A stretch of 34,107 nucleotides of DNA from Bacteroidaceae bacterium (GTDB lineage Bacteria > Bacteroidota > Bacteroidia > Bacteroidales > Bacteroidaceae). The notes below the pieces were generated by a model that was not told the origin of the DNA, did not search any database, and worked only from the letters and a program-made list of their open reading frames with translations. The translations under genes were made by a program, and so were the position numbers. The stretch is taken from assembly GCA_017547585.1 (NCBI GenBank), contig JAFYPH010000011.1, positions 1 to 34,107 on the forward strand, given 5' to 3'. Below are positions 1 through 34,107 of this stretch, one piece after another. Within the stretch, counting starts at the first letter, position 1. Each line of letters opens with the position of its first letter.

Positions 1-1
1 C

Positions 2-31
2 ATCGCTTACATGGCTAAGGTTAACGCTTAA
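2..31 (+). CDS. C-terminal tail of a truncated + strand protein, possibly glyceraldehyde-3-phosphate dehydrogenase
   Basis: Only the last nine codons and the TAA are in the window; they read IAYMAKVNA. This resembles the C-terminal helix of GAPDH, which ends LDLIAHISK in E. coli, but nine residues are too few to identify a family. A strong rho-independent terminator 27 bp after the stop supports a real gene end here. The identity is inferred; the gene end is better supported. Confidence 0.4.
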   Translation: MAYMAKVNA

Positions 32-57
32 TTGTCTTAAGTATATAAGAGAATTTG

Positions 58-97
58 ACACCCCGCAGAGTGACACTCTGCGGGGTGTTCTTTTTTT
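58..97 (+). terminator. Rho-independent terminator of the upstream + strand gene
   Basis: A perfect 13-bp GC-rich stem (58-70 with 76-88) closes a 5-nt loop and is followed by TC and seven T (91-97). It lies just after the stop at 31 and points along the + strand. Confidence 0.93.
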
Positions 98-125
98 GTT
101 TGCGCTGCGTGCTGGGCGCTGAGAA

Positions 126-162
126 ACAAAAAACCGACAAACGGCTGTTTGTCGGTTTTTTT
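126..162 (-). terminator. Bidirectional terminator at the end of purN
   Basis: A perfect 12-bp stem (131-142 with 147-158) closes a GGCT loop. On the minus strand a T-rich run follows it, so it ends purN transcription; T residues also follow on the plus strand, so it can back up the preceding terminator for the opposing gene. Confidence 0.88.
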
Positions 163-182
163 ATATTTGTGGAGTGTTGTTT

Positions 183-755
183 TTAGTCCAGTGTGTTGAG
201 AATCTCCTCGATGACGTGGGGGAAGTGTTTGTACTCTAGGGCGTGTACCTTCTCGGCAACGTCGTGGGGGGTGTCGCCGGGCAATACAGGGCATGTTGCC
301 TGGAAGAATGTGGTGCCGCAGTCGTAGCGCTCGTCGATGAGGTGGATGGTGATTCCGCTCTCGGTGTCGCCGCTTGCGACAACTGCCTCGTGTACGAGGT
401 CGCCGTACATGCCTTTACCGCCGTGTTTGGGCAGCAGGGCAGGGTGGATGTTCACGATGCGTCCGGGGAAAGCCTCGATGAGCTTGGCGGGAACGAGCAA
501 CAGGAAGCCTGCAAGTACTATAAAGTCGATGTTGTACTGCTGCATGAGGTCGAGCACCTTGTCGGCCTCGCGGAACTCTTTGTTGGTGACTACTGCCGAG
601 TCGATGCCAAGTTTCTTTGCTCTCTCGAGTACGTAGGCCTCGGGGTTGTTGGCCAGGATTAGAGGAATCTCAACCTCTTGCGAGCCTTTGAAGTAGTTTG
701 CGATGTTCTCGGCGTTGCTTCCCGAGCCTGATGCGAATATTGCTATGCGTTTCAT
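183..755 (-). CDS. purN: Phosphoribosylglycinamide formyltransferase (GART)
   Basis: It transfers a formyl group from 10-formyl-tetrahydrofolate to GAR in the third step of cytoplasmic purine synthesis. The 190-residue protein has the formyltransferase fold from residue 1: the phosphate-binding GSGSNAE (10-16), the catalytic NIHPALLP block (Asn102, His104) and the conserved Asp in IDERYDCG (about residue 145). The length is normal for the short bacterial enzyme. The ATG at 755 starts the conserved MKRIAIFASG strand directly. The LytTR gene ends 12 bp upstream on the same strand with no terminator between, so the two are probably co-transcribed. A hairpin terminator follows the stop. Confidence 0.96.
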   Translation of the reverse strand: MKRIAIFASGSGSNAENIANYFKGSQEVEIPLILANNPEAYVLERAKKLGIDSAVVTNKEFREADKVLDLMQQYNIDFIVLAGFLLLVPAKLIEAFPGRIVNIHPALLPKHGGKGMYGDLVHEAVVASGDTESGITIHLIDERYDCGTTFFQATCPVLPGDTPHDVAEKVHALEYKHFPHVIEEILNTLD

Positions 756-767
756 TGTATTTGTATT

Positions 768-1646
768 TTATTTTACGGGTACGAGGCGTTTGAGCAGCTC
801 CTCGCCATAGGTCTTCGACACGGGGATGTCTTTCAGTCCCGGGTAGTCGAGCTCTATGAAAAGGTTCTCCTTTTCGCGGCGCAGAACTTTTATCTTGTCT
901 ATATTTATCATGAACGAGCGGTGTGTGCGCACTACGCTTGTGTCGGCAAGCTGGTTGCTTGTCTCTTTGAGTGTTGTGCGTACAAGCTGCTTTTTCAGCT
1001 GCTCGTTCTTTAGGTACCATATTGAAATGTAGTTGTCGGCCGACTCAATGTAGAGCAGGTTCTCCTTTGCTACCGTCAACTGCAGTATGCCTCGGTCGTC
1101 GTGGAAAGAGATGAAGGATATTGCCTTGTTGCCCACGTTCTCTTCCATGATGGTGCGCAGCTTGGCATTCTTATCCTGATAGGATAGGTACATTATATAT
1201 ATAATGTAGGGGATGAACAGAATGAAGAATGTGTTGTTGAGTGCGTTCTTATATATTTCGAACGGGTCGCGCTCGGCTCCTCCGTAACTTGTTATCAGTG
1301 CAAGCCCTGTAAATGCTGCCGACAGCAACAGCAGTTCGATGACCACCCATATTGAGTACGAGAAGAATGTGATGTTCTGCGTAGGTTTTTTAGAGTAGTG
1401 GTACATAATCACACGGCTGATGGCGACAATGCTCATTCCCATTGTTACGAGTATTGTCGACCACAAGAGGTACTGTGTGGCTGTGAATTTACCTTTTGTC
1501 ATCCACTCTTCGGAGCCGAAGGGCTTGAAGATGTTGATGAATATGATAGCGAATATCGACACAAAGAGAACCATTGCTGTCTGGTTCTGCTTCGTGAGCA
1601 GATATTTTGGTAATTTGCGGAATAGGGTAGATGTATATTCGGCCAT
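768..1646 (-). CDS. Membrane-anchored LytTR-domain transcription regulator
   Basis: The 292-residue protein has four predicted membrane helices (about 24-42, 58-80, 97-120, 138-156) and a C-terminal LytTR DNA-binding domain (about 185-290). The LytTR domain shows the typical ESADNYISIW strand, the RTHRSFMIN motif (240-248) and a final VSKTYGEELLKRL-like helix. There is no receiver domain, and no histidine kinase lies nearby. By inference it is a one-component regulator that reads a membrane signal itself or through a partner. LytTR proteins usually bind direct repeats, but the target genes are unknown. It sits 12 bp upstream of purN, and its roughly 190-nt leader contains two copies of a 70-bp repeat. 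Confidence 0.9.
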   Translation of the reverse strand: MAEYTSTLFRKLPKYLLTKQNQTAMVLFVSIFAIIFINIFKPFGSEEWMTKGKFTATQYLLWSTILVTMGMSIVAISRVIMYHYSKKPTQNITFFSYSIWVVIELLLLSAAFTGLALITSYGGAERDPFEIYKNALNNTFFILFIPYIIYIMYLSYQDKNAKLRTIMEENVGNKAISFISFHDDRGILQLTVAKENLLYIESADNYISIWYLKNEQLKKQLVRTTLKETSNQLADTSVVRTHRSFMINIDKIKVLRREKENLFIELDYPGLKDIPVSKTYGEELLKRLVPVK

Positions 1647-1680
1647 TATTTTTTATGCTGATGTTTCGCTATATTTTTTG

Positions 1681-1750
1681 TTGCAAATATGGTGCCAGCG
1701 AGTGAGTGTGAATTTATTCACATTCGCAACGAGCGCAGCCCATGTTCGCA
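1681..1750 (-). repeat. 70-bp intergenic repeat, copy A, in the leader of the LytTR gene
   Basis: This 70-bp unit recurs at 1760-1829 with a single base difference and a 9-bp spacer. It holds an imperfect hairpin: TGTGAAT paired with ATTCACA around TT (about 1706-1722), extended by outer GCGAG/TTCGC pairing. The GCAGCCCATGTTCGCA end resembles the element at 6255-6334. I do not recognise a named family; its structure suggests a REP-like or small mobile intergenic element. Confidence 0.85.
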
Positions 1751-1759
1751 GTTTTTCAT

Positions 1760-1829
1760 TTGCAAATATGGTGCCAGCGAGTGAGTGTGAATTTATTCGC
1801 ATTCGCAACGAGCGCAGCCCATGTTCGCA
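1760..1829 (-). repeat. 70-bp intergenic repeat, copy B, adjacent to the LytTR promoter
   Basis: It is 69/70 identical to copy A. It continues into a second hairpin at 1827-1842 (GCAAAG, TTTA, CTTTGC) that overlaps the -7 promoter element at 1842-1849. The same hairpin with a swapped base pair occurs at the promoter of the patatin gene. Confidence 0.85.
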
Positions 1830-1841
1830 AAGTTTACTTTG

Positions 1842-1849
1842 CAAAGATA
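1842..1849 (-). promoter_or_regulatory. -7 promoter element of the LytTR-purN unit
   Basis: On the minus strand this reads TATCTTTG, a match to the Bacteroidota TAnnTTTG consensus. I see no good TTG at the expected -33 position. Transcription from here would give a leader of about 190 nt with both repeat copies. Confidence 0.6.
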
Positions 1850-1871
1850 ATGTTTTTACTTGAAGTATTTG

Positions 1872-1914
1872 TATGAAAAAATCACAATAAATGACTTATT
1901 GTGATTTTTTCATA
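1872..1914 (-). terminator. Terminator of the FadL-family porin gene
   Basis: A perfect 19-bp inverted repeat (1872-1890 with 1896-1914) closes a 5-nt loop and has A/T runs inside both arms. It lies about 40 bp after the porin stop on the minus strand and upstream of the LytTR promoter, so it separates the two units. Confidence 0.85.
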
Positions 1915-1951
1915 ATTCAAATTTATATGTTCCCTCTAAGGGGAGTTTTTA

Positions 1952-3295
1952 TTAGAAACGGAAGTCTACACCTACAGTTGCGTTGTGTGTCTTACGCTCG
2001 TAACGTGTCTGTGTGAGTGCGTTGTGGTCGGGAGCGTAGTTTGCGTAGCAGTAACCGAAGTTGATATCAACTTTCTCTGTGAGGCTGTACTTGCCACCTA
2101 CACCTGTCATGAACGAGTCGTTTGTAAAGCCAAGGTCGCTTGTGTAGTTGTCGTTGATACCGAAGTTGCTGAACTGGATACCTGCGCTCACGAGGAACTT
2201 CTCTGTGAGTTTGTACTCTGCACCGAAGAGGTACTCAATAGTGTTGCGAGAGAGCTTCTTCATGTTGTCGCCGCCCATGAGAGACTCAACAGTTGCATCC
2301 TTGTCGAAGTAGTAGTTCCAACCTGCCATTACCTGAAGACGGTCGATAATCTGCCATGAACCTGCGAGTGAGAGCATAGCGGGAGCGTCGCTGCGGAGCT
2401 TGTTGCCATCGGCAAAGCCACCGAGGTAGCCACCGAGAGCCGAGCCTGCTGCTGCCTCGATTGTCTCTTTCATGCCAATCTGTGCCATAGCTTCGCCTGC
2501 TGCAACGTCACAAGCCTTTGTGTCGTTCTCAACAGTTGTCTTTGCACGGAACTCATATTTTGCAGCAAAGTTGAAGTTGCCAACCTTGTAGTCAACGCCT
2601 ACGATGGGAGCGAAAGCTACACCGCTCTGGTCCATGTCGATGTTTACTGCCATTACCTCAACGCCTGTTGCAGCCATTGCGGGGATGTCAGCGAGGGCCT
2701 TGATTGTACCCATATAGTTGTTGCTGATATAGTTACCGCGGATACCTGCGTATGCAGAAAGGTTGTCGTTAATTTTGTAAGCAGCACCAAACTGCAAAGC
2801 GAACATATACTGTGTAGACTCGAACTGTGAAGCGCCTGAAATTGTCATGGGAACGGGTGCCATTGCGCCGAGACCTGCGCCGAGACCACCGATGAGGTTG
2901 TCGAAGAGAGGAAGACCATTGTTGAACTCAGCCTTACCACCACCGCCGGGCATTCCGAAGAAACCGCTGAATGTCCAGTCGCCTGTCTTGTAAGCTGCGA
3001 GGATTGTGGGCATGCAGGGTACATATACGTTACCTTCGTATTTTTTATTGTTTTGTTTCAAGTCGATGGCGTCGCGGTCCTGCCATATCATCTGCCAGTT
3101 AGCCGAGAGGTGGAAGCCATCCTGAAGGAATGCTGTACCTGCGGGGTTGAAGTAAACGCCATCAATGCCCAAAGTAGCGAAGCGGGCAGGGTTGCGAACA
3201 AATGCCGAGTGCTGGTTAGTGTTTGTTGTAAGGCCGCCTGCGAATGATGTAAGAGCAAAGGCTGCCATGATGATTGTCGTGAATAATTTTTTCAT
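1952..3295 (-). CDS. Outer-membrane FadL/OmpP1/TodX-family transport protein
   Basis: FadL-family beta-barrels bring hydrophobic compounds such as long-chain fatty acids across the outer membrane. The 447-residue protein starts with a signal peptide (MKKLFTTIIMAAFALTSFA, cut before GG). It then shows the family's N-terminal hatch signature, with NPAGTAFL near residues 51-58. Many amphipathic strands follow, and the chain ends in VGVDFRF with the terminal Phe used by the barrel assembly machinery. Length fits the family. It is transcribed alone, with a -7 box at 3336-3343 and a terminator at 1872-1914. The substrate cannot be read from the sequence. Confidence 0.9.
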   Translation of the reverse strand: MKKLFTTIIMAAFALTSFAGGLTTNTNQHSAFVRNPARFATLGIDGVYFNPAGTAFLQDGFHLSANWQMIWQDRDAIDLKQNNKKYEGNVYVPCMPTILAAYKTGDWTFSGFFGMPGGGGKAEFNNGLPLFDNLIGGLGAGLGAMAPVPMTISGASQFESTQYMFALQFGAAYKINDNLSAYAGIRGNYISNNYMGTIKALADIPAMAATGVEVMAVNIDMDQSGVAFAPIVGVDYKVGNFNFAAKYEFRAKTTVENDTKACDVAAGEAMAQIGMKETIEAAAGSALGGYLGGFADGNKLRSDAPAMLSLAGSWQIIDRLQVMAGWNYYFDKDATVESLMGGDNMKKLSRNTIEYLFGAEYKLTEKFLVSAGIQFSNFGINDNYTSDLGFTNDSFMTGVGGKYSLTEKVDINFGYCYANYAPDHNALTQTRYERKTHNATVGVDFRF

Positions 3296-3335
3296 TTTTC
3301 TAAGTTTAAATTATTACATTTTCTTAAAGACTGCA

Positions 3336-3343
3336 CAAAGGTA
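3336..3343 (-). promoter_or_regulatory. -7 promoter element of the FadL-family gene
   Basis: The minus strand reads TACCTTTG. A TTG lies 16 nt upstream (3360-3362), shorter than the usual 19-20, so the -33 part is uncertain. Confidence 0.6.
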
Positions 3344-3362
3344 TGTTGTTTGTGCATTGCAA

Positions 3363-3604
3363 CCATAGAAAATGTTCTTTTTAACACTTAAAATGCAGAA
3401 AAAGACTTGTGTATAGTGTTAAAATACCTTGCATTTGCTCAATTTAAGCAGAAAACAGGGATTTTGCTCTTTGTGCGGATATTCTCTTTCTCCTTATATA
3501 TAATATATAGGTTGGTGGTCTTTTGGGGGCTGTCAGTTGTCGCGCAGCAAGGGTGGCGAGTGAAAGAGTGCGCCTCTCGCGTGTTTTTTTGTTGGTGCAA
3601 GGAT
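3363..3604. other. Intergenic stretch without recognised genes
   Basis: This AT-rich stretch lies between the FadL promoter region and the tRNA terminator. Short open frames exist but have no recognisable product and no promoter pattern. A weak GCG/AGAG-type hairpin followed by seven T (about 3558-3589) could end a + strand transcript, but I see no + strand gene to go with it. Confidence 0.5.
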
Positions 3605-3640
3605 AAATAAAAAACTCAAGCCTGAAAGACTTGAGTTTTT
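3605..3640 (-). terminator. Terminator of the tRNA-Arg pair
   Basis: An 11-bp stem (3610-3620 with 3630-3640) closes a 9-nt loop and is followed on the minus strand by a T-rich run. It begins directly after the 3' end of the second tRNA. Confidence 0.9.
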
Positions 3641-3641
3641 G

Positions 3642-3715
3642 TGATCCCGACAGGATTCAAACCTGTAACCTTCTGATCCGTAGTCAGATGCTCTATTCAG
3701 TTGAGCTACGAGACC
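3642..3715 (-). tRNA. tRNA-Arg (anticodon ACG), promoter-distal copy
   Basis: The 74-nt gene folds as a full cloverleaf: a 7-bp acceptor GGTCTCG/CGGGATC with two wobbles, a D-arm GCTC/GAGC, an anticodon stem TCTGA/TCAGA around the loop CTACGGA, and a T-arm ACAGG/CCTGT. Anticodon ACG, with A34 normally deaminated to inosine, reads CGU, CGC and CGA. The CCA end is not encoded and must be added. It is identical to the copy at 3771-3844. Confidence 0.96.
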
Positions 3716-3770
3716 CCTTAAATTTATTTTTGCAATCGAAAGAGCTTTTGTCGAAAAAACGCGGCCTTTG

Positions 3771-3844
3771 TGATCCCGACAGGATTCAAACCTGTAACCT
3801 TCTGATCCGTAGTCAGATGCTCTATTCAGTTGAGCTACGAGACC
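3771..3844 (-). tRNA. tRNA-Arg (anticodon ACG), promoter-proximal copy
   Basis: This is identical over all 74 nt to the copy at 3642-3715, with the same cloverleaf and no encoded CCA. The 55-bp spacer between the copies differs from flanking DNA, so the duplication covers little beyond the tRNA. Both copies lie between one promoter and one terminator and are likely processed from one transcript. Confidence 0.96.
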
Positions 3845-3862
3845 GTTTTTTCGTTTGCGTTG

Positions 3863-3892
3863 CAAAGGTACGTCATTTTTTTTACCTGACAA
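3863..3892 (-). promoter_or_regulatory. Bacteroidota-type promoter of the tRNA-Arg pair
   Basis: On the minus strand a TTG (3890-3892) is followed after exactly 19 nt by TACCTTTG (3863-3870), a full match to the phylum's promoter pattern. Transcription would begin about 12 nt upstream of the first tRNA. Confidence 0.85.
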
Positions 3893-3949
3893 AGAATTTC
3901 GCCGATTTTTTAATGAAAATATTTAATTTTTCATTTTTGCAGCCTCGCA

Positions 3950-6232
3950 CTATTCGATGAATCGTTCGTTGAACATGAACCAACCTAATGTTAATCCGAC
4001 TTTTACGCTCTTGGGGTGCGAAGTGTAGTAGTCGGCCCAAGCGGCGAGCGTGAGTGCCGAAAATTTGCATGCGAGCGTAAGTTCTCCTATGTATTCAGTG
4101 TCGCGCAGCGGCTTTGCATAGTATGAGCCGCCGTCGGGCTCTTCCTTGATGGTCCTGTAGGGGAAGAATCCGTAGACCTCGGCGCGCAGCTGCAGAATGT
4201 CGTTCAGCTTGTAGACGGGCATTAATCCCAATGCTCCATATTGGTAGGCTCTGTAGGCGGGGTTGTAGTTGAAGAGGCTGTTCATCGTGGGGGTGAAGGC
4301 TCCCGCCTGCATCATTGATGCCTGATACGTTTCACTCAGTCCTCGGGTAGAGTAGTAGCCTTTTATATATGTTCCCAGCGATAGCCTTTTCGTAACATTG
4401 TAGTAGCCTATGCGTGTGTAGCTCATCTGCAACCACGATTGGCTGTGTTTCTTTGGCCCTCCTCCCGCATGGCTGTAGAATTTCTCTTGTCCGGTGAACA
4501 CCTGCGCCACAAGCGACTCGTAGAGGCCGTTTGTGGGGTAGGCTTTTGTGTCGAGGGTGTTTCCTTCGAATTTTATCAGTCCTCCGAACAGTTTCAGCTT
4601 GTTCCTGTCCTGGCTGGGCATTTCAAGGTCGATGTTGTTCGAGGGTATATATTCGTCCTTGATGTCGGCTACTCCAATGCCGAACTCCGCCTTCTGACGC
4701 ATGAGGAACGGCAGCGAGATTTTCAGTTTCGCGTAGCTCTCGCGCTCTCTGTTGAGCACAATGTTATTCTCCTCGGCGAACATATAGTATTTGTTGTAGT
4801 AGTTGATGAGCGAGTGAGAGAATGTCAAGCGCATGGACGCGGGCACTCCCATGCTGAAGTCCTGTCGGCCGCTCAACTGTATGTTGTTGTAGGCATTGCC
4901 CACCTGTCCGTCGAGAATAAATTCCTTAATCTGATATTTGAGGCTGCGGTAGTTTGCGCCGAAGAATATCTGGTTCGAGATTCCGGTAGAGATTGCTCCG
5001 CCCACGCGCAGCGACAGCGGCTCGCGCATTTCAACGTCAAGATGCAGGGTGTAGGTGCTGTCCTTTTCGTTGTATGTTGCGTGGGGCACCATTGAGGCGA
5101 TGACGTTGCCCGTCAGCAGTCTGAAATATGCTTTTTTGCAGTCGTTGAGCGAGAAAATCTCGTCCTCTTCGTTGTGGAATTCTCTTAGAATATATTTCTG
5201 CTTCTCCTCGGGGATGCCTGTGATTTTTATGCGCTTGAAGCGCATTTCGGGCATTCTGCTCTTGAACTTCTCGCGCTTTTTCCTGAGGTCGGTTGCGTGT
5301 GTGCGGCGCGATACATTCTGCTTGATGCTGTCCATCATTTCGTTGGTCTTCATATAGCCAAGCTCCGAGAGCTTCTGCAGCTTGTCGAACTCTAGCAACG
5401 AAATTTCGTCGAGCTTCATGTTTACGACAATTCCGCTCGAGTCGGGTATCGAGTAGTTGCTCTTGTCCATAATAAGGTTTTCAAGCTGGCTCATGATGTC
5501 CGTCTCTTTTGGGATGGGCGGGTTTTTGCTCACTACGCTGCCGATGATAAAGTCGGGGTTGAAGTCGCGCTGCATGACGTCGGCGGGGAAATTGTTGTAT
5601 ATTCCTCCGTCGTAGACAAGCACGCTATCCTTTTTTATGGGCTTGAAGACAAAGGGGAAGGTCATTGAGGCGCGCACCGCGTCGCTCAGGTCGCCGTCGG
5701 AGTAGATAACCTGTTTCTTGTTGTAGACATCCGAGGCCACGCATCTGAATGGCACCATCAGGCTGTCGAAATTGCTTTTGCAGGCGGCGTTTCCGGCTGC
5801 GAACATTTCTAGGAAGCCCAGATTCATCTGTGTAGGGTCGATGAGGTTGGGGGTGGGGATGACCACGCGCAGCGAGTCGCGTGTCTCTATTCTGAGGCTG
5901 AGAATGTCGGGGTGCTCCTCGTTGCGTCTGAAGTAGAAGATGTCGTCCTTGCTCATCTTGCCGCTGTACCAGCGCTTGAACTTGTCCGAGGCGATAATCT
6001 CTTCCATCTCTTCGGGGGTGTAGCCCATTGCGTATAGCGAGGCGATGATTGCTCCCATGGATGTTCCCGCCACATAGTCGATGGGGATATTGTTCTCCTC
6101 GAGTGCTTTTATTACTCCTATATGAGCAAGGCCGCGTGCTCCGCCGCCGCTCATGACAAGGCCCACCTTCTGCGCCATTGCATTGGTGGAAAGTGTCAGT
6201 ATAAGGATAATAAAAAGCAGAATCTTTTTCAT
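3950..6232 (-). CDS. Patatin-like phospholipase fused to an Omp85-type barrel (type Vd autotransporter-like)
   Basis: The 760-residue protein has a signal peptide (about 1-20, ending NAMAQ) and a patatin domain (about 22-235). The patatin domain has the oxyanion loop GGGARG (29-34), nucleophile Ser58 in GTSMG and Asp208 in DGG, so the Ser-Asp dyad is intact. A POTRA-like segment follows (about 330-395), and then a C-terminal barrel resembling bacterial surface antigen/BamA (about 400-760). This order matches the PlpD class (type Vd secretion), in which the lipase is carried across the outer membrane by its own barrel; surface release is not shown here. It is probably monocistronic, and its leader carries a repeat element (6255-6334) related to the one upstream of the LytTR gene. 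Confidence 0.93.
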   Translation of the reverse strand: MKKILLFIILILTLSTNAMAQKVGLVMSGGGARGLAHIGVIKALEENNIPIDYVAGTSMGAIIASLYAMGYTPEEMEEIIASDKFKRWYSGKMSKDDIFYFRRNEEHPDILSLRIETRDSLRVVIPTPNLIDPTQMNLGFLEMFAAGNAACKSNFDSLMVPFRCVASDVYNKKQVIYSDGDLSDAVRASMTFPFVFKPIKKDSVLVYDGGIYNNFPADVMQRDFNPDFIIGSVVSKNPPIPKETDIMSQLENLIMDKSNYSIPDSSGIVVNMKLDEISLLEFDKLQKLSELGYMKTNEMMDSIKQNVSRRTHATDLRKKREKFKSRMPEMRFKRIKITGIPEEKQKYILREFHNEEDEIFSLNDCKKAYFRLLTGNVIASMVPHATYNEKDSTYTLHLDVEMREPLSLRVGGAISTGISNQIFFGANYRSLKYQIKEFILDGQVGNAYNNIQLSGRQDFSMGVPASMRLTFSHSLINYYNKYYMFAEENNIVLNRERESYAKLKISLPFLMRQKAEFGIGVADIKDEYIPSNNIDLEMPSQDRNKLKLFGGLIKFEGNTLDTKAYPTNGLYESLVAQVFTGQEKFYSHAGGGPKKHSQSWLQMSYTRIGYYNVTKRLSLGTYIKGYYSTRGLSETYQASMMQAGAFTPTMNSLFNYNPAYRAYQYGALGLMPVYKLNDILQLRAEVYGFFPYRTIKEEPDGGSYYAKPLRDTEYIGELTLACKFSALTLAAWADYYTSHPKSVKVGLTLGWFMFNERFIE

Positions 6233-6254
6233 CGCTATTTTGAAAGTTTTTTTA

Positions 6255-6330
6255 CAAACGAGTGCAACGCAAGTTTGCTTGCAGATGCCCGCTCGCGTGC
6301 AGCCTATTTTCGCAAACTTTAGTTTGCAAA
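6255..6330 (-). repeat. Two-hairpin intergenic element in the patatin gene leader
   Basis: One hairpin pairs CGAGTG with CGCTCG outside GCAAG/CTTGC (about 6259-6294). A second hairpin, GCAAAC-TTTA-GTTTGC (6312-6327), runs into the -7 box. The segment from GCAGCC to the second hairpin matches the element end near 1811-1845 apart from a few bases, and two of those differences are a paired G-C to C-G swap within the stem. Confidence 0.65.
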
Positions 6331-6334
6331 CTTA
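6327..6334 (-). promoter_or_regulatory. -7 promoter element of the patatin-barrel gene
   Basis: The minus strand reads TAAGTTTG, which fits TAnnTTTG. No TTG lies 19-20 nt upstream. The end of the box overlaps the second hairpin of the repeat element, the same arrangement as at the LytTR promoter. Confidence 0.5.
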
Positions 6335-6371
6335 CGAAAAAAAAGTATTCTTTGGCCCTTTTGAATATTAA

Positions 6372-6410
6372 ATATGCCTAATATCTTTAAATAAAAGGTA
6401 TCAGGCATAT
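6372..6410 (-). terminator. Probable weak terminator after the AGCS symporter gene
   Basis: Arms 6372-6385 and 6397-6410 pair over 14 positions with wobbles around an 11-nt loop. On the minus strand only a short T-rich stretch follows. It lies just after the symporter stop. Confidence 0.5.
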
Positions 6411-6426
6411 AATATGTTGTAAAAAT

Positions 6427-7848
6427 TTATAACGATGGAATCTCTTCGTCGGATGTTTCGTCCAGTCTGTCCTCCCACAGATAGTATTTTGTCTCTTTCA
6501 CAATGAGGCCTGTGAGCATTATCAGCGAGAAAAGGTTGGGCAGCGCCATGAATATTGCAGCCGTCGAGCCGATGTTCCACACAAGTTCCAGAGGCATGAT
6601 GGCTCCGATGAATGTCGAGAGCACCCAGCAGGTGCGGAAAATGTGTATCGCGCGGCGTTTCCTGTGGCCGATGAGGTATTCTACAGCTCTCTCGCCGTAG
6701 TAGGTCCAGCCCAGAGTGGTGCTGAATGCAAATGTGAACATTGCCACTGTGAGCAGATGGTGGCCGACGACGGGAATCTGTCTGAATGCATCCTGCATGA
6801 TGAGGCCGCTCGACTCGTCGTTGCTGCTTATGCCCAGTGCAAGCATTGCGCTGACGGTGACGATTCCTGTGATTGTACACACTACAAGCGTGTCCCAGAA
6901 GGTGGATGTTGATGATACAAGCGCCTGACGCACGGGGTTGCGTGTCTTTGCGGCAGCGGCAATGATAGGTGCCGAGCCCATTCCCGACTCGTTCGAGAGG
7001 AGTCCGCGGCTGACGCCATATTGCAGCGACACCATCAATCCTCCCACTGCTCCGCCGCCGATAGCCTGTGGCTCGAATGCAGATTTAAAAATGAGAATGA
7101 TTGCCTCGCCAATGTATTCGAAATTGATGCACAGCAGCACCAGACAGCCGACAACGTAGATGAATGCCATCAGCGGAACGAGCTTGCCGCATACGGTGGC
7201 AATACCCTTGAGTCCGAAGAAAATAACGGCTCCAACAAGCGCAGTGAGTACACCTGCCGTCAGATAGGGGTCGATGTTGTACGAGTTTTTCAGTGTCTCG
7301 GAGATTGCGTTGCCCTGTATGAAGTTACCGCCGCTGAAGCTCATAATAAGCGTGAAGATACAGAAGATGCTCGCGAGCACAGGCTTGTTCAGTCCGCGCT
7401 GCAGCACATACATAGGGCCTCCGGCGATTTTTCCGTTGCGGCGCTTCACGCGGTATTTTATTGCAAGGAGTCCTTCGGAATATTTTGTGGCCATTCCCAG
7501 GAAGCCTGTCACCCAGCACCACAGCACTGCTCCGGGGCCGCCCAACAGCACTGCCGTTGCAACGCCCACGATGTTACCTGTGCCGATGGCTCCCGCAAGC
7601 GATGTTGCGAGCGCTGCAAACTGGCTCACTTCGCCGTCCGAGCCTTTGTCCTTGGTCACCGACAACTTTATTGCTTTAAAAAGATGCTTCTGCGGGAAAC
7701 GCAATCTGAAGGTGAGGTAGAGGTGCGTGCCCAAAAGTATTGTAAGCATGGGCCAGCCCCAAAGTACATTGTTAATCTCCTGCACCCATGTGTTCAGGTT
7801 GTCGAACGTGCTCTCTATTCCTAATCTTATAATCTGAAAAATATCCAC
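6427..7848 (-). CDS. Sodium/alanine (AGCS family) amino-acid symporter
   Basis: AGCS carriers import alanine, glycine or glutamine with Na+ across the inner membrane. The 473-residue protein has about ten or eleven hydrophobic helices and the family's marked regions: NNVLWGWPMLTILLGTHLY near the N-terminus, the SLAGAIGTGNIVGVA motif near residue 83, and GLLSNESGMGSAPI near 285. Length and motif order are normal. The short acidic tail (LDETSDEEIPSL) is cytoplasmic by prediction. It stands alone with a full promoter at 7916-7946. The substrate, alanine or glycine, is inferred from the family. Confidence 0.93.
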   Translation of the reverse strand: MDIFQIIRLGIESTFDNLNTWVQEINNVLWGWPMLTILLGTHLYLTFRLRFPQKHLFKAIKLSVTKDKGSDGEVSQFAALATSLAGAIGTGNIVGVATAVLLGGPGAVLWCWVTGFLGMATKYSEGLLAIKYRVKRRNGKIAGGPMYVLQRGLNKPVLASIFCIFTLIMSFSGGNFIQGNAISETLKNSYNIDPYLTAGVLTALVGAVIFFGLKGIATVCGKLVPLMAFIYVVGCLVLLCINFEYIGEAIILIFKSAFEPQAIGGGAVGGLMVSLQYGVSRGLLSNESGMGSAPIIAAAAKTRNPVRQALVSSTSTFWDTLVVCTITGIVTVSAMLALGISSNDESSGLIMQDAFRQIPVVGHHLLTVAMFTFAFSTTLGWTYYGERAVEYLIGHRKRRAIHIFRTCWVLSTFIGAIMPLELVWNIGSTAAIFMALPNLFSLIMLTGLIVKETKYYLWEDRLDETSDEEIPSL

Positions 7849-7915
7849 AGTCTGTCAGTTTTTTATCTGTTTGGTGTTTTTTGTCCGAAAAATGGCGGAT
7901 TTTCTAAAGAGGTTG

Positions 7916-7946
7916 CAAAATTAGGGATAATTCCATTTTTGTGCAA
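7916..7946 (-). promoter_or_regulatory. Bacteroidota-type promoter of the AGCS symporter
   Basis: On the minus strand TTG (7944-7946) and TAATTTTG (7916-7923) are 20 nt apart. The start codon at 7848 follows about 60 nt downstream. Confidence 0.8.
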
Positions 7947-8017
7947 GCGTAATTATTTAATAATGTGTGTTTTTTCTTAAAAGTTGCTCATTCTGAAAAA
8001 TGTATCGGCTTTTTTTG

Positions 8018-8025
8018 TACCTTTG
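8018..8025 (+). promoter_or_regulatory. -7 promoter element of the cardiolipin synthase gene
   Basis: TACCTTTG matches the consensus. The ATG at 8073 lies about 40 nt downstream of the expected start site. A clear -33 TTG is missing. Confidence 0.6.
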
Positions 8026-8072
8026 CCTTTCGTAAATAAATAATACTTTTTGGGGAATTGAATTATAGAGCA

Positions 8073-9323
8073 ATGTCAGCAATCAATAGGATATTTCTTT
8101 TTCTTTTGTTGGGAATTATTACTTCGTGCCGCAGTTTCGTGCCGCTCGAACGTGCCGATTATATGCGTTCCGATTCGGCTCTTGCAGCCTATCTTAAAAG
8201 TGAGAATATAGAGGTTACCGACAAGAATAGTGTGGAATTCCTGAATGGCGGACAAGAGAAATTCCCCCGTCTTTTCGAGGATGTGCGCAACGCAAAGAGC
8301 CACATTCATCTTGAATATTTCAATTTCAGAAACGATTCGCTGAACGAGATTCTTATCTCTCTGCTTGCCCAAAAGGCTGCCGAGGGGGTAGAGGTGCGCG
8401 CCCTGTTCGATGCATTCGGAAACTCCTCGAACAACCGTCCGCTGAAGAAACGCCATCTGCAGGAAATACGCTCCAAAGGAATAGAGATTGTAAAGTTCGA
8501 CCCTATGCGTTTCCCGTGGCTCGACTATGCTTTTGCGCGCGACCACCGCAAGATTGTGGTCATCGACGGAAAGGTGGGCTACACAGGCGGAATAAATGTT
8601 GCCGACTATTATGTTGACGGCCTCGAAGGCATTGGCAAATGGCGCGACATGCACGCGAGAGTCGAGGGCGAGAGTGTGGCGAAACTGCAGGATATTTTCC
8701 TTGCAATGTGGAACGGCGAGACAGGGCAGAGCATAGGCGGCGAGAAATATTACCCCGAGGGCGCTGTTGCCGGCAATGTGGATATTGCCGTTGTCGACCG
8801 TTGGCCGGGAAAAAATCCCAAGCAGATGCGTCGCGTGTACGCAAATGCCATAAATGTAGCAAAAGACAGCGTGCAGCTTATAAACCCCTACTTTGTGCCC
8901 ACGCCCGTCATACGCAAGGCGTTGAAAAAGGCCATTGCCGACGGAGTGAAGGTAGAGATTATGATCTCCGAAAAGTCGGATATTCCTTTCACACCCGACG
9001 GCGCCTACCACGTAGGTTACAAGCTTGCGAAGCTGGGAGCGGATGTCTATCTGTACAGCGGGGGCTTCAACCACTCGAAGATTATGAGCATCGACGGGAA
9101 ATTCTGCACCGTGGGCTCGACCAACCTCAACAGCCGCAGCCTTTTCTACGACTACGAGGAGAATCTTTTTATCTTCGATGAGGCTGCAACGAAGGAACTG
9201 CTGAAGCACTACAATGCCGACAAACGCGAGAGCTACAAGCTGACGCGTGAGGTGTGGAAGAAGCGCTCGGCGTGGAGAAAATTCAACGGTTGGCTGGCAA
9301 ACTTATTGACACCCTTTATCTGA
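8073..9323 (+). CDS. Cardiolipin synthase / phospholipase D family lipoprotein
   Basis: The enzyme family condenses two phosphatidylglycerols, or uses related phospholipids, to make cardiolipin. Two PLD motifs are intact: HRKIVVIDGKVGYTGGIN near residue 157 and HSKIMSIDGKFCTVGSTN near residue 332. I chose the ATG at 8073 over an in-frame TTG at 8058. From the ATG the protein (416 residues) starts with a hydrophobic segment ending ITSC, so Cys19 could be a lipoprotein acylation site; this replaces the two membrane helices of E. coli ClsA. The last 21 bp overlap the convergent DAACS gene. Another PLD-type phosphodiesterase activity is possible. Confidence 0.9.
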   Translation: MSAINRIFLFLLLGIITSCRSFVPLERADYMRSDSALAAYLKSENIEVTDKNSVEFLNGGQEKFPRLFEDVRNAKSHIHLEYFNFRNDSLNEILISLLAQKAAEGVEVRALFDAFGNSSNNRPLKKRHLQEIRSKGIEIVKFDPMRFPWLDYAFARDHRKIVVIDGKVGYTGGINVADYYVDGLEGIGKWRDMHARVEGESVAKLQDIFLAMWNGETGQSIGGEKYYPEGAVAGNVDIAVVDRWPGKNPKQMRRVYANAINVAKDSVQLINPYFVPTPVIRKALKKAIADGVKVEIMISEKSDIPFTPDGAYHVGYKLAKLGADVYLYSGGFNHSKIMSIDGKFCTVGSTNLNSRSLFYDYEENLFIFDEAATKELLKHYNADKRESYKLTREVWKKRSAWRKFNGWLANLLTPFI

Positions 9324-10481
9324 TGTCTTTTTGTCCAGCGTCTCGATGATTGCTGCTACTGCGCAGTCGCCGGTGACGTTTGTGGCGGTGCCGAAACTAT
9401 CCATGGCAATGTAGAGAGCTATCATCAGGCCCAATGCCGTCTGGTCGAATCCAAGCATCGTTTCGAGAATTCCCAAAGATGCCATGATTGCTCCGCCGGG
9501 AACACCCGGGGCTGCTACCATTGTTATTCCCAGCATACAGATGAATCCCGCCATCGTCATGGCATCGTATTGCATGTTCCCGAGCATCATTATCGCAAGG
9601 GCACAAGCAACAATCTTCAGTGTGCTGCCCGACAGATGGATGGTGGCGCATAGTGGAATTACAAAGTCGGCAATATCTTCGCGCACCCCGTTCTTCTTTG
9701 TCTGTGCAAGGGTTACGGGAATTGTTGCCGCCGACGACTGTGTGCCCAATGCCGTGAAGTAGGCTACCATCATTGTGCGCAGCATCTTCAGCGGATTCTT
9801 CTTCGACACTGCTCCGGCGATGCTATATTGTATAAGCAGTATGATGACCGTGATTGCAAAGATTACCACTATTATTTTAACGAATACCGCGAAGATTCCC
9901 GCAATCTGTCCACTCTGCGTCATCGAGAGGAAAATTCCGAAAATGTATATTGGCAGAAAGGGCACGATAATCTTCTCTATCGACATTACTATTATGGACT
10001 TAAAGTCGTCCATCGCACTGCGCAGCGCCGTACCTTTGATAGCTGTCATTCCCACGCCCAGCAGGAAGGCTGCAATAAGCGCGCTCATCACTCCGAAGAG
10101 CGGCGGCATTTCTATCGTAAAATAGGGCGCGATGGTGTTTGCGCTCTCCTCGATGGCGTTGAGCGACTCGCCGCCAATGAGTGAGGGGTAAATTTGCTCG
10201 CACACGAAAAATGTAAAAAAGCCCGAGAAGAGTGTGAACAGATAGGCAACGGCAGCCGTGGCCGCAAGCAGTCGTCCGGCATTCTTGCCGACATCGGCGA
10301 TTCCCGGGGCGATGAGTCCCAATATCAACAGAGGAATTATGAAACTCAGCAGATTGGAGAATATTCCGTTGATGGTGGCGAATATTCTCGACAACCATTC
10401 GGGGAACATCATTCCGCAGACTACTCCCAGAATGATGGCTGCTATTATCTGCGCAAGCAGTGGTATTTTCTTTATTTTCAT
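9303..10481 (-). CDS. Dicarboxylate/amino acid:cation symporter (DAACS family)
   Basis: This family (GltP, SstT, DctA) imports glutamate, aspartate, serine/threonine or C4-dicarboxylates with Na+ or H+. The 392-residue protein has about eight hydrophobic helices. It shows the serine-rich reentrant motif TQSSAATIP (247-255), a second reentrant region VPGGAIMASLG, and MDSFGTATNVTGD near residue 370. The TIHLSGS segment replaces the usual NMDGTA-type motif, so the substrate may differ from glutamate. It starts 15 bp after the MG2-domain gene and is likely co-transcribed with it. Its stop overlaps the convergent PLD gene. Confidence 0.9.
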   Translation of the reverse strand: MKIKKIPLLAQIIAAIILGVVCGMMFPEWLSRIFATINGIFSNLLSFIIPLLILGLIAPGIADVGKNAGRLLAATAAVAYLFTLFSGFFTFFVCEQIYPSLIGGESLNAIEESANTIAPYFTIEMPPLFGVMSALIAAFLLGVGMTAIKGTALRSAMDDFKSIIVMSIEKIIVPFLPIYIFGIFLSMTQSGQIAGIFAVFVKIIVVIFAITVIILLIQYSIAGAVSKKNPLKMLRTMMVAYFTALGTQSSAATIPVTLAQTKKNGVREDIADFVIPLCATIHLSGSTLKIVACALAIMMLGNMQYDAMTMAGFICMLGITMVAAPGVPGGAIMASLGILETMLGFDQTALGLMIALYIAMDSFGTATNVTGDCAVAAIIETLDKKTSDKGCQ

Positions 10482-10496
10482 GGTATTGCGTGGTTG

Positions 10497-13097
10497 TTAT
10501 TTTGCGGGAGCGATGCGTGTTTTTCCGCTACCGATTTTTCCTTTGGGGGTGATGGTTGCCGCGTCACACTTTATAATGTGGCAGCGTCCGTTGTTGTAGA
10601 ATTCGGCCTTTGCTGTTCCCGAAGCATCGGTGCGCAACAACGGGTTCCAGTAGAGAGTGCGGCGGTAGTCAGTCTCGCCGGGCAGGGGAGCGTTGCTGTA
10701 TTCGGGCGAATAGAACTCTTTTATAGTAGAGAATCCCTCGACGTATGTAGAGCGATGGCCTTTTGCCTTGTAAGGCACTGCTGCTCTCTTGCGCGGATAG
10801 ACAAGCATCATATAGCGTCTGTCAGCATCGTTTGCCGACAACAAGGGTGTTGCTTCGTCCATGTTCTTGTGAGAAATGCGCAGGTGGGTGTGTGCAAAGG
10901 GGTTGTTGAAGAAAAGGATATATTCAATGTCGTCAAGGTCCAAAAGTGCCATATTGTCATTGTGCATCTTTGGAATTGTAGAACCCCACACACTGCCATC
11001 GGTACGCATGGGTATAATGGTTACCTCTAAGTTTTTGTAGTAGAGCCTGTCGGGGTCTGTCATTTCATACGCGTCAGATGCTACGTTGCTGAAGAATTTA
11101 GGCGCCTTTTGGGGGAAGTATCCTGCGATATTGCCCATGAGTTCTCCTTGGTCGAGGAACTTCTCGGCCTCTTCGCGTATATAATATACTTCGCAGTCGA
11201 GAAGGTCTTTCTCCTCTTTTACAGTCACTCCGGGCAACACAAGGAAATCCTGTACCTGTGTGGCCTTGTCTATGGCTGCAGTGGTGGTAGCGTAATATAC
11301 TATGGGCTTGGGGGTGTTTGTCTCCCACTGCGAGAATACACGCACATGCTCCATGGGGGCTCTGTTTATCTTAATGCGGGCATCCTTGTTTAGTTTCTCA
11401 TTCTCTTTTGACAGGGATAGTGTGAGGAACCAATCGTCGTAGAAGTCTGCCAATTTGAAGTTGAATTCTCCTTTTTCGTTGGTTGTTACATTCTGGTTCT
11501 GAACAAGCGTGCCATCGGGCGATGTTGCTCGCATGAATACCTGAATATCTTTCATGGGCTTGTTGTGCGAGAGTGCAAGCACTTCGCCGTCGACGCTGAT
11601 TCCGTCCTCGAGGTAGTTTGTTATTTTGAAAGGCTTCAGGCCTGCCATTGTCTTCCACTCGTATCTTCTCCAGCCCTGTACCATCATCAGCAGGTCGAGT
11701 GCCTTGTTGCGCTCCTCGTCGTCGCTCTCGAAGTAGTAGCCGGGGTTGGCAATGTAGCCTTTGAGGTCGCTCGACAGCAGAAGGTCGGTGCAGATGTTGT
11801 CTGTGTAGTGTCCGCCGTTGTCAATGTCGCCGTCGCGCACTGCAAGGCTCATGAATGTCTCGACGGGGCTTCCGGCATTGTCGGTAACTTTTGCCTCTAT
11901 CTTTATCTTTTCGAAGGGCTTGTAGCTCTCTTTGTCGCTGTTTATGGCAATCTTTACATTGTCGGGCATGTTTCCGTTGCGCACGAAGAGCATACGCTCG
12001 GCGAGAATCTCGCCCTTCTCGGTGAACAGTGTAATCTGCTGCACTCCGGGCAACAGCTTCTCTTTGCCGATGCTGAATGTTGCCTTGTCGTTGTTCCATC
12101 TTAAAGTGTCGAAATAGGCAAGATTGCCGCGACACATTAATGTGGCACCGATGGTCTTGGGCGATACTTTGCTGCGGCTGATGCTGACGCGTATGCTGTC
12201 CTTCTTGCTGTTGTCCACCTGCATTGCGTAGCCGCTCTTCTCGGACTTGGGCAGCTTGAACTTATGGCTCTTGCCATCGTAGGTAACGTTCACCTCTCTG
12301 TCGCTGCCTTCTGTCGGGGTGTAGATAAAAGAGCCCATGCCCTCGTGCTCGATGGCAACGCTCTTTCCGTCGATGCTCAGTGCATCGGTTATTTTTGCGG
12401 GGAGTCCGTAGGCATCGGTAGCCTTGAATGCCACGCGCGAGGAAATGCCGTCGACGAGCGCTCCGCCCTCGGGGTAGAATTCAATGTTAAGGCCGTCGCC
12501 CATCTTGCTCTTTTTACGTGTCTCGGTGCTGCGTGTGGTCTTTGTGGTGGTAAACTGCATCTGTGAATAGTCGCCGTCGATGTCGGGAGCATCGTAAATG
12601 GGGAACACTCGCGAGAAGTATGCACCTTCGCCGAAATTCTGCATTTCGCGGGTGTAAGCGCGCACCTCATAGAAGCCCGAGCGCAGGGCATTTATTACAT
12701 TTACCTTGTTGCTGAATCCCTCGGAGAATGTCTCGCTGCGGCCGATAAGGTGCAGACAGCCGTAGCAACGTCCCGCTACGAGCTTCAGCTTGTTGGTGGC
12801 GATAATGTCGCCGTCGGGTGTCAGCAGTTCCACGTAGAGCACGCGGCTCTTGGCGATGGGTAGCAGTGTGCCTGCGTCCACCACATAGGCGCTGAACCAT
12901 ATTGTCTCGCCCAGATAGTATGCTTCGTTGTCGAAGTGCAGGAACACCTTCTCCTGCGGGCAACTGTTGTTGAATTGCACTATGTGCGTGGCAAAGGCCT
13001 TCAAACGTGAGAATGTATCATCCTGTGCCTCGGCGGGGGCTGCGGCTGCCACGAGCAGTATGGATGCTATTGCCGATAAAAGTTTCTTCCTGTTCAT
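10497..13097 (-). CDS. Large exported protein with an MG2 (alpha-2-macroglobulin-like) domain
   Basis: The 866-residue protein has a signal peptide (cut near AEA-QDD, residue 24). An N-terminal region at about 45-140 (EKVFLHFDNEAYYLGETIWF) is typical of MG2 beta-sandwich domains. A carboxypeptidase-regulatory-like beta domain lies near residues 515-580 (SVDGEVLALSHNKPMKDIQV). No thioester motif or protease site is visible. Bacteroidota have many such proteins of unknown function, some with remnants of a TonB-receptor plug; the region near 625-740 could be one. It lacks a lipobox, so it is probably periplasmic or secreted. It precedes the DAACS gene by 15 bp. Function unknown. Confidence 0.8.
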   Translation of the reverse strand: MNRKKLLSAIASILLVAAAAPAEAQDDTFSRLKAFATHIVQFNNSCPQEKVFLHFDNEAYYLGETIWFSAYVVDAGTLLPIAKSRVLYVELLTPDGDIIATNKLKLVAGRCYGCLHLIGRSETFSEGFSNKVNVINALRSGFYEVRAYTREMQNFGEGAYFSRVFPIYDAPDIDGDYSQMQFTTTKTTRSTETRKKSKMGDGLNIEFYPEGGALVDGISSRVAFKATDAYGLPAKITDALSIDGKSVAIEHEGMGSFIYTPTEGSDREVNVTYDGKSHKFKLPKSEKSGYAMQVDNSKKDSIRVSISRSKVSPKTIGATLMCRGNLAYFDTLRWNNDKATFSIGKEKLLPGVQQITLFTEKGEILAERMLFVRNGNMPDNVKIAINSDKESYKPFEKIKIEAKVTDNAGSPVETFMSLAVRDGDIDNGGHYTDNICTDLLLSSDLKGYIANPGYYFESDDEERNKALDLLMMVQGWRRYEWKTMAGLKPFKITNYLEDGISVDGEVLALSHNKPMKDIQVFMRATSPDGTLVQNQNVTTNEKGEFNFKLADFYDDWFLTLSLSKENEKLNKDARIKINRAPMEHVRVFSQWETNTPKPIVYYATTTAAIDKATQVQDFLVLPGVTVKEEKDLLDCEVYYIREEAEKFLDQGELMGNIAGYFPQKAPKFFSNVASDAYEMTDPDRLYYKNLEVTIIPMRTDGSVWGSTIPKMHNDNMALLDLDDIEYILFFNNPFAHTHLRISHKNMDEATPLLSANDADRRYMMLVYPRKRAAVPYKAKGHRSTYVEGFSTIKEFYSPEYSNAPLPGETDYRRTLYWNPLLRTDASGTAKAEFYNNGRCHIIKCDAATITPKGKIGSGKTRIAPAK

Positions 13098-13167
13098 AGT
13101 GTAGTACTTTTGTGTGTATAATGTATGATAGTATAGGGCTTTTTGTCGCCAGTTTCTCCTTATACTA

Positions 13168-13175
13168 CAAAAATA
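13168..13175 (-). promoter_or_regulatory. -7 promoter element of the MG2-DAACS unit
   Basis: The minus strand reads TATTTTTG, about 70 bp upstream of the ATG at 13097. No clear TTG lies at the expected distance. Confidence 0.5.
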
Positions 13176-13184
13176 GATAATTCC

Positions 13185-13210
13185 AACGTCATTTGTCGAC
13201 GGTCGACGTT
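13185..13210. promoter_or_regulatory. Inverted repeat between the divergent MG2 and lplA promoters
   Basis: AACGTC (13185-13190) and GACGTT (13205-13210) form an inverted repeat around two GTCGAC palindromes (13195-13200 and 13202-13207). It lies upstream of both divergent -7 boxes, so it could be an operator; no regulator can be named. Confidence 0.35.
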
Positions 13211-13290
13211 TAAATATTGTTAATTAAAAATATTTTCTCATAATGGTTGCTAATATTTGCAATTTTGTTAGGAAGATGTTTCTTTTTTTG

Positions 13291-13298
13291 TAAATTTG
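13291..13298 (+). promoter_or_regulatory. -7 promoter element of the lplA-gcv operon
   Basis: TAAATTTG fits the consensus; a TTG lies 23 nt upstream (13265-13267). The box contains the in-frame TTG at 13296, which rules that codon out as the start and favours the ATG at 13320. Confidence 0.6.
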
Positions 13299-13319
13299 CC
13301 ACAGAAGATACTTTTTTCT

Positions 13320-14294
13320 ATGAAATATGTTGCCTTGCCTAACGACGTACAACATAGATTGCCTTTCTATCTGGCAATGGAGGAGTACGTGGCTCGTCAC
13401 CTTGCGGCAGACGACTATTTCTTTATGTGGCAGGTTGAGCCTACGGTTATCTTCGGTCGCAATCAGCTTATAGACACCGAGGTCGATGTTGAGTATTGCC
13501 GCGCAAACTCCATACAGACGTATCGTCGCAAGAGCGGTGGCGGCTGTGTCTACGCCGACCGCGACAATCTGATGCTCTCGTACGTGACGCCTGCCAGCAA
13601 CGTCAATCTCACATTCAACCGATACATGCTTATGGTCGAGCATCTTTTGCAGAAGCTCGGCATCGATGCCAAGACCACCGGACGCAACGACATTCTCGTC
13701 GAAGGCAAAAAAGTGTCGGGCAACGCCTTCTATCATCTTCCCGGACGCAGCATAGTGCATGGAACAATGCTCTACGACACCGACCTCGAAAAGATGGTGC
13801 GCTCGACCACTCCCTCCGACGCGAAACTCAAGAGCAAAGGGGTAGAATCTGTGCGTCAGCATGTTACCACTCTCAATAAATATCTTGACATCACCATCGA
13901 CGAGTTCAAGAACTTCGTGCGCGCCAATCTGTGCGACGGCGAGGTTGTGCTTGACGACTGCGCGGTAGAGGCAATAAAAGAGATAGAGCAGGGCTATCTT
14001 ACCGACGAGTTTATCTATGGCCGCAACCCAGCATACACCTCTGTCGTGAAAAAGAGAATAGAGGGCGTGGGCGAGTTCGAGGCACGCATGGAGCTGCGCG
14101 ACGGAGTGCTGCGCAAGATTAACCTCGCGGGCGACTTTTTCCTTGTTGGCGACCTCGACGGCTCGCTGCTCGCTCCGCTGTCGGGTGTCAGCTTCACCCC
14201 CGAAGCGGTGGCCGAAAGGCTCGCAGATATCGAGGTTGGGAACATTATAATGAATTTATCTAAACAACAATTTATAAACTTCTTATTCGAGTAA
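13320..14294 (+). CDS. lplA: Lipoate-protein ligase
   Basis: It activates lipoate with ATP and attaches it to a lysine of lipoyl domains; here the obvious target is GcvH, encoded two genes downstream. The 324-residue protein has the ligase signature RRKSGGGCVY (69-78), the catalytic-lysine region VEGKKVSGNA (128-136; Lys130 or Lys131) and the following HGTMLYDTDL. A C-terminal accessory region (about 245-324) fits the LplA type more than the short LipB. The ATG at 13320 is preferred because upstream in-frame sequence overlaps the promoter. gcvT starts 3 bp after its stop, so the two are co-transcribed. Confidence 0.92.
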   Translation: MKYVALPNDVQHRLPFYLAMEEYVARHLAADDYFFMWQVEPTVIFGRNQLIDTEVDVEYCRANSIQTYRRKSGGGCVYADRDNLMLSYVTPASNVNLTFNRYMLMVEHLLQKLGIDAKTTGRNDILVEGKKVSGNAFYHLPGRSIVHGTMLYDTDLEKMVRSTTPSDAKLKSKGVESVRQHVTTLNKYLDITIDEFKNFVRANLCDGEVVLDDCAVEAIKEIEQGYLTDEFIYGRNPAYTSVVKKRIEGVGEFEARMELRDGVLRKINLAGDFFLVGDLDGSLLAPLSGVSFTPEAVAERLADIEVGNIIMNLSKQQFINFLFE

Positions 14295-14297
14295 TAT

Positions 14298-15389
14298 ATG
14301 GAAAACAAGAGAACCTGTCTGTATGACAAACATGTGGCTTTGGGCGCACTCATCAGTCCGTTCGGCGGTTTTGACATGCCGATACAGTATACAAACATTG
14401 TCGAGGAGCATAATGCGGTTCGTAAGGCCTGCGGCATCTTCGATGTTTCGCACATGGGAGAGGTGCTTGTTACCGGCCCCGAGAGCGAGAAGTTTGTAAA
14501 CTACATATTCACAAACGACATTACCGATGCCCCCGACGGCAAAATATACTACGGAATGATGCTGCACCCCACAGGCGGCGTTGTTGACGACCTTCTTGTC
14601 TACAAGATGGGCGACAAGCGATTCTTCCTTGTGATCAATGCAGCCAACATCGACAAAGACGTTGCGTGGATAATGCAGCACGCTGCCGATTTTGACGTTA
14701 CCGTCGAGCATCAGAGTGACAAATATGGCGAGGTCGCCGTTCAGGGCCCCAAGACCGAAGAGATTGTCGAGCGCATTCTGGGAATCCCCTGCAGCGAAAT
14801 GCAGTTCTACACCTGCAAAGAGATTGAGTATGCGGGCGAGACTATCATCATCAGCCGCACAGGCTACACAGGCGAGGATGGCTTCGAACTTTACGGCTCG
14901 CACGAGTTTACCAATGCTGTGTGGGACAAGCTGGTGGGCAGCGGCGAGGTTCTTCCCTGTGGCCTCGGTTGTCGCGACACACTGCGTTTCGAGGTTGGTC
15001 TTCCTCTCTACGGCGACGAACTTACCGACGAGATTACCCCTCTCGAGGCGGGTCTCGGAATTTTCGTGAAACTCGAGAAAGAGAATTTCATAGGCAAGGA
15101 TGCTCTTGCTGCGCAGAAGGCCGAGGGTCTCAAACGCAAGATTGTGGGCATTGAGCTTGCCGACAAGGCTATTCCCCGTCACGGCTACGACGTAGAGGCT
15201 GACGGCAAGGTCATCGGTACCGTCACCACCGGTTACAATTCAATCTCCACAGGAAAGAGCGTCTGCATGGCACTTATCGACGCCGAATATTCTAAATTGG
15301 GCACCGAGGTTGCCGTGCGCATACGCAAAAAAGTGTTCCCCGGCACAGTAACCAAAAAACGTTTCTACGACAAGAACTATAAAAAATAA
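14298..15389 (+). CDS. gcvT: Glycine cleavage system T protein (aminomethyltransferase)
   Basis: GcvT takes the aminomethyl group from the lipoyl arm of GcvH and passes the carbon to tetrahydrofolate, making 5,10-methylene-THF and releasing ammonia. The 363-residue length is standard. The N-terminal region reads SPFGGFDMPIQY and GIFDVSHMGE (about 47-56), followed by ANIDKDVAWI, all typical of the GcvT/YgfZ folate-binding fold. The C-terminal barrel ends in RKKVFPGTV and KKRFYDKNY. The spacing to lplA is 3 bp and to gcvH 35 bp. Confidence 0.97.
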   Translation: MENKRTCLYDKHVALGALISPFGGFDMPIQYTNIVEEHNAVRKACGIFDVSHMGEVLVTGPESEKFVNYIFTNDITDAPDGKIYYGMMLHPTGGVVDDLLVYKMGDKRFFLVINAANIDKDVAWIMQHAADFDVTVEHQSDKYGEVAVQGPKTEEIVERILGIPCSEMQFYTCKEIEYAGETIIISRTGYTGEDGFELYGSHEFTNAVWDKLVGSGEVLPCGLGCRDTLRFEVGLPLYGDELTDEITPLEAGLGIFVKLEKENFIGKDALAAQKAEGLKRKIVGIELADKAIPRHGYDVEADGKVIGTVTTGYNSISTGKSVCMALIDAEYSKLGTEVAVRIRKKVFPGTVTKKRFYDKNYKK

Positions 15390-15424
15390 AATTCCTATAT
15401 TATTAAACTTTAAACATTTATACT

Positions 15425-15805
15425 ATGAGCAAGATTATAGACGGACTCTTCTATGCTGAGTCACACGAGTATGTAAAGATTGAAGGCGAATACGGTTACG
15501 TAGGTATCACCGACTATGCACAGCACGAGCTTGGCAACGTTGTTTACGTGGACATGCCCGAGGTTGACGACGAGGTTACAGCAGGCGAGGACTTCGGCGC
15601 AGTAGAGAGCGTGAAGGCTGCCAGCGACCTTATCTCTCCCGTCAGCGGCGTTGTTGTAGAGGTGAACGAGGCTCTCAACGACAGCCCCGAGCTTGTAAAC
15701 GCCGACCCCTATGAAAATTGGATTATAAAGGTGCAGCTTTCCGACGCTTCAGAGACCGAGAATCTCATGGACGCTGCTGCATATAAAGAGTTTATCAAAG
15801 AATAA
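15425..15805 (+). CDS. gcvH: Glycine cleavage system H protein (lipoyl carrier)
   Basis: GcvH shuttles the aminomethyl intermediate between P, T and L proteins on a lipoyl arm. The 126-residue protein contains the lipoylation motif ESVKAASD with Lys64 as the attachment site, inside a compact lipoyl-domain fold flanked by GNVVYVDMPEVDDEV and SPVSGVVVEVNEAL. Length is normal. It lies 11 bp upstream of gcvPA. Its partner ligase LplA is encoded at the head of the same operon. Confidence 0.97.
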   Translation: MSKIIDGLFYAESHEYVKIEGEYGYVGITDYAQHELGNVVYVDMPEVDDEVTAGEDFGAVESVKAASDLISPVSGVVVEVNEALNDSPELVNADPYENWIIKVQLSDASETENLMDAAAYKEFIKE

Positions 15806-15816
15806 AAGCAAAAGAG

Positions 15817-17133
15817 ATGAAATATTTTCCCCACACTCAACAAGATATTGAGCAGATGTTGCAGGTTGCGGGATTAAAGTCATTGGACGACCTTTTTGCC
15901 GAAATTCCTGCCGAACTGCAGTTCAACCGCGAATTTGCATTGCCCGAGGCAATGTCCGAGGTTGAGGTGCGCCGCTTCTTCGAGGCTCTGGGCAAAAAGA
16001 ACAGCAATCTCATCTGCTTTGCGGGTGCAGGCGTCGAGGACCACTATGCTCCCTCGATAATCAACCCCATAATCTCGCGCGGCGAGTTTCTGACAGCCTA
16101 CACCCCCTACCAGCCTGAAATTTCGCAGGGTACGTTGCAGTATATTTTCGAGTATCAGTCGATGATTACCCAGCTGACGGGAATGGACGTTACGAATGCC
16201 TCTATGTACGATGGCTGCACAGCCACAGCCGAGGCAATGATGATGTGCGTGGCGGCTGCCAAGAAACGCAACAAAGTTCTTCTTTCGTCCACTGTTAATC
16301 CCAAGATAAAGAGGGTGGTAGAGACCTACGCCAAATTCAACGGCATTGTAGTCGATGTTATCAGCGAGAAGGATGGCGTCACCGACCTGCAAGAACTTAC
16401 AGAAAAGTTGCAGGCGGGCGATGTTGCAGGAGTAATCCTCGCGCAGCCCAACTTCTACGGAATCGTCGAGGACTACACAGGCGTTGCCGATGCGTGCCAC
16501 GCAAACAAGGCCCTGATGGTGATGAATGCCAACCCCTCGACACTCGCGGTGCTGAAGACACCAGGCGAGTGGGGTGCCGACATTGCCTGCGGCGACGGAC
16601 AGTCGTTGGGAATCCCCATGTCCTACGGAGGCCCCTACGTTGGTTATCTTGCTTGCAGCAATGCTCTTGTGCGCAAGCTCCCCGGACGCATCGTGGGCTA
16701 CACTAACGACGTCGACGGCAAGCGCGCTTTTGTGCTTACACTGCAGGCTCGCGAGCAGCATATTCGCCGCGAGAAGGCCAACAGTAACATCTGTTCCAAC
16801 CAGTCGCTCATGGCTCTTTACGTGACAATCTATATGTCTCTCATGGGCGAAAAGGGACTGAAAGAGGTGAACGAACTTTCGTACAGCGGTGCCCACTATC
16901 TTGCCGAACAGCTTGTAGCGACAGGAAAGTGTACCATGGCATTCGACAAGCCCTTCCTCAACGAGTTTGCAGTAAAGACAAACGTCTGCGCGGCAAAGAT
17001 ACAGGCGGCTCTGCTCGAAAAGGGCATTCTCGGCGGCGTACGCATTGCCGATGACATGCTTCTCTTCTGCGTCACCGAACAGCGCACAAAGGCCCAGATT
17101 GATACACTTGTGGATGTAATTAAAAACATTTAA
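15817..17133 (+). CDS. gcvPA: Glycine dehydrogenase (decarboxylating) subunit 1
   Basis: This is the N-terminal half of the P protein, which decarboxylates glycine with PLP and loads the remaining aminomethyl group on GcvH. The 438-residue protein begins MKYFPHTQQDIEQML, as subunit 1 does, and includes the conserved FAGAGVEDHYAP, TPYQPEISQGTLQ and NASMYDGCTA motifs (roughly 70-140). It lacks the PLP lysine, which lies in subunit 2. The split is genuine: it has its own stop, an 18-bp gap and a new ATG. Confidence 0.97.
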   Translation: MKYFPHTQQDIEQMLQVAGLKSLDDLFAEIPAELQFNREFALPEAMSEVEVRRFFEALGKKNSNLICFAGAGVEDHYAPSIINPIISRGEFLTAYTPYQPEISQGTLQYIFEYQSMITQLTGMDVTNASMYDGCTATAEAMMMCVAAAKKRNKVLLSSTVNPKIKRVVETYAKFNGIVVDVISEKDGVTDLQELTEKLQAGDVAGVILAQPNFYGIVEDYTGVADACHANKALMVMNANPSTLAVLKTPGEWGADIACGDGQSLGIPMSYGGPYVGYLACSNALVRKLPGRIVGYTNDVDGKRAFVLTLQAREQHIRREKANSNICSNQSLMALYVTIYMSLMGEKGLKEVNELSYSGAHYLAEQLVATGKCTMAFDKPFLNEFAVKTNVCAAKIQAALLEKGILGGVRIADDMLLFCVTEQRTKAQIDTLVDVIKNI

Positions 17134-17151
17134 AGAGAGGAGGATTGACGT

Positions 17152-18615
17152 ATGATTCGTAATTATGATAAATTGATATTTGAAATCTCGAAAGAGGGAC
17201 GTACGGGATATTCTCTTCCAAAGAACGAACTGTCGCAATATTCGCTCGCGGCACTGCCGCAGGCGTTGCAGCGTTCGTCGGCCCCCGAACTCCCCGAGGT
17301 TACCGAGTTTGACGTTGTTCGTCACTACACTAACCTCTCGAACAAGAACTTCGGCGTCGATACGGGCTTTTATCCTCTGGGAAGCTGTACAATGAAGTAC
17401 AACCCCCGCATAAACGAGGAAATTTGCTCGTTGCCATCGTTCACAGGACTGCACCCCGAACAGCCTGCAGAGTGTGCGCAGGGAGCCTTGGAGGTCTACT
17501 ACAATCTTGCCGCTTCGCTTGCCGAAATCAGCGGTCTCTCGGCCTTTACACTCAATCCCTACGCAGGAGCTCACGGCGAGCTTACCGGACTTATGATTAT
17601 GCGTTCCTACCATATTCAGCGTGGCGACCTCAAGCGCACAAAGGTGATTGTGCCCGACAGCGCTCACGGAACGAACCCCGCAAGTGCCGCAGTGTGCGGA
17701 TTGCAGATTGTAGAGGTAAAATCCACAGCCAATGGTACAGTCGATGTTGAAGATCTTAAGCCTCTGCTCGACGACACAGTTGCGGGAATCATGATGACCA
17801 ACCCCAACACCCTTGGAATTTTCGAGACAGAGATTCCCGAAATTTCGCACCTTGTGCACGAGTGCGGCGGATTGCTCTACTACGATGGAGCCAACCTCAA
17901 CGCCCTTTTGGGTAAATGCCGCCCCGGAGACATGGGCTTCGACATTATGCACATTAATCTTCACAAGACTTTCTCGACACCTCATGGTGGCGGAGGCCCC
18001 GGCGACGGCCCTGTAGGCGTTCGCGCAGGTCTCGAAAATCTCCTGCCCAACCCGCAGGTGAAGAAAAATAGCGAGGGTAAATTCTACATTGACACCGACG
18101 ATGCTTCGCTGGGCAGCGTATCTTCGTTCCTCGGCAACTTCGGCGTTGCGATGCGTGCATACACATACATCCTCACCCTCGGTCGCGAGAATGTGAAGAT
18201 GGTAGGCCCGCTTGCAGTGCTCAACGCCAACTATGTGAAGGAGTCGCTGAAAAACGAATACTACCTTCCCATCGAGGGAGTGTGCAAGCACGAATTTGTG
18301 TTCGATGGCCTTGCCGACAAGTCTACAGGCGTTACTACACTCGACATTGCCAAGCGACTGCTCGACTACGGCTACCATGCTCCCACCATCTACTTCCCGT
18401 TGCTGTTCCATCAGAGTATAATGATAGAGCCTACGGAGACCGAGAGCAAAGAGACACTCGACGAGTTTATCGCAGTGATGAAACTCGTTGCAAAAGAGGC
18501 GATTGAGAATCCCGAAATTGTGAAGAGTGCTCCGCACACAACCCCCGTACGTCGTCTCGACGAAACGACGGCGGCGCGTTTCCCTAAGGTAACATACAAG
18601 CAGATGAAAGGATAA
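17152..18615 (+). CDS. gcvPB: Glycine dehydrogenase (decarboxylating) subunit 2
   Basis: This is the catalytic PLP half of the split P protein, 487 residues. The PLP-binding Lys272 lies in NLHKTFSTPHGGGGPG, and FYPLGSCTMKYNP (73-85) and AHGTNPASAA (171-180) are also typical. With subunit 1 it forms the P protein. It is the last gene of the operon and is followed by a strong terminator. The L protein (dihydrolipoyl dehydrogenase) is not in the window and is usually shared with other complexes. Confidence 0.97.
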   Translation: MIRNYDKLIFEISKEGRTGYSLPKNELSQYSLAALPQALQRSSAPELPEVTEFDVVRHYTNLSNKNFGVDTGFYPLGSCTMKYNPRINEEICSLPSFTGLHPEQPAECAQGALEVYYNLAASLAEISGLSAFTLNPYAGAHGELTGLMIMRSYHIQRGDLKRTKVIVPDSAHGTNPASAAVCGLQIVEVKSTANGTVDVEDLKPLLDDTVAGIMMTNPNTLGIFETEIPEISHLVHECGGLLYYDGANLNALLGKCRPGDMGFDIMHINLHKTFSTPHGGGGPGDGPVGVRAGLENLLPNPQVKKNSEGKFYIDTDDASLGSVSSFLGNFGVAMRAYTYILTLGRENVKMVGPLAVLNANYVKESLKNEYYLPIEGVCKHEFVFDGLADKSTGVTTLDIAKRLLDYGYHAPTIYFPLLFHQSIMIEPTETESKETLDEFIAVMKLVAKEAIENPEIVKSAPHTTPVRRLDETTAARFPKVTYKQMKG

Positions 18616-18650
18616 AAAACAACTGAAAGTTGTTAAAAACAGATGAAAGA

Positions 18651-18694
18651 TGCGGGACGATTTTTGCAAAATTATCGTCCCGCACTTTTTGTTT
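18651..18694 (+). terminator. Terminator of the lplA-gcv operon
   Basis: A perfect 11-bp stem (18651-18661 with 18674-18684) closes a 12-nt loop and is followed by a T-rich run from 18686. It lies 36 bp after the gcvPB stop. Confidence 0.92.
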
Positions 18695-18705
18695 ATCGTT
18701 ATTTT

Positions 18706-18720
18706 CGATAGGTGCTATCG
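18706..18720. promoter_or_regulatory. CGATAG inverted repeat upstream of the SLC13 gene
   Basis: CGATAG (18706-18711) and CTATCG (18715-18720) are separated by GTG. TATCG/CGATA half-motifs also occur at 18694-18698 and 18727-18732. They lie 30-70 bp upstream of the -7 box at 18764, a reasonable place for an activator site; the LysR protein encoded downstream is one candidate. Confidence 0.35.
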
Positions 18721-18763
18721 GTAAATTCGATAAATACACGCTCGACAATCGGGAATTTCTCAG

Positions 18764-18771
18764 TAACTTTG
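18764..18771 (+). promoter_or_regulatory. -7 promoter element of the SLC13 transporter
   Basis: TAACTTTG matches TAnnTTTG. The ATG at 18825 follows after about 47 nt of leader. The -33 position holds TCG, not TTG, which would fit an activator-dependent promoter. Confidence 0.6.
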
Positions 18772-18824
18772 CACCCGTTTAAGGGAAATTATTGAAATTA
18801 TTATAAATTTAAAACCCATTAATC

Positions 18825-20327
18825 ATGTTTAAAAATTTTGCAGGCTTCTCAGTTTTGGAGAAAATCCAGAAGGATAAGCAGGAAAAAAGAAAAAAACAGC
18901 TGCCTATGAAGCTGATTAAGATTCTTGTAATCGCAATCATCAGCATCGTTGTAGCAATGTTGCCTACCGAGACATTCGGCATCGAAGGTCTTACAGCTGT
19001 TCACCAGCGTATCATTTCACTGTTTGTATTTGCAGCTCTTATGTGGCTTACAGAGGCAATGCCCTCGTGGGTAACATCAATGATTGTTGTAACAATTATG
19101 TTGTTCACAGTCTCTACAAGTGCATTCAGCTTCTTGCGTCCCGAGGATCCTGCAGCTGCTGCCGGACTCGTTCCCTTCAAGAGCATCATGGCTTGTTTCG
19201 CAAACCCCACAATCATGCTCTTCATCGGTGGATTCGTGCTTGCTATCGGATTGACAAAGGTTAAGCTCGACGTTGCTCTTGCACGTTTCCTTCTTAAGCC
19301 TTTCGGTACACGTTCCGAGGTTGTATTGCTCGGCTTTATCCTCGTAACAGCTATCTTCTCGGCTTTCGTGAGCAACACAGCTACAGCAGCCATGATGTTG
19401 GCGTTCCTTACTCCCGTATTGCGTCAGTTGCCTGCTGATGGTAAAGGCCGCATCGCTCTTGCATTGGCAATTCCCATCGGTGCTAACCTCGGAGGTATGA
19501 TGACTCCCATCGGTACACCTCCCAACATGATTGCACTCGACTATCTTTCATCTATCGGCATGGGTATCAGCTTCGTAGACTGGACAATCAAGATGACTCC
19601 CTTCGTATTGGTGCTCCTCGTACTTGCATGGTTGTTGCTCCGTTTCATGTTCCCCTTCAAACAGAAGAACATCGAGATTAAGATCGAGGGTGACATTGTT
19701 TGGGACTTCAAGACTTGGTCGGTAGTTGCAGCTTTTGCTGTTACAATCTTCATGTGGATGTTCGGTACAGACCTCTGGGGCGTTGATACTAACGTTGTTG
19801 CTATGTTGCCCATCGCAATCTTCTGCGCAACAGGTATCCTTACACGTCGCGACCTCGAGGAGATTAACTGGAGCGTACTGTGGATGGTAGCCGGTGGTTT
19901 TGCACTCGGTGTTGCCCTCAACTACAAGGGCGCAGGTGCCGAGAGCTTGAGCAACCTCATCGTAAGCTCAGTTCCCTTCGGTAACTTCTCACCCATCGCT
20001 GTGATGATTCTTGCAGGTCTCATCTGCTTCGGATTCTCTAACTTCATTTCTCACTCTGCTGCAACATCATTGCTCGTTCCCGTGCTCGGCGTTGTTGCTG
20101 TGGGTATGTCTGACGCTCTTACTGCAGTTGGTGGTGCACAGGCTATGCTCGTGGGTATCGCAATCGCATCTTCAGTATCAATGATTCTCCCCATCAGTAC
20201 TCCTCCCAATGCTATCGCTCACTCAACAGGTTTCATCGAGCAGAAGGATATGATGAAGGTGGGTATCATCATCGGTGTTCTTGGTATCATCCTCGGATAC
20301 GCAATGTTGATTTTCATCGGTTTCTAA
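18825..20327 (+). CDS. SLC13/DASS-family sodium:carboxylate symporter
   Basis: DASS proteins import dicarboxylates such as succinate or fumarate, or sulfate, with Na+. The 500-residue inner-membrane protein has a basic N-terminus (about 12-28, rich in Lys) and about 11 helices. It shows the first Na+-site motif SNTATA (183-188), TPIGTPPN (227-234) and, in the second repeat, ISHSAAT and PISTPPNAIAHSTG. The second SNT-like site reads SHS, a variation I cannot interpret. Codon use leans to a few preferred codons, suggesting good expression. It has its own promoter and terminator. Confidence 0.92.
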   Translation: MFKNFAGFSVLEKIQKDKQEKRKKQLPMKLIKILVIAIISIVVAMLPTETFGIEGLTAVHQRIISLFVFAALMWLTEAMPSWVTSMIVVTIMLFTVSTSAFSFLRPEDPAAAAGLVPFKSIMACFANPTIMLFIGGFVLAIGLTKVKLDVALARFLLKPFGTRSEVVLLGFILVTAIFSAFVSNTATAAMMLAFLTPVLRQLPADGKGRIALALAIPIGANLGGMMTPIGTPPNMIALDYLSSIGMGISFVDWTIKMTPFVLVLLVLAWLLLRFMFPFKQKNIEIKIEGDIVWDFKTWSVVAAFAVTIFMWMFGTDLWGVDTNVVAMLPIAIFCATGILTRRDLEEINWSVLWMVAGGFALGVALNYKGAGAESLSNLIVSSVPFGNFSPIAVMILAGLICFGFSNFISHSAATSLLVPVLGVVAVGMSDALTAVGGAQAMLVGIAIASSVSMILPISTPPNAIAHSTGFIEQKDMMKVGIIIGVLGIILGYAMLIFIGF

Positions 20328-20350
20328 TTCCCGATTAATATAATTTTACG

Positions 20351-20388
20351 CAATGGGCGCTGCATATATGCGGTGCCCATTGTTTTAT
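20351..20388 (+). terminator. Terminator of the SLC13 gene
   Basis: A 15-bp stem with two G-T pairs (20351-20365 with 20368-20382) ends in CCCATTG followed by TTTTATAT. It starts 23 bp after the stop. Confidence 0.85.
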
Positions 20389-20467
20389 ATATAATAATGT
20401 GTGTGCTGAATAAATATGAGTTTTTCCGAAATTAAAGATGAATTTATGCAGATTTTTGTATAAAAGA

Positions 20468-20497
20468 TTGTTTTTTGAGGAAAATTCGCTATCTTCG
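20468..20497 (+). promoter_or_regulatory. Promoter of the LysR regulator gene
   Basis: TTG (20468-20470) is followed after 19 nt by TATCTTCG (20490-20497), one base off the TAnnTTTG consensus. The ATG at 20518 is 20 nt further. Confidence 0.65.
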
Positions 20498-20517
20498 CAA
20501 AAAGAGGATTTTTATAT

Positions 20518-21423
20518 ATGGAATTGAGACAGTTGAAATATTTTGTGATGAGCGCCGAATACCTTAATTTCTCCGAGGCGGCCAAGCATCTTTTCATCAC
20601 TCAGAGCACTTTGTCGCAGCAGATAAAGCAGCTTGAGTATGAGCTTGGCTTTTCTCTTTTTCTGCGCAACAGCCGTCACATTATTCTCACCGAGGCGGGC
20701 GAGGAGTTTCTGCCGTTTGCTCAAAAGACCATCAGGGACGCCGAGGATGGCGTGCAGCGCCTCTACGACCTTCAGCATGTGAAGGCGGGCACGCTGCGCG
20801 TGGGTGTCACCTATAGCTTGAGCTCGGTGCTCACCGAAGGACTGTTACGTTTCATGAAAGAGTATCCGGGCGTGAAGCTCGAAATTTGTTACGAGACGGT
20901 GAATAGCCTGCTCGAACTTCTGAAAGCCCGCAAACTCGATTTTATCCTCTCCTACAAGCCTGTGGACGAAATGCCCGAGATTGACACAATCACGCTTTTC
21001 GAGAACAGCCTCTCGGCAGTTGTGAGCAGCAGTCACCCTCTTGCCCAGGAGAAGAAGCTGACGCTGAGCGACCTTGGCAGATATCCGCTGGTGTTGCCGT
21101 CGCGCGAGCTTCAGGCGCGCATGATGCTCGAAAGACTGATGCAGGGCAAGAACTTCAGCCTTGCGTCGCAGGTAGAGCTCAACGAGACGAACATCCTGCT
21201 GCAGATGGTCTCCACGGGAAACTACGTTACCGTGCTTTCGGCCTCGGCGGTGTTCGGCAACAGGCGTTTCAAGGCTGTAATTTTGGACGAACCTAATAAC
21301 CTTATGGTTGCTTCGGTGCTGTCGCTGAAAGATGTCTATCAGAAGGCGTCAGCCAAGGAGTTTATAAATATATTGCTCGACACCGATGCGGTGAAACGCA
21401 GGGCGATAAACTGTTTCGATTAG
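20518..21423 (+). CDS. LysR-family transcription regulator
   Basis: The 301-residue protein has the usual LysR layout. The winged helix-turn-helix occupies residues 1-60 (MELRQLKYFVMSAEYLNFSE, then AAKHLFITQSTLSQQIKQLE). A linker helix follows, then a two-lobed effector domain (about 90-295) of periplasmic-binding-protein type (LRVGVTYSLSS, SHPLAQEKKLTL). LysR proteins usually control a nearby or divergent gene; the closest candidate is the SLC13 transporter upstream on the same strand, which has inverted repeats near its promoter. The effector is unknown. Confidence 0.93.
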   Translation: MELRQLKYFVMSAEYLNFSEAAKHLFITQSTLSQQIKQLEYELGFSLFLRNSRHIILTEAGEEFLPFAQKTIRDAEDGVQRLYDLQHVKAGTLRVGVTYSLSSVLTEGLLRFMKEYPGVKLEICYETVNSLLELLKARKLDFILSYKPVDEMPEIDTITLFENSLSAVVSSSHPLAQEKKLTLSDLGRYPLVLPSRELQARMMLERLMQGKNFSLASQVELNETNILLQMVSTGNYVTVLSASAVFGNRRFKAVILDEPNNLMVASVLSLKDVYQKASAKEFINILLDTDAVKRRAINCFD

Positions 21424-21487
21424 CGTTGCCTTTTCTGCAACCAATCGGGCTTTGTGAGAGAAAATTTGTGTTGGACCTTTAAAAACG

Positions 21488-21664
21488 ATGATTATGATCT
21501 GGTTGGCTATTCTTATTATTCTGGCGATAGGGTTTGTGCTTTTGTGTGCGGACAAGATGCGTAAAATTTCACGCAAGGAACGCGAACGCCGTAATATAAT
21601 AGACGAAATGGAACTGCACGAATTGCTCGAACACTATAGAGATTTTGACGAATATGACGATTAG
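21488..21664 (+). CDS. Small membrane protein with charged cytoplasmic tail
   Basis: This ORF codes for 58 residues: an N-terminal hydrophobic helix (about 3-20, IWLAILIILAIGFVLLC) followed by a charged tail with a basic stretch (KMRKISRKERERR) and an acidic end (LLEHYRDFDEYDD). The ATG at 21488 follows the LysR stop by 64 bp. The stop overlaps the stop of the convergent ATP-grasp gene by 4 bp (TTAG), a tight fit that supports both ends. I do not recognise a family. It is likely an inner-membrane miniprotein, perhaps binding a partner through the tail. Confidence 0.65.
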   Translation: MIMIWLAILIILAIGFVLLCADKMRKISRKERERRNIIDEMELHELLEHYRDFDEYDD

Positions 21665-22842
21665 CCGTTTCTCTCGGCCTTGATGTATGCAATATAGTTG
21701 TTGCTCTTGCCGGCGGGCACGAGCGGCACGAATCCTGTGACCAATTTACCGTTTACTATTCTCTTGGGATTCTCCTTTTCCATTCTTGCGAGGAAACTCT
21801 GCAGCTCTTCGGCGGCAGGGTAGTAGTCTATCGAAAAGATGGCGCGCGACCCTTCGGCGAGGAATCTCTTGGCAAGGATTGTCGAGAGCACTCCCATGTT
21901 CATGCGCATATTGACCTCTACGCAGGGGTGCAGTGCATTTGTGCCGTCGGCGGTGCGGCAGATAATCATGTCCACTCCTATGTAACCTTTGTATTTGCGA
22001 CCGTAGGTGGCCGCGAGCTTTTCGCGCAGCAGGGTGTCGGTAGCGTCAAGCTCGTTCAGGCTGATGAATTGCGAGAGTGTATCGCGGTGCATATCCTCCG
22101 ATTGCAGAATATTTCCCTGGTAGGCGCCTTTGGTGTTTGTACTGAACAGCGAGTAGCCCACGAAAGAGAGGCAGCCCTCGCCGTCGCAGTAATATTCAAT
22201 GGCAAAATCCTGCACCTTTTCGTAGATGGGGGTGGCAACCACAAAGCCCTGCTCGGCTATTACCCGTCGACACCAGCCGTCGCTCTTGTCGTCGTATTTT
22301 CCCCAGCACCATAATAGTCCCTTCCCGCTGCCCGACCACGGGGCCTTGAAGATGCAGCGTGGGTGCCTATCAGCATATTCGCGGCACTCTTCAATGTTGT
22401 CGATGATCTTGGCTGTGAATCCCGCCGAGGGGCTCATGCTGCGCAGAATTTCCGTGTCTTTGTCGCGTCCCGAAAGCTCTCTGTACAAGGCAAGCTCATG
22501 TGGCGAGGGCAGCAGCGACTCGTCGACGCCTCTGCCGAGCAACTGTCGGCGCAAGGCGACGTTCCACCCCCACGGGGTAATCTCTATATTCTCGTCGCAG
22601 GGTAGTTGCGAGGTATCTTTTATACATTCAGCCTCGACGCCGAAGAGGCTCTTCGCCTCGGCGAGAAATTCTCCATTCTTGCGCGACGAAGGCGTAAAGA
22701 TGCAACTGCCCGCCTCGGAGTACCACAGAGGTAGCAGTTCAAGCTCTTGTGTCATTTGCCTTACTCTTGCCGGGGGCATATAGTTCTCTCTGTTGTTGGC
22801 AAGCGCAAGGTCGGTGTCGGGGTTGAAAATGTACAGTTTCAT
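21661..22842 (-). CDS. Uncharacterised ATP-grasp-like protein
   Basis: ATP-grasp enzymes use ATP to join a carboxylate to an amine or thiol. The 393-residue protein shows a nucleotide-loop-like stretch FKAPWSGSGKG (165-174), a GYIGVDMII strand (287-294), and a metal-binding-like VEVNMRMNMG (308-317) with Glu309, Asn311 and Arg313. The order matches ATP-grasp folds, but I do not recognise the family or substrate. The N-terminus reads MKLYIFNPDTDLALANN, with no signal peptide, so it is cytoplasmic. It starts 9 bp after the M64 peptidase gene and is co-transcribed with it. Confidence 0.75.
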   Translation of the reverse strand: MKLYIFNPDTDLALANNRENYMPPARVRQMTQELELLPLWYSEAGSCIFTPSSRKNGEFLAEAKSLFGVEAECIKDTSQLPCDENIEITPWGWNVALRRQLLGRGVDESLLPSPHELALYRELSGRDKDTEILRSMSPSAGFTAKIIDNIEECREYADRHPRCIFKAPWSGSGKGLLWCWGKYDDKSDGWCRRVIAEQGFVVATPIYEKVQDFAIEYYCDGEGCLSFVGYSLFSTNTKGAYQGNILQSEDMHRDTLSQFISLNELDATDTLLREKLAATYGRKYKGYIGVDMIICRTADGTNALHPCVEVNMRMNMGVLSTILAKRFLAEGSRAIFSIDYYPAAEELQSFLARMEKENPKRIVNGKLVTGFVPLVPAGKSNNYIAYIKAERNG

Positions 22843-22851
22843 TCTGCAGCG

Positions 22852-24198
22852 CTATTTGCAGATGTAGTCGAGGTATTTTTCTATTGCCGCGCAGCAGACG
22901 GGGCAGAAATTGTAAAGCTGATTCATCATACATTTGGGCCAGGGGCGATAGATGCCCTTTTCAAGATAGCCGCCGCCTTCGTATGCTCCCACGGGCCACT
23001 CTGTGTCGGGCAGGGCAAGCAGCGAATCGTTCACGATGGTAGGCACGGGGGTGCCTTCCTTTATCATCTTCTCCCATTTGCCGTTGAAGTTCACGAAGGT
23101 GGTGAGGTTGGCCTCCCAGGGCTCTTTGCCGGCAGGGTAGAGGGCGCTCACGGTGTTTCCCTTCTCCACATACTCGTCGCCGAGGCCCATCAGGCTGTGG
23201 CCGAACTCGTGCACGTACACTTCGCCTGTCTTTCCCGTCTTTCCGGCCGAGCCGAGTCCGTAGAAATTATAGATTCCTCCGCCGCCGTACTTGTCGCTGT
23301 TGGTCAGTATGAAGATACTCTCATAGGGTGCGTCGGCTGCAACGTCGCGCACCTTCTGCAGGTTGTCGGTCATCTGGTAGCGCTCGCTGCCGAATGTGTA
23401 GAAACGGCAGTCGAGAAGCGTCTCTTTCCATTCGCCCTTTCCGGGAACGCTGATGCCCGACTCTTGCGAGGGTGCCCATACGGCGCGAATGTTTATGCGG
23501 CTCTTGTTGCCGGTGAAGGGTGCGTAGCCAAAAAGTGCATCCTGCCAAGCCTTGCAGGCATCGAGGAATTTATCCTTCTCCTCGGCGGTGAATCCGTCGG
23601 GCAAAAGCACAATGTCGAGGCTGTTGGCGATGGTGCCGCCAATGTGAATGTCCACGCTCTCGTATTTTTTCTTGTACGGCTCGATGTTGTAGTCGTCTAT
23701 GCGTGCATTGTAGCTGAACTTCTTCTCGAACACCTTGCTCACCTTGTTGCGGGCGAAAATCTCTATCGTGAAGTTGCGTTTGGGGCAGGGGAAAATGACA
23801 CCCTCGGGGTACGAGCGTGTGGTAGTCTGCGCCTCGGCTGTTGTCTGCCACTCGTTGAAGAGCGTGCAGTAGTTATTCTGGTAAATTATCTTATTCTCCT
23901 CGGTGTCGACGATTCTGAAATACTGCTCGCCGTAGCCGAAGGGGTTGATGAGTGCCTTGCGCGAGCCTGCCCACTCGCCCTCGCGCTTCATGCGGTCGTA
24001 GCTGTAGTGCTCCTCGTCGCTGTTGCCCGAGTGCTGAAAGTCGAAACGCATCGTCTCGCCTGTGAAATATTTATCATACTCGGCCTCGCCAATAAGGGCA
24101 AGCTGCGCGGCCTCTTTAGGCTCGCTCTGTGCGTTTTTCACTGCGCATCCTGTGGCAAGGAGCAATAATATAAAAGGTGCAATGAGTGCTCTTTTCAT
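22852..24198 (-). CDS. M64-family zinc peptidase lipoprotein
   Basis: M64 is a metallopeptidase family named after an IgA protease. The 448-residue protein has a lipoprotein signal (LLLLATGC, Cys18). An N-terminal beta-rich domain (about 25-160) fits the M64 N-terminal domain. The catalytic domain carries HEFGHSLMGLGDEY (330-343), with His330, Glu331 and His334 and a downstream Asp341. Length is as expected for Bacteroidales members. It should act in the periplasm or at the outer membrane. The IgA link is by family name only; the substrate is unknown. It is followed after 9 bp by the ATP-grasp gene. Confidence 0.92.
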   Translation of the reverse strand: MKRALIAPFILLLLATGCAVKNAQSEPKEAAQLALIGEAEYDKYFTGETMRFDFQHSGNSDEEHYSYDRMKREGEWAGSRKALINPFGYGEQYFRIVDTEENKIIYQNNYCTLFNEWQTTAEAQTTTRSYPEGVIFPCPKRNFTIEIFARNKVSKVFEKKFSYNARIDDYNIEPYKKKYESVDIHIGGTIANSLDIVLLPDGFTAEEKDKFLDACKAWQDALFGYAPFTGNKSRINIRAVWAPSQESGISVPGKGEWKETLLDCRFYTFGSERYQMTDNLQKVRDVAADAPYESIFILTNSDKYGGGGIYNFYGLGSAGKTGKTGEVYVHEFGHSLMGLGDEYVEKGNTVSALYPAGKEPWEANLTTFVNFNGKWEKMIKEGTPVPTIVNDSLLALPDTEWPVGAYEGGGYLEKGIYRPWPKCMMNQLYNFCPVCCAAIEKYLDYICK

Positions 24199-24230
24199 GG
24201 TTGTCGATGTTTGTGGAAAATGTTGATGTG

Positions 24231-24238
24231 CAAAATTA
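24231..24238 (-). promoter_or_regulatory. -7 promoter element of the M64/ATP-grasp unit
   Basis: The minus strand reads TAATTTTG, about 33 bp upstream of the ATG at 24198. No TTG is seen at the normal spacing. Confidence 0.5.
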
Positions 24239-24331
24239 TTTATTTATTTTTTAGTAATTTTCGTAATCGGCGAATATTTTTCTTATTTCCTCTATTTTTC
24301 CACAAAAAATAGAAAAAAGTTACTTTTCTTG

Positions 24332-24362
24332 TTGAAGATTCTAATGTTTATGATTATTTTTG
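24332..24362 (+). promoter_or_regulatory. Promoter of the SPOR lipoprotein gene
   Basis: TTG (24332-24334) and TATTTTTG (24355-24362) are 20 nt apart, a full consensus match. The ATG at 24411 follows after about 40 nt of leader. Confidence 0.8.
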
Positions 24363-24410
24363 CAGTTGGAAATCATTTTTAGAAAGTAATTTATAAAAAA
24401 ATATAGAAAA

Positions 24411-24902
24411 ATGAAGAAATTATTTTTGTTGGGACTGGGCTTTTGCATGGTAATGGCTTTCAGTTCATGTAAATCACAGAAAGAGAGTGCTTATAAGACA
24501 GCTTACGACCAGGCTAAGCAGCAGGAACTTGTTCAGGGTAACTCACAGGCTTCAGACCCCATCGAGATTGCTCCCGTAACAAGCAAGACTACTACAAAAG
24601 CTGACGCTTCTTATCGTTCAGAGAAGGTTGTTCTCGCTAGCGGTACAGCAGGCTCATTGAAGGCTTACAGCGTAGTTTGCGGTAGCTTCTCTTCTAAGAC
24701 TAACGCTGATGCTCTCCGCGAGAAGCTCATCGGCGAGGGTTACAAGGCTCTTGTTGTTCAGAATCCCGCTACAGGCATGTACCGTGTAGTTTGCGGCTCT
24801 TACGACGATCGTCAGCAGGCTGCTGAGGCTCGCGCACAGTTCAAGGCCAACCACCCCAACGATGCTGACTTCCAGAAAGCATGGTTGCTCTACAACAACT
24901 AA
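24411..24902 (+). CDS. SPOR-domain lipoprotein
   Basis: SPOR domains bind denuded glycan strands of septal peptidoglycan. The 163-residue protein has a lipoprotein signal (MAFSSC, Cys20), a low-complexity linker (about 21-80, rich in Lys, Thr and Ser) and a C-terminal SPOR domain (about 84-161) with the two typical half-repeats: AYSVVCGSFSSKTNADALRE and YRVVCGSYDDRQQAAEARAQ. It could take part in division or cell-wall remodelling at midcell. Codon use is biased toward preferred codons, which hints at high expression. It is monocistronic, with promoter and terminator. Confidence 0.92.
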   Translation: MKKLFLLGLGFCMVMAFSSCKSQKESAYKTAYDQAKQQELVQGNSQASDPIEIAPVTSKTTTKADASYRSEKVVLASGTAGSLKAYSVVCGSFSSKTNADALREKLIGEGYKALVVQNPATGMYRVVCGSYDDRQQAAEARAQFKANHPNDADFQKAWLLYNN

Positions 24903-24927
24903 TATCCGCGAAAGATATTTAAAATAT

Positions 24928-24961
24928 GCGAGGCTTGTTTCGGCAAGTCTCGCTTTTTTTG
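24928..24961 (+). terminator. Terminator of the SPOR lipoprotein gene
   Basis: A 10-bp stem with one G-T pair (24928-24937 with 24944-24953) closes a 6-nt loop and is followed by seven T. Confidence 0.9.
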
Positions 24962-25026
24962 TGCCGCCGCCTTTGCCTAAATAAACATCTTCTAACACTT
25001 TTTTTTACAGTTTACGGGCGAGGCGC

Positions 25027-25057
25027 TTGCTTGGCGACGCAATTTGCAGTATTTTTG
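25027..25057 (+). promoter_or_regulatory. Promoter of the ruvX-def-TPR operon
   Basis: TTG (25027-25029) is followed after 20 nt by TATTTTTG (25050-25057). The ruvX ATG at 25086 lies 28 nt downstream of the box. Confidence 0.8.
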
Positions 25058-25085
25058 CGTGTTCATTTGCGAAAAATAAAGGATT

Positions 25086-25508
25086 ATGGGAAGAATACTT
25101 GCCATTGATTATGGAAAAAAACGCACAGGCCTCGCCGTCACCGATGAATTGCAGATAATTCCCGGTGGCCTTACAACCGTCGAGACTACTGCGCTCGTCG
25201 ACTACATTCTCAACTATGTGAAAAGCGAGAATGTAGAGAGAATAGTGGTGGGCCTGCCCAAAAAGCTCAACAACGAGTATTCCGAGAATATGGTGCGCAT
25301 AGAGCCATTCGTCAATCGTCTGCAGAAGTTGTTGCCGCAGATGCCCATCGAGTACTACGACGAGCGTTTCACGTCGCAGCTTGCCCAGCAGGCTATCCTC
25401 GATGCGGGCCTCAAGAAAAAGACGCGACAGAATAAGGCGCTTGTCGACGAGGTTAGCGCAGTCATCATCCTGCAATCCTATCTTGACAGCAAACGCTGGG
25501 GCAAATGA
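25086..25508 (+). CDS. ruvX: Putative pre-16S rRNA nuclease / Holliday junction resolvase (YqgF/RuvX)
   Basis: YqgF has an RNase H-like fold; it was first called a Holliday junction resolvase and in E. coli is needed for pre-16S rRNA 5' end maturation. The 140-residue protein starts with the first catalytic strand ILAIDYGKKRTGLAV (Asp8), then shows VVGLPKKLN, YYDERFTS and the C-terminal DEVSAVIILQSYLD. Size and motif order are standard. def follows 28 bp downstream. Confidence 0.94.
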   Translation: MGRILAIDYGKKRTGLAVTDELQIIPGGLTTVETTALVDYILNYVKSENVERIVVGLPKKLNNEYSENMVRIEPFVNRLQKLLPQMPIEYYDERFTSQLAQQAILDAGLKKKTRQNKALVDEVSAVIILQSYLDSKRWGK

Positions 25509-25536
25509 AAATATAAAAACAGATAAAATTTTTACT

Positions 25537-26094
25537 ATGATATTACCTATTTACCTTTACGGCCAGCCTGTTCTCAGAAAGGTGGCAGCAGACATCGAGC
25601 CCGATTACCCCGAACTTCAGGAGCTCATTAAAAATATGTTCGAGACAATGTGGAACGCCGAGGGTATCGGCCTTGCGGCTCCCCAGATAGGCCTCCCCAT
25701 CCGCCTTGTAGTTCTCGACCTCGACCCCCTGTCCGAGGACTACCCCGAGTACAAGGAGTTCCGTCGCGTCTACATCAACGCCCACATCATCGAGACATCC
25801 GAAGAGACAGTCTCTATCGAGGAGGGCTGCCTCTCTGTGCCCGGAATCCACGAGAAGGTTACCCGTCCCGAGCGCATCCGCGTGCAGTATCTTGACGAGA
25901 ATATGCAAGAGCACGACGAGTGGGTCGAGGGCTTCCTCGCTCGCGCCATGCAGCACGAATTCGACCACCTCGAGGGTAAAGTGTTTGTCGACAGACTCAC
26001 CCCTCTGCGTCGTCAGATGAACAAAAACCGCTTGATGAACTTGCTTCGCGGCAAGGCTCATTGTGCATACAAGACCAAGAGAATCCTGAAATGA
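25537..26094 (+). CDS. def: Peptide deformylase
   Basis: Deformylase removes the formyl group from the N-terminal methionine of new proteins. From the ATG at 25537 the protein is 185 residues, normal for the family. All three signature motifs are present: GIGLAAPQIG (43-52), EEGCLSVPG (95-103, metal ligand Cys98) and HEFDHLEG (140-147; His140, Glu141, His144). An earlier in-frame start would lie inside ruvX and only adds unrelated residues. Its TGA overlaps the ATG of the next gene (ATGA), which suggests translational coupling. Confidence 0.97.
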   Translation: MILPIYLYGQPVLRKVAADIEPDYPELQELIKNMFETMWNAEGIGLAAPQIGLPIRLVVLDLDPLSEDYPEYKEFRRVYINAHIIETSEETVSIEEGCLSVPGIHEKVTRPERIRVQYLDENMQEHDEWVEGFLARAMQHEFDHLEGKVFVDRLTPLRRQMNKNRLMNLLRGKAHCAYKTKRILK

Positions 26095-28112
26095 GGCTTC
26101 TGAGAGCACTTTCTCTTTTAATCCTTTTAACCTGTTCGCTTGTAGCAAAGGCTCAGCTAAATGTCGAACATGTGATGCTGGTGGGGCGCAACGCGCTCTA
26201 TTTCGAGGATTATGTGCTCTCGATAAGATATTTCAATATGGTGATAGGAGTAAGGCCACGCCTGAGCGAGCCTTATTTCTATCGCGCACTCGCAAAATAC
26301 AATCTCGATGATTATAAAGGTGCGTCGGACGACCTTACTCTGTCGATAGAGAAAAATCCGTACGTCTCGAAGAGCTACCAGCTTCGAGGACTCTGTCGTG
26401 TCTATATGGAACAGTACGATAGCGCCGAAATTGACTTTAGAAAAGCCATACACTACGAGCCGCAGAATGTGGCCGTGTGGAACAATCTCATCCTTTGTGC
26501 CATGCAGCGCGAGCATTGGGAGCGTGCCGATGCACTGCTCGACTCGGTGCAGCTGTTTGCCCCGCGCAACGCCGACATTCATCTTATGCGCATGCAGGTG
26601 TCGATGAAGCGCGGCGACACCATTGCCGCCCGTCGTTGGGTGGACAAGGCCATCCACTTCGACAAATACTCGGCAAACGTCTATTCGGCGCGTGCAATGT
26701 TGCTTGCCCAGGTCGAGAAATACGACAGCGCCGAGGTTGACATGGGCCGCGCCATTGAGCTTATGCCCGACCGCAGCGGCTACTATATAAACAGGGCCCT
26801 CATACGCTACTACCGCGAGAATCTGCGTGGTGCGATGGCCGACTACGACATGGCACTGAATGCCGACCCTACCAATCTTCTCGGCTACTACAACCGCGGA
26901 CTTCTGCGTGCGCAGGTGGGCGACGACAACCGCGCCATTGAGGACTTCGACAATGTGCTGAAGGTGGACGAAGAGAATACTCTCGCACGCTTCAATAGGG
27001 CACTGCTGCGCGACCGCACGGGCGACCTTCAGGGAGCAATCTCCGACTATACGGCAGTAATCGCCGAATACCCCAATTTCGAATATGGCTACCGTTGCCG
27101 CGCCGAGGCGCGTCGCAAGGTGGGCGACAAGAAGGGTGCGGCCGACGACGAGACGTGGCTGCTCAAGCGACAGATAGAGCAATACAACAATGCTCGCAAC
27201 GGCAAGGCTGCGGCCGCCGATACTCTGCAGCAGGATGAAAAGGTGCGCAAGAGCTCCGACAGGAACGTGAACAAATATAATAGGGTGGTGGTGGCCGACG
27301 ACAGCAACGACAAGAAATATATTTCAAACTATCGTGGAAAGGTGCAGAATCGCAAGGTCGACGTGCGCCTCGAGCCGCTCTTCGTAGTCTCTTACTACGA
27401 AAAGCCACACGAGCTGGGCGAGGCCATGCAATACTACAAGCCCATAGCCGATTACAACAGCCGTAACCTGCTGCCCGAGCCTCTGCTGCTCACCAACGAC
27501 GAGCGCTCGCTCAGCGAGAGCGAGGTGCAGCGCCACTTCGACAATATCGATGCGCGTGCAAAGGATATTGCCGACGCCCCAGAGGATATTACCCATCGTG
27601 TGGCACGAGCGCTCGACTTTTCTCTTGTGCAGGACTTTTCGTCGGCGTTGAACGACCTCAACGAGGCCCTTGCGCTCGACGGCGACCTGTGGCTCGTCTA
27701 CTTTATGCGCGCCGCCGTGCGTTACAAACTCTTCGAGACAGAAATGCTCAACAACGAGCCTGTCGAGGGTAGTGTGCCGCTACCTGTGAGTGGAAACAAA
27801 GATGTTTCCAATATCGACTATCATCTTGTGGTTAACGACCTTACGCACGTCATTACCCTGATGCCCGATTTTGTTCACGCCTACTACAACCGCGCCAATA
27901 TCTACGTGAAGATGGGCGATTATATGTCCGCCATTGCCGATTATAATGAAGCAATAAGGCTCGACGACGATTTTGCCGAGGCCTACTTCAACCGCGGACT
28001 CACACTCATCTATCAGGGAAAGAGCAGCGAGGGCATTGCCGACCTCAGCAAGGCCGGCGAGCTTGGACTATATTCGGCCTACAACATCATCAAGCGTTTC
28101 AAGGATAAATAA
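26091..28112 (+). CDS. Exported tetratricopeptide-repeat protein
   Basis: The 673-residue protein has a signal peptide (MRLLRALSLLILLTCSLVAKA, cut before Q) and many TPR units: about eight from residue 30 to 360 and a second set from about 500 to the end. Typical helices read YYNRGLLRAQVGDDNRAIED and AYYNRANIYVKMGDYMSAIA. Between them is a charged non-TPR segment (about 365-470). TPR proteins are scaffolds for protein partners, and the signal peptide places this one in the periplasm. I chose the ATG at 26091 because it begins the signal peptide and overlaps the def stop in a coupled ATGA. The partner is unknown. Confidence 0.9.
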   Translation: MRLLRALSLLILLTCSLVAKAQLNVEHVMLVGRNALYFEDYVLSIRYFNMVIGVRPRLSEPYFYRALAKYNLDDYKGASDDLTLSIEKNPYVSKSYQLRGLCRVYMEQYDSAEIDFRKAIHYEPQNVAVWNNLILCAMQREHWERADALLDSVQLFAPRNADIHLMRMQVSMKRGDTIAARRWVDKAIHFDKYSANVYSARAMLLAQVEKYDSAEVDMGRAIELMPDRSGYYINRALIRYYRENLRGAMADYDMALNADPTNLLGYYNRGLLRAQVGDDNRAIEDFDNVLKVDEENTLARFNRALLRDRTGDLQGAISDYTAVIAEYPNFEYGYRCRAEARRKVGDKKGAADDETWLLKRQIEQYNNARNGKAAAADTLQQDEKVRKSSDRNVNKYNRVVVADDSNDKKYISNYRGKVQNRKVDVRLEPLFVVSYYEKPHELGEAMQYYKPIADYNSRNLLPEPLLLTNDERSLSESEVQRHFDNIDARAKDIADAPEDITHRVARALDFSLVQDFSSALNDLNEALALDGDLWLVYFMRAAVRYKLFETEMLNNEPVEGSVPLPVSGNKDVSNIDYHLVVNDLTHVITLMPDFVHAYYNRANIYVKMGDYMSAIADYNEAIRLDDDFAEAYFNRGLTLIYQGKSSEGIADLSKAGELGLYSAYNIIKRFKDK

Positions 28113-28171
28113 GAGGGCCGCTAAAGTGCTATAAAAAATTCAAGCACATAAATTTAAATAACTTCTAAATA

Positions 28172-28209
28172 TAGCCGTTTTTCGTTGTAAAAAAACGGCT
28201 ACTTTTTTT
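28172..28209 (+). terminator. Terminator of the ruvX-def-TPR operon
   Basis: An 11-bp stem (28172-28182 with 28191-28201) closes a short loop and is followed by seven T (28203-28209). Confidence 0.88.
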
Positions 28210-28229
28210 CAACTTAAATTAGTTTGCAT

Positions 28230-28237
28230 TATCTTTG
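28230..28237 (+). promoter_or_regulatory. -7 promoter element of the thrS-infC-rpmI-rplT operon
   Basis: TATCTTTG matches the consensus; a TTC lies 19 nt upstream (28208-28210) in place of TTG. The start codon of thrS is about 100 nt downstream, so the mRNA has a long leader. Confidence 0.65.
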
Positions 28238-28246
28238 CAAAGTTTT

Positions 28247-28310
28247 TGCGGCAATGTAGGCATACGCGGCAAATGAAGCCTTGTTTCGGCGCCAACGTGC
28301 CATTGTTGCA
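28247..28310 (+). promoter_or_regulatory. Foldable leader upstream of thrS
   Basis: The 10-nt arms at 28247-28256 and 28301-28310 can pair fully, with two G-T wobbles, and enclose small GGC/GCC hairpins. In other bacteria thrS is controlled in its leader, by ThrRS itself in E. coli and by T-boxes in Firmicutes. No T-box features are visible. A regulatory role is inference. Confidence 0.35.
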
Positions 28311-28340
28311 AGAGAATTTATAAATGTAAAAAATAGAACT

Positions 28341-30281
28341 ATGATAAAGATAACATTTCCCGACGGCTCGGTACGTGAGTACGAGAGTGGAATTACAGGA
28401 TTTCAGGTAGCGCAGAGCATCAGCCAGCGTTTGGCCGATGATGTTCTTGCATGCAGTATCAATGACGAAGTTTGCGACGTGAACACAAAGATAACAGAGG
28501 ATGCAACCATCATGCTTCACAAGTGGGACGACGCCGAGGGCAAACGCGCCTTCTGGCACACAAGCGCCCATCTTCTTGCCGAGGCATTGCAGGAGCTCTA
28601 TCCCGGAATTCAGTTCGGTATCGGCCCCGCGATTGAGAATGGCTTCTACTACGATGTTGACGCAGGCGACACTGTAATCAAAGAGGAGAGCCTCGCTGCC
28701 ATCGAAAAGAAAATGGCCGAGCTTGCCGCTAAAAAATCGGAATTGGTAAGAGCCGAGATTTCAAAAGAGGATGCCCTCAAATTCTTCGGCGACAAAGGTC
28801 AGGAGTACAAGTGCGAGCTTATAAGCGAGCTCGAGGACGGCACCATCACCACATACACACAGGGTGCGTTCACCGACCTCTGCAAAGGCCCCCACATTCC
28901 CTCTACAGCCCCCATCAAGGCTATCAAGCTGTTGTCGGTAGCAGGTGCATACTGGCGCGGCAAAGAGGACAGAAAGCAGCTTACACGTATCTACGGCGTC
29001 TCATTCCCCAAGAAAAAGATGCTCGACGAGTATCTTGCAGTCCTCGAAGAGGCCAAGAAACGCGACCACCGCAAGATTGGCAAGGAGATGAATCTCTTTA
29101 TGTTCTCCGAGTCAGTAGGTAAGGGCCTTCCCTTGTGGTTGCCCAAAGGAACAGCGCTCCGTCTGCGTCTCGAGGAGTTCCTCAAACGCATCCAGCGTCG
29201 TTTCGGTTACGAGCAGGTGATGACACCCCACATTGGTGCAAAGCAGCTCTACGTGACATCGGGACACTATGCAAAATATGGCAAGGACTCGTTCCAGCCT
29301 ATCAATACACCCGAGGAGGGTGAAGAGTATCTGTTGAAGCCCATGAACTGTCCCCACCACTGTGAGATTTACAAGTGCATGCCCCGCTCTTACAGAGAAC
29401 TCCCCGTGCGTCTCGCCGAGTTTGGAACAGTTTATCGTTACGAGCAGAGTGGCGAGCTCCACGGACTCACACGCGTGCGTAGCTTTACACAGGACGATGC
29501 CCACATCTTCTGCCGCCCCGACCAATTGAAAGACGAGTTCTTGGCAGTGATGGATATTATCTTCATAATCTTCAAAGCACTCAACTTCGAGAACTTCGAG
29601 GCGCAGATCTCTTTGCGCGACCCCAATAACCGCGAAAAATACATCGGTAGCGACGAGAATTGGGAGAAGGCCGAGACAGCAATCATTGAGGCTTGTCAGG
29701 AGAAGGGTCTCAAAGCAAGAATAGAGTACGGCGAGGCAGCATTCTATGGCCCCAAGCTCGACTTTATGGTAAAAGACGCCATCGGTCGCCGTTGGCAGTT
29801 GGGTACCATCCAGGTAGACTACAACCTCCCCGAGCGTTTCGACCTCGAGTACACAGGTGCCGACAACCAGAAGTACCGCCCCATCATGATTCACCGTGCC
29901 CCCTTCGGCTCAATGGAGCGTTTCGTTGCAGTGCTCATCGAGCACACAGGTGGTAAATTCCCCTTGTGGTTGACACCCGACCAGGTTGCAGTGCTCCCCG
30001 TCAGTGAAAAGTACAACGAGTACGCCGAGCAGGTGAGCAAGTACCTCGACCTTAACGGAGTGCGCGCAATTGTCGACGACCGCAACGAAAAAATCGGCCG
30101 CAAGATACGCGACAACGAAATGAAGCGCATCCCCTATATGCTCATCGTGGGCGAAAAAGAGGCTGCAACAGGCGAAGTTTCGGTAAGAAAACAGGGCGAA
30201 GGCGACCAGGGAAGCATGAAATTTGAAGATTTTGCAAAAAAAATCAACGAAGAAGTTAATAATATGATAAATAAGTGGTAA
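28341..30281 (+). CDS. thrS: Threonyl-tRNA synthetase
   Basis: It charges tRNA-Thr and hydrolyses mischarged seryl-tRNA. From the ATG at 28341 the protein is 646 residues, the normal size. It has an N-terminal TGS domain (1-61), an editing domain with HTSAH (73-77) and the CKGPH motif (about 180), and a class II catalytic core with [10 protein letters not shown] (near 335), whose Cys is a zinc ligand. A C-terminal anticodon-binding domain (about 545-640) ends the chain. Upstream in-frame residues from 28281 are not part of the family. infC follows after 52 bp. Confidence 0.97.
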
Positions 30282-30333
30282 ATTTGCACGCTGAATTTAT
30301 CAATAACATAAAAAGGAACTTATAAATTAATTA

Positions 30334-30933
30334 ATGAAGAACGACAACCTTAAGAATCAGTACCGCGTAAATGAGCAGATTCGCGCTCGCGAAGTGCGTA
30401 TTGTCGGTGATGATGTTGAATCTGTAGTAATGCCTTTGCACAAGGCGTTGAGTCTGGCCGAAGAGAAAGAGCTCGACCTTGTAGAGATTTCTCCCACCGC
30501 AGTTCCCCCGGTTTGCCGCTTGATTGAGTATTCAAAGTTCCTCTATCAGCTGAAAAAACGCGCCAAGGAGCAGAAGGCGAAACAGGTGAAGATAGACGTT
30601 AAAGAGATTCGTTTCGGTCCTCAGACTGACGAGCACGACTACAACTTCAAACTGAAGCACGCAATCAGCTTCCTCAAAGATGGTGACAAAGTAAAAGCCT
30701 ACGTGTTTTTCAAAGGACGTTCAATCCTCTTTAAAGAACAGGGCGAGGTATTGCTTCTGCGTTTCGCAAACGACCTCGAGGAGTATGGCAAGCTTGACAT
30801 GATGCCCGTGCTCGAAGGCAAGCGTATGACAATAATGATGTCACCCAAAAAGGCGGCTCAGCCCAAGAAAGCAGCTCAGCCCAAAGAGGCCAAGCCCGAG
30901 CAGAAACCTGCAAACGAAACAAAAAGCGAGTAA
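30334..30933 (+). CDS. infC: Translation initiation factor IF-3
   Basis: IF-3 binds the 30S subunit and checks initiator tRNA and start codon choice. The 199-residue protein shows the N-terminal domain ([18 protein letters not shown]), the connecting Lys-rich helix (about 60-85), the C-terminal domain ([20 protein letters not shown]) and MIMMSPKK-like IF-3 endings. A Lys/Ala/Pro-rich tail (about 170-199, [19 protein letters not shown]) extends it beyond the E. coli protein. The start is an ordinary ATG, not the rare AUU that controls infC in E. coli, so that form of feedback is not available here. Confidence 0.96.
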
Positions 30934-30984
30934 TGTTGGATAGTACATTGCCGCAATTAAATATTAACTATTAATTTTTAAAAA

Positions 30985-31182
30985 ATGCCAAAAGTTAAAA
31001 CTAACTCCGGTGCCAAAAAAAGATTCGCTCTTACCGGAACGGGTAAAATCAAAAGGAAACATGCTTATCACAGCCACATCCTGACAAAGAAGACAAAGAA
31101 GCAGAAACGTAACCTCGTTAAGTTTACAGTTCTCGATTCTTCAAATGTTAAAATGGTAAAAGAGTTGTTGGCTCAGCGCTAA
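30985..31182 (+). CDS. rpmI: 50S ribosomal protein L35 (bL35)
   Basis: This 65-residue, very basic protein has the full L35 pattern: [20 protein letters not shown], then [20 protein letters not shown]. It is the usual neighbour of infC and rplT. A 77-bp gap to rplT contains a foldable element (31200-31244). Confidence 0.97.
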
Positions 31183-31199
31183 GTAATTAATTATTAACC

Positions 31200-31244
31200 G
31201 AATGTTTTTAGCCTAAAGACCGTTAGACAACGGCGCTAACATTC
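31200..31244 (+). promoter_or_regulatory. Candidate L20 autoregulatory RNA element between rpmI and rplT
   Basis: The 45-nt segment folds into an outer stem GAATGTT/AACATTC (31200-31206 with 31238-31244), a TTT bulge, a short AGC/GCT stem (31210-31212 with 31235-31237), an asymmetric internal loop, and an apical hairpin CCGTT-AGAC-AACGG (31220-31233). It ends 15 nt before the rplT ATG. L20 represses this operon by binding mRNA in E. coli and B. subtilis, so a Bacteroidales counterpart is plausible; binding is not shown. Confidence 0.6.
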
Positions 31245-31259
31245 AAAAAAAAGAAAACT

Positions 31260-31604
31260 ATGCCAAGATCAGTGAATCATGTTGCTTCAAGAGCACGTAG
31301 AAAGAAAATTTTAGGTTTGACCAGAGGTTACTTTGGTGCAAGAAAGAATGTATGGACAGTAGCCAAGAACACTTGGGAGAAGGGTCTTACATATGCTTTC
31401 CGCGACCGTCGTAACAAGAAACGCGAGTTCCGCGCTTTGTGGATTCAGCGTATCAATGCTGCAGCTCGTCTCGAGGGTATGTCATACTCACAGTTGATGG
31501 GTGCTTTGCACAAGGCAGGTATCGAGATCAACCGTAAGGTTCTCGCCGACCTCGCAATGAACAATCCCGCAGCGTTCAAAGCTATCGTTGATAAAGTAAA
31601 GTAA
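31260..31604 (+). CDS. rplT: 50S ribosomal protein L20 (bL20)
   Basis: The 114-residue protein has the expected N-terminal tail and helix ([20 protein letters not shown]) and the conserved [20 protein letters not shown] region (near residues 49-68). L20 binds 23S rRNA early in 50S assembly and often represses its own operon. It is the last gene of thrS-infC-rpmI-rplT, followed after 22 bp by a strong terminator. Confidence 0.97.
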
Positions 31605-31626
31605 TCTTAGGTCAATGATGCAATAT

Positions 31627-31659
31627 GCGAGTGAAACGAATGTTTCACTCGCTTTTTTT
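31627..31659 (+). terminator. Terminator of the thrS-rplT operon
   Basis: A perfect 11-bp stem (31627-31637 with 31642-31652) closes a GAAT loop and is followed by seven T. Confidence 0.94.
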
Positions 31660-31726
31660 ATGCTGTTGATAATCATTGCATTTCGCAAGGGAAGAAAAAT
31701 AAATGGAAAAAAAATGTACAAATAGT

Positions 31727-31756
31727 TTGATTTTCTGAATTCTGTTATTATTTTTG
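31727..31756 (+). promoter_or_regulatory. Promoter of the Bacteroidales-1 RNA
   Basis: TTG (31727-31729) is followed after exactly 19 nt by TATTTTTG (31749-31756). The predicted start site (about 31762) coincides with the 5' arm of the RNA's closing stem. Confidence 0.85.
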
Positions 31757-31761
31757 CCATA

Positions 31762-31980
31762 GGTTTTGCTGCGTTTGATGACTGGGAAACTCATCAATTA
31801 TATTCAGAAAACCGAGACAAGTTTCATTCTCAATGGCGGGCCACGCCTTCGGGTAGCAATTAAGTGCCGGTGGATTACAAAGAGATGGAACTCTCAAATC
31901 TTATTTACTCGGAGTTTCGTCGTTCTATCGGCGTAGCAAAACTTTCCCATACAAAAAGCCGCACATTTGTGCGGCTTTTC
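31762..31980 (+). ncRNA. Bacteroidales-1 RNA (6S-like non-coding RNA)
   Basis: The roughly 215-nt transcript has no convincing reading frame but has a full promoter, a terminator and a coherent fold. An 11-bp closing stem pairs 31763-31773 with 31932-31942. A large internal bubble follows, with a TTGATGA/TCATCAA hairpin (31775-31797) in its 5' strand. A CCGAG/CTCGG stem and a 10-bp arm GTTTCAT-CTC/GAGATGGAAC with one bulged T lead to a TTCG-capped tip. Location downstream of rplT, Bacteroidota promoter and terminal hairpin match the described Bacteroidales-1 motif, which has been related to 6S RNA. Exact ends are estimates, and a 6S role (RNA polymerase binding) is inferred from shape. Confidence 0.8.
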
Positions 31981-31988
31981 TGCTTTTT
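31954..31988. terminator. Bidirectional terminator of the Bacteroidales-1 RNA and the fasciclin gene
   Basis: A perfect 12-bp stem (31954-31965 with 31968-31979) closes a TT gap and has A and T runs on either side. It ends the RNA on the + strand and the convergent fasciclin gene on the - strand, whose stop lies 8 bp away. Confidence 0.9.
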
Positions 31989-33939
31989 AATGCCTATCCT
32001 CGGGCTTTACGGGGTCGTTTATAATGCTCAACGGCACAAGTTCTATGTAGTCGAGGTGGAATGGGTTTACGCCCTCTCTCAACAATCTGAAACGTATCCA
32101 ATGTTCGCCTTCGTTTAAATGTATTCTGCAAATAATCTTACGCAGGCTTATGTAACTTTCTCGCATGCTTACAGGGCCGCTTGTGCCCAAAGGCCTGTGG
32201 TTGCTGCCGTAAAAAGCGTCAGGCCCTTTCATCCACCCTTGACTGCGCATCAGTTTGTCGTGTGCCACTCCGTTGTCTAATGTTTCCACATCATCCACCC
32301 ACTCGACGGGTATTTTGTCTTTGGGAAAGTCTATGGGGAGCGAGCATATTTTACCATCGATGTATGGTTGTAGCAACCATCCGTAATGCCCCAAATATGG
32401 GGTTAGCAGTTCTACGCCTAAGCGCACTTCGTACACTCTTGCCGGTACGGGAGGCAGACGAAAAGAGATGTCGAAGAAATTCCAACCGACAATTGCGTCG
32501 CGCATGTAACCATCAAAAATGCAATATGAGAAATTCTCCGAAGCGTTGGAGCCGTTTTTTATGTTTTCACAATATGAGAATGGTATGTATATTTCTGATC
32601 TGTAGTTGGTGGCGTATCTTATGTTATTGCACGAAAGTTCGGGTAGCAATGTTCCAAAATCGAAACGCATGCGTTCGTTAAGAATGTTTCCCGCCATTTC
32701 ATTTTCGTCGTATATGAGAATATTCTCTATGGGTTGAATGATTCCATTCATCGCAATGGGGTTGAAACGTGCATGTTTCTCGCTTGCTTGTGTAAACTCT
32801 GTTGGCTCAATGATGCGTACGTTCAGGTAACTGCGCATCTCTTCGTTGTAGACTTTATTCTCTTTAAATCTGTTAATATACATGTAAAGACCATCTTTGC
32901 TGCTTAGTGGCTTTGTTACCTTCATCAGTCTGCCCAGCATTGTCTCGAAATAGTCATAGCAGTCGTGTCCGGCAACAACTAATTCTTCAAGTGAGTAGCC
33001 GCCCACTTGCATGGGGATTATTTTATTGTATGTAAGTTCGCGGGGCACAAAGTGGTAGGCAACGAATTTGTAGAGCGCGTTTTTGGGACTACAAGGGTTG
33101 TCTCTATCCTCGGTACCGTACCACTTTTCGGCAAATCTCTTAAGGTCGTCAAGAGTATAGATGCCATTATTGTTGAAGACTTCGTTCGTCTCTATAAATC
33201 CGGTGTATTTGTAAAATTTCTTTTGTGGAGTGACATCTTTATCAAGAGGTTTGAACTTTAAGTCTATATATTTTTGTAACGAGTCGCCAAAGTTTGTTGC
33301 TGCAAGTGCTTCGCTGAATAGACTGAAGAATGTGTAGCCCTCAATGTGTTTAGGGAGGGTGTTATTAGTAACCTCAATCACGTTGTCTACAATGTGTACG
33401 ATACCATTTTCGACTTCATAGTCTCTGTCGATTATTTTTGTTGTTACGTTTATTTTTGTATGAAAGCTTTCGTCGCTTTTCTCGTATGAGATTCCTAAAT
33501 AACGATCGTAGAAGTTCCAATGTGAAAGTGCTCCGTCATCGAACGAGGTTGTTGGGTGGTTGCCTTCTACAAGATGAGTGCGGGCAATTACGTTTGCCAT
33601 TGAGTCGCTTAGTTCTTCGAAGAGTGGCGAGGTTATTCCAGTCCACACAGGGGCGTCGCTCTCTTTTGTAGCGTGGTAGATACTGTCCTGCTCTTGAATG
33701 TATTTTTCAACTGCCTCGTTATCGGGTAGGAACAGCGTATATTGCCCGTAGGTCTGCAATAGCGAGAATAGCTCTGCTCGCTTAAGCAGTGTGATAAAGT
33801 GCGAATACTTTTCGCTGCGGTTAAGCATAAAATCGGCTACCGTCTCGCCTGTAAAGGTGTAACGGTTACTCTTGTCAATCTCTTCGGTGCAAGCCGCGAT
33901 TGACAATGCTAATGCGAGTATGTAAATTATTCGTTTCAT
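31987..33939 (-). CDS. Fasciclin (FAS1) domain lipoprotein
   Basis: The 650-residue protein has a lipoprotein signal (ALSIAAC, Cys17). A FAS1-like domain (about 30-185) follows, with GQYTLFLPDNEAVEKYI and VENGIVHIVDNVIEV motifs. A second, more divergent FAS1-like region lies near 195-410 (GIYTLDDLKRFAEKWYG, LYKFVAYHFVPREL). The C-terminal 230 residues are beta-rich with no domain I recognise. In Bacteroidota such proteins often sit in SusC/SusD surface-uptake loci, but here the upstream DNA is an insertion sequence only 48 bp before the start. No promoter is visible upstream. Likely surface- or periplasm-exposed; function unknown. Confidence 0.85.
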   Translation of the reverse strand: MKRIIYILALALSIAACTEEIDKSNRYTFTGETVADFMLNRSEKYSHFITLLKRAELFSLLQTYGQYTLFLPDNEAVEKYIQEQDSIYHATKESDAPVWTGITSPLFEELSDSMANVIARTHLVEGNHPTTSFDDGALSHWNFYDRYLGISYEKSDESFHTKINVTTKIIDRDYEVENGIVHIVDNVIEVTNNTLPKHIEGYTFFSLFSEALAATNFGDSLQKYIDLKFKPLDKDVTPQKKFYKYTGFIETNEVFNNNGIYTLDDLKRFAEKWYGTEDRDNPCSPKNALYKFVAYHFVPRELTYNKIIPMQVGGYSLEELVVAGHDCYDYFETMLGRLMKVTKPLSSKDGLYMYINRFKENKVYNEEMRSYLNVRIIEPTEFTQASEKHARFNPIAMNGIIQPIENILIYDENEMAGNILNERMRFDFGTLLPELSCNNIRYATNYRSEIYIPFSYCENIKNGSNASENFSYCIFDGYMRDAIVGWNFFDISFRLPPVPARVYEVRLGVELLTPYLGHYGWLLQPYIDGKICSLPIDFPKDKIPVEWVDDVETLDNGVAHDKLMRSQGWMKGPDAFYGSNHRPLGTSGPVSMRESYISLRKIICRIHLNEGEHWIRFRLLREGVNPFHLDYIELVPLSIINDPVKPEDRH

Positions 33940-33959
33940 TATCTTATTCCTTTTTAAGC

Positions 33960-33982
33960 TCCTCCTCTAAGATTAGAGGGAG
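33960..33982. repeat. Short inverted repeat between the IS end and the fasciclin gene
   Basis: CCTCCTCTAA (33961-33970) faces TTAGAGGGAGG (33973-33983) and pairs with one bulged G. It lies 22-45 bp upstream of the fasciclin ATG, so it would be in the leader of any transcript coming through the IS. It has no T-run, so it is a weak terminator at best. Confidence 0.4.
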
Positions 33983-33987
33983 GGTTC

Positions 33988-34107
33988 TGATCTGACCCCA
34001 AAAAGTTGGACGGATTAATAAATAAATTTATTGGTAAAGAGTTCGGTATTGTACCGGACTCTTTCCTTTTAGTCTCAGTTTTATTCTATCATTGTTGTAG
34101 TAATGGA
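33988..34107 (-). mobile_element. IS3-family (IS150-like) insertion sequence, right end, truncated by the window
   Basis: The element starts at 33988 with a TG-beginning inverted repeat (TGATCTGACCCC, then AAAAAGTTGGACG, to 34012). This aligns well with the IS150 terminal repeat as I remember it. The DNA inside codes for the C-terminus of an IS3-type transposase on the minus strand. The other end, its inverted repeat and any target duplication lie outside the window. Confidence 0.88.
34028..34105 (-). CDS. C-terminal end of an IS3-family transposase OrfB (DDE integrase), partial
   Basis: The last 25 codons and the TAA read HYYNNDRIKLRLKGKSPVQY then RTLYQ, the standard C-terminus of IS3-family OrfB (YNNxRI...LKGxSPVQYR). 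It is in the position expected, just inside the right inverted repeat. The catalytic DDE residues lie beyond the window. Confidence 0.9.
   Translation of the reverse strand, partial: HYYNNDRIKLRLKGKSPVQYRTLYQ

Follow-up and report, generated by a model that had tools for sequence, protein, structure and literature searches.

6S RNA binds the main RNA polymerase holoenzyme as a false promoter, and product RNA synthesis releases it. In the Bacteroidales, a 6S identity was reportedly proposed by Wehner in 2014 for Bacteroidales-1, an RNA family held in Rfam as RF01693 under the label "Bacteroidales-1 6S-Bacteroidales RNA suggested." Canonical 6S RNAs are described as composed of an outer closing stem, a central bulge, and an apical stem (PMC8414754). 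Within the phylum, Bacteroides thetaiotaomicron was reported to have a 6S RNA that gives rise to product RNAs (pRNAs) of two classes, and Flavobacterium psychrophilum also yielded a 6S RNA (PMC7366714; PMC9723704). For the B. thetaiotaomicron RNA, the main text of PMC7366714 does not use the name Bacteroidales-1. Bacteroidales-1 itself is listed in a table of Weinberg 2010 (PMC2864571), and the reannotation of Porphyromonas gingivalis gives one Bacteroidales-1 RNA per strain (PMC5771137).

We analyzed a window of 34,107 nucleotides from a Bacteroidaceae bacterium (assembly GCA_017547585.1, contig JAFYPH010000011.1, positions 1 to 34,107), in which a preliminary description had placed a Bacteroidales-1/6S-like RNA directly downstream of rplT. 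The RNA gene is real and is an additional member of this already known Rfam family. Judging from its sequence, it very probably encodes the 6S RNA of a Bacteroidales species as a stand-alone transcript, which would adopt a false-promoter fold.

Identification and Distribution of the RNA Gene

The Bacteroidales-1 covariance model RF01693 matches the plus strand at 31767–31944 over its full length (model positions 1–179), with 124.5 bits (E 1.5e-20) for a curated gathering cut-off of 60, and the conserved blocks and the rod are the same. The family identity first given to this RNA is thus well founded. The check proposed at that stage, a search with the Bacteroidales-1 and 6S models, was successful for the former only: with RF00013, the general 6S model, nothing was found anywhere in the source genome at E up to 10. 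A search with the model R1 described below revealed one copy of the gene in this genome, which is 84.89% complete. Some other bacteria carry two 6S RNAs.

Counting the source genome, 31 of 61 near genomes score above the RF01693 cut-off, as do 76 of 393 genomes of the order; at E 0.001, the model matches 106 of the 393. A further 23 order genomes match only the 6S-Flavo model RF01685, and 264 of the 393 match neither model under these strict filters. Among the other genomes of the same genus, 26 of 36 match RF01693 and ten do not. Three of these ten (G004, G009, and G023) show no Bacteroidales-1 match despite 90–97% completeness, which may reflect assembly gaps, losses in filtering, or a true absence of the gene.

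We gathered 178 loci, comprising 30 matches in near genomes, 118 of the loci listed by a DNA pattern scan of the genomes of named species (which has at least this many), and 30 matches in the order. Flanking DNA was sufficient for 171 of them, seven being lost at contig edges, and 167 are distinct. Sixty further order-level RF01693 matches, mostly weaker, were added, for a total of 227 aligned sequences. Alignment A1 comprises 64 of the 167 relatives, less than 80% identical to one another, and the covariance model R1 was built from A1 only, that is, from Bacteroidales-1 sequences. As a finder of missed members R1 brought no net gain, with 107 matches versus 106 for the Rfam model in the 393 order genomes (11 gained and 10 lost).

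Upstream of the RNA, a −33 element TTTG (31726–31729) lies 19 nt ahead of a −7 element, TATTTTTG (31749–31756), that fits TAnnTTTG. Elements and spacing agree with the consensus that PMC7366714 quotes for the main sigma factor of the Bacteroidota, in line with the Bacteroidota promoter noted initially. The exact TAnnTTTG box is found upstream of 148 of the 167 distinct relatives, and its six defined positions are kept in 155 (T), 156 (A), 163 (T), 165 (T), 155 (T), and 161 (G) of them. A TTG precedes the exact box by 16–21 nt in 138 of these 148 relatives (113 sites at 20 nt and 25 at 19 nt), but in just 29 at a control spacing of 28–33 nt. These elements form a conserved promoter belonging to the RNA gene itself and of the Bacteroidota type, unlike the promoters of the RF00013 6S systems.

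The Closing Stem and the Rod

In a mutual-information scan of the 167 relatives, performed with no structure given, the top eight signals correspond to four pairs of a closing stem (31769-31936 first, then 31767-31938, 31770-31935, and 31772-31933), three pairs of a rod (31830-31883, 31825-31887, and 31829-31884), and one pair of the tip region. The closing stem P1 joins 31762–31773, at the predicted transcript start (around 31762), to 31932–31943. The preliminary description counted 11 bp for this stem, which is indeed present but is made of 12 pairs, two of them G-U. Its strands fit each other specifically: in the 64 relatives of A1, the duplex energy averages −20.9 kcal/mol for own strands versus −11.4 kcal/mol for swapped ones, and none of 2,000 permutations was as good. 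The same holds for 56 of the 60 further relatives (−20.3 vs. −10.1 kcal/mol; 0 of 2,000 permutations), the remaining four being left out because they had too few letters. The outermost five pairs are kept in about half of A1, from 29 of 62 to 36 of 59. In four A1 loci (L034, L039, L088, and L142), a G-rich 5′ strand and a C-rich 3′ strand replace the usual GCCG type of closing strands, and the bubble and rod are kept. On the inner side of P1, a short helix P2 pairs 31780–31782 with 31919–31921; its three pairs are formed in 61, 59, and 54 of 64 relatives, with little variation.

The rod is formed by a 5′ strand at 31814–31835 (paired segments 31814–31816, 31820–31831, and 31834–31835) and a 3′ strand at 31878–31895, which covary in A1. 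At 31815-31894, for instance, the 64 sequences have 53 A-U, 6 G-U, and 5 G-C pairs. In 60 further relatives, 31834 is an A in 13 sequences and 31879 a T in 13, the two columns being counted separately; these changes may represent the swap of one rod pair. In the upper rod, a conserved segment made of GCGGG (31836–31840) and a CCAC strand (together 31836–31844) faces a conserved GTGG strand followed by ATTA (31870–31877, with ATTA at 31874–31877). The conserved rod therefore has several internal loops, such as this GCGGG opposite ATTA, and is not the long rod with one bulge that was first drawn. The pattern used for the scan behind the 167 relatives contained GGCGGGC and GGATTAC, so that the selection itself partly accounts for the invariant loop and for an upper rod that is fully paired throughout A1. 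Among the 60 relatives added without this pattern, 40–59 keep the base of the window at the nine loop positions. The loop is conserved but variable, and we dropped its designation as invariant; it is a candidate polymerase contact site. The TTCG-capped tip hairpin (31845–31854) is present as initially described, with CCTTCGGG at 31846–31853, and varies in sequence and length among relatives.

We evaluated a 39-pair structure combining the closing stem, the rod, and the edge helix characterized below. In A1, 90.2% of its pairs are formed, compared with 82.1% in shuffles and 39–47% in slid versions of the structure, and 28 pairs are changed on both sides versus 17.9 in shuffles; on all five measures, none of 500 shuffles was as high. 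RNAalifold applied to A1 recovers the closing stem and rod unprompted, drawing 28 pairs, 19 of which have compensatory changes. Such changes in relatives, to which the preliminary description had tied its reading, are thus seen in the closing stem, the edge helix, and the rod. As read from the alignments, the arrangement of a closing stem, an internal bubble, and a long apical stem is the 6S layout, and it is supported by covariation.

The sequence of the window considered alone leads to a different fold. When the terminator is included, none of 200 shuffles folds as well as the 220-nt transcript (z −4.67); for the 182-nt body alone the result is less striking, with three of 200 shuffles as good (z −2.78). 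The conserved fold has an energy of −44.3 kcal/mol and the minimum-energy fold one of −53.9 kcal/mol, a difference of 9.6 kcal/mol in favor of the latter. The rod is absent from this fold, and rod pairs have probabilities of 0.00–0.18 in the unconstrained ensemble. Because the unconstrained fold breaks the conserved rod, we rejected it as a structural guide and discounted energy alone as a basis for any reading.

A Long-Range Helix at the Edge of the Bubble

The Rfam structure of RF01693 leaves the spans before and after the rod unpaired and includes neither a closing stem nor an edge helix. Within these spans, GAAACTC at 31786–31792 can pair with GAGTTTC at 31912–31918. Five of the seven pairs of this long-range helix are formed in all 64 sequences of A1, 31786-31918 is formed in 59, and 31788-31916 in 36, the other 28 having T-T. 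Among the 227 aligned sequences, a change in one strand is often matched in the other (GTAAACTC/GAGTTTAC, TCAAACTC/GAGTTTGA, ATAAACTC/GAGTTTAT, and ATAGTC/GACTTT), in some cases with one base bulged (GAGACTC/GAGTTCTC or GAGACTC/GAGTCCTC). Parsimony on a tree built without the edge-helix columns places double compensatory changes on single branches eight times for 31786-31918 and twice for 31790-31914. Own strands are better than swapped ones (none of 2,000 permutations as good, with 71 distinct types), and three pairs are doubly changed, a number reached in none of 500 shuffles. The further relatives agree: 31786-31918 is formed in 47 of 59 sequences, and each of the other six pairs in 56–59 of 59. 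Several observations speak against the helix: 11 of the 33 branch changes at 31786-31918 start or finish unpaired, T-T occurs at 31788-31916 in 52 of 226 sequences and G-G at 31786-31918 in five, and RNAalifold omits it and draws a two-pair local hairpin in its place. Weighing both sides of the alignment evidence, we interpret 31786–31792/31912–31918 as a real helix that extends the closing side.

With this helix formed, the bubble is narrower than the unpaired span of Rfam. The open part consists of 21 nt (31793–31813) opposite 16 nt (31896–31911), between conserved helices. Its 3′ strand carries a conserved AAATC and T31902, which is present in 167 of 167 relatives and 58 of the 60 further ones. 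A pairing of CCGAG with CTCGG across the bubble (31812–31816/31908–31912) was considered and rejected: its pairs are formed in 63, 58, 50, and 48 of 64 sequences and in 32 of 47, which is weaker than the competing rod pairing GAG/CTC (31814–31816/31893–31895; 62, 64, and 62 of 64). A search of the literature on the central bubble of Bacteroid 6S RNA found nothing. The outer closing stem, central bulge, and apical stem are shared with the RF00013 6S RNAs described in Escherichia coli, Bacillus, and other bacteria. Unlike these, the window RNA has no RF00013 match and has a conserved helix where a wider open bubble is expected.

The preliminary description had instead placed a hairpin within the 5′ bubble strand. 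This hairpin, TTGATGA/TCATCAA (31775–31781/31791–31797), does exist in the window and is not conserved in relatives. In A1, its two inner pairs are formed in 61 and 64 of 64 sequences and the five outer ones in 20 of 63, then 3, 12, 10, and 11 of 64. As a family feature the seven-pair hairpin was rejected, 421 of 500 shuffles being as high on cells paired. Since a slid version scored higher (63.5% paired), we examined the local hairpin in another register; this five-pair form, with 72.8% of cells paired, is no better than chance (188 of 500 shuffles as high).

The local hairpin and the long-range helix share bases and cannot form at once. The RNA could then have two real states, the conserved fold with the edge helix and the minimum-energy fold with the local 5′ hairpin. 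The minimum-energy fold does contain the local hairpin, the unconstrained ensemble of the window sequence gives it a probability of 0.56–0.78 versus 0.19 for the long-range helix, and the two-pair hairpin drawn by RNAalifold for the family lies at the place of the edge helix. We nonetheless regard two states as rather unlikely, given that neither register of the hairpin is conserved beyond shuffles, that compensatory changes are seen for the long-range helix, and that, once the closing stem and rod are fixed, this helix forms unforced (−44.3 kcal/mol), whereas forcing the seven-pair hairpin (−37.2 kcal/mol) costs about 7 kcal/mol.

The 3′ End of the RNA

An intrinsic terminator of 11 pairs (31954–31979) follows the gene, as announced in the preliminary description, and is separate from the closing stem. 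Because of its symmetry, and because the convergent minus-strand gene 31987–33939 has its stop only 7 nt away, it may serve both genes. Among relatives, TTTTT occurs within 14 nt after the closing stem in 88 of 167, and a separate hairpin terminator within 95 nt in 79 of 167 versus 28 of 167 shuffled sequences; 30 relatives have both and 30 have neither. The T tract after the closing stem is a tendency only. It is found in 21 of 26 loci of the same genus, and in the window the T run is broken (CTTTCCC). The window RNA thus differs from RF01693 both by this broken tract and by its separate terminator.

Relationship with the 6S-Flavo Family

The 6S-Flavo model RF01685 yields 28 matches at E 0.001 in the 393 order genomes, none of them over its cut-off. 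Five of the 28 genomes also match Bacteroidales-1, and each time the two matches coincide in place and strand. At the level of the phylum, RF01685 matches 36 of 296 genomes, 12 over the cut-off. Besides the window, R1 was run on 50 loci of the 6S-Flavo type: 30 taken from the 36 matches in the phylum and 20 from the 28 in the order, four of these 20 also matching RF01693. R1 matches all 50 loci at the place given by Rfam (E up to 1). E is at most 0.0015 for the 30 phylum loci and at most 0.016 for 18 of the 20 order loci, which makes 48 loci at 0.016 or below; the other two order loci are at 0.43 and 0.53.

The flanking strands of the 6S-Flavo loci also fit each other better than swapped ones in two sets (12 and 20 loci; 0 of 2,000 permutations). 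Like the window RNA, these loci have a closing stem and a helix of the AAACTC/GAGTTT type at the bubble edge; the closing stem is followed by a T tract, and the 45 nt downstream contain TTTTT in all 30 phylum loci and in 19 of the 20 order loci. In contrast, the sequences have diverged, and RF01685 gives only 29.1 bits on the window for a cut-off of 85. As R1 finds all 50 loci at the same place, Bacteroidales-1 and 6S-Flavo look homologous.

Function and Genomic Context

The 6S-like reading of the preliminary description is supported by the covariation of the closing stem and rod and by the homology with 6S-Flavo. The gene has its own promoter and, in a source genome 84.89% complete, a single copy, as looked for in a member of the 6S class. 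Speaking against the 6S reading are the lower energy of the single-sequence fold, the lack of an RF00013 match, the ten genomes of the genus without an RF01693 match, and the 264 order genomes matched by neither family model under the strict filters. A trans-acting base-pairing small RNA, or another protein-binding RNA merely resembling 6S, might also account for the strong sequence conservation of unpaired or near-invariant stretches such as CTCAAATC and ACTCATCAA, and for the lack of an RF00013 match. We consider this improbable, given the covarying closing stem and rod arranged around a bubble, the one copy in the source genome, the homology with 6S-Flavo, and the report of a Bacteroides 6S RNA with pRNAs (PMC7366714).

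In the window, rplT is followed by a terminator (31627–31652, plus strand), the RNA gene, and the convergent minus-strand gene 31987–33939. The terminator consists of an 11-pair stem followed by TTTTTTT and parts the RNA gene, which starts 157 nt past rplT, from the preceding operon; three terminator-like sites are found in 31550–32050, for 0.2 expected from shuffles. Judging from their translations, we take the plus-strand genes upstream to be thrS, infC, rpmI, and rplT. The position after L20 had been presented as matching the described Bacteroidales-1 motif. Of the 178 loci, 70 have rplT upstream on the same strand, 68 of them at no more than 400 nt, and within the genus this holds for 14 of 26 loci; another arrangement is found in one locus, and no rplT in the flanking DNA of 107, these rplT counts being lower bounds because many loci carry only about 1.6 kb or less of upstream DNA. 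It is a common neighbor, yet we rejected this synteny as a family marker. The longest downstream frame is on the plus strand in 94 of the 178 loci and on the minus strand in 50; 33 loci have too little DNA and one has no frame.

A cis-regulatory element of rplT or of the next gene, for example an L20 feedback site or a leader, is suggested by the proximity of rplT here and in the 70 loci, and the table of Weinberg 2010 (PMC2864571) marks cis-regulation with a question mark, but this explanation is highly improbable given the terminator between rplT and the RNA, the conserved promoter of the RNA, a next gene that runs toward it, downstream frames on either strand in relatives, and the 107 loci lacking rplT in their flanking DNA, although many of these have little upstream DNA.

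Elsewhere in the window, two tRNA-Arg (acg) genes on the minus strand (3641–3715 and 3770–3844), with starts 129 nt apart and identical matched letters, are probably a tandem duplication. The right end of the contig (33960–34107) resembles the edge of an insertion element (CCCCAAAAAGTTGGACGG), which, as a guess, may be the reason why the contig ends there.

Proposed Mechanism and Implications

Under the 6S reading, the RNA would be transcribed from the main-sigma-factor promoter with a start around 31762, giving a transcript of about 182 nt, or of 218–220 nt when it ends at the separate terminator. The closing stem, internal bubble, and long rod would together mimic melted promoter DNA, and the main holoenzyme would bind the RNA instead of promoters. 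Given an abundant supply of nucleotides, the polymerase would start on the 5′ bubble strand, the putative template, beside the edge helix, and copy into this helix and the closing stem. The product RNA is expected to start opposite 31794–31795 and to begin with AUGAGUUU or GAUGAGUUU; it would open the closing stem and so release the enzyme.

More tentatively, Bacteroidales-1 and 6S-Flavo could be one phylum-wide 6S RNA unlike the textbook form, with bubble strands that pair in an edge helix and a closing stem often running into a T tract. We would put this broader view at somewhat less than an even chance. If it is true, the polymerase must open an RNA duplex (31786–31792/31912–31918) in the way it opens promoter DNA, and the product RNA would begin with the same bases as the 3′ strand that it displaces. 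In addition, the two ends of the RNA would pair as a terminator, so that only the folded RNA ends correctly.

The locus itself is ordinary, and the refined structure is a modest addition. What is added here, the covariation of the closing stem, the edge helix, and the homology of two Rfam families, may already stand in the work of Wehner in 2014. 6S RNA is thought to set the amount of free RNA polymerase, and the Bacteroidota have an unusual main sigma factor and promoter. The covariation-based structure points to the expected product RNA starts and to the bases that the polymerase may read, and the two Rfam families, Bacteroidales-1 and 6S-Flavo, should probably be treated as one.
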